DNA of 64,000 nucleotides from Rhizophagus irregularis (lineage: Eukaryota > Glomeromycota > Glomeromycetes > Glomerales > Glomeraceae): assembly GCF_026210795.1 (NCBI RefSeq), contig NC_089447.1:1180501-1244500 (forward strand), read 5' to 3'. Under the pieces are notes generated by a model. The model was not told the DNA's origin. It ran no database searches and was given only the letters and a program-made list of their open reading frames with translations. Shown one piece after another: positions 1-64,000 of this stretch; positions within the stretch are counted from its first letter, which is position 1; every line of letters begins with the position of its first letter. The translations under genes were made by a program, and so were the position numbers.

Positions 1-1566
1 TACTATAGTTTTATTATAGTTTCGGCAAGGTTTCAGCAGTTTCAGCATTTATAATAAGTTTTGTCAGGTTTCACTTTTCTCCAGAGTTTTACCAACTTTT
101 TAATAAGACTTTCATATAGTTTTGGCAAAGTTTTGCTATTTTGGCATTTCGCCAACTTGCCAAAATCCTCTAGTTTCTCCAGCAACCTTAGTAATATGAA
201 AATTGTGGTTTATTCTAGAATTTGATTTTTTGTACCACAGTATGAGATATTAAATCAACATGCTTAGTAGGTAGGTCACCTGAATTAATCAAAGAATTTA
301 TAGCTCTTCTGGTAATTGTCGCGTTGTGTAGATGAATCAAGGGCTCACCAAGCTGATTTACGTTCATTAGATTCTAACCAATTTCTGGATTCTTTATAAT
401 AAAACCGATCAACCTAGGCAAATACTTAGAAAATTTAATAGTATTCTTGACCAGTAACTTCAAAATTTCCATTGATTTCATTCATCCCACCAAGTCGCCT
501 TGCAGGCTTAACATCAGATGAGCCCACAATTCACCTGATGCCTCAATGGTGCAAGTGCTAGGGTTATCCCTCAGGTCTGTGCATCAGACAAGCTCAGTTT
601 ATCTGTGCCATTGTAGCTCGACCTGCAGACTTGAATTATATAGATCCCTATCATACCACTTCTTTCTTTGCATTTCTAAAAAAAAGCCCTTATCTTATAA
701 TTATCCAGCAAAGTCGTGCTATATCATATCTTGGTTTTGAGGGTATCAGCTAAAGTCTCAAAAGATATAAAGTAAACTTCTATTTCATTGAAATGTTTCC
801 TCATTGAATTTCTCTAAAAACTCCCGAATATTCCATTTCGTAGGTTTCGATCGAAATATTTGTGCACTCCGTTAATTATACTCTGTAGACAACTCTGTAC
901 AGTATAAATTCAAGGAAACGTAATTTTTATGGTTAAATGTTACAATCATTTCCTAAATAAGGCTTTTTTGAACCAATCATATTTCGAATTCGCAAGAATA
1001 TTTTTACTTTTTTTATACTAGGGCAATTTTAAGTGCTGGTCGGAACGGCGCAAAGCAAATGTAGTATATTCCAAAAATGCTGGATCAATTTTTTTTGAAT
1101 TTTTCATAGAAATAAATGAGCACATGATTTTTATGACGGAAAAGGTTATGAAAAGCCCGTTTTGTGTAGCTTTAATTCTGTGGTAAATTTAATTAGGTAA
1201 AGCAGCGTGAGACATTGAATTTAGTATAAAAAGTAATTTAGAGTAGCATTGTACCATGATACATTGGTTTCATCAAATGTATCATTAGATTTTTGGTAAT
1301 AGTTATGATAAAAGCTACAAAAACAACGGCGAGAATAAAAAACTCATCTTTTTTAGAGTAGAAATCCAAAAGAAGAGAGTTATACTGAAAAAGTTCCAAA
1401 GGTGTTCTTTGGAAAACACTTTTTAACAAATAATTATAGAAGTCCAAGAGACCTCTTTTTCCTTCCTTTTTATTTATATCGATTCTAACCTCCCCAAATC
1501 TATTATTTTCCGTTTTATTTTCTTTTAAAAAATAGTCAAAAATACAATATAATAATATATATAAAT
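1..1566. other. Intergenic region upstream of the SPP-like gene
   Basis: I see no convincing gene. Positions 1-180 contain repeated degenerate words of the type 'tttcagca' and 'ttggca', which suggests an old repeat. Roughly 300-760 is less AT-rich than its surroundings and has only short broken reading frames on both strands, so it may be a worn transposon remnant. I cannot name a family. The last ~100 bases before 1567 are AT-rich and probably hold the promoter and 5' leader of the next gene. Confidence 0.4.
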
Positions 1567-3122
1567 ATGGCCGAATTTCATACAACATTCCTCATCCTCA
1601 TCCAAGTTCTTATCTCGAAACCTCTTGCATCACTAACACTCCTCTCAATCATAATAATATCGTTAGCTTCTTATTATGCCGCTGACCCTTGGAAAAAACC
1701 AGAAGCTCGAGAAAAGGATCAAGAGTCAGGAAATGTAATACATTTAACAGCAAAACATGCGATCGGTTTTGGTGGAATAGCAAGTTTAGGTCTTCTCAGC
1801 ATGTTCTTGTTTCCGAATGCAATCGGTAAATAAATTTTCGGGTTATGCTAGTGTGTATAATGTGTCTCTAACAATCTTTTATTTTTATAGTATATTTTAG
1901 TCTTGTATCTTTTGGGCTTGGTGGGTTTTTTGGATTACAGAGTGTTCTTGTAGCCGTTTCTAGAAAACTCGCCTTGCCACTTTCAGGTGGCTTTTTAGAA
2001 ACCCTGCTGGCAGGTGGCATAGTGATTTGGTGGGTGCTTATAAGAAATAGCAGGTATGAATCCATATAGAGGCCATTTCAAGTTATCTCGTATGTCAAAT
2101 TTGTATTAAACTTATTTAATTGTTATAGCGAAGCATGGATATTACAAAATTTTTTAGGAGGTAGAGCGATTTTATGTTGATCATTTGTTTATATGCAAAT
2201 TCTGGAAATTTAATATTTTTTTGATAAATCATTTAGGTTTCGTAATAGCTTTGATGTTAAAAGTTCTCAAATTACCGGATTTACAGGTAAAAGTTTACCA
2301 TTTCCATTTTATATTTGCTTTATGCAATATTGCATTTATTTTACTAACAAATATGTAAAATTTTTTTAGATATCATCGATTCTACTTCTTTCCGCTTTTT
2401 TTTATGATATATTTTGGGTTTTCATTTCGCCAAATTTCACATCAAATGGCAAATCGGTCATGGAATCCGCAGCAACAGGTTCCGGATTGACAGTGCATGA
2501 ACAAGTGCCAATGGTATTTAGAATTCCGCTTAGAGATGATCCTTCATATGGATATGCTATGTTAGGATTTGGCGATATTATTTTACCTGGAATGTTTTTA
2601 ACTTTGTTAAGAGAAGTTGACGTGAGGTTAAAAGCACACTGGATATCTTTAGTGCCTCAAAGCCCAATGCCTCTTAATATACCTACACCTATGGTTATAG
2701 TGGATAGTGTTGAAGGAGAAAGAACTGAAATAATTTTTGACGGAGGAGAAGAAAATAATTATTATTTTGAAAATAATAGTTTTGCTTTTAATCATTCAAC
2801 AAATTGGAGAAAAAATAATTTATGGCATAGATCAGTTTCATCATTACCATCATTATGGACATATCATTTTACGGGGTTAATTGGTTATTTTATTGGGTTA
2901 GAAATGACTTTTATTGCAATGTTATTGACACAAATGGGACAACCTGCTTTATTATATCTTGTGCCTTCAATATTGTTACCGGTTCTTTTATTATCTTTAA
3001 AAAGAAAAGAATTTTATCTTATATGGTATGGCAGATTTTGGGAAAACGATGATGATGAAAATATGAATTATTTAAGTTTACCTCAACATGACGAGCAACA
3101 AGGTCTTATAAGACATGTATGA
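1567..3122 (+). CDS. Signal peptide peptidase-like intramembrane aspartyl protease
   Basis: Five exons (1567-1825, 1891-2053, 2129-2160, 2237-2286, 2370-3122) join in frame into about 418 residues. The protein is rich in membrane segments. It carries the three hallmarks of the GxGD/SPP family in the right order: FFYD at the start of exon 5 (first catalytic Asp), GFGD within MLGFGDIILPG (second catalytic Asp), and the PAL motif in QPALLYLVP near the C-terminus. Members cleave type II membrane peptides inside the ER, Golgi or endosomal membrane. The C-terminal tail is acidic and hydrophilic and lacks an obvious KKXX ER-retrieval signal. That leaves open whether this is the ER-resident SPP or an SPPL-type paralogue. 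Exon 3 is only 32 nt. The family is clear; the subfamily is not. Confidence 0.9.
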
Positions 3123-3632
3123 CAATGAATATAAATTGGTTTCTCTTTATTAATATTTACAAAAAAAAAATAATTTTTTAATTAGTTTATTATATAAATA
3201 TTATAATATTTATTCAATTCTCAATTCTTTTTGAGCAACCAAAATAATTTTAGTTTTTTCAAAAGAATTCTTTTAATGTGTATATTTTTCCTTTTCCCCC
3301 TTTTTCTACATATTTATTTTTTTTCCCTTAAATCAATTTTTTGTCATATTTATTACAGTGTAGTTTTCATCATTTATTTATTTGTTTGTTTTTTTCTTTT
3401 GCATCATTATTTACAAAAGAATATTGGCAAAAAAAAAAATTTTTAGTAATATATCAATCAATCCGTTAAAAATGTAAAAAAATGTTTTTTTTTTGAATTT
3501 AAATAAAACTTCGAACATGACAAAAAAAAGGGGTCCGTGAAAGTTTTTCCGATTGGTTAAATTTAAATATTATATATGTAAAGATGTTCGGAAAATCAAT
3601 TTCTTTTATCCTTCGTAAAAACGAAAAAGAAA
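3123..3632. other. Intergenic spacer
   Basis: This ~510-base AT-rich spacer lies between two genes in the same direction. It contains poly(A) and poly(T) runs but no supported gene. The open frame around 3231-3446 is very rich in Phe, Leu and Ile, as expected from T-rich DNA, and is not credible as a protein. Confidence 0.6.
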
Positions 3633-4661
3633 ATGGAAGATAATGAAGATAAAGATAATAGAAATAGCAATAATATTAATCAACCGATTCAGTCACCTAT
3701 TGAGTCAACTAATAAACAATATCAAATAGTAAGTTCCACTATCGTTGCTTCAACATTTGCGCATCGACTTCACGAGGACAGAAATAAGAACAAAAAATAC
3801 ACGGACAACAAATATCGAAAAGGAAATAATAATAATCGCTATAATCATTATAACAATCATTTACAACATAATCCTTCACTAAATTGTCTACAGAAACAAC
3901 ATTATCATCAAGATAACAAAAAAAGATTATTATATCAAGATTCTTTACAACAAAAAACAGAACTTATTTTTAGACCGGATACACCTTTTAATTTAATCGA
4001 TTTTGTTGGAGGAGTAGATTATACTCCTACAAATGATGATGGAGTAATATTTAATCGTGTCGTAAAATTTTTTAGAGATTTAACTACAAATATTGAACAA
4101 GAAAAAAAAATATTGGATTTCAGTTTTTATCTTCAAGAAGACCAAGATCAAAGATTTTATGTTATAATAATTCCATCAGACCCTACACGACACTCACCCT
4201 ATAAAACATTAAACTGTTTATCATGTGATTCAAATTCAGAAACAAACAGAATTTCAAGATTACCATACCCGACAACAACAAGAGAAGAGGTTTCTGTTCA
4301 TCATAATTTATGGATAGATGCAAAAGCAAGACCAATGTTTATTATTACGCCAAAACGTCACATAGAACGTTTATCTGAATGTAATGATCAAGAAATCTTT
4401 TCAATGTTTTTATTAGCCATGCAAACTATTGAACAAGAAACTCGACTTTCAAATGCTAAGTGGAAAAATGTTAGATTTCTTAGAATGACTTTAAATCATG
4501 GTAACGCAAGAAATATTGAACATCTTCATTTAAAAATTAGAATAAGTCATAAGGATCTTAAACATTTTAAAAATTATTGGGATGAAGAAAAAAAGAATAA
4601 TTTTAAAATTTTAGAAAGTGGTTTATATAAAAGAGATGAAAGATTAACTAAAATTTCTTAA
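3633..4661 (+). CDS. HIT-like domain protein with Asn-rich N-terminus
   Basis: Single exon of 342 residues from the first ATG after a purine-rich leader. Residues 1-110 are low-complexity (Asp/Asn/Lys/Gln-rich). The C-terminal half looks like a histidine-triad fold: a strand with 'PMFIITPKRHIERL', then a helix, then NARNIEHLHLKIRIS around residues 295-310. That segment gives an H-x-H arrangement like the HIT active site, although the canonical third histidine is replaced. HIT proteins bind nucleotides and hydrolyse or transfer nucleotidyl groups. Because the triad is incomplete, activity is uncertain. It may resemble the CwfJ-type or small fungal HIT-like proteins. The gene converges with the RFC gene on the other strand, about 145 bases away. 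Confidence 0.65.
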   Translation: MEDNEDKDNRNSNNINQPIQSPIESTNKQYQIVSSTIVASTFAHRLHEDRNKNKKYTDNKYRKGNNNNRYNHYNNHLQHNPSLNCLQKQHYHQDNKKRLLYQDSLQQKTELIFRPDTPFNLIDFVGGVDYTPTNDDGVIFNRVVKFFRDLTTNIEQEKKILDFSFYLQEDQDQRFYVIIIPSDPTRHSPYKTLNCLSCDSNSETNRISRLPYPTTTREEVSVHHNLWIDAKARPMFIITPKRHIERLSECNDQEIFSMFLLAMQTIEQETRLSNAKWKNVRFLRMTLNHGNARNIEHLHLKIRISHKDLKHFKNYWDEEKKNNFKILESGLYKRDERLTKIS

Positions 4662-4806
4662 GCATTAATAACTTAAAGAATGATTATAGAGAATCTTAGA
4701 ATCTTAGAATCTTAACAAATTGTATATTATTATCATTGAACAAGTCATTAACTATAAATCGTATATTTATCACTTATACATTAAAGCGTTTAAATTTTTA
4801 TGAAAA

Positions 4807-6552
4807 TTATTTGTCTGCTTTCTTCAATGCGTTTTTATAAGCTCCTATGAGTGCTGCTAATTGGATAGTACTATTTCCACCTGTATTAAGATTATGTCTA
4901 TTTTGTATATATATATAATTAAATACTTTTGTTAACAATTTAAATTCAAAAAAAACAAGATGTTGTAAAAAATACCCACTCAATTGATCGTAGATTTTTA
5001 AAGAAATAAGCCAATGCTTCACCAGAAAGGGGGAACTCATAAATTTTAAAATAATTAACCACTTCCGTTATAATATCATTCAAAGACATACTTAAATTTT
5101 CCATAAATATCTTAATCTCTATATATAAATGAGAAAAAAGTTAAAGGAAATGATTCATTTAACATATCTAATATCTTTCAATTACCTACTTGAATATGCT
5201 GTACTAAATTCATCATTTGCTAGAGAATTCATAATACTTTCCATATCATTTGGATGAGGGTACCCCGTGCAATTGTATATCACAGTTTCATCAATAACAT
5301 CGCGTGAAGAACATGACTACTCAATCAAAATGAAAATTTTATAAAAAATTAATTTTAATAGAAATAATATAATTGAATTGAAAATTACCTGAAGAATATT
5401 TAACACTCTTCGCATATCACCTCCACACAGTTTCAACAGGGCTTGAATTCCATTTTCAGTGATGTTCACACTAAAAAGCAAGAATATAAAGATTGGACTC
5501 AGCCAATGCAAAAAAAAACCAAGAAATAATTCGTTTAAATATATTACTTTTCAGCCATTGCAATTTCTTCAATACGTGATCTAATTTGATCTTGTTTCAA
5601 TGGTCTAAATCTGAATCTTGTACAACGCGATTGCAATGCTGGATTTAATCGTTGAACGTTGTTACAAATAAAACAAAACCGAACATTTTTCGCATAGTCT
5701 TCTACAACTTTTTTTTTAGAAAATGAATGAACGAATGAACAAATAAATTAATTGTTTTTATAACGGATGATAAACATAATAAGCTAAAACAAACTCCTTC
5801 TCAACGCATTTTGCGCTATGTTCGTCAATCCATCAGCTTCATCCAGAATAACTAATTTAAATTCGCTACCAGTACTTTGGTTAAAAATCATTTAATTTAG
5901 AAATTAATCATTATATAAACTGTAAAAACATTTTAAAAAAAAATTTTATTTATTACTTAATACCTAAATAATTTACGTGTAGAAGCAAATCCTTTAATAT
6001 CCTCTCGAACCATATCTATACCTCTTTCATCAGATGCGTTTAACTTGAAAAAATAATTTAATTAATATTTATTGTAATTTAATAATTTATAATATAGCTA
6101 CTTACTTCCATAACACTGGCATTCCAGTCTTTACCAAATAATTTTTTGGCGCAAGCTAATATTGTTGAAGTTTTCCCAGTACCAGGAGGACCGTAAAATA
6201 GTAAATGAGGAAATTGTCTTTCTTTGATGAATTTATCGACTAAATATAACAAATATTAATGTGAACGTATAATAATTAAATTCGCTATAAATCATACAAC
6301 TTACGCGTTGAAGTAATATACTCGAGTGATATAAGATCCGATAAAGTATGTGGTCGGTATTTTTCCACCCTAATTTAAATAACGCATTCAAATCAATATA
6401 TTAATTGCACTTACAGGTAAATATATAACAAATCTAAAATACCATGGTAAGTGCTCTTTGTCGTGTTTTGTCGGAAACGCTTTACCTTTGCCTTTATTTT
6501 TAGAAGGTAAAACGGGAAGCGTTTCTTCAGTGTCAATTTCGTTGTCTGACAT
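4807..6552 (-). CDS. RFC5: Replication factor C small subunit (human RFC5 / yeast Rfc3 type)
   Basis: This minus-strand gene is split by about seven short introns. The start ATG is at 6552-6550 (MSDNEIDTEE...), followed by the RFC signature LPWVEKYRP, itself split by an intron. Further along are Walker A GPPGTGKTST, the segment LNASDERGID followed by FASTRK (the form typical of RFC5/Rfc3 rather than RFC2/RFC4), a Walker B/DEAD box near 5840, and the SRC motif near 5610. The C-terminal collar helices include NGIQALLKLCGGDMRR and end in NALKKADK. The subunit is part of the clamp loader that opens PCNA onto primer-template DNA, in replication and in checkpoint or cohesion variants of the complex. 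The gene diverges from the SMIM13-like gene over ~264 bases. Exact boundaries of the middle exons were not all worked out. Confidence 0.9.
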
Positions 6553-6816
6553 CTTAATTACGTGAAAAATAATTACGTACGTGAAAAAGAAAGTATGTTT
6601 CGATCGGCATTTTCATAGCGTGTCTGCTTGATTATCAGAGTAAATCTAATTGGGCGATAAAAAACTAACTTCGACTAGGTAAAACGTGGTTGACAAATTA
6701 TATAACTTCCTTTTTTGGGTTAAATCTTACTTTGATTTGTAAGTCTTCTTTTTTATTATATATATATAATTCTGATAGTTCACATTTTCATTTTAACTTG
6801 TTCGCAAATTATAAAT

Positions 6817-7508
6817 ATGTTGATCTACATAGTCAATACTTTGAAAGTCTTGGCTAATATTTTCCTTTATCTTGTAATAGTGGTTGCTCTTATTGCTTTA
6901 GGTATGATTTACCCTAATTCTCGATTTGCTTTAGCGAAATAAATAAATTAATTTGCTGCATTTCTCAAAATTACGAAATAGCATGGATTATTCTTTGGAA
7001 ATTGATTCTTAATCAAGTTAGCTTTATCCGTGAAATTGCAGGACTTCCAAAACTCAGTAACAACAAACTACCTCAACAACAAACATTACATAGTCCAAAG
7101 AAAAGACGTCAATCTTCAGTATCATTATCCACGACGCATAGTAGACAACAATCAATAACTTCAACACATAGTAAACAACAATCAATTTCTTCAACAACAT
7201 ATGGTAGACATTCTACGCCATCACATAATAGACAGCAATCAATTCAACATAATAATATTAATACAAATAATCCAATAATTCATCAAAGAACATTTTCGGC
7301 ATCAAATCAAGGTGGTGGAAGTGTGTCAATGAGCAGGAGAATTTCTTCTTCAACTAATAAAACTTATCAATCACAGGATGATATAGCTCATAAAAATTAT
7401 CACCATACAAAGAGCGATAGTAGAACTTCTATCAAAAGTTCTTCAAACAAAATTTTACCTATTGAAAATGATGAAAATTTAAATTTTGAAGAAGGTTATA
7501 TTTCTTAA
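6817..7508 (+). CDS. SMIM13-like single-pass membrane protein
   Basis: Two exons (6817-6901 and 6982-7508) join in frame into about 203 residues. Residues 1-35 form a long hydrophobic helix. Directly after it, WKLILNQVSFIREIAGLP matches the conserved juxtamembrane block of the animal small integral membrane protein 13 (pattern W-x-L-F/I-L-x-x-F-x-F-L/I-R-E), as I recall that family. The remainder is a Ser/Gln/His-rich, probably disordered tail with repeats of the kind HSRQQS and HSKQQS, possibly phosphorylated. Function is unknown in any organism I can recall. Without the intron, the first exon would read into a stop after ~40 residues, so a short isoform through intron retention is possible. 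Confidence 0.7.
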
Positions 7509-7910
7509 TTGTTATATTAATAATTTTTATAATAATAGTTAATTTGCGATATAGATGATCAATAAGGTATAATTAGAAAACTTTATTGTTACTAGCACAA
7601 TTGTAGAATATTTCCATAAAAGCATAGCAATATATTTATATGTAGTAAGGAATGACACTCCTAAAATATTATTCTCCAGAATGTTTTTAGAATAATATAA
7701 ATTGTATATATTTTTCAGTATATAGGATTTTATAATTATTATTTATTACCTTATTAAGTTAATTAAAATCATGATTTCATCCCAAAATTTCTTTCTCATA
7801 GCTATCTTTAAGCTAACAAAAAGGCTTTGCTCTAATTCTTATAAATAATACAAGTAAAATACAAAACCACTAATAATAATTTAAAATGGCTCTTTTATTT
7901 TTTAAATATT
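7509..7910. other. Convergent intergenic spacer
   Basis: About 400 bases of AT-rich sequence between the converging SMIM13-like and AP-1 gamma genes. It should contain the 3' untranslated regions of both. No gene or clear repeat is visible. Confidence 0.6.
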
Positions 7911-10900
7911 TTACCAAAAGTCTTGAGGGAATCCACTGAATTCGGCAATATCGTCTACTTTACCTCCTGCTGAAGTATCGTACACAATTCTTAATTTTAA
8001 CCGAACATTCACCTAACAAATAGACGTAAATTAATTTATTTGATTAATTCTAAATAGAATAATAAACAATATATACCCTTTGTGGGTTAGCAACACGAAT
8101 TGTTTGCGTTACAATAGCACCGGGTGCAATAGTTGTCGAAGACGGTGGTTGCATTTGTAATCTCTGTGTCTATGATAAAATAAATATATTAGACAAAATT
8201 GTTTATGTATATTATATACAAATGATATCATATCTACCTTTGGAACTGCAGCTTGAAATAATAGATTTTGCACATCCGATCCAACTCCAACATTATGGAA
8301 AGTAACATTAATGTTAAGAATATTAGGATTATTTTGATCCTTGAAAGGTGAAAGACCGATTTTAAATCCATTTTTATTATATGCTACAAATTGTTCTATA
8401 AATAGTGTCTTTATGTTAGATTTATTTAGATTATTATTAAGTGAAGTTGTGAAATTAAGATACCTGGAGCGTTCGTCTCTGTTGGTGGAGATATAGCTGT
8501 TGATAGTTTAGTCGAACCCAAATCCATTAGACTATCTAAAGGGTTTACTGTTTGTGTATTTTGAGACGGGGCGATTTGTTTAATAGAAGATAAACCAAGA
8601 AGATTCTCATTTGTTGAAGGTAGTGAAGTTGTTATTAAATCATCCAAAGGATTTGCAGATGGCGTGTTTTCTATTAAATTAGGTGAAGTAGTAGTTGTTG
8701 GGCCAGTATTGAAAAGACTCATAATATCATCTTTTGGATTTGACCGAGATGGCGTCAAATTATCAGTAGTATCTGATGGTCCACTACCAAAAATAGTTGC
8801 TAAAATATCCACTGTATTCTGAGAATTTTCAGAAGCATTAACTTTTTTAACATCAGTTGCGATACTGTCACCATCAAGGTCCAAAAGCGACTGTAGTGTA
8901 AGCAACGATTGAATAACTTAATAAAATTGAATATCTAGTAAAATTAATAAAATTTAAAAATAACAATAATACTTACACCACCACCACCACCACCACCAGA
9001 AGAAAAATCATCGGCTTTATAAAAAGGTCGAAAAAGGAACAAATTATTAATAAATGCAATTTAAAAGATCAATTATTTATTATGAAAACTTACTTGGACG
9101 AGACGTTTCTTCTTTACTCTCTGGTATAGGTATTCTTTCCAAAACAGCTGGACGAATGTTGTCAAATTTAAATAAATTAGTATATTCGATAGCACGTTGC
9201 TGAATTTCTACTTCGATGCTAGTATTATATCTTTCAAGTATGGCTTGAATCCTTTGAATGACTGGCGTGGAGGTGAAACGTGATGTTAATTTCATGAGAG
9301 CAGTGAGAACGTATTCACGAGTAACTTGATTAGCATACGGTCCGGCCAAAATAGATTCAAAGAGATCGACAACATCCGGTTCAGTAACCTAATCAATAAA
9401 ATTACTTCAGTTGTAAAAATGCATGTGATTACAAGATATTCAATTTTATAAACGAACCAACCTCTTTTACCAATTCTTCCTCCTCAAAACTACCGCCTTT
9501 TATCAATATATCGCCGTATTCACCAATTACCCAAACACTAGCTAATGTCAAGGATTCCTATAAAGTGCAATATTTTATATTAGAAAAATTTCCAATTTTA
9601 TTGATAAATCATTATTTATACCTGGGAAATATCTGCTTTTAATGCTGCATATAATTTTTGCACAGTATAAGCATTCAAATCCTTTGTTTGGGCAATAAGT
9701 CGGATGAAATTCGATAATATCTCTTCGCGTACATAGTTACCTGCCTATTCCCAATTGCATAATATTATAAGAATAGCATATGAAGAAAAGGTAAACTTAA
9801 ATATAATACTTCACGCACCAACTTCAATACTCTTAAAACTGTGTCAATATGCCATCTTTTATTGGGCGCAAATCTAACAGACAATACAAAAGTATAATTA
9901 AGTTTAAAGGATTTAATTGACAAGAATGAGGAATGATTCTATCGTAAGTACCTATCAGCAGCTAAACAAATCTTTGTTGTCATTCCCTGTTTAAATTCAT
10001 TATCAGCGACTTCCAAAAATGCGAGCAATTCTCGCGTTAATACTCTAACATTAGTCTCATTAATTAACGCAAATGAAAGTTCCAGTGCGCGTCGCCTTAT
10101 TGAAATATCGCCATCCCTCAAACAATCAAGTATAATATTTCTATGACGTTGAACAGCATTTGTGTCTATTGATACTGTTTTATTTAGTGTTGTGAGTGCA
10201 ACATATCTATAAATGGTATTACAAATTAGTTAAATCGATTTAAAATCAAATCATCTAATTGAAGTAAATACCTGATATTGTTATCTCTATTTGTTAAAAA
10301 CTTGCCCAAAATATTTATAGCTAGCACACGAAGACCACTTTCTGATTGGATCTCCATGATTGTTAATACAGTTTCATACAAAATCGAATTTCCAACATTT
10401 TTTGACGATTCAGTATTCGTAGCCACCTTGAAGAGAAAATTTTTATTGATCTTCGCAATAGCAATTACTAAAAATAACATATTTTTTCTTTACTAACTTG
10501 AGCCAGGATATCATTCATTGCCTCACTTGCTTCAGCATCACCTTTACCCAAAATTCTCATCAACCTTAATATTTTGACCTGTAAAAATGGATCAGTGACA
10601 CCAGTTACATCATGTTCCGGCGAGAATCCAGCAGAAACCAAGCTTTTCAAGTGACGAACTAACAATGGAACCGCCTATTATATATTCGTTAGTTTAATTT
10701 TCAAACATTTTCAATACCATTATCGAAATGTAATAACCTTTCGAAATGTAACCAATGTATCCGGATTTCTATGGCACATTTCAGTAATAAGAGTTGTTGC
10801 TGTAAGCAAAACTCCATGATTTCTGTCACTCAATAAGGATTTTGCTTTAGACAAGAAATTTTCTTGAAGTTCAGGAACTTTACGAATTATACGCATTGCG

Positions 10901-11585
10901 CATAATGCCGCCTTTTATATTATAAAGCAAGTTAATATCAGATCGAATAATATAAAAAGTAGCAGATTATCATAAAATACCTTCTTCCTAATATAAACAT
11001 TTGAACTACCTAAGAGTTTTTCAACTTCTGCACATAAATCACGTGCCATCTCGGGAGAAGATATATTACCCAATGTACACAATGCTAAACCTACGATGTA
11101 CATATTAGAGTGATTCATATCACTGTATTCGTAAAAACAATTTCGCGTTCAAGGAACAATATCTTATGATCATAGTCGATTTAGAGACTTTTTTCAAAAA
11201 GGATACTTTTTTAAAGAATTCGTTACCAAGGTTAACACTTCTTGGTTTTCATCCAACAAAAGCATGATTCCCAAGTATCCTAATCTCTTATCAGCAAATC
11301 TATTTGATGCTACTAATTTTAAGCATTCTATTTGACCAAAATGTGCTGGATAACCCAACATGTGAATATATAATAATTTAGCCACGTTAGAATGTCGAGC
11401 ATCATTATTTTCTTCCTTGAAGCTAGTACGAATAGCTGCAGACTCTTTCTGGATTACCGCTCTTTCGTCAGCGGCAGTTTTACAAGCACGAATCGCTTTT
11501 ATAAGATCTATGAAAAGTAATTAGAAACTTATTAAATACAGGGCAATAAGTCATTTCATTTACCTTTAAGTCGATAATATGGCAT
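7911..11585 (-). CDS. APL4: AP-1 complex subunit gamma (gamma-adaptin)
   Basis: The minus-strand gene has many short introns. The start ATG at 11585-11583 gives [20 protein letters not shown], the canonical gamma-adaptin N-terminus. It is followed by [21 protein letters not shown] and [26 protein letters not shown], and then the armadillo-like trunk, ending near the segment [11 protein letters not shown] Ser/Thr/Asn-rich hinge at about 8450-8900 contains repeats of the type NPLDDL and NLIE, which resemble clathrin and accessory binding motifs. The ear domain ends in FSGFPQDFW at the stop at 7913-7911. AP-1 sorts cargo between the trans-Golgi network and endosomes with clathrin. A short (GGT)n run coding for Gly lies at 8978-8999 next to a splice donor. 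It shares a ~210-base divergent promoter with CWC27. Confidence 0.95.
8978..8999. repeat. CCA/GGT trinucleotide microsatellite at an exon end
   Basis: About seven CCA units (GGT on the coding strand) encode a run of glycines in the AP-1 gamma hinge and abut the splice donor GTGTAAG. Because each unit itself contains G|GT, slippage could shift donor choice by multiples of three without breaking the frame. Confidence 0.8.
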
Positions 11586-11795
11586 TTTAGTTATTTTTCG
11601 ACCAAGATGAACGTGGCTTTTTTCAGTTTATAAAAAAAAATTCGGATCTTGAAATATGGCCGTTCATAATTGTATAATTTCATGGCCGAAATTTGGACTA
11701 ATTCCAGTAGCCAAGATAATATCACGTGATTTAATCAAATTATACATATATGCTCGCCAATTGTTTAGCTTGTTTGATCTTAAATTTTCTCAAGC

Positions 11796-14082
11796 ATGAG
11801 TAATATATATATTCAAGAACCACATACAAAGTAATTTTCATACAACAAATTATCACTAATTTGTTTTTCCAACATATATTTATTTTATTTAAATTTTTAG
11901 CGGTAAGGTCATTCTTCACACTACATCGGGAGATATCGCTATAGAACTTTTCTCGAAAGAAGCACCGAAAGCCTGTCGGAATTTTGTGCAGCTTGCATTA
12001 GAGAGTTACTTCGATAACACCATTTTTCACAGGTATGCCCTCAGCTCCTAATTTTGAATTTTAAGTTGATTTACACTATCTTGAATTCTTTAGAGTTGTC
12101 CCCGGTTTCATTATACAAGGCGGAGATCCAACTGGAACTGGACATGGTAACATTCAACATCAATAAACAAATTTATTATGCAGTTAATTTAATACCTTAT
12201 TAATTATTAGGGGGTGAATCAATATACGGAGGTCCATTTGTTGACGAATTTCATACGAGGCTACGTTTTGTACGGCGTGGGCTTGTGGCGATGGCCAACG
12301 CTGGAAAAAATGACAATCGTAGTCAATTTTTCATTACGTTAGATAGAACCGATGAATTACAAAATATGCATACGATTTTTGGGAAAGTAGTTGGTGAAAC
12401 TTTATTTAACGTGTTGAAAATTGGAGAACTCGAAATTGACGAGAATGAACGACCACTTTATCCGCCTAAAATAACTTCTACTGAGGTGGTTTGGAATCCT
12501 TTCGATGACATTATCCCTCGAATTACAGTTGCAGAAAAACTTGCCCAAGAAGCGGCTGCTGCCGCGATTGCTCAAAGAGAAGAAGAACAACCTCGGAAAA
12601 AGAAACTCAAAAAGTAAATAAATAATTTGAACGTAGCACGTACCTTGTTACTTTATTCAATGTTTTCTTCTTACCTAAAACATAGAAACGTTGCGTTGTT
12701 ATCATTTGGGGATGAAGCGAGTGAATTTGAAGACAATCAGAATTTAAAAATAAAGAGCAGTCATGACTTAGTGGAAAATGATCCAAGGTTAAGTAAGGAA
12801 GTTTCTGTCAAGGAGTTTGAAATACAGAAAAGTGACCACTCAACTGAAGTAGGGAATGTAAGAAAATTAAAGTATATATTTAATTATGTTTTAACAAATT
12901 CTAAGATTAAATGTAAATTTTATAATATTAGGCTAACGTTGAACAATCGAAATTACAAGACAAAATGCATAATAATATCAACAAAAAGAATAAAAGTGAT
13001 GATGACTTAGATGATAATGCTGACACTGCAGAAGAATTCGACCGAAAAATGAAGGAAAATATTAGACAGCAACAAGAATCGATGAAATTAAAGAAAGAAA
13101 GTAAATCGGCCCAATTATCTAAATCGTCGGTTGATTTTTTTAAAATTTTTATTCATAAATTCAATGATATTAATAATTCACAAATAATATAATCCAAATA
13201 ATATATCAAAGATGAAAAGTTTTTCCTAATAATAAGTTTGGTTGTTTATGCCTTATAGGGAAACTATACGACAAGAAATTGAGCAAGTTAAACAAGACAT
13301 TAAAAAATTGAATCGATCACGTGATGAAGAAGAGGATGAGCGTGCCAAAAAGAAAGCGAAGAAGTCTTTTGTGCAACTTGAAAGACAAAAATATTTATCT
13401 TCTGGCAAAGCAGCTTCTGGTAAAAGGAAAAAAGGGTCAGAAGCTGATGTAAGATCAATATTTTATATGAAAATTTTCCCATTAATTTTTTTTCTAAAAA
13501 AAAAAAATAATGTTTAATTAATAAATTTAGACGTTGGAAAAATTGAAATCTTTTCTAACAAAAATTGAAGCTGCGGTTCCATCTGAGACTGAGCCACCAT
13601 TAAAAACTGAAGAAGATGCAGAGCCTTGTCTTCTTCACTCGGTACCAAATTGCTTATCATGCCGAGATACATTTGGAGAATCAAAAACTGATGAAACAGA
13701 TGAGGGATGGTTAGCACATCGTCTTGTGTTTGAAAAAGATCATAAGGGTAAAGATTTGATGCAAAGAAGAGATGATCCGAATGATTATGTGGTTATCGAT
13801 CCACTAGCACGTAAAAAGCAAGCCGTAGAAGAAGAAAAAGAGAAGAAGGCTCAAAAAGGTGGAATAAGTGAAGTATTCACAAAAGATAGGCATATAGATC
13901 GTGAAAGACATTCAGAACGTTATAGAGACAGCCATCGTGATTTAAATAGAGATCGAGGTAGAGGTAGAGATCGAGATAGAGATCGGGACAGAGATTGGGA
14001 CAGAGATCGAGACAGAGATCGAGACAGAGATCGATACGCGTCTAGAGATTACGATAGGGAAAAATCACGGAGGAGATTGTGA
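11796..14082 (+). CDS. CWC27: Spliceosome-associated cyclophilin CWC27
   Basis: Exon 1 (11796-11830) gives MSNIYIQEPHT; exon 2 from 11901 continues N-GKVILHTTSGDIAIELFSKE. The cyclophilin domain contains FHRVVPGFIIQGGDPTGTG and LVAMANAGKNDNRSQFFIT. The N-terminal block, the C-terminal segments RNVALLSFGDEASE, SSHDLVENDPRLS and the final EGWLAHRLVFE motif identify CWC27 rather than a generic cyclophilin. CWC27 joins activated spliceosomes, where it pairs with CWC22 near the exon junction complex site. In this family the active site often lacks the catalytic tryptophan, so isomerase activity should not be assumed. The tail (13900-14080) is an RD/RS-like run of Arg-Asp dipeptides that I do not recall in the human protein. 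Exon boundaries between 12600 and 13540 are approximate. Confidence 0.92.
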
Positions 14083-16560
14083 TTATAACTTCCATTAATG
14101 AATTAATGATTAACTATGCCAATTGGAATAAATGATGATGAATTTACAAAATACTAACATAAATTAAATGGTATTATACTTATTATGAATTTTACTAATA
14201 TTAATAACATTAATTCGTGATCCACGAGTCAACTACAAAGGATCTGCAGAAAATGGGAGTCTGGCGTGGCGTCAAATAAAAATAAAAAATTATGTGAGAA
14301 TTTATTTTAAAAAACTAAAATATGTTAGTATTGAATGGGTTCACATAAAGAGCATCACGAATTAAAGAATTATTTAAGAACTATCAGAACTTCATAGCTC
14401 CGCATAAGCTGAGCTGGTCACAGCTGGTCACGAACCAGCTTATATATATAAATATATTAAATAAATAAATGCAATTGTTACTATTTTAGACATTATTTTT
14501 ATTCTATTTTTGGGTTTTGTTTTTTATCGCACCTGCTGACCTGCGTTATGTCGCACCCCTATAATATGTTACATATAAAAGTCAAAAATGATTTTAGAAA
14601 ACATGTAGAGCGGTCAAAAATTAAGGTCTCACGCCAGGATTTTTTATAAAAATGGGAAATCTTTAACGAAGTCACGTGATCAAATGATCGACATAATTAA
14701 TATATAAAATTACCAAAAAGGGGGGACCGTTAAAGCAGGTAGAATCACGTGACTTTCGAAATTTTTCTTTTTTTTAAATAAAACTCTTTATTATATATAA
14801 AACCTTCCAAATAAACATATATTAAGTGCATTTTGACCTGTTCTGCAAGTTTACTTAGAGCACAAAATGAGGTTTAGAACACCGTTTTCGATTTATTCAA
14901 CTTTTTCAATTTCGTTAAAATTGATCTATCCTTTTTTGGGTATGATCAGCAAAATTCGTTTGCTCATATGTAAAGTCAAAAACATTGTTCTTTTTCCACC
15001 TTTTCTCCCTAAGTAAACTTGTGGAGCAGGCCGAAATACACTTATTTAATGATTTTCAAGTTCACTTTAATTTTAGTTTATAAAAAATTTATCAAATCAT
15101 AATAATTTTAAATCACGTGATTCTACCCCGCTTTAACGGGCCCCAAAAAAGGAAGATGCGACATATCGCAGGTGAGAAAAAAAACATTATATGGACGAGG
15201 GGTGTACATAAGTTACCACTTAACCCCCAGCATACCGTAGAGTCGCCCCGCCCTTTATTTACTAAAAAGGCTTAGCCTGTCTATCGAGAAAGACAATCAA
15301 AAGAAGAATCCAAATTAAAAAAAAAAGAAAAGAATTATTCGAATTATAAAATCAAGAATCCACAAAAATATAGGACATCCAACCACCAGCGTGGAGGTAA
15401 CATAGACGATTCAACATGGAGTGAAGTGTCTTTGATGTGGCATCTGTGGTCATGTTCGTTATGTTAGGATTAGTTTGTGTGCGCGTTCGTTTTGTTTGTA
15501 ATAATTTTTTCGTGATATGCTTGCTTTTTTCCCAGTCTTTAAAAGCGTCATTATGAATTTGCCAAAGTATTTGGTTAAGCTAAATGTAATTGAAGTCTTA
15601 AAATTAATGATCACTATTTGTTGTGTAGCGAACTTTTTGATATATGAAAAAATAAAGTCAGTGCGGGATTGAAGGATTAATTGATGGAGAATCAGATATA
15701 AAGGCTCGTTCGTATTTGTCAAATTGCATAACGGAGGATTGGGATATTTGGATAAAGTTTGGGATAATGTTTTTGTAAGATATCCTCACTTGGCTGTTTG
15801 ATCTATATCCGAATTACGGAAGTGTCTAAAAATAGGCTGTTTGTGTAAGAAGAAATTCGAAGTAGTGAATTCTTCGGTAATGTTTTCCTAATATCTCGAT
15901 TAATAGGGCCGATATTGTCCTATATGGGTGTCATTAAAGCATCTAGGATTATTTTAGGTGATATGTAAATTAGGGTAGGTGTAAAAAAGTGGCAGCAATG
16001 TGAATGTTCTCAAATCTAAATCGTTTATCCGGTGATATTTAGCATCACATTGTCACGTGATATCCGCGTCCGCATTTTTTTATGAGAAACTTAACCTAGA
16101 TCGGGGTTTAGACTTCTTATCCTAGACTTGGGGGTCTAGGGAGCTTTGATAATTAATTCCATAATCAGTAAATATATAAATTCTGAATTAAAATTGTAAA
16201 ATCTATTAATTATATTATATCGTTACTAATACCCAACTGTAAATTACTATAACATCATTGCCGATCATTGCTGATCATTTCGTCATTTTTAAGTTTTTGA
16301 AGGCCATTATCGATCAATTTTTCTTTTTTGAAAATATTTTAAATCATGCACTTTAATTTTTTTTGCTTAATTTCAATTTTCCCTTCAACAATGAGATTCG
16401 ATTTTGATTCGATTATCCCTATGAGAGTCCAGACCTCTTAATTTGATAATCTATCATTACACGTGATTAGAATCAATAAATTATTATTTAAAAAAAAATT
16501 AATTGTAAATAAATAGAAAATAACATTATTTAGTGATTTAATTATTTTAGAAATGGAAAT
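14083..16560. other. Intergenic region between CWC27 and COG6
   Basis: About 2.5 kb without a supported gene. It contains the foldback element at ~14713-15152, several CACGTG words, a small inverted repeat near 14410-14445 built from AGCTGGTCAC, and an imperfect palindrome near 16120-16140 (CCTAGACTTGGGGGTCTAGG). The minus-strand frame at 15459-15722 has no recognisable features. The last 80 bases before 16561 end in a TTTTAG just upstream of the ATG, which could be a 5' UTR intron acceptor. Confidence 0.5.
14713..15152. mobile_element. Foldback/MITE-like element with long inverted repeats
   Basis: The left end reads CCGTTAAAGC then AGGTAGAATCACGTGA (14727-14752). The right end (15112-15140) is its reverse complement with one or two changes. 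Further in, the arms match again: AAGTTTACTTAG at ~14848 pairs with CTAAGTAAACTT at ~15009, flanked by matching imperfect sequence. The arms therefore extend over at least 150 bases each. There is no coding potential. A target-site duplication was not obvious. The superfamily is undetermined. Confidence 0.75.
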
Positions 16561-19420
16561 ATGGCTGAACAAACTACTTCAAGACGTTCATCAACAATAA
16601 AATCACCAACAACTCCACCTCTACAGGAGGATAATCCAATTTCACAAAAAGTTTCAAAAATTTTACTTAACCCAATAGATGATGTGAAAACAAAGATAGC
16701 ATTAGAAGCTTTATCAGAATTCTATTCTAATAATAATAATAATTCTTTAATTATTCGTAGAAATTTAAGAGGAAATATTGAACAAAAAGCAATTGAAGCT
16801 AATAGAAATTTTTTAGAAATCTTTGGTAAAATTACAGAGGTAAATAAAGATGTATAATACTATGGTCTTAAATGTTTTTTTTAAAAAAAATTTTATCTTT
16901 TTTTAGCAATTAGCAGTAATTGAATCAGAAGTTAAATCTATGAATACTTTTTGTAATGAAATTGAAAAAAGTTTAGAATCTGCTAATAGACAAATTGCTG
17001 TATTATTAGAACAAAGTGATAGTTTGAAATCTCAAAGGTTAGTTAATAAATATCCTTATTTTTTATTATTTATGATTATAATAGTTTTTTTTTTTGATTA
17101 TTAGGGAAACATGTAAAACGAGGAAAATTTTAATAGATGCTTTTTTAAAAAGATTTACTCTTTCTGAAAAAGAAGTTACTGTAATAACATCACCTAATTC
17201 TATAATAGGACAAGAATTTTTTGATGCTTTGAAACATTTACAACAAATTCATGGGGATTGTGATACACTTTTAATAACTGAAAATCAAAGAGCTGGGTAA
17301 ATAAATTATCTTTAGTTATTTAAATATTTATTTATTCAAGTTATATTTAATCTTTGTTTAAAAAAAATAGGCTGGAAATTATGGAAAGAATGAATTCTTA
17401 TCAAGAAGTAGCATTTGATAAATTGTATAGATGGACACAAACTGAAACTAGAACCTTAGGTCAAGAGTCATTAGAAGTACCAATTACCATGAGACAGGCT
17501 TTAAAGGCTTTAAAACAACGGCCTGTTCTATTTCAGTATGTAGTGGATAGTTCATTGATCCTTTAAAATGAGTTATTAATTTTATCCATTCATTAATCAG
17601 GTCTTGTTTAGAAGAACTTGTTCATATCCGAAGAAATGCTGTTTCTAGAGCATTTATGGATGCCTTAGTAAGAGGAGGACAGGGAGGAACTCCCAAACCT
17701 ATTGAAATACATTCGCATGATCCATTACGTTATGTGGGCGATATGTTGGCATGGGTACATCAAGCTGTTGCCGGTGAAAAAGAATTTTTGGAAAGTTTAT
17801 TTGAACCAGAACCAAGTAAGCTTTTATTTTTCAAAAAATAATTAATTATTATTTTCGTTACTAAAATTTAAAAGTATTTTTATTTAGATTCAAATAATGA
17901 ATTTATTCAAGAAGAAGTTATAGCAAGAGAGAGTGATGATATTATTATACAAGATTTGTTGGATCGAGATCTTGATGGAACTTGTCGTCCACTTATGGTA
18001 AGTTCTCTTATTTACAATGAAATAGTCTTTTGATCAAATGTTTAATAGAATTTCTTTTATAATATAGACACGTGTTGAGCAAGTTATTGGGTCTCAAATT
18101 GGAGCTATAACAGGATATAGAATTTTGAATTTAATTCAATTTTATAAAATTACAATTGCAAGAATTTTAGGACCTAATGCAAATTTATCTAACACTCTTG
18201 AAGAGTAAGAAGAAACTTAATATCTTTTATCATTAATTAATTGATAATTAATTGATTAACCTCTTTGTAGTATTACAGAAATTGCATCCAGGGTGTTTTT
18301 TAATATTCTAAATGCTCAAGCTGAACAGTTATTAAGATATATTCAAGTAATTATATAATTTTAAATTTAAAAATAATTTTTTTTATACTTACGTACAATT
18401 ATTCATTTTAACTTTAGACGCCAAGTTCTGATTTATCTCCACCGCCAGCAGTAAAGGAAGTTGTATTGCAACTGGTAAATTAATTAATTTATCAAGATTA
18501 TTTGATATGTTTAGCTCTAATTGTAAATAAAATTCCTGTAGAAAGCTATTATGGCATCATATGAGACTTCATTAATTACAGCATCAGAAAAGGAGAAAGA
18601 TTTTAAATCAATATTAGATGCAATATTAGATCCTTTATTTCAAATGTGTGAATTAGGTGCAAAAGATTTAACTAAATTTAATCAAGCGATTTATATGGTT
18701 AATTGTCTCCATTATGTTCAGGTAAGTGTATAAACATATAAAATTTATTTGTCTATTCATGTATTTTTTTCTTTTTAGGAAAGTTTTTCTTTTCTTTTTT
18801 TTTTAGTCTGCTTTAACTTTATATGCTTTTACTCATGGACGAGTTATGGATATTGAAAGAAGAATTGAAGAAAATTTGGAAATATTAGTTGATGAACAGG
18901 TTTGAAAATTTAATTAAAAAAAAAAAAATTTTATTATACTAATTTTATTATACTAATTTTTGGAAAATAATATTCCGTTACTTTAGTATGCAAATTTATT
19001 AAGACAATCTGGATTAAAACCTATTGTTCAAGCAATTGAAACAAAAGATGAAAAAGTATGTAATGAATTTTAAAAATTACTTCTGGATTTAATATTTTTA
19101 TTTTAAAATTCTAATATATGCTAATTATCTTTTTAAAGACACCATTATCATTAGTACATAATATGAATGCAAAATCATTAGCAAATATAATGGCAAAGTT
19201 AGATTCATTTTTATCATTATCAGATAGTGATACATTTAAATTACAAGGTCACCCAAAGCCATTAGTTAAAAAAGTTAATCAAAGAGTAAGTAAATTGTTT
19301 ATTGAAGCTTATAGAAAAGTTAATGATGCTATAAAAGATCCAAAAAATCGGTATGAATTTCCCAATACTATTTTAGTTAGAACTGTTGATGAAATTGAAA
19401 ATATTTTATTGATTGATTAA
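16561..19420 (+). CDS. COG6: Conserved oligomeric Golgi complex subunit 6
   Basis: About a dozen exons separated by 50-100 nt introns. The N-terminus is Ser/Thr-rich and disordered. It is followed by [21 protein letters not shown] and [22 protein letters not shown], which form the COG6 N-terminal coiled-coil signature. Later blocks typical of COG6 are RILIDAFL-like ([16 protein letters not shown]), [45 protein letters not shown], and [21 protein letters not shown]. The C-terminus ends with [13 protein letters not shown] and a stop at 19418-19420. COG6 belongs to lobe B of the COG tether, which guides retrograde vesicles within the Golgi. An upstream ATG at 16554 is out of frame, which supports 16561 as the start. 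Confidence 0.93.
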
Positions 19421-20339
19421 TACATAATATGATGATAAAGCGGTGTTTAATTAGCAAGATACCAGGATAAATGTAACTGGACTATGTTTTTTATGTGGAA
19501 TCTTAATAGGTATAATAAGTATACCTTGGAATTTTGACTAGTAATAATATATGACTTACTTTGATTAATGGTAAAAAGAACGAAGATTCTTCAATTGATG
19601 AAAAAAAATCAATTATTTAATACTTTATTGGATGAATTAACTGATGCAGTTCTAAGAAATTTTTTTAAGCTTTTAAAAAAAAGTATTAAGTAATGTACAG
19701 TTGTCACTCAAATTCGAATTTTAATTTCATTTCGAATTATTACAATATCAACAATTAGTGTCAGTTAATTATTCATTCTAAACCCTTGTTTAATTAAAGA
19801 ATTAGGATCTAAAATACCAACATTTAATTCCGAATTTGATATATTAATATTGCCTTTAACGTTTTACTTCTTTATCGCTTCGGACGAAATAAAATACAAA
19901 TAAGATGCTAACAAAACAAGCTATTTCACTACAAGTTTCACCTTCAATTGGATCATTATCATGGTCACTAGGTTCTACAGTAATATACTGCAAATTATAA
20001 TTATCAATTCTATCTTCCTAAAACTGTTTATTATTCTGAATCTCAGATCCTTCTATCAGCATAAGAAACCAACCACCAAGAAATTAATAAAGGAGAAAAA
20101 ATAAGTAAATATAATAATAAAAAATCAACTAAATAACCTAAAATTGAAAAAATAAAACAGAAAAAAAATCTATAATTAAATCTATACAAAAAGTTGTAAA
20201 AAATAAAGGAAACTATTATACTATATAATTAACCTTTTGGTAATGCAAGTCAAAGTTTCATCAAAATTTTAATTTGCATTAAAAAAATTAGGTGAAAATT
20301 AGCTAAAACAAATTTTTACTGATTAGTTATATAAAATCA

Positions 20340-20505
20340 ATTATTAGCCATTTCACTTCCTTTTATTTTCCTTTCTTTTTTATTTATTTATTTTTTTCTT
20401 ATTCTTCCTCCTCTTCTTATTCTTCCTTTTCTTCTTACTTTCCTTTCCTTCTATTTTCTCTTTTCTTTTATTTTTCTCTTTTTTTCTCATTTTTTTTTCT
20501 TATAT
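20340..20505 (+). repeat. Homopyrimidine (C/T) tract
   Basis: A stretch of about 165 bases consists almost only of T and C on the plus strand (ttcctttc, cttcctcctcttctt and similar), with few interruptions. Mirror-symmetric polypyrimidine tracts can form triplex (H-DNA) structures. I see no gene relation. Confidence 0.7.
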
Positions 20506-21367
20506 CTTTATTTTTTTTAAAAAAAAATTATTAGTTAAATTATAATATAACTCTCATTTTTTCTTAATTGTAATAGGACCCAAACATATAACTTACAAAT
20601 AAACTTTAAGTACTAAAATAAAAATACATTTTATGGCATAATTCTGTCAATATTGAAGTTAAAAATGTGATTTTACTATCATTAAAATCCTCTCATCAAG
20701 ACAAATCCAATGATATAAATTTTATTAAAATTGAATTACTGGTTTTATTAAAAACAGGGGTATGTAGAATAACAAAAATTTGAAAATACCTTATAATATG
20801 CAACTTTTGAAAAATTTTAATATAAACTTTAAACAAACTCAAATGTGAGTTGTATTAGTATTACAATGCATTTGTCAATTTATTAAATTAATTAATTACA
20901 AATATTAAAAAGAAAATGACTAAACTGTAAAATGCCTTTATTTATATTTATCATCCAAAAGTCAGGTAAATTTCAAATAGAAGTAAAGATAATCATTAGT
21001 CTTACTAGTTCTACTTATTTTCAAGATTGCCAGTTTTAAAACCAGATTATGATCTTTTAGTTATTTTAGCTCTAACTGTTAATTTAAGCTAACCTTATTA
21101 TAGTACTAGCCAAAATTACAAGTAAATATAATCATATAAAAAATTTTGTATTATAATATTAAAACTAGTAAAAAATTTTTATCTGATAGCTAAACTATTT
21201 ATTTAAAATTACATAATTTCTATATTTAGTAATTGACCTAGGACTGAAAGATCACAAGATAGATTGGTCTGTTTTTTTGAAGTATAAAATCATTGGTGAT
21301 TATCTTTAAATAGAAATCCACATTCATTACATAGGAACTATAATGCAGAATGTAAATGGTTGGACCA

Positions 21368-21651
21368 GGATCCCGAATATTACTAAAAAAACTCAGATCT
21401 GAATTTGTATAAACCTTATAATTAATTTCTGTTCCAAATGTATAAAGTTATATGTAAATTTTAGCCTCAAATTTTGCTATCTCGGGATCCAGTAATTGGA
21501 TTTTAATGATCTTTGGCTTGTTAGATTCGTCTCAATGAGACGAACATTTTGATATATAATTCATATTTTTAAGTACAATATTAACTGAGATATCATATTT
21601 TGAAATTTTAGTTACACAGAATCTGAGTTGTTTTAGTAATGTTTGGGTCCT
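21368..21651. mobile_element. Short inverted-repeat element (~280 bp)
   Basis: The left end has GGATCCCGAATATTACTAAA followed by AAAACTCAGAT. The right end, read as reverse complement, has GGACCCAAACATTACTAAAA then CAACTCAGAT. The pair aligns over ~30 bases with a handful of mismatches. TTGGACC occurs just outside both ends, but at slightly different distances, so a clean target duplication cannot be claimed. Non-coding. Confidence 0.55.
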
Positions 21652-21770
21652 ATTGGACCTAGTGTATCTACTTGGAATCAAATAGGAAATGTTATATGTA
21701 TTACTATCTTAAAATATCAGAAGGGCTTTATTCTTTTCTTGTAACTACAAATTACTATCCTAATTCTTTA

Positions 21771-21957
21771 TACAGTCTAACCTCGATATACCGATATTCG
21801 ATATACTAATATACTATTAAAAACTTGTTATACTGATAAAATTTTATTTTCCCACTAATGTGAGGACATATAAATATCGGTATAACTTTGATATAACGAT
21901 CTTTTCTAAAAATTTCATATATGTCCCGACATATCGTTATATAAAGGTTTGACTGTA
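21771..21957. mobile_element. Mariner/pogo-like MITE, 187 bp
   Basis: The left terminus is TACAGTCTAACCTCGATATA. The reverse complement of the right terminus is TACAGTCAAACCTTTATATA. Both ends are flanked by TA, as expected from Tc1/mariner insertion. The ACAGTC(A/T)AACCTCG style is typical of pogo/Fot1-like elements. There is no transposase inside, so it is a non-autonomous copy. Confidence 0.8.
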
Positions 21958-23147
21958 TAATAATTTTCTTTTGGTAAGCAATAAGCATATTCGTTAGAAA
22001 ATCTTTTTAGGCTATTTAAATAGATTATGTATGCCATTTTGCTAACAGGTGAAAGAATTCTATAAGAATTATAGGGGATTCAATCCTTTACTTTAATTTT
22101 TGTTTTTAATGTTTTTATAATGGTAGTCCATATTGTGAATTATTAAGCTTAGATTACAAGGCCTGTAAAACTAAAAAAAAGTTCAATAAAAATGAGCTGT
22201 ACTTGTATAGCTTTAATTCTCTTAACTATACTGTCTGTACATATATAAAGTTCTAAAATAGGATGATAAGTAGTTTATTTTGCATAGATAGTTAAAGTAG
22301 TCCTCTTATATACTTAGTATATTTATATTACTGACTTATTTTTTAATAATTTGTAGCGATATTTGAAAAAAAAATAAATAAATATAAATTTAAAGTACAT
22401 TATTTTTAAAAACTAATACTTTTATAATTTTTATATAAAAAAATTTTATTATAAATAAAAATTTGAAAATAAATTTTTAAAGTATAAATAAACCATTACT
22501 TTTAAAGTGTCAGTTTATAAATCATTACTTTTTTTAGTGATATATTTTTTAGTAATATATTTTTTTTAGATGGTTATGTAAATATAATACTTTAATAGTT
22601 CTTATTACCTAGTAAGTATAATAGTAATTCTACTTAGATTATGATATAATACTTAGAAGAAGTGTATAGTATTCAATAGTAATTCAGTACTAGCTAATGC
22701 TGAATTGCCTAATATCACTAAGATGCTATATCTATACTAAAAACTTTGAATCTAAAAGTATAATTTATAAAATATTTAGGATCCTATTGTAAGTTTAATT
22801 AATTTGCATATTATAAATATTAATTAGAATCTCTAGCTTAACTTCTATATTTATGGTAAAAATTTCTGCTTAATTTTCTAAAATATTTAAGTATATTAAT
22901 TTATTTATAAAGGTAAAATTTTTCAAAATTCATATATTTTTGATGTATTTTTAATATAAAAAAAATTTCTTGAAAATTTTGGTTTTAACAATCAACTAGT
23001 CTCAAAAAAAATTTTTGATTTAGCAAATAAATTATAAATCTGCCCCTGCATTACCGTTTAAGGAAACAATATTTTTATGGATAATAGTGAATATGATCTT
23101 AAGATCTTTTAGTAAACGAATTTAATAACGTATCTTGTATTTTGAAT

Positions 23148-24610
23148 ATGACACTCGCACTTAAGGACAAGGTTTTATTCATTAGTGGTGCTTCTCGGTA
23201 ATTTATAAAATTATTTTCTTTTATTGTAAAGGATTCAATATTAAGTTATTAAATTAATCGCAATCATCAATATCAAATTTAGAGGAATTGGGTTAGCGAT
23301 AGCTTTGAGAGCTGCAAAAGATGGAGCGTGAGTTGAAAATGGAAATATTTGAAATTATGCGAGGAATAAATAACATGATATTAATAATAATTTTAGAAAG
23401 ATCTCTATCGCTGCAAAAACTGCTACACCACATCCAAAGGTAAATATATCTCACAAAAGAATGTAATTTTACTTGAGGGGTCATATTAACATATTTCAAA
23501 GTTACCTGGCACAATATATACTGCTGCGGAAGAAATTGAACGTGCGGGAGGAAAAGGTATTGAACATTAAATAATTATCGCCTTTTTTTTAGTTACCTCA
23601 TTTCATAATAATTTTTTTTTTAATTAATAGCTCTTCCGTTGGTATGTGATATTCGTGATGAAGAATCCGTCAAGTCGGCTATACAAAAAACAATAGAAAA
23701 ATTTAATGGAATTGACATTGTTGTTAACAATGGTATGAATTATTTTAGAAAAAAATTATTGAAAGCCCATGCATCAATTTATTTTTTCTTCCGCGATAGC
23801 ATCCGCGATTTCTTTAACCGACACTGAAAATACTACTCTCAAAAAATACAATCTCATGCATGAAATTAATGCTCGTGGAACTTGGTTGGTAACAAAGGTA
23901 TTGGTTTCATGAATATTTTCTATTTTCACAAGTTAATTTGTAACATTTTTTTTTTTTTTTGGTAGTATGCACTCCCATACCTTATCGAAAGTGGAAAACA
24001 AGATAGAAATCCTCACATATTGAACATTAGCCCACCACTTTCCATGAAAGAGCAATGGTTTTCGGACCATGTTGCATATTCAATCGCTAAATTTAACATG
24101 TCACTTTGTATTTTGGGGTGGGCTGGTGAATTCCGTGAACATGGAATTGCTGCAAACGGTAGTACTACCATGAAGTATGAATGGATAAGACAATTTTATT
24201 AATAAATATTTTTTATGACCACATTAGCACTTTGGCCAGTCACTTCGATCGACACAGCCGCTTTGAGTATTTTAGATAAACATACTTCATCTAAATCTCG
24301 AACTCCTCAAATTATGGCAGATGCTGCTCATTTGATTCTCACCAAAAATTCTACAGGTTTCAGGTAAAATTTTAAATTTAATAACAATATTATAATTATA
24401 AAATAATAATATCCATAATGATTTTTTAGTGGTAATTTTGTAATTGATGAAATTATTTTAAGAGAACATGGCCAGACAGAATTTGATCAGTATCTCGTTA
24501 CACCTGGAAACAGAGATTTAGTACTTGATTTATTTGTAGATGATGAAGTATTTAACAAATTAAAACCTTTATGGAAAGAAGATAGAAGAAAAAAAAATCC
24601 AAAATTATAA
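23148..24610 (+). CDS. HSDL2-like short-chain dehydrogenase
   Basis: About seven exons. Segments LALKDKVLFISGASR-GIGLAIALRAAKDGA (Rossmann TGxxxGIG form), IAAKTATPHPKLPGTIYTAAEEIE, LVCDIRDEESV, IVVNNASAISLT, INARGTWLVTKYALPYL, HILNISPP (catalytic Ser), WFSDHVAYSIAKFNMS (YxxxK catalytic pair) and IAANALWPVT match hydroxysteroid dehydrogenase-like protein 2. Human HSDL2 is peroxisomal/mitochondrial and carries a C-terminal SCP-2 lipid-binding domain. This protein stops about 50 residues after the SDR fold (ending RRKKNPKL), so it lacks SCP-2 and an obvious SKL signal. The substrate is unknown, probably a lipid-type alcohol/ketone by family analogy. Confidence 0.88.
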
Positions 24611-24934
24611 ATTATTAAATCATCCTAATAAGGAATAATTAATAGTAAAGATTTTCTTAGTATAAAAAAAAGGTTAAGGTTAATTTTCGTATATAAGATT
24701 TTCAAGTAGCATAATTTTTGAATTGGGGTAAATGATTTATTGTTCAACGCTATTTTTTTACTTGCACAAACAATTGTTCAATAAAATTATTTCAGTCCTA
24801 TTTTAGCAACTTTTTCTGATGAACGTTTTCGGATAAAATACAGTTTGTACGTACTACCGATATAAATTATAATACATGAAAAATATTAGAACTTGAAAAT
24901 TTTTTTATCCGTTCGTTTGTGGATTCCATTATAA
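24611..24934. other. Intergenic spacer
   Basis: 324 AT-rich bases between two co-directional genes. It is expected to contain the 3' end of the HSDL2-like gene and the promoter of the F-box-like gene. Nothing else is visible. Confidence 0.6.
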
Positions 24935-26416
24935 ATGGAAACACCTTCTACAAAAAGAGAAGGCAAAGCCTTCGAGTGTCTTAACGACGATGTAAAGGTA
25001 TGAAGTTTGCTAGTCTAAATTAATGAAACAATATTTCCTACAAGTAAGCTACTTATCTTTTAAATTCCATTACTACTTTAGCGATTGATATTGCATAGTC
25101 TTTATGAAACTTGTCTTCGTGACTTTGATAGGTGGGAATCTATTCGTGCAAGACAGGTTAAAGCTGTTAAAAAGTTATTGCCTCTTGGATACACTTCTCG
25201 AAGTTTCGCTAAGTTAGTTTTACCTTATGTTTGGAAATATGTTCGTATTGTTACTAATATAAATAGCGAACGTTCACATAATATCGTAATATCTGAAATC
25301 TTAAAAAATGATAATCTTCTATTTCCTTATGGTGAATATTTAAAAGAATTGGAAATTAATTTTACCGTATGTAGTGGAGACGAACGTTGTCATAAAATTC
25401 CCACCATATCATCATTGCTTCAAGTTATAGCTATTCGATGTGCAAATATACAACAATTGAATTTCCTAGCAAAAGTTGAACATAAAAATACAAATAAATA
25501 TCCAATGGTACCTGGTATATATGATGAAAATGTTATTATTAATCAGATATTTCAAAGATACCTGAAAAATTATCCCAAAACGGAATGGAATGATTTCAGA
25601 AATTTAGTTTCTAAAGCATTCAGTCAAGGTTCATTAGTAGAAGTTACACTTAGTTCAGATTTTCTTCTCATGGATGATGAATGTTTGATTAACATTACAA
25701 AAAACAATCCTGGTATTAGAAAACTTTCATTAAGAGGATCTCAGTTTACTCATACAGGAATAGAGACCGCTCTACAATATTTGGGTGGTAGTTTAAGGGA
25801 GTTGGAAATTTATAATTTATTGGGAGATGGTAGCACTATAGCACTAAGGGGCTCCCCTTTGAATATTACTATTGACTCTTTATTGAGACCATGTCGAAAT
25901 TTACAGCGTATTCATTTGGTTGGCATAAAATATAGATTTGTTGGTAAATTAGAGACATATATTTGTCCTTTACAGTCTATTACAGCAAATCAAGTTGATG
26001 AAGAAACTCTCAGACGTTTATTCTCACTTGTCGATAAACAAACTTTATCTAAAGTCAACATCACTTGTCCTTGTGATGTAGTCAAATGGGATTCATTTCT
26101 TTGTTCTTCTATCTTACCCTTTGCAAAAGATGGTAGCTTGAAAAATCTGATATTACTTATATTACGATGTCAAAATCATCAATATAGTTCTTATGCTTTA
26201 GACCCAGAAGTTATTATGAAGAACATTACGAATACTCTACAAATATCAGAAACTACTGTCAGTTTACTTTGTTCAAAACTAAATGAATGGAGGATATTGG
26301 TGGGCAAGGATACGGGAGATCAATTGTATTCGGTTGAATCAGAAGGGGTCGATTTTGTTTCGAGAACATGCATATTGAATTACGATAGATTGGCTTTATC
26401 TGAATATTGTTATTAA
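24935..26416 (+). CDS. F-box/LRR-like protein
   Basis: Exon 1 (24935-24997) encodes METPSTKREGKAFECLNDDVK; exon 2 (25082-26416) continues RLILHSLYETCLRDFDRW, for ~465 residues. The N-terminal segment, with CLNDDVKRLILHSL and then LLPLGYTSRSFAKLVLPYVWKYV, resembles the degenerate F-box followed by the 'LW..V.I' stretch of the very large fungal F-box families. The rest is leucine-rich, with units such as LINITKNNPGIRKLSLRGSQ and LGGSLRELEIYNLL suggesting irregular LRRs. F-box proteins usually dock substrates on SCF ubiquitin ligases; the target is unknown. These families are strongly expanded in glomeromycete fungi. Confidence 0.7.
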
Positions 26417-27280
26417 CATTCCCTTCACGTTTCTTTCAGAAAAATGCCAGTGCCTATTGTATAATGCATTTTACTCGAAGAGTGTACATAAAAGAACATG
26501 AATTTGTTTCTGTTATTAATCATAATCTTTTTTTTTTTCAGGTCGCTCTTAACACTCAAGTATAATCTCTCTATTGAAGTTGAATAGGTATGATAATTTT
26601 GATTAATAGAAAAATAATTCCATTGAGTTGTTGAGAGTGACCACAAATAACTTGTGATTTGAAACTTGAAAACTGACGGATATGAAATATCTTCTCCGAT
26701 ACATTCGTCACTCTTTTTTAATATTATCAAAGAATTCACAAAAAAAAAGGTTAAAGGTTTGCAAATATTTTCGTTGAATTTTCAATTATTTATGGAAAAA
26801 ATTATTAATGCAGGATATCCTACAATAATAATATTTGGTACTATATAAAAGTTGAGAAGATTTTTTTTTTTTGTTTTAATATGGAGAGAATTTTTTTCTT
26901 TTGTTATTATTAATATTAATTAATTCCTTCCTGTTCTTTCTTTCTCTCCTGAACCCAATGATATATACAAATTATTTATCATTTTTATTTCACTTCAAAA
27001 AAAATCACGTGTATTATTCGTCATTTAGATTGTTAAATATTGCTTAGACTTAATATAAAAAAATAAAATTTGCTATCTTTAAAATTTAAAAATAGACATT
27101 TTTTATATAGTACTAATAAAATGTCTAGTCAAAATTATATTACTCGGTTCTACAATATCACCTGCAAATGCAAATTCTGATACGCGGAATATCATGATCT
27201 GCAAAAAATTTCCTTTTCTTTTACGTGATATAGTTGATATAGAGTAATTCCACACAACATTTTTACATTTTTCAATTAGA
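26417..27280. other. Intergenic spacer
   Basis: About 860 bases, AT-rich with poly(T) and poly(A) runs. Short frames on both strands (26425-26739 minus, 26666-26848 plus, 27103-27300 minus) have no recognisable features and low-complexity composition. No repeat stands out. Confidence 0.5.
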
Positions 27281-28790
27281 ATGCGACCCGACGAGTACAA
27301 GCAATCACAATCACGAAAATATCAAGCAAAATTACGCTCTCGAGACTCAGAAGCTTCTAAAGAAATACAGGAAAAACGAAAAGAGCGAAGTTCAAAGTCA
27401 CGAGGTGGTCTTCAGAATAAATCTGGCGATAAAGAATATAAAGAAACTGAGGAAATAGGCGAAGAAAATGGTAATAAAAATTAACCTTCATTTTTTTCGT
27501 CGTAAAATTGTATCGTAATAACTTCTTGTTCCTTAGATAAGCCTAAACGACAAAGCTTTCGAAAACGAAAAGTTGAAAGTAATTCTTACCGATATAAAGA
27601 TATATCTGATACAGAAGGTAATAAAATGTATAATTCGCTTTTTTATTAATAACGCGTATAAAATAATTTATCTACCCTTTAATTTAGAAGCTATAGATGG
27701 AATTGATTTAGGAACTAGAAACTTGTTACAAATGATCGATGATTCAGGCAAATTACTTATTTTTCTTTCGAATTTTAGATTTTTGATTATTATTATGTTA
27801 ACGACAATGTAAAATCGATTAATAGAAACTCGATCTTTTGATCCTTCAATATATTTTCAATTCAAAGAAGAAAAGGATTGGGATACATCAGTTGATGCTT
27901 CAGTAAATGAAGATGAGGTAAATTATAAATAAGAAATCTTTTTTTCTTTTGTTATCTTCATTAACATAAATTTTTATTTAAAGATTTATCAAAATTTGAT
28001 GAATATACGTTTCGATGAATTAGAATTATCATTGTCTAATGTATCATTAGCCGAGAGATTGGATTTAATCGATGATATTTTTACTGTAGGTATTATTTTA
28101 TTTTTTTATATCAATAAAAAAAAAATATTTCAACCTCTATATATATTTTTTCTCTAGGAAAAACAAGAAACTAACGTAGATTCAAGCTTATATACCACGG
28201 GTCCTATTGTTCCAAAAACAGTGAGAAACATTCCTATTGTTCCGCAAAAATTTATATCAAAGAATGTTAAACCCATCGAAATACCAACAAGTGTGCAAAG
28301 TTCAACTTCGAACAATATAATAAAGGAGCCACAAAGTAAGAAAACGATTGAGATCGATTTAGGGAAGAAAATTGTTGCTAATAATGCATCACAAGGTATA
28401 TCAGGAAGTAAGAGAATCCAAAATTCGTTTCCAGATTTATAATTAATAGAATTTTCTTTATATTTAGCGTCTGCATCCACAAATAAGAAGCCAATTTCGC
28501 ATTCATTAATAAGTAATAAAGACGATGATGATATTGATGACTTTTTGAAATCACTAGATGAAGAAAATGGTAAATTTTATTTACAAAATATTTTATTATG
28601 TATACAAATAGTAATTTTTTTCTCTGTTTCTCTTTTTATTTTAGCCAAACAAATTAAACCAACTAGTTCCTTGCCAAATAATAAAAGGGGAACAAAAAAA
28701 ATTAGTATTAACTTGAAAAATCAAAATAAAATAACTGCAGGAAAAAATGATGATGATACAGAAGATTGGTTAGACGATATTTTAAAGTAG
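27281..28790 (+). CDS. Aven-like protein (apoptosis/checkpoint regulator family)
   Basis: Seven or eight exons. The N-terminus is basic and Arg/Lys/Ser-rich (MRPDEYKQSQSRKYQAKLRS). The first conserved patch, SYRYKDISDTE, matches the Aven pattern 'RYQDIE'. The second, IYFQFKEEKDWD, matches 'F-x-F-A-E-E-K-E-W-D'. The protein ends EDWLDDILK, like the 'LEDWLDSMI' terminus of animal Aven. Animal Aven binds Bcl-xL/Apaf-1 and activates ATM; what a fungal homologue does is unknown. One intron (27748-27825) appears to use a GC rather than GT donor: the exon ends ...GATTCAG before gcaaat, and the next exon resumes in frame with ...S-ETRSFDPSIYF. Other introns are GT-AG. Family assignment rests on three short motifs in the correct order. 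Confidence 0.7.
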
Positions 28791-28898
28791 TTTATTATTT
28801 ATTTTAGCAATTATTTAAACTAATGAAATTAAAATACTTTAATCCTAATAAAATTATTCTATATTGTTGTAAGATAATTTATTAATTGGAATTTTTAC

Positions 28899-30137
28899 TT
28901 ATTCGATATTATAAAATGATTTTAAAATAATAATATATTCGTCGGGATATCTTAGAAAATGTTGTACATGTTCACTGTCGGCCCCAAATCTTTTTTCAAC
29001 AATTTTCAATATGCCTTTTTTGCCTTCAATATTAATAAAATTACTTTCTCTTTCCTTTATTTTTGATATAAATTCTATTGTGTCTTTTTCAGGCACAATT
29101 TTATCGCCAGGTCCATATAAAAATAAATACTTTATATCTCTACCATCATGAATACCACCAGGAATATTATATAACGATTTGTGGGCAAAATCTTGATATT
29201 TTTTAACAATAGGTAATGTAAAGAATATTGATAATACGGGAACCAAAAAGGGAAGTTTTACCATAGATACTTCGTTTTGGGAATTTGAACTGGGAATACT
29301 AGGGTTTAATAGTGTGCGTCTTAAAAAACTTCCCATTATACCCAATGCAAGATATTTTTCTGTAATAGGAGAAGGAGCTGAATCAATTACACAAGATTTT
29401 ATTGAATTTAAAAAAGATTCAGCATCTTCACTTGATATGTTTGTTCCAGATGATATTTGCTTTTGATCATTTTCTAAATAATTTTTTGATAAGCTTTTAA
29501 CAGCTTCACATAACATAGCATAATGATAAGTACCATTATTACTAAATACGTGAAATCCAATATTTTTCGGTTTCCCTTGTTCAATCCACATGCTAATTAA
29601 TTCTTTTGCTAACCGATTAATATCTCTAGGAATTGTCCAAGGAAAAAATACATGATAAAATGGCGGTATATGAGATAATGTATTAGTATGAAAAGTATTT
29701 GTATATAGAGAAATATATTTATGTAAATATTTTGGTTTACAATTCCACCATCCTATTAATATCATTAATGATGGTTTATCATGGGAGGATGATTTTTGTG
29801 TAAAAGAATCATCATCGTATGCAGGATACACTTCGGAAATATTGTGAATGTGATGATGCGATTCATGCGATGTTTGATGTTGTGTAGCAGTATCGGAAGA
29901 GGAAGGAGATTGTTGTGATGGTTGATATACAAAAGTTTTGTTCGCATTTTCCGCATTGCTTATTGTAGTTTTAAGTTGACGTTTAAAATAGAAATTATTA
30001 TTAAAATTAAAAAATTTATATTTAAAAGTCGATGAAATAAAATGACGTTTTGGTGAAGAAAAATATTTGTGAGATAAAGTTTTTGTATTAAATAATGTAA
30101 TCGACGTGACCAAAAGTATAAAAATTTTTGGTTCCAT
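28899..30137 (-). CDS. TMEM53 family (DUF829) alpha/beta-hydrolase-like protein
   Basis: Single exon, 412 residues, start ATG at 30137-30135. Residues 1-25 are hydrophobic (signal anchor or mitochondrial leader). A low-complexity Ser/Gln/His region runs to ~120. Then come SLMILIGWWNCKPKYLHKYI, FPWTIPRDINRLAKEL, NIGFHVFSNNGTYHY (position of the hydrolase nucleophile elbow; here S-N-N-G), SCVIDSAPSP (Asp position), and FLYGPGDKIVPEKD plus FGADSEHVQHFLRYPDEY near the C-terminus (Asp and His positions). This order is the DUF829/TMEM53 layout. TMEM53 proteins sit in the nuclear envelope/ER in animals; the enzymatic role is unproven. A G-S-N-G elbow variant is typical of the family. Confidence 0.85.
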   Translation of the reverse strand: MEPKIFILLVTSITLFNTKTLSHKYFSSPKRHFISSTFKYKFFNFNNNFYFKRQLKTTISNAENANKTFVYQPSQQSPSSSDTATQHQTSHESHHHIHNISEVYPAYDDDSFTQKSSSHDKPSLMILIGWWNCKPKYLHKYISLYTNTFHTNTLSHIPPFYHVFFPWTIPRDINRLAKELISMWIEQGKPKNIGFHVFSNNGTYHYAMLCEAVKSLSKNYLENDQKQISSGTNISSEDAESFLNSIKSCVIDSAPSPITEKYLALGIMGSFLRRTLLNPSIPSSNSQNEVSMVKLPFLVPVLSIFFTLPIVKKYQDFAHKSLYNIPGGIHDGRDIKYLFLYGPGDKIVPEKDTIEFISKIKERESNFINIEGKKGILKIVEKRFGADSEHVQHFLRYPDEYIIILKSFYNIE

Positions 30138-30347
30138 GGTTCAAGGAATCAAAACGGGAAAAGGTTGGTTGTATAATGAAAAAAAATCGGCATGACAACT
30201 ACTTGAAGATCAAATCTCTCCTAATGCGGTCAAACAATCAAACAATGGAATTTTGCATTGGCAGTTGTACAAAGGTCTTCGTACATAAATCAAAAAAAAA
30301 AAAAAAAAAATATTTGAACTCTTTAGATTTCATTAGCATCAAAATTA

Positions 30348-30772
30348 ATGTATCCAACACGAGTTGTTCGTGCTTTGCATAAACATGTTCCACTTATCAA
30401 ATTTCTTGGGCCAAGAGATAAACTTCATAAAGGTATTGTACGGATATAGAATTTTCTTACTCCTAAACACATTAACACAATAAACATTTCTTAAAAGAAC
30501 GCACTGGTACAACACCAAAACTTCATCCAGCAGAACCTAAAGAAACCGCTTCCCCCTCAAATACTCCATCTGATCATAAATCTATAATAGCTTTTTCACA
30601 ATTACCCGAGAAATACAAGAGAAAGGGTCCTTCTCCCGAGGAAATAGATGCGATTGAAGTAGGTTCATATTTTATTTATTTTTGATTAACTAATATCTAA
30701 CAATTAATTTTCATTTATTAGCATGGTGGAGCAGATAACATAATTCGTTATAAGGGTTACTTTAAATTTTAA
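30348..30772 (+). CDS. KGD4: Alpha-ketoglutarate dehydrogenase subunit KGD4 (MRPS36/YMR-31)
   Basis: Three exons (30348-30432, 30498-30658, 30722-30772) give 98 residues. The N-terminus MYPTRVVRALHKHVPLIKFLG is a short mitochondrial presequence followed by the family's 'H-x-PLI-x-F' motif. The C-terminus LPEKYKRKGPSPEEIDAI-EHGGAD matches the 'LPxKYRRK...SxEExxxIxxGG' block of human MRPS36. The protein, once thought ribosomal, tethers the E3 (lipoamide dehydrogenase) subunit to the 2-oxoglutarate dehydrogenase core. It is too short and too broken by introns to be seen from single open frames. The gene converges with EFTUD2 93 bases away. Confidence 0.85.
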
Positions 30773-30864
30773 TTTATCAAAAATCACCGATGTGATATGT
30801 GAACGTCTATGTAATACAACTCACACGTGGAAACTGATTGTCCGTATTATTGAAATGACATAAT

Positions 30865-35158
<4,294 letters not shown>

Positions 35159-35476
35159 ATTTTTGGATAATGAGAAAGCAAAAAAAAAAATTAAACTTAT
35201 CGACTTGTACAGATTACAAATGATTGGGCAAATCAATTTATTCCAGTATAATAAATACACGTTTCTATAAAATATTATTTGTCCAATAAATTTTGAACAC
35301 GAATTTATCTGAAGTAAACTAACCAATGAATGAATTCCACATATCATCTTATGTTTATAAGATGAAAGCGATAAAAGCCCATGATTTTTTAAAATTCATG
35401 GTTTTGAAACCTAGTCTTCGTGCATTAATTAAATCGTACTTGGCTTAACTGCTTTCAAGCAAGTTGTCCATAAAGG

Positions 35477-38120
35477 ATGAAGTGCAATCGACGATTTCTT
35501 GTTCTCTTAATTTCTTCGGCTCTTGCTGTCTGTATTTCTGCAGAGGAAGCTGTTCCTAGCGCGGAAGTTCGACCAGAATTTAAGGTAGTAAAAGTGTCTG
35601 CAACTTTATGGCTTTATGATATTTCCTTTGATATGTTTTTGTATTTAAATAAATAGATATAGAAACTTCTTATGAAGTGTTTTTTTGTTCGAGAAACCCT
35701 TTGTTTACAAACCACACTATACAAGTTTTTTCACCCGAAAGGGTATTTTCTTTGCTGTTGGTTTGGGCTTTGTTTCAGATTTTACATAGCAAGTTTTAAA
35801 ACAGTATCAACCTTCATGTATAATTTTATAAAAATTTTTTCTTTCAATTTACGCTAATTTCATCAAAAATGACATGTATTCTCTTATTTTTTTTTTTATA
35901 GCCCACAACAATTAAAGCACCATTTTTAGAACAATTCACAGATGATTGGACTAAACGGTGGTCACCAAGTGAAGCCACTAAGGAAACAAAGGATGGAGGC
36001 GAAACTTTTAGTTATGTTGGAAAGTGGAAAGTTGAAGAACCAACTGTTTTCCCGGGAATTTTAGGGGACAAGGGATTGATTGTAGATTCAAAAGCGGCTC
36101 ATCATGCAATATCCGCTTCTCTTAATAATTCTTTGGATAACACCAACAATACCCTAGTAGTCCAGTAAGTCATCGTTTTATAAACGATCTATGATCTTTC
36201 CTTTTGGAGTCTTTTATTAATAATTTTGTCATTAGATATGAAGTTAAACTTCAAAATGGACTTGAATGTGGCGGTGCATATATGAAATTATTAACAGAAT
36301 CTGAGAAAGGAATCCATGCTGAAGAATTTTCTGATAAAACACCATATACAATTATGTTTGGACCTGATAAATGCGGTGCCACCAATAAGGTACACTTTAT
36401 CTTCAGACACAAAAATCCAAAGACTGGCGAATATGAAGAGAAGCATATGAATAGTGCTCCTTCAGCGAAAATATCAAAACTTAGTACTCTCTACACACTT
36501 ATCGTAAGGTAATATATTAAGTGCTAAAGTTCTTTTTTTTTTATTATAAGAATAATTTACATATTTATATTATTTACAGACCTGATAATTCATTTGAAAT
36601 CCGAATCAATAATGAATCAACCAAGACTGGTGATCTTCTTAAAGATTTTTCACCAGCGATCAATCCTCCAAAGGAAATTGATGATCCTAAAGGTATCTTT
36701 CAACGATTTAAATGATGATTATTAAGACTTTGTTTAAGATATTTACTATAATCTTTAATATTATATTTAGACAAAAAACCAGATGATTGGGTCGATAATC
36801 CAAAGATTCCCGATCCCAGTAAGTTTGTTTATATACATAATCTTATATACATTAAATAATTATTTTAGTGTCTAAATATTATTATTATCATCTTACTTAA
36901 AAAATAGATGCGAAGAAACCTGATGATTGGTAATTATATTTATAACTTTTCGTTAGTTCAATTCTTAAATTTATCACATTATCAACTGGGTTAATGTTCA
37001 ATAATAGGGATGAGGATGCACCTTCCGAGATTCTAGATCAAGATGCTAAAAAGCCTGAAGGCTGGCTTGATGATGAACCAACTACTATTCCGGATCCTGA
37101 GGCTAAGAAACCTGAGGATTGGGACGATGAAGAAGATGGAGATTGGATTCCTCCATCAATTCCTAATCCAAAATGTGAAGAAGCTCCTGGATGTGGTGAA
37201 TGGAATCGTCCAATGAAGAGCAATCCAAACTATAAAGGTAAATGGTATCCTCCAGAAATTGAAAACCCGGCTTACAAAGGTCCATGGGCTCCTCGTAAAA
37301 TTTCAAACCCTGATTATTTTGAAGATTTGCATCCTTCTAACTTTGAAAAAATCGTAGGTTGATTTTATTAGTATTTGGGTTCGTTATTTTTTTGTGACTT
37401 ATATTTACTATAACATTAATTTAGGCTGCCATTGGTTTTGAACTCTGGACTATGCAAAACAACATTCTTTTTGATAATATTTATATCGGTCATTCTGAGG
37501 AAGACGCAAAGAAATTTGCCGAAGAAACATGGGTTATTAAATATAAAATTGAAAAAGACGCAGAAGATCTGGATTCTAAGCCTGAAACTGCAGAGGTATG
37601 TTATCTTCGCATGTTTATGTATCACAAAATCATGATTTTATATTATTTATTTCTGACTTACTGTTGGTTTTTTTAGCAACCTCCATCTATCTGGGATAAT
37701 CCTGTTGAATACTTACGATCAGAAACTGACGAATTTATTAAAATAGCATTTGAAGATCCTCTGGACGCCGTTAAACAAAAACCAGAGATAGCAGGACTTT
37801 TCGGTGGAGCGGCTGTTATTCTCTTCACACTCCTCACAGTTCTATTTAATTTAATAACTTCAGCTAAAAGAGTACAGTATAATTTTAATAATTTTGTTAT
37901 ATTGTTTGTATAAATTTTTAACTGAACTTTTTGTCGTACTCTATTTAAATAGCCATCTGCTCCTCACAAAAAAACCGACGAACCAACTCCCGATGACAAA
38001 GATGCAGACAAAGCAGATTCACAGGATGATGGTGGTGATGGTGATAATGAGGGAGAAATTAATGCAGGAGAAAAAAAGATTAATAAAAGATCAGGAAAGA
38101 AACCACCAAAAGACAATTAA
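35477..38120 (+). CDS. CNE1: Calnexin, ER membrane lectin chaperone
   Basis: About nine exons. A signal peptide ([22 protein letters not shown]) is followed by the lectin domain with [16 protein letters not shown] and [12 protein letters not shown] (the conserved KPEDWD/‘GPDxCG’ family block). The proline-rich P-domain follows, with repeats [24 protein letters not shown] and then [23 protein letters not shown] transmembrane helix ([16 protein letters not shown]) and an acidic-then-basic cytosolic tail come last. It binds monoglucosylated N-glycans during ER folding. An exon of only 22 nt (36908-36929) lies in the P-domain and joins in frame as PD-P-NAKKPDDW-DED. The membrane anchor separates it from soluble calreticulin. 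Confidence 0.96.
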
Positions 38121-38336
38121 TAATATGATATTTTACTATCTTATGATAATTTTTATTTTATTTTTTTTATTCAAAAGTATTTAAGAGAAGTATTATATAG
38201 TAGTAGTTTCATTTCATATTAATTTTTACTTTAACACTAAAACATTTGGTCACATAGTTAATGATCGTGTACTTCCAAATATATATATATATATTATTTG
38301 AAGTACATATAATTTTATATATTAGAAATTAATAAA

Positions 38337-38654
38337 ATGACTCCATATGTTAAATGCATTATTGGAGCTGTATTCAAGGCAAAATTATTATTCGTTATTA
38401 CCAAGGCTAAATTTATTCACTGCTTATCTAAGAGCCCAAGTTTGATTCGTCAAGATTACGTAATCAAACTAGATCTTTCTGCGGATTATAATGAAAAAGT
38501 TACTGGTGCATTTTGCGTATCACCACACACAAAGTGGTTTGCTACTATTTTTTTTGTCACCTTAACCAATCTTTCTTTCCTCATTCTTAGAATATTTTGG
38601 TTATTAATATTATTAACTTATACATTCATTCAAATACATCTCACTACTCCTTAG
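38337..38654 (+). CDS. Hypothetical small membrane protein (105 aa)
   Basis: Uninterrupted frame from an ATG 216 bases downstream of the calnexin stop. Residues ~8-25 are mildly hydrophobic. Residues ~67-100 (WFATIFFVTLTNLSFLILRIFWLLILLTY) form a long, strongly hydrophobic stretch that could span the membrane once or twice. The middle part is charged (VIKLDLSADYNEKVTG). I do not recognise the family. A short AT-rich leader with a TATATATA run (38280-38300) precedes it. It may be lineage-specific or a chance frame. Confidence 0.4.
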   Translation: MTPYVKCIIGAVFKAKLLFVITKAKFIHCLSKSPSLIRQDYVIKLDLSADYNEKVTGAFCVSPHTKWFATIFFVTLTNLSFLILRIFWLLILLTYTFIQIHLTTP

Positions 38655-38728
38655 GAGTATAGAGAAACTTTTTTTTTAAAGGGAAAAAAAAATTTTCTCC
38701 AAAAAAATTTCGTACAGTAAAAAAAAAA

Positions 38729-40260
38729 ATGTCACCAGCACCAACGGTACTTGTACTTGGCGGCTTAGGCTTTATAGGCCGCAACTTTGTTCCCTATCTT
38801 TATGAGAATAAGCTCGCTTCGGAAATAAGAGTAGTTGACAAGTCGTTACTTTTAACGGCTAATTTGAACCCTAGACAAAGAGAGGCGTTTGAAAATGTAG
38901 AAGTTAAGCAAAAGGACCTGGTTGATCCTGGTACTTAAAATTTTAGACGAATTATTTCATAACAAATTTCCTTTTGTTATATTTAGAGTTAATGACGCGT
39001 TATTATTAACACACGTTGCCATTTTTGTACAAATATTGATGATATTATTTGATCAGCTTCCATCAAAGAAGTTTTTACTCGGGAAGATGAGAGTTCATAT
39101 GATTATGTGTTTAATTTAGCTGCCGAAACAAAATATTCACAAAATGAAAGAGTTAGTCGTCAAATTCGATCATAAAGTGTATTAATATTTTGTTGTATAA
39201 ATATGCGCTAATATTTGTATATATCATATGAAACTAGGTTTATGAAGAACGTGTCTATTTATTATCAGTTCGTAATGCTGAAGAGGCTGCTAGACGAAGA
39301 GTCAAATGCTTTGTAGAATTGTCGACAGCAGAAATTTATCAAAGCGATAAAGTAAATTGAATTGTAGTTGTAATATTTTACGTATAAAATTAAAAATTTA
39401 TTAAGTTTCTTATCTGTTAAAGAATCCCAGCAAAGAAGACGAGAAAATTAAACCGTGGACTATTATGGCCAAATATAAATATAAAGCCGAAGAAAAATTG
39501 AAGACGATCGAAGGTCTTAACCTGGTCATTTTGCGACCGGCTGTTATTTATGGAACAGGTGCAATAATGGGATTAGTCCCTCGTATTGTATGTGGTAGAA
39601 TTTATCAATATACCAAAGAGGAAATGAAATTTTTGTGGGCCAAAGATCTAAAGATTAATACAGTCCACATAACGGATGCTGTTCGCGCAATGTGGCATAC
39701 TGCTACCTGGTATGAGGAGAATCAGATAGCTGGTAAAAGAGTTTTGATTTATAACTTGGCTGATCAAGGCAATACAGGTGCGTAATTATTTGTTGAAGGT
39801 TTATTTTGAACGGACATCTAATTCAAGCGTATTTTTAGATCAAGAGAAAATTAACAAACACATAAGTAATATCTTCAACATACAAACTGGATTTCATGGA
39901 ACAATCACTTCTAACCTTGCCCAAGTGTGTATAATCTCATTAAAACAAATTCATTTATGAATGTTTTAATTAATTTTAATTTTTTTTTAGTTGAATCTTG
40001 ATAATGCCACTGATGAAATTAATGACAAACATATGCGTCCTTGGGTAACTCTCTTGAGGACTAATAAAATTAAGAATACTCCATTAAGTCCTTATTTGGA
40101 TAAAGAATTATTATATAACAATGCATTGTCCGTTGACGGTACTAAAATTACCAAAGAAACAGGGTTTGAATATGAAGTACCTCAGATTACAGATGAAAAA
40201 ATTCAAGAAATGATAGATGATTTTATTGTATTGAATTTGTGGCCCATTAATGATGATTAA
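38729..40260 (+). CDS. Atypical SDR / NAD-dependent epimerase-like protein
   Basis: About six exons. The Rossmann motif is VLVLGGLGFIGRNFVPYL (GxxGxxG). Later blocks are DYVFNLAAETKYSQ (NLAA, the fifth strand), CFVELSTAEIYQSDK (Ser/Thr of the active site), AKYKYKAEEKL (YxxxK position: Y-K-Y-K), LVILRPAVIYGTG and INTVHITDAVRAMWH. These are the standard features of extended/atypical SDR epimerase-dehydratases. The missing N-terminal part after VDP continues in an exon beginning ~39057 (A-SIKEVFTRE), so the frame after 38922 in isolation is not coding. Substrate unknown; a nucleotide-sugar or related substrate is family knowledge only. Confidence 0.85.
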
Positions 40261-41041
40261 TGGTTATTATTTGTATGTTTTTAGTTGTTTGTATTTTATT
40301 CTTAATAGATTTTCTTATATTATTTTAAAGAAATTTTATTTAGGTATTATAAAATCTACTGGTTTATTGTAATACATAATCTTCCCTTTTTATTTGATTC
40401 TTCGTTTCATCGTTGTCTAAATATTCTAATAAAGCTCTTTTAAATAATAGTACAGTTGAAAATCGCTAACTATATTTGAATTGCGGTCGGTAAAAATTAA
40501 ATCCATGTTATTTATATCAAAAAAAAATTTTGAGCTTTGGTAAAAAAGGCAATATAATTGTAGATCAATTTTCGCTTCGCTGAATACAACATTCTCATTT
40601 AAATGATGATCCCGAACATTAATACCGTTATATTGTAGATCATTTTAGAAAAAAAGAATATCATAAATTTATAAGTTCCATTCGTAAGAGATTATATGGA
40701 TAATAAAGATAATAAGATATTGCGAATTACGAAATTTATTATATTAAAAGTATAATTTAACGCGATTTATTTTTTTTATTGACGACTTTTTTAAAGAATC
40801 ACACGTGTTCAATGTCTAATTAGATTGAATGTATATTGATAATTAATTATGTAGTTTTTGTGACATATTTTCATTAAGAATAAGAATATGATTAGAAAGA
40901 GAATTAAAATATATTTGAATAATTATTTAATAAAATTAAATTTTATAAGAATGCAGCAAAAGAGATTAAATAAAAATAAAAAATTATTTTGCTGATTCAA
41001 AATAGTCCATTTTCCATATTATCATAAATGTTCAAAATAGC
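40261..41041. other. Convergent intergenic spacer
   Basis: About 780 AT-rich bases between convergent genes; it should contain both 3' ends. No gene, tRNA or clear repeat is visible. Confidence 0.55.
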
Positions 41042-41780
41042 TTAAGATAAATTTGCACGGGCGAAAAAAGTGACAACAAAAGTAAATAATAACATGACCC
41101 AGCCTTGAATTGGTGATATCATGCCTGCTGCACTAAGAAGGGTATTAGGATTCTTAGTCGGTGTAGGTGTTCCCGGGGTTCCTGGAGCTGAAGGAGAACT
41201 ATTACCTTGAACGACGGTAGTTGAAGGACCTTTGGGAGCTTTAGGAGCTGTTGCACCACAATTACCGGTATTACAAGCACTAACACAAGTAGGTGTAGTG
41301 GGATTACATTTATTTATGCATGCTTGTTGATCGGCGGTACATGTAAAGTATGGAATGGTTTGCGTGTATTCTAATATAATTAAACGAAACGGTTAATTAA
41401 ATTTTTTGTTCGTTAGTCCGCTCGCAAGTATTTGTTCGCTTTACATGTAGAATAATAAAATAATTACCGGTGGCATTGGGTCTTACGCCATTTGAACACA
41501 CACAGTCATATTGAAGTGTATCTGGTTGACAAAAGTTGGTTGTTGCATCATAACCATTATCCCAACAAATATTTGTACAAGAAGCTATTTGATTATTACA
41601 CCAGGTCGCTTTAGTTGCGGGATCAACAGTGGAGGCTAAAAACAAAATATGTTAAAAATGGTATTTTTTAAAAAGAAACTCAAAAAATAACAACAACAAC
41701 TACTTACGATCAAAAGGGTGAACTTTTGTTATAACAAGAAATAAAAAGGTAACGAAAAGAAGTTCTTTTAGTTGAAACAT
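41042..41780 (-). CDS. Secreted, probably GPI-anchored DUF7707-like cysteine-rich protein
   Basis: Three exons read from ATG 41780-41778 to TAA 41044-41042. The signal peptide is MFQLKELLFVTFLFLVITKV. The mature part begins STVDPATKATWCNNQIASC and contains paired cysteines (CTNICW, FCQPDTLQYDCVCSNGVRPN, EYTQTIPYFTC, CINKC, CVSAC, CG) in the order of the fungal DUF7707 cell-surface domain. After it comes a Pro/Ser/Thr-rich stalk (PSAPGTPGTPTPTKNPN) and a C-terminal hydrophobic tail (WVMLLFTFVVTFFARANLS), as expected for GPI attachment. A wall- or membrane-associated role is inferred from this design; no molecular function is known. Confidence 0.82.
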
Positions 41781-41995
41781 GATTATTTGAAAGTTGAAAA
41801 GTTTAAATTTTTATTATTATTTTTTCTTTTTGAAGGAAAAAAAATTAAAAAATATCTTTTAAATTTTTATTATTAAGTAAAAAAGAAAATACAGTTCAAA
41901 AGAGAAAAAATATTTTTCTGTTAGAAATTCAACAAATTGAATACAGTTATAAAATTTTTTTGTTCAGTACAAATTATTTTGTGTAAGATACTAAG

Positions 41996-42169
41996 ATGTC
42001 TATAATTAAGTATAACTTAACTTGTTTTGTCGATTATAAATTAAAAATGTCGTATCCCGATAAAGCCACAAGGAGAAAAGCATATGCCACGAAGATAAAT
42101 TTAGCTGAATCCGATCTTCAAAAAATTCATACTAAATATACTATGCAAGATAATAATGAGTTGCATTAG
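41996..42169 (+). CDS. Possible small ORF, 57 aa, unknown
   Basis: The frame runs from ATG (MSIIKYNLTCFVDYKLK) through an internal ATG at 42047 (MSYPDKATRRKAYATKINL) to TAG at 42167-42169. The second half is charged and helical (AESDLQKIHTKYTMQ), less biased than random AT-rich translation. I recognise no family. It could be a small gene, one exon of a larger one, or chance. Confidence 0.25.
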   Translation: MSIIKYNLTCFVDYKLKMSYPDKATRRKAYATKINLAESDLQKIHTKYTMQDNNELH

Positions 42170-43224
42170 CTCTAGTAAAATTAGTAAAAATTTATAATTT
42201 TTTGTCGAATGATCAGCCAAATCTATTGATCCTTTGTTTCTACTGAAAAATTATTTGTAGTAAGATTTTCCGTATATTCTAAAAATATATATGTATATTT
42301 TTTAAGAAGTGATTATGTAAAAAAACTGTATCTTTTCGCGTGTATATCTATTTTAAGTGGCATAGTAAAAAAGAAAATCAGGGGAAATGGGCACAGCAAA
42401 TACTTGGCACAGAAGACCTCCATTTTAGGATCGTGCAACTAAAATATCGTAATAATTTATTATATAAAAATATTTTTTTCTCACTGCAAATCAATGCATA
42501 ATTTATTAAAATACATAAATAATGGATGCACTGATTTATCGGTCTTTTTTTACATACATAAGTTCGCTAAAGTTTACCATCTTAACATAGAAAGCATTGA
42601 GCAAGTAACGTTTCCTAAATATATTATGCAGTCGCTAATATAAATCGATCGTCATTCTGGATTTCTAGAATAAGAAGTTTCGATCAGTATAAAATTAATC
42701 CTGCGCATGGGTTGAACAGCAACCAAATAATTAAATTTTGGAGGAAATGATTTGTCTATAAAAAGGCAAATAAGATAAACCATTTCTTGAGGATGAAAGT
42801 CCGTGCAAAATGAGACAGCATACGCATTATTTAACATTTTAACGGTAAAGAAGGAAAGAAGGTAGAGAAAGGAAGAAAGCGGAAAGAAATGACTAATAAG
42901 TATTCGGAATATTTAGGAACTTAACAAATGATAAATGTAAAATAAATAAATAAAATACGCACAACCCGATTGGTTTTTTTTAGTAAGTTTTAAATTTTGG
43001 GTTGAGATTCTCTTGTCCAATTATGTATTTGAATTTTGTAAAGTTATAATGTGATCGAATTTCGAAAACGCCGTTGACACGAAAATTTCCGGGCGAAACA
43101 TGCCGAACTTTCCCGATACTGTATATGTAACGAAAATTACGCATATTGTGATTTAATGATATCTAACTGTTTTCCTCCTGCTTTTTTATCTTTTATCAAG
43201 CTATGATGAATTCATACGTTTTTT

Positions 43225-43231
43225 TATATAA
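43225..43231 (+). promoter_or_regulatory. TATA box of the PEPCK gene
   Basis: TATATAA lies 94 bases upstream of the PEPCK start codon, in an otherwise mixed-composition stretch (tttttatataaacctcagc). The distance leaves room for a typical 40-70 base leader. A TATA-containing promoter fits a gluconeogenic gene whose orthologues are strongly regulated by carbon source; that regulation is not visible here. Confidence 0.5.
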
Positions 43232-43324
43232 ACCTCAGCTTTTTGACGTCTATTCCCCTAAGACTCATTTATTTCATTTTAATAAATACTCTATTAATTG
43301 ATTCGAAATTTCAAAACGAAAACT

Positions 43325-45246
43325 ATGACTCACTCTAGAATCGAAGAAGAACTTCATGACACCGCACATATTGATTATGATCATGTTGCAATACAATGGA
43401 ATCCCTCGGTTGCTCAATTATATGAAGACGCCCTAAAATACGAGTCAGGCTCTGCCATTTCTTCTACTGGCGCTTTAGTAACTGCCTCTGGTAATAAGAC
43501 CGGCCGTTCTCCGAAGGACAAACGTATCGTTGACGAACCTGGCTCTACAAAAGATATTTGGGTAAATAATATAATTTTAATAATTTAAATCATTAATTTA
43601 TATTGATCAATCAATTTGTGTGTTCTTTGAATAATAGTGGGGTCCTGTTAACACTAAATTGCCAGAACATGTTTTCCTTATTAACCGCGAACGTGCGGTT
43701 GATTACTTAAATACTCGCAAACGTATTTATGTTTTTGACGGTTACGCTGGATGGGATCCTAAATATCGCATCAAGGTCCGTGTTGTCTCAGCTCGTGCCT
43801 ATCATTCCTTATTTATGCGAAACATGTTAATACGTCCAACTGAAGAAGAACTCGAAAACTATGGAACTCCTGATTTCACTATCTACAATGCTGGTGCTTT
43901 TCCGGCAAATCGTTACACATCCGGAATGACGTCAACAACTTCAGTAGCAATTAATTTCCATATGAATGAAATGGTCATTTTAGGAACTGAATATGCCGGT
44001 GAAATGAAAAAAGGAATGTAAGTATTTATTATAAAATTTTACATTTCATTATTGCTAAATATCACCACTGGTGATAGTCACCTTACCAGAATTAGGGTAG
44101 AATTTTGGGCAGAATTAATGATGTCATGAAACTCTACCCGTTAATATTTGCTAATGCTGGTGCGGTGAGAATCACCTGCGGCGAGATTTAGCAGTGCCCT
44201 TCCCTTCAGAGATTTCTTAAATTTGAATTCATCTTATTTTTTTTAGTTTCACAGTCATGCATTATTATATGCCAATAAAACATAATGTTTTATCTTTGCA
44301 TTCGTCTGCAAACGAGGGTGCTGATGGCGATGTTTCCATTTTCTTTGGTCTATCTGGTACTGGCAAGACCACTCTATCTGCTGATCCAAAACGTTTCTTG
44401 ATTGGAGATGACGAACATTGCTGGTCAGAAGATAGTATCTTTAATATCGAGGGTGGTTGCTATGCTAAGTGCATTAACTTGTCAGCTGAAAAGGAGCCAG
44501 AAATTTTTAATGCCATCCGTTTCGGCTCAGTCTTAGAAAATGTCGTATATGATCCACAAACACGTGTAGTAAACTATGACGATGCTGCACTTACAGAAAA
44601 TACTCGATGTGCTTACCCAATTGAATATATTCCAAATGCGAAAATACCTTGCATATCATCAGGCCATCCCAAGAACATAATCTTGTTGACTTGTGATGCA
44701 TATGGTGTGCTTCCACCAGTTTCAAAACTGTCTTCAGCGCAAGCTATGTATCACTTTATCTCCGGGTATACTGCCAAAATTGCTGGTACAGAAGATGGCG
44801 TTACTGAACCAGAAGCTACATTTTCCGCTTGTTTTGGTCAACCTTTCCTCGTATTACATCCATATCGTTATGCCAAAATGTTGGCAGAAAAGATGGAACA
44901 ACATTCAGCTAATGCTTGGTTAGTTAATACTGGTTGGAACGGTGGTGCTTATGGTATTGGTGAGCGCATCAAACTTAAATATTCCCGCGCTATTATTGAT
45001 GCTATCCACTCTGGAGAACTTGCTCAAGCCGAATACGAAAATTATGAAATATTTAATTTGCAAATTCCAAAAACATGTTCGGAAGTACCATCAGAAATTT
45101 TACACCCTGCGAAGACATGGAAAGGAAGTCAAGAAAGTTATGTATCAACTCGCAATTTATTGGCTCAACGTTTCATTGAAAACTTTAAATTGTATCAAGA
45201 TCAGACAACCCTTGAAGTTGTCAATGCTGGTCCAATTCTCTCCTGA
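43325..45246 (+). CDS. PCK1: Phosphoenolpyruvate carboxykinase (ATP)
   Basis: Three exons (43325-43561, 43638-44017, 44247-45246) give 538 residues, the usual size. The ATG at 43325 starts [20 protein letters not shown]. Family blocks: [61 protein letters not shown], the nucleotide-binding [16 protein letters not shown] (kinase-1a/P-loop), [10 protein letters not shown] (metal-binding DDEH) and [22 protein letters not shown]. It decarboxylates oxaloacetate to PEP using ATP in gluconeogenesis, which fits a fungus feeding on lipids supplied by its host. The second intron (44018-44246) is enlarged to 229 nt by an inverted-repeat insertion. Confidence 0.97.
44052..44195. mobile_element. MITE-like inverted repeat inside PEPCK intron 2
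   Basis: Left arm from 44052: TTGCTAAATATCACCACTGG then TGATAGTCACC. Right arm, reverse complemented from 44195: ACTGCTAAATCTCGCCGCAG then GTGATTCTCACC. Arms of ~35-45 bases pair with few mismatches, and the ~145-base insert is noticeably less AT-rich than the intron around it. No clear target duplication. It explains why this intron is about three times longer than its neighbours. Confidence 0.72.
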
Positions 45247-46327
45247 TTTTTGTAATATTTGCTTTTTTTTTAAAAAAAAAAAGTAACTTGTAAAGATATT
45301 TAGATTATTATCCCTTATTTTTTCTTTGTAATTAATTTAATATTATTTAGATATAGTTACTGTATTCAATTTAGACGTAAAGTTTAATAAAATAAATTTT
45401 AAAATTCTGCAAATGCTTCAAAATTTGATTACTGATTCAACTGATAAGTTTAAACTTGATAGTTAGCTTATTAAACAAATTTATTATGAAGAATTTTAAC
45501 CTATACATAAATGAAGCTATTTAGGCTTTTATCAATATCATTGTTGTCAGAATGCTTTTATTTATTTTATTTATTATTTATTTTCAACAGAAGTTTTTAG
45601 ACTTTTTAAAATCACTAAAATATCTTTCTTTGGAAGAAATTTTAATAAACAAATATTCTGTTCAGCAATTTTATTTTAAAGCTATTTGTAATAAAGGTTT
45701 AAAAATATCTAAAAAGTGAAAAAAGGTGACTTAAGTAAAAAAAAGGTGTAAAAAAGGTAGATAGAAACAATTTACCTTTGAATTTTTAAGTACTTTATAT
45801 TAATTTGTTTATTCTTAGATTTATGAATAAATCTTCCTTGAATTTTCAATTATTTTTTTATTATAAAGTAATTTTCATTAATATTAAGGATATTTAGTAT
45901 TTACAATTGTAATCTACTGTAATTTGCTTATTTTACTAAATTAGAAAATTCTTATATATTTACTAGTTTTTAAATATATACTTTTAAAAACTATTATCAA
46001 AATCTCAATATTAAAATACAGTTAACTCAGTGTTAACTTCCTTTATAGTTACTCTTATTATAGTCACATTTTACTATATAGTCATACTAGTTAGATGTTT
46101 AAAATATTTTATTATTAAAATCTATCCCAATTTATTTATAATTACTATCACATCTATAGCGCTTATTACAAATATAATTCATAATGAACATTCCAAAAAT
46201 CTTATATTTTTTTTTTATAATCACAGTTATATAAAAAATATAATAAATTGCTTGGCATCTAATGATCACAAAAGACATAATACAGCTTACTAGAATTATC
46301 TCACTAAGATAAATCAAATAATAGTAA

Positions 46328-46778
46328 ACTGGTAGTTTCATTTTTCTATAATTACTGGTTAATAAGTTTAATGAAATGTTTTTTAATTTATATATACTGT
46401 ACTACTAAATATTTTATTTAATTGCTCAATATCCAATGATGATAAAATGATGGTTAATAACTTTTTGAAATTAACTAATCAAGACAAATTGAATAATACT
46501 AAAATTACTTTTCTAGATAAAATTATCTAATAATTATTATTTTAATACTTTTTATATAACTTATAATCTATTATATTTTAAAAAATAATTTTAGCACTAT
46601 TTGATTTATTTTAATTAGACAATTCCAAAGAATTATTAACCATCATTTTATAATTACTAGATATTGTAAAATACTTGATAATGTAGTAAATATAATCAAA
46701 AAATATTAAATGCCAATTTTGATATTTTATTAAATAGCTTATTAGCCAGTAATTATAAAAAACAAAACTACCACCATT
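46328..46778. mobile_element. Foldback/MITE-like element, ~450 bp
   Basis: Outer arms: TGGTAGTTT at ~46331 followed by TATAATTACTGGTTAATAAG, matched in reverse complement by the right end near 46738-46778 (TATAATTACTGGCTAATAAG and TGGTAGTTTTG). Inner arms: AAAATGATGGTTAATAAC at ~46445 pairs with the reverse complement near 46630-46655. Nested pairing over much of the length indicates a foldback element. Target duplication not identified. Confidence 0.65.
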
Positions 46779-47332
46779 CAAGTGAAATAATTTTAATGAG
46801 TTTTATTACTGGCTGTATTCTTCTAAAATTAGTTACCTTCTAAAATTAAACACCTTTACTAATCCTATAAAAAAAGAATATCTGGAAAATATACTGAAAA
46901 AACTAAAAAATTTAAGTTGAGTTATTTTAAAATCTAATACAATTTTATATATATTTGGATATTTTCCATATATACCTGAATGTTTTCTGTATATATTTAG
47001 ATGTTTTCAGTTTTTTCAGTATATTTTCTTTTTATAAAAACTAGTATTGCTAACCAAAACTCATTTAATAATAAAATTCAAAAATCTAAAACTCAAAAAC
47101 TTTATTTTTAATGAAAAAATTAGTGAATCTGAAACTTTTCTAAATTATAATTAATTTTGAAAAAGCATAAAACCAGTTTAGACAATTAATTTTAAAAAAA
47201 TAGTTTCAAATTAAAATTTTGAAAAAATAGTTTTAGCAAGTATCCTTAATAAGGACAACTTTTTAAACTTTAATAAAAAGATTTTTATATAAAGTACTAG
47301 TAAAAAAACTTTCAAAATTAAGCATCTTCCTA

Positions 47333-47872
47333 TGGTGCCGGAACTCTATACTCAAAAATGTTTCAAATTTTTAATTTATCACGTGAGAAGCACAATAGCC
47401 AATAAAAACTCACAATTTTAGACAAAAAATAGAAAAAACAGATACGAGCATATACAAAAAAGGAAAAAAAAGGAAATCGGCTAAAGAATAAAGCAGAAAG
47501 TAGTATTTATTTAAGAACAATCAAGCTAAAATGGGGTTGAATTTAGACTTTTAAGTAAATTAAGGATATTTTAAGCCATTTTAAGCCTTAAAATAATTAA
47601 ATATCAATATGATTTATGTAAATTCTCATAAAATAAATGCATTTATGTGACTTTTTGTTTCAAATTTAGGCCAATCATATAAAAATAACCAAATTTCAAA
47701 CGCTTATAACTTTTTATGTAGATATTTTTTTGAAAATCTGACCGGTAATTTAATAGTACTTGTCTTGTAGAATAAAGTTACCAGTTTATTTCTTTGAAAT
47801 TCTATTTTATTAAAGTGTTGAAAGATTTATAATTATCACAATTTTATTTTTGAGTATAGAGTTCCGGCACCA
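47333..47872. mobile_element. Mariner-like MITE, 540 bp, TA target duplication
   Basis: The ends are perfect inverted repeats of at least 27 bases starting TGGTGCCGGAACTCTATACT, flanked by TA on both sides (47331-47332 and 47873-47874). The perfect match suggests fairly recent insertion. No transposase frame is present inside, so a relative must have mobilised it. Confidence 0.88.
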
Positions 47873-48777
47873 TATGTTTTTTAACCAAAAACTTTGTAAA
47901 AAAAAAATGACTAACTTTGGAAAAATATGATACCATATTTGGCGGTAATTAAGCATCTCTTTTTTGCACTTAATGCTGGCCAAGATGCTCATAATTTTGG
48001 TCAAAATCGCCATAATTCTGGCTGGAAGTGCTTATTTTTGGGAGGGATGCTTAATACGATGTCAGACAAAATCCTAATATCCATTTTCCTGACAGAACGT
48101 TTGCCTAATACTGTTGATCTACATTAGTTTTAATGCTGGTCAAAATTATTGGGAAAATGTCCTGTTGGAAAATTTTCTGTCAGGAAATTATAGTGTAATA
48201 GCAAAATATGGTATATCTTTTTATAATTACTAGTTATTAATTTAATAATTTTTTTTATTAATAAAGCATATTTAATACTTTATTAATAAAATTTTATATT
48301 TCTATAAATATACAGTTATCATTGGATATAATAAATCTGCCGTTCTAAGCATTTTAGTTCAGTATATCTGTATATGGTAAATTCGATATATGATATTTAT
48401 ATTATATACCGAACTGTTCAGTATATGAATTTTATCCAATTAAATTATAGCAGCATATACTGTAATATTTAAAGTTCAGATAATTACATAACTTACTATA
48501 ACAAATAACACTATGTTTTATTTAAAATTTATGTATTCATTCAATTTTTTAAGTATTTACCAGCTATTTAAATGAAAATTTTATCTGATATAAGCAGAAA
48601 TAATTTTTCCAGTACGTCCATTCTTTTATATTACTAATTAAAGTTATGTGATAGTTCAGTATACTAAATATATAACTGATATACTTGGGCTAGCTAAAAT
48701 AAGTTCAGATGCGATATATAGTAATTTATTATGTGATTTTGTTATATCCAGTACAATTAATGTTCTGAAAAAATCTG

Positions 48778-48978
48778 ATTCGATTTGTATTTGTAGATCT
48801 GATTCGGAAAACAGATCAGATTGAATCATTTTTTATGATCGGCGATCTAATGCGAATCAAAAAAATTTGATCCATTTTGGATAAATCGAATCAGATCAGT
48901 TATTTATTTAAATCAAATCAAATCAAATCAAATCAGATTTGAACAGATTCAGATCAGATTCAGATCAGATCTGAATCT
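48778..48978. repeat. GATCTGATT / AAATC simple repeat patch
   Basis: Many overlapping copies of GATCTGATT-like and ATCAGATT words, plus a run of five AAATC units (~48913-48937) and CAGATCAGATT units (~48950-48975). The short words occur in both orientations, giving dense local palindromes. No gene relation. Confidence 0.7.
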
Positions 48979-49021
48979 TAGAAAATAAAAAATGGTTTGT
49001 ATAATATTTTTTATTAAGACA

Positions 49022-49305
49022 ATTATAAATCATTTCGCAACAGTTTATATTAAAACAATTTAAAAAAACTGTTGCGAAATTGTTCTTTTTTAGTTAAATA
49101 AACCATTTTGCAACAGTTTATATTAAAATTGTTAAAAAAACCATTACAAAATAATTTTTTTAGTTAAATAAACCATTTCACAATAGTTTATATTAAAACA
49201 ATTTAAAAAACTGTTTGAAACAGTTCTTTTTAGTTAAATAAACCATTTCGCAACAGTTTTTATTAAAATAATTTAAAAAACGTTGCAAAACAGTTCTTTT
49301 TAGTG
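49022..49305. repeat. Tandem repeat of hairpin units (~75 bp x ~4)
   Basis: About four head-to-tail copies of a 70-80 base unit containing TAAACCATTTCGCAACAGTT, TATTAAAACAATTTAAAAAA and CTGTTGCGAAA...GTTCTTTTTAGT. Within a unit the first part (CGCAACAGTT) is complementary to the last (AACTGTTGCG), so each copy can fold into a hairpin. Copies diverge by scattered substitutions. Confidence 0.78.
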
Positions 49306-51431
49306 TGTAATTAATTATAAAAAAATCAGTTTTATAAAACTTGGTAAGTTTTCAGTACAAACAGGTCTATATAAAATAAATACAAAACTACACTAATTTA
49401 TTAAGTATTAAACTACTTATTATTTTAAAAAGGACTCCACATATGTATTATTAAGTGGATTTTTGAATTATGAAAATAAATTCTGTATAAAATATAATCT
49501 TTTTTAGAGGGAATCCTTTTCTTTCAATCAATATCTATTCAGTAATTTAACAAGATCAACTGTATACAATAAAGAAAATATAAAAAAAAAGAATAAAACA
49601 AAAAAAAATCAGAGTAAAAAAGGGTTAATAAAATGTAAACTAAATAGTAAAAACTCTAACATTTCAAACTTTTATTTGGTTCAAGCATCCTGTCAATTGG
49701 CCAGTGATCTTAATAGCACCTGAATTTTAGCAAGAATAATTAGTTTGTCACTGCTGTCAAAGCCTTTTATTTCTTAAAAGATTACTTCTACTTTCTAAAG
49801 ACTTTTTCTTTTTACTTTTATTTATCAATGTTTTTATACATAATATTAGAATCTTCATCTTGATTCTGCTTTTAATTGGAATTCTTTTTTGGTAGTCTAT
49901 TTCTAAACCAATTTAAGATGGATAAAAATATTGAATCTAAACATCTTTAAATTTTTTAAAATTGAATTTAATATTTAAAATTTTGTTCAAATTTACCTAA
50001 AAGTTGTAATATATAATTAATTTTTTACACTTATGACTTTGAATAATTTTAAATGCTAAAGTACCATAGTAGGATTCTCAACATTATATAAAATATTTTT
50101 AATAATGAATTTGGATAGGTTTATTATAATAGTTTAAAATCTTTTTATTTATAAGTCCAGAATACTAGAAACTATCATATAAGTATACCTTCAAATGGAG
50201 CTGTTCAAACTTTATTATTCCAAATTGATTGACATAATCACAGTCATATACTTCTTTTGAATTTTAATTTTATTATAATAATTTAATTCCAAATCTGCAG
50301 ATTCATTAGAATATCAAGTTATGTCATAGACTCATAGTAAAGGGAATATGATAATTCATAAATAATAATTTTATAGACGTTAGCTTTATTTAGTAGTGTA
50401 TATATATCCAGTCATAATTATTAAAATATGTAAATTTAAACTTCTTAGTCTTTTGCTATTGCGATGTAGTAAATGATATACTACTTTTCTTAGAAGTATT
50501 ATTTTGAATGTTTTATTTAATAACTACAGATGTGAATGATATAGATCTATTATTGTCAGAACCTGAATTTTCAAAAATAATATCAGCATAAGAAACCCAT
50601 TTATTCTTACCTTTTAGAATAAATAACTGGATTTGTACAGTATATTAAGGGATTTATTTTATGTTACAGGTAGTATATCTGATGATCGGTATTTTAGTTT
50701 TTTAAAAATTTTTATTTGTATCAATTAAGTTTTATAAATGACTGGATTATCATTAGTTGGAAATTAAGTAACTTTGTTCTTATGTACTCTTCTAATAGTC
50801 CAAATTAAATAGTTACTCAAAGATCTTTGTAAATAAAAAGAAGCCATATAAAGTGAGAAAATTTTTCTTTATCTAATATTCCTAAGATTGTGAACTTGTT
50901 TGAATATAAAGTGAAGATTTTATCAAAATAACTGTATATTTCTAATGTAAACTTTGTAAGGTTTGATAAATACCAATTACATAGATAAAGTAGTATGAAC
51001 TTAGAATTATTTCAAATATAATAATGAAGTCATTTCTGTTAAACTGTTAATAAGGCATTTTACCTTTTCTTTACTAATAATATAGTTATTATTATTAACA
51101 AAAAAACCCATTTTTTAGTAAAAATAATATTGCTGAAATTTTGTAAAAAAATAATCTATGCAATTGGTAAAAAGAGTTTTTTTCATTATTAATTTAATAA
51201 TATATATATTAAATTATAATATCAAGTATCCTATAGGCTATAGGATCATAATGCTGATTTTTTTGCTTATATCTGGCATGTTACGCATATTACGTTATTT
51301 ATTGCCAGATATTATTTTATTTATTAAGTGCATTACAAATTATTATGATTTACATTAGCAATACAATTTTTCAAGACAAATGAAAATGAATAGAATAATT
51401 ATTAAAATTATTAGAATTGAATAATCCTTAT

Positions 51432-52118
51432 ATATTTTTCAAATTCATTTTAACATTGACGTTATTATCAGATATTTCAATATTTGTAATATTTTTATTT
51501 TCTTGGTAATCCACATTTGTAGAGTTATGAAGTGGTTGCAATCGTTCGCTATTTAAATTTTGCCCTAAAAAAAAAAATTGTAGCAAATAAAGATACTAAA
51601 ATAAAAGAAAATTTTCCAGTATTCATACTTTTTAATAAATTATTTGCACTACTAAATTTATAGCTTTCTTTATTGCCTTGAAAATTAGATTCTTGTTGAT
51701 TATTAAAGCTTGAATTGCTAAAATTATGAGAATTATTTTCAAGCTTATTGTTATTATCTAAGAAATGTAAAAAAGAATTTGTAAATTTACATTTAAAATT
51801 AAAATTTATATTAATTTCATACTTGTTTCTGATTCATTATTTTTGAGATTTAAAGCTTAACTTAACCCATTAAGACATAAATCTTGCATTTTAAATTTGG
51901 ATCATTTATAACTTTTTAATCCATTTAAAGAATAATGTTGTAACACTGACATCACTTCTATATTTAAAAATCCAAGATTTTTTAACAATTCAACCAGTGT
52001 TTTTCATATACTATGATTTGTAATTTTGTGCTCTATTACATCTATATCACATTTTTTTGCAAGTTCATGTAAAAAATTTTGCATTTTCTTTTCATCAATG
52101 TTGCTTATCTTGTATCAT
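51432..52118 (-). pseudogene. C-terminal part of a DUF3504/Crypton-type tyrosine recombinase, decayed
   Basis: The first exon read here starts at 52118 after an AATAG acceptor: YKISNIDEKKMQNFLHELAKKCD, then ITNHSI*KTLVELLKNLGF, EVMSVLQHYSLNGLKSYK*. This matches the recombinase pattern ITNHSGRKTL...HxS..GL.SY. The catalytic Arg of the HxxR-type box is replaced by a TGA stop, and a second TGA follows the Tyr. Two further Asn/Ser-rich exons (around 51762-51636 and 51577-51432) look like the family's C-terminal tail. The N-terminal half lies ~7 kb away at 59144-59720, separated by the inserted element. Confidence 0.75.
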
Positions 52119-52324
52119 CTATTAAAATATATAAAATTTAAAATCATAAAATTATTAATTTATATAATAAATATATTATAAGCGGGACATATATTACCTA
52201 ATATTTTAGGGGGTGGGTGGAATGGAGGGGATCTTAGGTTACACAGTTTATTATAAATCACGTGATATTAGTGGCTTAGATTTTATACATGCTTTATTAA
52301 AAAAATTTTCAGTATATACGACTA

Positions 52325-54603
52325 TCATTCTTTATCCGACATGCAATCCCTAAATATTGCCTCAAAGAGAGGTTGCTTTTGCTGTGATGGAAGAAGAGAG
52401 AAATCGTCAAGGACTCTCGAATTTTGTTCTCTAGATTTCCCTTTAGGTCGTCCACGACTGACAGGATGCAACGTTTTTTTGTGGTTCATTAAATAAGTAA
52501 GAGTTGGAAAATACTTATTGCACGCGGAGTAACAAAGACGCGAATAGGCTGTTTGATCAAGGGACGGGCAGTGAAAATCGTACCCAGGAATTTTCATGAG
52601 ATCAAAATATTCAAGGAGATGTATGGCATTTGTGAAATGTCCGTCTTTAGCTTTCGTAACTGGAGGCAAAAAGCCATTATTCAAAAAAAGAAAATCCATG
52701 GCTTCTTTTGCACGAGGTGGTCCACAGCAGCTTGTATTCGTGCAATGTTTAATATCAAGAGAATACTGGCATAAATTACAGTGATTTTCGATCCATGACC
52801 ATGGCACAAAACATTCTGGTGAGTCGTCTCCTTTTTCTTGTTTTCTTTTTTGTTGTTTTTGTTCTTCTGCTTTTTCTTTGTCTGTACCTTCGAACTCTAA
52901 ATTTTCGAATGGATTAGATAGCTCTTCAACATACTGTGCATCAACTTTTTTCCCAAAAATCAAATCTCGACGCCAAATATCGCAAAGTGTTTCTCCAGCA
53001 TATCGGAAGTTTCGCAGGGCCAATTCTGGAACAATCACTTTACCTTGTGTATTTAGGTGCAATCCAAAGTGATCAATCGGTAGTGTAATACCTGCCAATT
53101 TTCCAGATAGTGTAGCCATGTCTCTTTCGACAGGATTATACTTGGATTGTCCTGGGGCATGTGTTCAAACAGTCAAGTAATCTAAATCAAACTTTCGAAA
53201 AAGTTGACAGTATATTTTAATGTTCTTTAGATGTCTTGGATTCTCGTCCGGCCCTCCATCTACCAGTAATACTCAGATCGGTCGAATTTCTCCACCAGTT
53301 TTCAATACATCATCATATTGAGGATCCAGGACAAGGCTTTCAAGATCTTGCATAAAGCAAGGTAAATGAAAACGTACAAGAAAACCATTGACGGCGTACA
53401 AAAATGGCAAGTTGTCTGTTCGTAATTCATCATTTGACTCGTTTAGTTTTGTTATAAAGTAAACCGATTCTGAACCAACTTCTGCGCATTTCCTGAGGAA
53501 AATCATGGTCAGCTACACTAACAGGTTCATTAACTGACTGCAACGAATGAAATATTTGACCTACAGCAGGTACTCCAAGACCTATCTTCGCCTTGTCATC
53601 TTGTGAAATAACAACGGAATTATCGGCAAAGGCGGTAGCAAATTGCCTTGCATATTTAGTAGATGCAAGACAATAATGACCATCAGGATGGTCACGTGTT
53701 TCAGTACGCGAAACTCCCGCTACTGAGACTCACACTGGATGATGATGTGCTTTTGCGGCTATAGAATTGGATTGGCGAGGCAGCAGGTAATTGTTCAATG
53801 TTATTCTCACCATATAAACATCATAATTTTCTTTAAGATTTTTGCGCAAATGTTCGATAGTTCGCACTTTAATCACTTCCTTTCGTCATTTTTTATCAGC
53901 TGCTCCAAACTTGATCGAATCGTAGATATGATTATGCAAATTTGGATGTTCGAAAAGAAATGGGGGCCGACCAGGCTTATCATATAGTATTACCATCTGG
54001 TCTTCGTGAAGTATTTTTCTTTTTTTTTTCTTTGCATTTTTGAGCATAATCAGCATTCCTTTTTAATTTAATAATTCTTTTCCTGTTAGATCCAATTTCA
54101 GCTCGATGACTTCCTATTTTCAAGTACGTATCATGTCGAAATTGATAATCTGTTGAAATATTGTAGATCTGCTCGAATTCACTAATCTTTTTTTTGGCTA
54201 TTTTTATCTCATTTACCGCTTTTCTTTGTGCTGATGCATTGACAGAAATTTCCAGTATAGGATCTGCCGAACGAATTGCAGGAAGAGTAGGAAGAGGAGG
54301 ATGTGAATCTTTTCTAGGTGCAGAAGGTAATGGCCTTATTGTTTGCATATTACATAGATTATGTGACGTGGCCAGATAATTTCTAATCATGTCATCAATT
54401 TCCGGTCTACTCTTGATTTTAATTTTGTTCCACTCTTTTGCTACTTCACTACAAATATCAGCACGGTTAGGAGTTCCGTTCCCATTCTTAACCATAATAC
54501 TATATACATAAGCGTTAACAAACTCTTGGTACTTATTTGTTGGTGAATGAAAGATTGATTTCTTATTAAATTTAGGGCTAAGAAAGAAGGTTTGACGAAT
54601 CAT
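52325..54603 (-). pseudogene. DDE-type transposase pseudogene
   Basis: About 760 codons in three frames. The N-terminal part (54603-53980) has a possible DNA-binding segment TNKYQEFVNAYVYSIM...EWNKIK (HMG-like by eye) and a basic coiled-coil. The core reads RDHPDGHYCLASTKYARQFA, SQDDKAKIGLGVPAVG, LLVDGGPDENPRHLKN and APGQSKYNPVERDMATLSGK. Asp in DDKAK, Asp in VDGGPDE and Glu in NPVER are the likely catalytic triad. The C-terminus has Cys/His clusters (CNLCQ, CTNTSCCGP, C..H). It is broken by TGA stops at 53888-53886, 53732-53730, 53275-53273 and 53167-53165 and by frameshifts near 53980 and ~53510-53700. All four nonsense codons are TGA, consistent with C-to-T decay of CGA, or G-to-A decay of TGG. 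I cannot name the superfamily. Confidence 0.8.
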
Positions 54604-55312
54604 TTTAGCACTGAAAATAAAATTATTGACGCGTTTGTTTTATTAAAAGTTTTTAAAATCAAATCTTGAAAGTTGAACGTGTCATGAACTCCGCAGCATC
54701 AGCAAGTTTTAAACAGGCGTATAAAGTGTTGAAAAACGCCATGTGTTGCTCAACGCCAAAAAACGTAGGGAAACGAACCCTTTGTCAATCAACGCTACTT
54801 AAAAACGTTTAAAACCGCATAAAACAACACCAATTTAAATGTAAAGCTACACGTAGTAAAACAACAATAGTTTAAAAACGCGTATACAATATATAAAAAC
54901 GCGTATATTGATATTAAAAATGCGTCAAGCAATGGTTTTTTAGTCATCGTACAATGGTTAACATTGTAGTATTAATTTATAAACATATATTTTATTGTAT
55001 ATTATTAATATATATATTATATAAAATGTGTAAATTTATTTATGATAAAATACAGTATCAATACAAATATATTATCTAATGTAAATTCCTCTTGTTATAA
55101 TTGGATTGCCGCGGATTTTTAAGCGATCAACGTACTAAATTTCCGTTGACAAAGCGCCCCTGGTGACACAACCATAACAAGGTGGGATGTGATTTTAACA
55201 ATCAACTAATTGATCTTTCTACGCGATAATTATATTAATATATATTGTCTAATGTAAATCTATATAATTAAATAAAAAAAAAAAGTTTTCGAATATTCGA
55301 AAACAATTATTC
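54604..55312. other. Spacer between transposase pseudogene and micro-exon array
   Basis: About 700 bases. The first part (54690-54960) is crowded with AACGC/GCGTT and GTTGA words. It contains CATCAGCAAGTTTTAAA (54697), which is repeated in inverted orientation at ~58678-58694 (TTTCAAACTTGCTGATG). The rest is AT-rich, with a GC-richer island at ~55105-55185. No gene. Confidence 0.5.
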
Positions 55313-57938
55313 CTAAAAAATGAAAGAAATGTTTAATTAGTAAAAAAATAAAAAAAGATGGTAAAGTTTCGCAATGAAACTTACCATTTTAAATTCTAAC
55401 GCTCCTAATCGACACCTCGGAAGCCCTGAACCTATAAAAATAAAAAAAAACATTAGACAATGTTTTAAACTAAAAAAAAGAAAGTTTCGTAATACGAAAC
55501 TTACAATCCAATCAATCCAATTATCCCAAGTACCCAAAGCCTACAAAAATAAAAAAGAAAACATTAGTAATAATATTAAAAAATTGATAAAGTATCGCAA
55601 CATTTTGTTGCGAAACTTACCTATCACCATCCGGAATTCAAAATATCCCGAAGCCTAAATAAAAAAAAATAAAGATAATGGAATGTTAATAACCTTAATT
55701 AAAAAAAATAAAAAAATGGAAGTTTCGTAACGAAAAAATGTTACGAAACCTACCATTTTATATTTCCAGAAACCAAACCTGCAAAAAAAGAAATGAAACG
55801 TTTAGTTAAACGTTTCTTAAATAAAAGAATTAAAAAAAAACTTACCGTTTTCCAAAATTCCAAATCCGGAAATCGAACCTACAAAAAATAAAAGAAACGT
55901 TCGGTTAGAACGTTTCTTAAAGAAAAAAAGATAAAAACGAAAGTTTCTTACGAAACTTACCGTTTAAAGTCCCTCTTCTTAAATTTCCCGAAACCTAAAA
56001 AAGAATAAAGGAAACGTTAGTAAGAGTTTCCTAATAAAATAAAAAAATATTATTAAGTTTCGTAACGAAACGAAACGTTACAAAACTTACCCAACAGTTC
56101 GTCCATTTTGAACTCTCCGATCCTACAAAATGGATAAAGGAAACGTTTAGTAAACGTTTCCTAATAAAAAATTAAAAAAAAAATTAAAAAATTACCCTTT
56201 GAAACTTACAATATCCAAGATCCGAAGTTGAACACGCCGAAGGTCCTACACAAAGAAAATATAGGAAACGTTAGAAACGTTTCCTTATAAAAAAAAATGA
56301 AAATTTTTTTTTTTTAAAAAAAGTTTCGAAGCAAAATGCTTCGAAACTTACCCTTTTCCCGGCCGTTTCCCAAAAAGAGACCTACAAAAAAAAAATAAGA
56401 TAAACATTAGAAACGTTTTCTTATAAAAAAAAATGAAAACAATTTTTTTAAAAGTTTCAAAGCGTAAAATTACGCTTCGAAACTTACTCTTTTTCCCGTT
56501 TCCCAAAAAAAAGACCTACAAAAAGAATTTAAAGAAACGTTAGTAAACGTTTCTTAAAAAAAAAAATATTAAAGAATAAAGTTTCGCAACGTTTCATTGC
56601 GAAACTCACCATTTCGTCTACCCGAAAAACCCGTAGACCTACAAAAATAAGAAGAGGAGAAACGTTAGTAAACGTTTCTTAAAAAAAAAAATTAAAACAA
56701 TAAAGTTTCGCAACGGACTCACCTATTCTACCCAAAGTCGAAATCCCGTTTAGAAAACGTCTAGGAATTCGCAGACCTAAAAAAGAAAGAAAAACGAAAC
56801 GTTAGTCACGTTTCGTTAAAAAAAAATGAAAAGACAAATAATAACTCGAAGCGTTAAAAACGTTTTGTTAAAAAAAGAAAAAATAAAAAAATCGGAAGCG
56901 TTAACAAGCGTTAGATTAAAAAAAATAAAAAAATTATATTACGAAGCGTTAAAAAACGTTTTGTTAAAAGAAGAAAATCGGAACGTTAGCCAAGCGTTTC
57001 CGATTAAAAAAATGAAAAAAAAGTTAATAACGAAAGCGTTAAAAGCGTTTCGTTAAAAAAAGAACAAAAAAATGTAAATCGGAAGCGTTAGCAAAGCGTT
57101 GATTAAAAAAATGAAAAAAAGTTATTAACGAAAGCGGTAAAAAACATTTCGTTAAAAAAATGAAATAAAAAAAACAATCAGAAGCGTTATCCAACGTTCC
57201 GATTAAAGAATTTTTTAAAAAAAACAATATTTCAGAAGCGTTTTCAACGTTCCGATTAAAAATGAAATAAAAAAATTAATCGGAACGTTAGCCAACGGTC
57301 CGATTAAAAAAAAAACAATATTTTGGAACGTTTTTCAACGTTCCGATTAAAAATTAAAAAAAATAATAAATCAGAACGTTTGCTAAAAAATAATAAATCA
57401 AATCGGAGCAGCAAACGCTCCGATTAGATTAAAAATAAAAAAAAACAATATTTCTTAAAAAATGAAATAAAAAAATTAATCAGAACGTTAGCTAACGTTC
57501 CGATTAAAGAAATCAAAAAAAAATAATAATATTTCGGAAGCGTTTTTCAACGCTTCCGATTAAAAAATGAAATAAAAAATTAATCAAGCTAAGTCCAACA
57601 TTCCGATTAAAGAATTTTTTTAAAAACAATATTTCAACGTTTTTCAACGCCTGATTAAAAATGAAATAAAAAATTAATCAGAACGTTAGCAGCGTTCGAT
57701 TAAAAATTAAAAAATAAATAATCGGAACGTTAGCCAACGTTCCGATTAAAGAAATTTAAAAAATAATAAATCGAACGCTAGCCAACGCTTCTGATTAAAA
57801 AAATTAAAAAAAGAATAATATTTCGAAACGTTACTAAAAAACGTTTCGTTAAAAAATGAAAGAGTAGTTTCGCAATGTTTCGTTGCGAAACTTACCAGAA
57901 GTTTGATACCTTCCAACTTTTTTCCGTATAAGGCTCAT
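55313..57938 (-). CDS. Micro-exon gene with hairpin-bearing introns, unknown product
   Basis: Read on the minus strand, thirteen short exons are bounded by excellent splice sites (donor GTAAGT, GTGAGT or GTAGGT; acceptor T-rich...TAG or CAG). Positions: 57938-57896, 56776-56723, 56638-56610, 56515-56488, 56381-56352, 56245-56210, 56122-56091, 55994-55961, 55878-55846, 55778-55754, 55654-55621, 55540-55505, 55431-55385. Their lengths are 43, 54, 29, 28, 30, 36, 32, 34, 33, 25, 34, 36 and 47 nt. A further acceptor lies at 55313. Joined from ATG 57938, the first six exons stay open for 73 codons (MSLIRKKVGRYQTSGLRIP..., with the repeated unit FLGNG in exons 4 and 5); TGA forms at the junction with exon 7. 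Introns are 67-106 nt except the first (1119 nt). No family recognised; it may be a decayed or non-coding copy. Confidence 0.5.
55432..56722 (-). repeat. Family of related introns, most with paired hairpins
   Basis: The eleven short introns between exons of the array share one plan. At the 5' end most have a palindrome that includes or touches the donor (GTAAGTTTCGnnnCGAAACTT type). At the 3' end most have a second palindrome (AAGAAACGTTnnnAACGTTTCTT type), separated and followed by A/T runs. Stem sequences differ between introns while the two arms stay complementary, for example TTTCGAAGC/GCTTCGAAA, TTTCGCAA/TTGCGAAA and TTTCGTA/TACGAAA. This is repeated structure, not simple tandem identity; a few introns (for example 55655-55753 and 56123-56209) have weaker or missing second hairpins. 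Confidence 0.7.
56800..57890. repeat. Array of ~20 short palindromes inside the long first intron
   Basis: Every ~50-60 bases a palindrome of the type AATCGGAACGTT-AGCC-AACGTTCCGATT occurs, followed by A-rich sequence (aaaaaatgaaataaaaaatt). Arms vary between copies: GAACGTT, GAAGCGTT, GAAACGTT. No splice donors or acceptors like those of the neighbouring array are visible here, so it is treated as one intron. Confidence 0.75.
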
Positions 57939-58009
57939 ATCTCAGGAATTAATAACCTTATATTACGGAATTTACAGAGTTTTTACATGAATAACGGATA
58001 AAACTTTTT

Positions 58010-58255
58010 ATAGGATGAAGGGGAAAACGAAAGGGTTATGGGAAAACGAAAGGGAAGGGAGAAGGCGAAGGGGGAACGAAAAGTGTAATAGAAAAACGGG
58101 AAAAGGGAAGAATAAAGGGCATAAAAACGAATGGGCGGGGATAACGAAAGCGTAATAGGAAAACGAAAGCGGGAAGGGGAGAATGAAAGGGCATGGGAAA
58201 ACGAATGGGAAGGGGATAACGAAATGAATGGGAAAAACGAAAGAGAAAGCAAAAA
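58010..58255 (+). repeat. Purine-rich minisatellite (GGGAAAACGAAA type)
   Basis: About 245 bases built from imperfect copies of GGGAAAACGAAAGGG, GGGGATAACGAAAG and similar words on the plus strand. It lies just upstream of the first exon of the micro-exon gene, so on that gene's strand it is a pyrimidine-rich promoter-proximal tract. Both minus-strand frames over it translate into Ser/Pro/Phe repeats and are not genes. Confidence 0.75.
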
Positions 58256-58303
58256 AAATTAAGCTTTGCTAAAAAAAGTTTAATTTTTTTTTTGCTATAC
58301 CAC

Positions 58304-58476
58304 AGTGGCGCAGTGGTAATTATTAATCCAGTATCACGTGACACACGTGATATATCATTACATAAAATACGTAATGCTTAATATTAATTTTAATAAATAT
58401 TTATAATTGTACAATGGTTAGATCGTGAGATTTGATATATTAATAGTGTAATTGAGTGTACGGTTCGGTTCCTAAG
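58304..58476 (+). repeat. Possible tRNA-derived (SINE-like) Pol III sequence
   Basis: TGGCGCAGTGGT (58304) resembles a tRNA A box, and GGTTCGGTTCC (58463) resembles a B box with one mismatch. A second D-arm-like word, ACAATGGTTAGA, lies in between (~58410), and nearly the same word occurs at ~54950. No cloverleaf can be folded by eye, so this is not called a tRNA. Confidence 0.25.
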
Positions 58477-58748
58477 GTGAGTAAAAATAAATAAATTAAT
58501 GTAATTTATTTAGTTGTGTTAATATACAGTGCGTTGAACTACACATTAGAGTTGAACGACGCGTATATTAACATTATGCGTTGGTATACTCCAGTATACG
58601 GGTGTTGATTAATATTGTAAAATGCGTTGAACAACTAGCTGGTGTTGATCAATGCGTATACTGGTGTGAATCAACACTTTTCAAACTTGCTGATGAGCAA
58701 TTCAAATTTCTTTTTTTGTAGCGATTAGCAAGATATCTTTTCTTCCTG

Positions 58749-58790
58749 CAGCAATACGCAGCAATACGCAGCAATATGCAGCAATATGCA
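58749..58790. repeat. Short tandem repeat (GCAATACGCA x ~4)
   Basis: Four adjacent copies of a 10-base unit, two as GCAATACGCA and two as GCAATATGCA. The C/T change between copies is the type seen in CpG decay. Confidence 0.8.
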
Positions 58791-59143
58791 TGATCGTCAT
58801 ATTAAAAATGTTGGCATAATTTTTTTGGATGGAATTTTTTAATGCTCGAGAATCAATAAATATATTTTTGAATACAAAATAAACTACTATACAATGAAAT
58901 TTTTTATCTATCGTTTTTATTTAGTGTATTTTGTTTGGAGTGAGTGCTAATAAGCCGATGAAAAAAAAAACAAAATTCGAACATTTTTTTTTTTAAAAAA
59001 AAATTTTCAGCCCTTTTTATAATTCTAGATCTATAAAAGGAAAATGATTGACATTCACGTGATCAGATATCTTACCTGGGGGTGGGGGGTACACACCTAT
59101 AATAAAATGATATGAGGTAATATATGTCACAGCCCTAACAATA

Positions 59144-59720
59144 TTAGTAATTATTAATATTTACCATTTTTATCTGTAAATTCAGTTCTTGTAAATAAAA
59201 GTAAGGACTTGCATTTACTAGGCGGTTTGCAAAATATTTTTCATAAACAGATATAATTTGAATTTTTAAAATATCACCAGTATCACCTTCTATGTCATGT
59301 TGATTAGTTTTTGATTTTGGTATACATACTTCAATCCCACTTCCATTAACTTTTACTTTAAAGTCATTGAATTTCAAAATATAATGTTCTCCACCTCTTA
59401 ATCCAAGAAATAGTACATTATAAAAAAAAACAGTTTTCAAAAGACCAGTAGGATTTTCAATATTTAATATAGGTAAATTAAATATTAATTTTACTTTATC
59501 CAAAGATAATGAATCTGATCCACAAACTTCTGCCTTTCCTTGTTCAGCAATATCCTTAAGCTTGCCATCTAAAATTTGCTACAAATCTGAAAATATTTGT
59601 CTATCTTTTAAATTTAAAGGCCTACCATTCATCGAAAGTATTGATTTAAATGTCTATTCAAAGTATTAATACAAGCATTAATTGAAGTAGCTTGAATATC
59701 AGCCACTTTAGTATTACTTT
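59144..59720 (-). pseudogene. N-terminal part of a DUF3504/Crypton-type tyrosine recombinase, decayed
   Basis: The open segment 59503-59144 reads LIFNLPILNIENPTGLLKTV, FLGLRGGEHYILKFNDFKV (the catalytic Arg block typical of this family), VCIPKSKTNQHD and ends ELNLQIKM before a GTAAAT donor. Upstream, the protein continues in the same family style (MNGRPLNLKDRQIF, ILDGKLKDIAEQGKAEV) but with a TAG stop and a frameshift, and still further RHLNQYF. The exon following the donor is found at 52118 on the other side of the inserted element (YKISNID...). Confidence 0.78.
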
Positions 59721-60503
59721 AGGCCGAGTATACTTACCAATATATTTCACACTATTACAAAAATTTTCAAATTTATTAAGCTATGTATTTGTTGCTCTTT
59801 TTGTATTAAAAACAGTAGACTAGAACCTAAACAATATATATAAATGTAGGTTTTGAGTTTGCTTAGCCAACATATAAAAATTTTTTCCTATGTGAGATTT
59901 ATTATTGCTCATTTGATAACATAATTTTAAAATAGTCAGATATAATTATGCGTAGCAGAGTATTAAATTATTAATAGTCAGATATATAATTGCGTAGCAG
60001 GATAGATTTTTTTAATATATATATAATATATATTTTACATTTTCACATTAAAAAAATCTAATAAAATATGTAAACAAAGTTATAAACATATTTGTATAAA
60101 AGAAATTTACCATTTTTAATACAAAGATTAAGTTAATTGTATATGTGATACAGGAACCATTTTTAGACGTGATTGTGTAATGTATTTTTGATAAAACAAA
60201 TACGTGTCCACGTATTAAACATTAAAATAAATCATATACACGTTTGTGTAATATTTAAAAATATATATTCAAAATGAGAGCAATGGGTAGATGGAAAGGG
60301 AAAAATGTGTTTTTCTGTTTTTTTTTTATAATTTTACACTATAATTTTTGTAATAATCAATAAAAGTTATTTCATTTTTACTTAGAAAATTTTTTAAAAA
60401 TATTTTTTTTTGATAAATTTTACAGTAAATTTTAAAAATAAAAATTCCGCGTATTGGTGACGTTACGAAAAACATGAATAAATCCATAAATATCTATTCA
60501 ATT

Positions 60504-61194
60504 CAGTGTTCGGCAAATGACTTGAAATGACTAAATAATTCAAATGATAAATGACAAATGACATTAGTGATACCTGGCTAAACTCTTTTTACCAAAAATT
60601 TCAGTTTCGTCACCAACTAGTTTTGGTTTTATCATTGACTAAACTATATAGTAATATTTTTTAAATTTAAATTTTATTTATATAAAATTATAATTTTATT
60701 ATAAAAATATATTAAATTATATTATACATAAAATAGTTTTATAAATTTCTTTAAAAAATATTATATTTTAATATAAATTTATTGTTTTTTTTTTATAAGT
60801 AATTATTATAATTAAAAATCCATGGAAATCTATAAAAAATCTATGGAAATACTATGAAATATTGAATTTCGGCATTTTGTCTTTTAATTTTAAATGTTTA
60901 AACTATTTCAGTTTAGTCAAATGACTAAATATTTCGGTTTCGTCCAGGATCTCTAAATGACATGTCATTTCGATATTTCCAAATGACAAATAACCTTGGT
61001 CATTTGAATGTAATTTTGGCCAGCATTATGATTTTTACACACCTTACGGTTCGGTTATTTTTTTAATTATAGTAATGATTATGTATATAATAAATATTGG
61101 AAGAATCAAATCAAATGATTAAAATGACCAAATGACAAATGATTATGAATAATGACAAATAATTTCAAAATGACCAGGTCATTTCTGAACACTG
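60504..61194. mobile_element. hAT-like MITE, 691 bp, with perfect 8-bp target duplication
   Basis: The left end is CAGTGTTCGGCAAATGAC. The right end, reverse complemented, is CAGTGTTCAGAAATGAC. ATTCAATT flanks both ends (60496-60503 and 61195-61202). CAGTG termini with 8-bp duplications define hAT elements. Subterminal regions are packed with AAATGAC/ATTTGTCATT words, probable transposase binding sites. No transposase inside. Confidence 0.9.
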
Positions 61195-61484
61195 ATTCAA
61201 TTATGATAAAAATTTATATGTAAGTAGATTCAAACCTGCTGAACAACTTTACTTAAAAAGGTTTTGAATATTTCCTTTGACTAAAATGCCTAAATTACGT
61301 TCTGAAGTTATAGAACAGATATACGAAAATATTAATAAGAAACATTTATAAGTTGTAATATTACAAAAAAATAATAATAGCTTTATCTATGTATTATTTC
61401 AAAAATTTTTGTTTTTTTTAGTTTTTTTTTATATGCATATTTTATAAAAAAAATTATATATTAATATATAGTAAGATAAATCTA

Positions 61485-61803
61485 ATTGTAACAGCCTGTT
61501 ACGCATCTTATTTGTAACAATCCCCAATTTTATCCAATTAAAATTTAAGATCAGGCGTAATGTAAACAAAAACAAAAGATCAATTGTATAACTAAGACAA
61601 AAGAATTTTTTAAAAAATTTCAAGAAATTGCTTATAACTTAAAATTTTGTCTATGAAATTGTCTTAAGTACATTAAGTAAAAGTTTTCCAAATTAAATTT
61701 TGCATATAAAAATTTTATTTGTAAAACACATATTAAATTTATTATTAAAAAAAAAATAAAAAAAAGATGTTACAAATAAAATATGTAACAGGTTGTTACA
61801 AAT
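61485..61803. mobile_element. Inverted-repeat element, ~320 bp
   Basis: Left arm ATTGTAACAGCCTGTTACGC then ATCTTATTTGTAACA (61485-61519). Right arm, reverse complemented, ATTTGTAACAACCTGTTACA then TATTTTATTTGTAACA (61803-61766). About 35 bases with five or so mismatches. The interior is AT-rich and non-coding. Ends and target duplication uncertain. Confidence 0.6.
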
Positions 61804-62012
61804 ACATTTTTTCTATATAGTATATGTCATAAAATAAGTTGTTTAGCAGTATAAAAAATTTATGAGTTAGATAAAAGTTTGCTTAGCAGACATGAAAAAT
61901 ATTTGCTTATTAACCTTAGTAAATTTTGAATTTTTCATCTGACCTATATATATTGTTTGAGGTCCTAGTAGATTTCTTTAATAACCGATCAATTTCTTTT
62001 TGATCTGGTAAA

Positions 62013-62235
62013 GTGTATTTTTTATAGAACTAATATAATTTTAAGAAAATTAAATTTTTAAAATACACTTTAGAAATAATTTATTTATCGCACGTGCGAT
62101 GCAAATTTTTATGTTTATCATTGCCATTTTAAGGGGGTGGCGATGTATAAGCAGGTTGATCAACATAAATAATTTACAAAAAAGGAAAGTGGCGATGCAT
62201 CGCACGTGCGATGAATAAATTTACTCTACACTTTA
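62013..62235. mobile_element. Small palindromic element around ATCGCACGTGCGAT
   Basis: ATCGCACGTGCGATGC occurs in opposite orientations at ~62088 and ~62200, each next to an AAT(A/T)TATT-like flank and an AGTGTA or TACACTTT word outside. A GGCGAT/ATCGCC pair lies further in. Overall this is a ~200-base inverted structure of unknown type. Confidence 0.45.
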
Positions 62236-62690
62236 TTAATAAATATAAATAATATCTTTTTATTGTTAATAAGTCTATTCTTACATCTTTTTATTTTGTA
62301 AAATATAAAATTTTTCATGAAAATAAGAAAAAGACAAACAAACTATTAAACTATTTAAATAACAAATAAACTATAAATAAGCTCTCATTATATGTAATAT
62401 ATAGATATAAAAAAATCATGATCATTAAGACTACCAAAAATATAACCATTATTAGACACTTTGTTATTTAATATTACGTCAATATTTTTAATAATTGTTG
62501 TCATGTACCATGCAGTAACATAATGACAGCCAATCATACAACATTAACCTTCATATTGAATACTACATACCTAATAATATATTAATAAAATGCATTAAAA
62601 AATTTATATTTTATATAATTTGTTTATTATTTTTTTTTTAACTGCAATGCATTTGATAGTTTATTAAATATAAATTAAAGCTAATTATAA

Positions 62691-63240
62691 ATGTATAAAA
62701 TTCTAAATAGTAACTATCTAATACAATTAACTACCAAACCACTCGTTATTTCCTGGTCTTTGAAGCAATGCAAAAAGCGTGAGAGATTTCAGATCGTTGT
62801 GATAAATGTGCTGAAGTCCATTACTAATAATGTTGTTTACAACACAGAGAACCCAACCCTATCTATGCTATTGCAACTGAATGGTACTTTAGCTTTTAAG
62901 ATTATTTAAGATCGTGGGCGAAGGAAGTTGATTTTGAATAAAACTCTTAATACAAAATTCACCTTCCAAGAATTTAAAAGTGTTTGGACTCATTATTTTT
63001 CGCCTACCTTGAACCGGTCTAGAAATAGACCACCAAAGAAGACGGACTCTCTTCAGAAGCAGAACCAAGAGAAGACTCCAAATATTATGCAGAAGGACGT
63101 TAATGGTAGACAGAATAAGAAGGGAAGTCTGATAAAAAAAAGAAGCAATTTACTTCAAACAAAAAGGGCTTTGACAATAAGGACAAACTTACTATTTTAG
63201 CTGAAATTCGAGCTTTGTTAAGATCACTGGCCAACTGACG
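62691..63240 (+). pseudogene. Probable transposon-derived ORF remnant
   Basis: Two open segments (62691-62909 and 62928-63200) in shifted frames. The second reads FTFQEFKSVWTHYFSPTLNRS, followed by a Lys/Gln/Asn-rich basic stretch. After a frame change it runs into KDKLTILAEIRALLRSLAN before a stop at ~63237. A basic tail followed by a short Leu-rich helix reminds me of ORF1/gag-like proteins of fungal retroelements, but I cannot prove it. No conserved catalytic motif. Confidence 0.3.
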
Positions 63241-63499
63241 GGATGACTGGACCAAATATGAAGTATTTGGGATGTTTTAGGTGTACTCACTACCATGTCT
63301 ATATATATTAACCCTTTTTTTACCCTGAATTTTTTTGTTAAAATCCTTTTTTTTGTTTTCTGTTTCATAATGGATCTTGTGAACTTTCCTGCTAAGACTG
63401 AAAGGAGAGGATCTCCTCTAAGAACGAGTATGCATATATAGAGCGCAGAAAGTATACATGAAGTCAAAATTAAAGCCCAAAAGTAGAAATATTTTGACT

Positions 63500-63860
63500 T
63501 GGTCACTTGGGAAGGTCAAAAGTCGAAATTAAAGTCGAAATGGTCGAAATTACATCATAGTCATGTGATTTTTATAATTATAATTTAATATAAAATTTTA
63601 AACGTGAATAACTCCGTCAATATTGATGCTACAGATATGAAATACATATCATTGGAATCCACTCGATGAGCTGAATCCAACCGCGTAAAGATCATAAAAA
63701 TCGAATCACTGGATGCGGAGTTCGTTAACTTTGAATTTTAATATTATTGTTTACTATAAAATCATATGACTATGACGTAATTTTGACCATTTCGACTTTT
63801 GGAGGGGCTCAAGTCGAAATCATTTTGACCATTTCGACCATTTCAGAGGTTAAAATTAAC
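63500..63860. mobile_element. Foldback element with long arms
   Basis: Left arm AAAGTCGAAATGGTCGAAAT then TACATCATAGTCATGTGATT (from ~63530) pairs with the reverse complement of ~63740-63805 (AAAAGTCGAAATGGTCAAAA, TTACGTCATAGTCATATGAT). Pairing continues inward to AACTCCG. The arms are ~85 bases or more with moderate divergence, plus outer copies of the AAGTCGAAAT word. Target duplication not identified. Confidence 0.7.
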
Positions 63861-64000
63861 CAATTTCAGTTTTATGTATAGCAGAAAGTACTCTTATAGC
63901 AAAGTGTCCGCCTGATAGTGTACATGTGAGGTCTTCGTAAGAAGATGACGAATGGTTTGGGACTTAATTAATTAGTTTAAAACTTTTGTATACTTTGTGC
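63861..64000. other. Window end, no feature
   Basis: AT-rich tail of the window. GCAGAAAGTACTC (~63881) echoes GCAGAAAGTATAC at ~63445, a direct repeat flanking the foldback element's neighbourhood; it could mark a larger repeat that includes it. Confidence 0.3.

Follow-up and report, generated by a model that had tools for sequence, protein, structure and literature searches.

A micro-exon array with related, hairpin-bearing introns in a putative non-autonomous Plavaka-type transposon of Rhizophagus irregularis

The window analysed here is a stretch of 64,000 nucleotides of Rhizophagus irregularis DNA (NC_089447.1, positions 1,180,501 to 1,244,500 of the forward strand), and all window positions given below are counted from its first letter. 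On the minus strand of 55313-57938, where the original prediction had placed a micro-exon array with strong splice sites, we found a first exon and twelve internal exons (E2-E13) of 25-54 nt, each internal exon being bounded by a donor and an acceptor. The donors read GTRRGT and the acceptors are T-rich TAG or CAG sites. Eight of the 12 short introns conform to a strict motif made up of a donor, a branch word (CTAAC or CTAAT) and an acceptor. In the element that contains the array, this motif was counted 8 times on the minus strand and 0 times on the plus strand, with 0 on both strands of the other 60 kb of the window, while 300 dinucleotide shuffles contained it 0.013 times on average and at most once. 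A chance origin of the splice words was therefore rejected. The positions of all features are collected in Table 1.

Table 1. Features of the array and of the element that contains it, in window coordinates
Feature	Position	Strand	Length and remarks
Non-autonomous Plavaka-type transposon copy, whole (putative)	54697..58695	-	3,999 bp; limits from ends common to aligned copies and from target site duplications
Target site duplication CT, left copy	58696..58697	.	2 bp
5' terminal inverted repeat CATCAGCAAGTTT	58683..58695	-	13 bp
Two CACGTG words directly upstream of leader	58335..58349	-	putative promoter part
Leader hairpin a (TACCAC..GTGGTA)	58298..58318	-	TACCGC..GCGGTA in some other copies; reduced in L038
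Leader hairpin b	58249..58295	-	A-rich/T-rich arms around AAGCTT in other copies
Pyrimidine-rich stretch, leader to exon 1	58012..58248	-	found in L044 and L046 too
Exon 1	57896..57938	-	from ATG to donor; putative 5' end
Intron 1	56777..57895	-	1,119 nt; exonless; tandemly repeated ~48-nt units containing short inverted words
Exon 2	56723..56776	-	54 nt
Exon 3	56610..56638	-	29 nt
Exon 4	56488..56515	-	28 nt; resembles exon 5
Exon 5	56352..56381	-	30 nt
Exon 6	56210..56245	-	36 nt; 73-codon frame stops at exon 7 junction
Exon 7	56091..56122	-	32 nt
Exon 8	55961..55994	-	34 nt; omitted in rebuilt deposited model of C1 copy
Exon 9	55846..55878	-	33 nt
Exon 10	55754..55778	-	25 nt
Exon 11	55621..55654	-	34 nt
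Exon 12	55505..55540	-	36 nt
Exon 13	55385..55431	-	47 nt
Introns 2-13	within 55313..56722, between exons	-	67-106 nt; typical order H1, H2, T-rich tract, TAG/CAG
Last exon start and 3' part of element	54697..55312	-	final acceptor at 55313
3' terminal inverted repeat AAACTTGCTGATG	54697..54709	-	13 bp
Target site duplication CT, right copy	54695..54696	.	2 bp

As had been proposed for this locus, the introns of the array are related to one another and the exons for the most part are not. Introns 2-13 have a median pairwise z of 6.8, with z >3 in 98% of 66 pairs, compared with a median of 1.4 and z >3 in 15% of 66 pairs for exons 2-13. The most similar pair of exons is E4/E5 (z 7.1), in agreement with the suggestion that these two exons arose by duplication. 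When intron 1 is folded as a whole, just 4 of its local hairpins reach an uninterrupted stem length of 7 or more. A search for tRNA genes found none and the tRNA reading was dropped; likewise, an Rfam search of window positions 54000-59500 gave 3 weak matches, 0 of them at the gathering score, and a reading as a known Rfam family was dropped as well.

The array lies inside a repeated element, the ends of which were located by aligning 20 related regions of the genome. Similarity among the aligned regions has fixed limits at window positions 58695 and 54697, and the ends so defined consist of CATCAGCAAGTTT in inverted orientation. A 2-bp target duplication flanks 18 of the 19 copies (L028 is the exception), and the duplicated dinucleotide varies among copies. 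When the 19-mer at the 5' end was searched for with up to 2 mismatches, it was found at 79 places in the genome as opposed to 2 in a reversed control. One copy (L024) is nested inside another copy, and the window copy (L021) contains the corresponding target in uninterrupted form. Furthermore, the 5' 162 bp and the 3' 254 bp recur in matching orientation and 7.8-8.6 kb apart at six places, on contigs C2, C4, C12, C14, C15 and C29, which we take to be longer elements. We read four of them (L041, L042, L043 and L045), starting at the 5' side; their longest ORFs are 98-99% identical, the longest L041 ORF encodes a Plavaka transposase (PF18759, E=3.9e-34), and a second L041 ORF encodes a C2H2 finger. 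Inverted ends, target duplications, a nested insertion and transposase-bearing elements with the same ends all bear out the earlier proposal that the array is carried by a transposon.

The element at 54697-58695 itself has no ORF of 150 aa or more, and tblastn with four L041 ORFs (E<=1e-3) gave no match in the 19 array elements, in L044 or in L046. Because it has neither an ORF of this length nor a match to the L041 ORFs, the window element is classed as non-autonomous, and it is presumably moved in trans by a Plavaka transposase. A Pfam search with the two ORFs adjoining the element gave no convincing match. Plavaka transposons, which belong to the CACTA/CMC/EnSpm group, are reported to be prevalent in R. 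irregularis (PMC11075540). The window element shares both terminal sequences with the transposase-bearing elements described above and is multi-copy and nested. It differs from Plavaka transposons in having a micro-exon array and no recognisable transposase, a type of cargo that the available part of that study does not mention (PMC11075540).

Related arrays are present elsewhere in the genome, a search for which had been suggested as a check. One of them, L044, has a variant inverted end, a related array and the same type of leader, and its two flanking bases do not match. Another, L046 (C2:971600-973900), consists of a leader, a pyrimidine-rich stretch and an array. In a search with L046, the best 40 of 746 candidates fall into 40 loci, L046 included. 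At 35 of these 40 listed loci the match begins at the first base of L046, in the leader region, and 0 of the 40 lie within 15 kb of a listed transposon 5' end. A signature of the hairpin found at the 5' splice sites of the introns (H1), GTAAGTTTCG-N(4-24)-CGAAACTT, occurs at 652 places genome-wide compared with 0 in a reversed control. The 100 of these 652 places that were listed, on contigs C1-C4, form 43 groups. At least 5 of these groups have a listed 5' end no more than 5 kb away, and the number rises to at least 8 when listed 3' ends and first-search matches at the same distance are counted too; 35 of the 43 listed groups are away from transposon copies among the matches listed. Four isolated signature places on C1 (~300 nt each) were inspected, three of which have exons and related introns and one of which resembles the end of an array. 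The micro-exon array is thus wider in distribution than the transposon that carries it in the window.

Upstream of the array, the element contains a module of CACGTG words, a leader with two hairpins and a pyrimidine-rich stretch. The CACGTG words are present, with variation, in 15 of 18 copies, in L044 and in L046, and may act as part of a promoter. The leader comparison covered these 15 of 18 copies together with L044 and L046, with L027, L028 and L039 unmatched by the word search. Across the copies compared, the leader hairpins vary in sequence yet still fold, hairpin a being reduced in L038.

The introns themselves have a common structural plan. H1 starts at about intron base 3, which is at the 5' splice site, and the donor is therefore partly inside the stem, with its G and T mostly outside. 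A second hairpin, H2, frequently has the branch word inside its loop or next to it, and the T-rich tract and TAG come after this hairpin. In the window, introns 2, 6 and 9 are without an intact H1 and intron 13 is without H2. We examined 71 distinct introns from 11 loci, which were collected independently of hairpins and branch word and 11 of which come from loci picked by the H1 signature (L046, L047, L048 and L050). H1 is present in 56 of the 71 distinct introns, compared with 7.5% in shuffles. A stem of at least 7 within the last 66 nt is present in 61 of 71, compared with 26.9% in shuffles, although A/T runs or H1 itself account for some of these 61. In 43 of the 61 stem-bearing introns, the branch word falls inside the H2 loop or next to it. 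Stable intron structure of the kind expected for introner-like elements is accordingly found here.

The inner part of H1 is absent from the search pattern, and its pairing was examined in 59 of the 66 distinct hairpins among the 100 listed places of the 652; the hairpins omitted were five that are palindromic, or nearly so, and were hit on both strands, together with two longer duplicates that overlap. At the first inner position, 56 of 57 distinct hairpins are paired (mean of shuffles 24.7, maximum 35), and the pair types include A-T in 25, C-G in 15 and T-A in 15. The second inner pair is formed in 49 of 51 (shuffle maximum 46) and the third in 39 of 47 (shuffle maximum 36), whereas for the fourth (30 of 42) and the fifth (18 of 27) the shuffles reached the observed numbers. 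Covariation was measured by pair counts in 12 of the 59 hairpins, all of which are 31 nt long. Double-changed cells number 15 in these hairpins compared with 6.2 in shuffles, with 0/500 shuffles as high and sliding controls at 0-4, and the covariation score is 0.255 compared with 0.116, again with 0/500 shuffles as high, although such shuffles overstate certainty because related sequences share descent. Two of the five measures did not exceed the shuffles in the same 12 hairpins, namely how many pairs carry a double change (273/500 as high) and how many pair types occur (464/500 as high). H1 covaries, and compensatory changes at CpG sites could derive from paired decay.

The anatomy of the array fits that of a micro-exon gene family, as had been suggested. 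On one account, a protein-coding family of the schistosome MEG type was captured by the transposon, its master genes encode variable small proteins, and the copies seen here have decayed. We regard this account as unlikely, but several observations speak for it. Stop codons are depleted in the nonredundant exons, with an observed-to-expected ratio of 0.70 compared with 1.02 in introns; antisense stops in these exons have a ratio of 0.81. Relative to 100 single-base shuffles, stops in the best frame are fewest in L038 (1 in 145 codons), L028 (2) and L022 (2), with 0/100 shuffles as low in each case, and in the window copy (2, with 1/100 as low); in the other 14 copies, 5-37 of 100 shuffles are as low. 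Deposited multi-exon protein models of such arrays lie on contigs of four different lengths, and three deposited R. irregularis proteins from other contigs (P0002, P0003 and P0004) follow the L038 frame over several exons. In addition, neighbouring exons are similar, and in the closest pair the exons have diverged less than the introns. Within the closest group this applies to L022 (0.5% in exons, 1.6% in introns) but not to L023 (2.7 and 2.8%) or L024 (5.0 and 2.4%); the outer nested copy (L024out) entered this comparison with its 5' part alone. The stop depletion and the L038-frame proteins make a coding ancestor, or coding members elsewhere, possible.

What weighs against this capture is the manner in which the exons change. 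Exon insertions and deletions within copy groups are multiples of three in 5 cases and not in 74, and between groups in 91 cases and not in 400, counts that are not independent events because the sequence pairs share ancestry. For instance, exon 6 is 36 nt in the window copy compared with 37 nt in aligned copies of the other group. Two similar exons fall in different frames within the L038 frame that P0002 follows, and L046 contains four closely similar 38-nt exons in tandem, each of which would shift the frame (its first exon was listed as starting one base late). The lengths of 55 nonredundant exons are distributed 20/18/17 over the three length classes modulo 3 and so show no bias to multiples of three. 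Exons of up to 60 nt were used in the exon similarity, stop and indel analyses, which excluded the outer nested copy L024out.

Starting from L022, the copy on C1, the deposited protein OCT59_000045 (P0001) is recovered by a model with 9 introns, in which 9/9 acceptors and 7/9 donors are the predicted ones. The model skips exon 8, and its other two donors are off-pattern; these junctions are those of the cheapest path under a penalty on non-consensus sites rather than deposited coordinates. Joining E1-E6 gives exactly 73 open codons across five junctions, as originally described, and the frame closes at the exon 6/7 junction. This frame is not special, and it was rejected as evidence of coding: with the start codon disregarded, the joined exons also have a longer open stretch in a different frame, which runs from the last part of E2 to within E12, and L036 has few stops in all three frames. 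Stops are depleted, but most exon indels take no account of the reading frame, and the 73-codon frame therefore probably does not represent a conserved protein. Of the proposed micro-exon gene family, then, the anatomy fits and a conserved protein is not supported.

The array can be compared with known micro-exon and repeat-containing genes. As described in the available text of PMC8293314, schistosome MEGs are like the array in having many exons of ~36 nt or less, an association with transposons and exon duplication. Those genes have symmetric exons and encode signal-peptide proteins (PMC8293314, available text), whereas the array has exons in all three phase classes and has mostly lost its frame; the related part of the array is its introns rather than its exons, unlike in schistosome MEGs as that text presents them (PMC8293314). 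The SP7-like effectors of Glomeromycotina, which occur in the same fungus, are encoded by repeat-containing genes with a conserved intron, and according to the accessible part of their description the proteins combine a signal peptide with a repeat domain (PMC11333574). In the array no frame is kept across copies, in contrast to the hydrophilic repeats in one frame that follow the signal peptide of such effectors.

A second account, which we consider less probable still, holds that the array is a hairpin satellite with splice-like words, spread by recent duplication and unused by the spliceosome. Intron 1, with its exonless tandem units and inverted words, is consistent with this account, and DNA-level processes could keep hairpins. 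We compared the splice words of the window copy with those of six copies of another group (6 of 7 in group B, L033 being omitted), skipping gapped positions. The donor GT is kept in 63/65 cases, the branch AA in 42/45 and the acceptor AG in 51/60, while background dinucleotides are kept at 65% in exons and 73% in introns and other intronic GT/AG at 84%. The acceptors (85%) are therefore without a margin over this control, as a satellite would predict, but the donor GT, which is mostly outside the H1 stem, and the branch AA are well kept. The original prediction had named loss of the donor and acceptor words in other copies as grounds for abandoning it; the comparison came out mostly in favour of the prediction, although the acceptors show no excess over the 84% control. 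The location of the branch word, inside the H2 loop or close to it, argues against an unused satellite, as do the co-occurrence of leader and array at the 35 of 40 listed L046-like loci and the fact that introns from an annotation pipeline can be rebuilt at predicted sites. Deposited models of this kind are the output of gene-prediction pipelines, and the annotation of R. irregularis DAOM197198 drew on Illumina and Nanopore RNA data, as stated in the available part of its report (PMC10234402). Splicing at the array sites is a prediction from sequence patterns.

An introner-like burst, in which hairpin introns were independently inserted into one pre-existing gene, had also been put forward, and it agrees with related, structured introns between mostly unrelated exons and with the symmetry or predicted stable structure of fungal introner-like elements (PMC8469720, in its available part), but we rejected it as highly improbable: no frame is conserved across copies, units appear to have been duplicated together with their exons (E4/E5, L038 and L046), 4/4 isolated hairpin matches inspected among the 652 (~300 nt, C1) lie in a micro-exon array or array end, and when the window exons and the L038 exons, each translated in one frame, were used in protein searches, the models found were exclusively R. 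irregularis models of such arrays. The introner-like elements and symmetrical stwintrons of ascomycetes are, as far as the available text of PMC8469720 describes them, likewise multi-copy spliceosomal introns with inverted repeats or stable structure. They are integrated into exonic gene sequences (PMC8469720, same text), whereas the array introns arrive with their own exons and, in contrast to the elements described there, have separate hairpins at the splice site and the branch point (PMC8469720).

We consider it fairly probable that the locus is a non-autonomous Plavaka-type DNA transposon that carries as cargo a micro-exon array resembling a transcription unit, which is spliced, has drifting exons and is without a conserved protein. 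In this mechanism, mobility would derive from the transposon ends, acted on in trans by Plavaka transposase. Transcription, presumably by RNA polymerase II, would probably be supplied by the 5' module. The hairpin-embedded splice sites would be used, such that the introns are removed and exons of drifting sequence are joined. The array may grow by tandem duplication of units of intron plus exon, as E4/E5 and the four L046 exons suggest. Intron signals and hairpins would be kept and the exon sequences would be free to drift; because indels break the frame, no conserved protein would be made from the window copy's spliced RNA.

A broader proposal, which we advance tentatively and regard as doubtful, is that these arrays constitute a mobile 'inside-out' gene family. 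Its introns, with covarying H1 and branch-point hairpins, would be under selection and its exons free; units would duplicate, the transposon vehicle could change, and promoter-leader-array loci throughout the genome would give rise to highly variable spliced RNAs. In the full-text literature searched for micro-exons, small exons and introners, a scope outside which most subscription papers and all preprints fall, we found no description of such arrays in Rhizophagus.

If the transposon-borne array is spliced as predicted, the usual rule would be reversed in it, with features of the introns conserved and the exons free. Its copies would then provide many natural replicates of the action of hairpins at the 5' splice site and the branch point, and they may offer insight into how micro-exon genes originate and spread with transposons. 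Splicing of this kind would also account for some of the unclassified repeats and awkward gene models of a key plant symbiont.

Comparison of close copies revealed that intron 1 of the window array differs by about 6-16% between them, versus about 2-3% for the short introns, indicating that intron 1 diverges faster.

Coordinates of features in and around the micro-exon arrays
Feature	Location	Strand	Description
Intron 1	window 56777-57895		tandem units of ~48 nt with inverted words; without exons
Open reading frame	window 53980-54603	minus	207 aa
Decamer GCAGCAATAC	window 58748-58790		4.3 repeats; immediately beyond transposon 5' end
Tandem repeat	window 49025-49304		70 bp, 4 copies; short inverted words
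Tandem exons	L046 1434-1859		4 closely similar 38-nt exons, with a separate hairpin intron after each
Paired CACGTG	window 58335-58349; L046 about 170-190		upstream of leader

Because the 207-aa open reading frame starts 93 bases past the 3' end of the transposon, the element is inserted directly upstream of a possible gene. A Pfam search with this open reading frame returned no convincing match. Ahead of the hairpin-bearing leader, the paired CACGTG words found both in the window and at L046, a second locus with a leader and a micro-exon array, resemble a bHLH target.

Inspection by eye also covered two introns at window 43500-44330, within the PEPCK gene (PF01293 match). In the first, the donor is weak and no branch word stands out clearly. 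The second exceeds the short introns of the array in length and has a GTAAGT donor and a T-rich acceptor. No donor hairpin was noticed in either of these two introns.

On the minus strand of L044, an element elsewhere in the genome that carries a related array, visual inspection revealed a longer open-frame stretch preceding one micro-exon-like end. This stretch looks as if it were a captured piece of another gene. At L046, the tandem exons and their hairpin introns suggest recent duplication of the unit.
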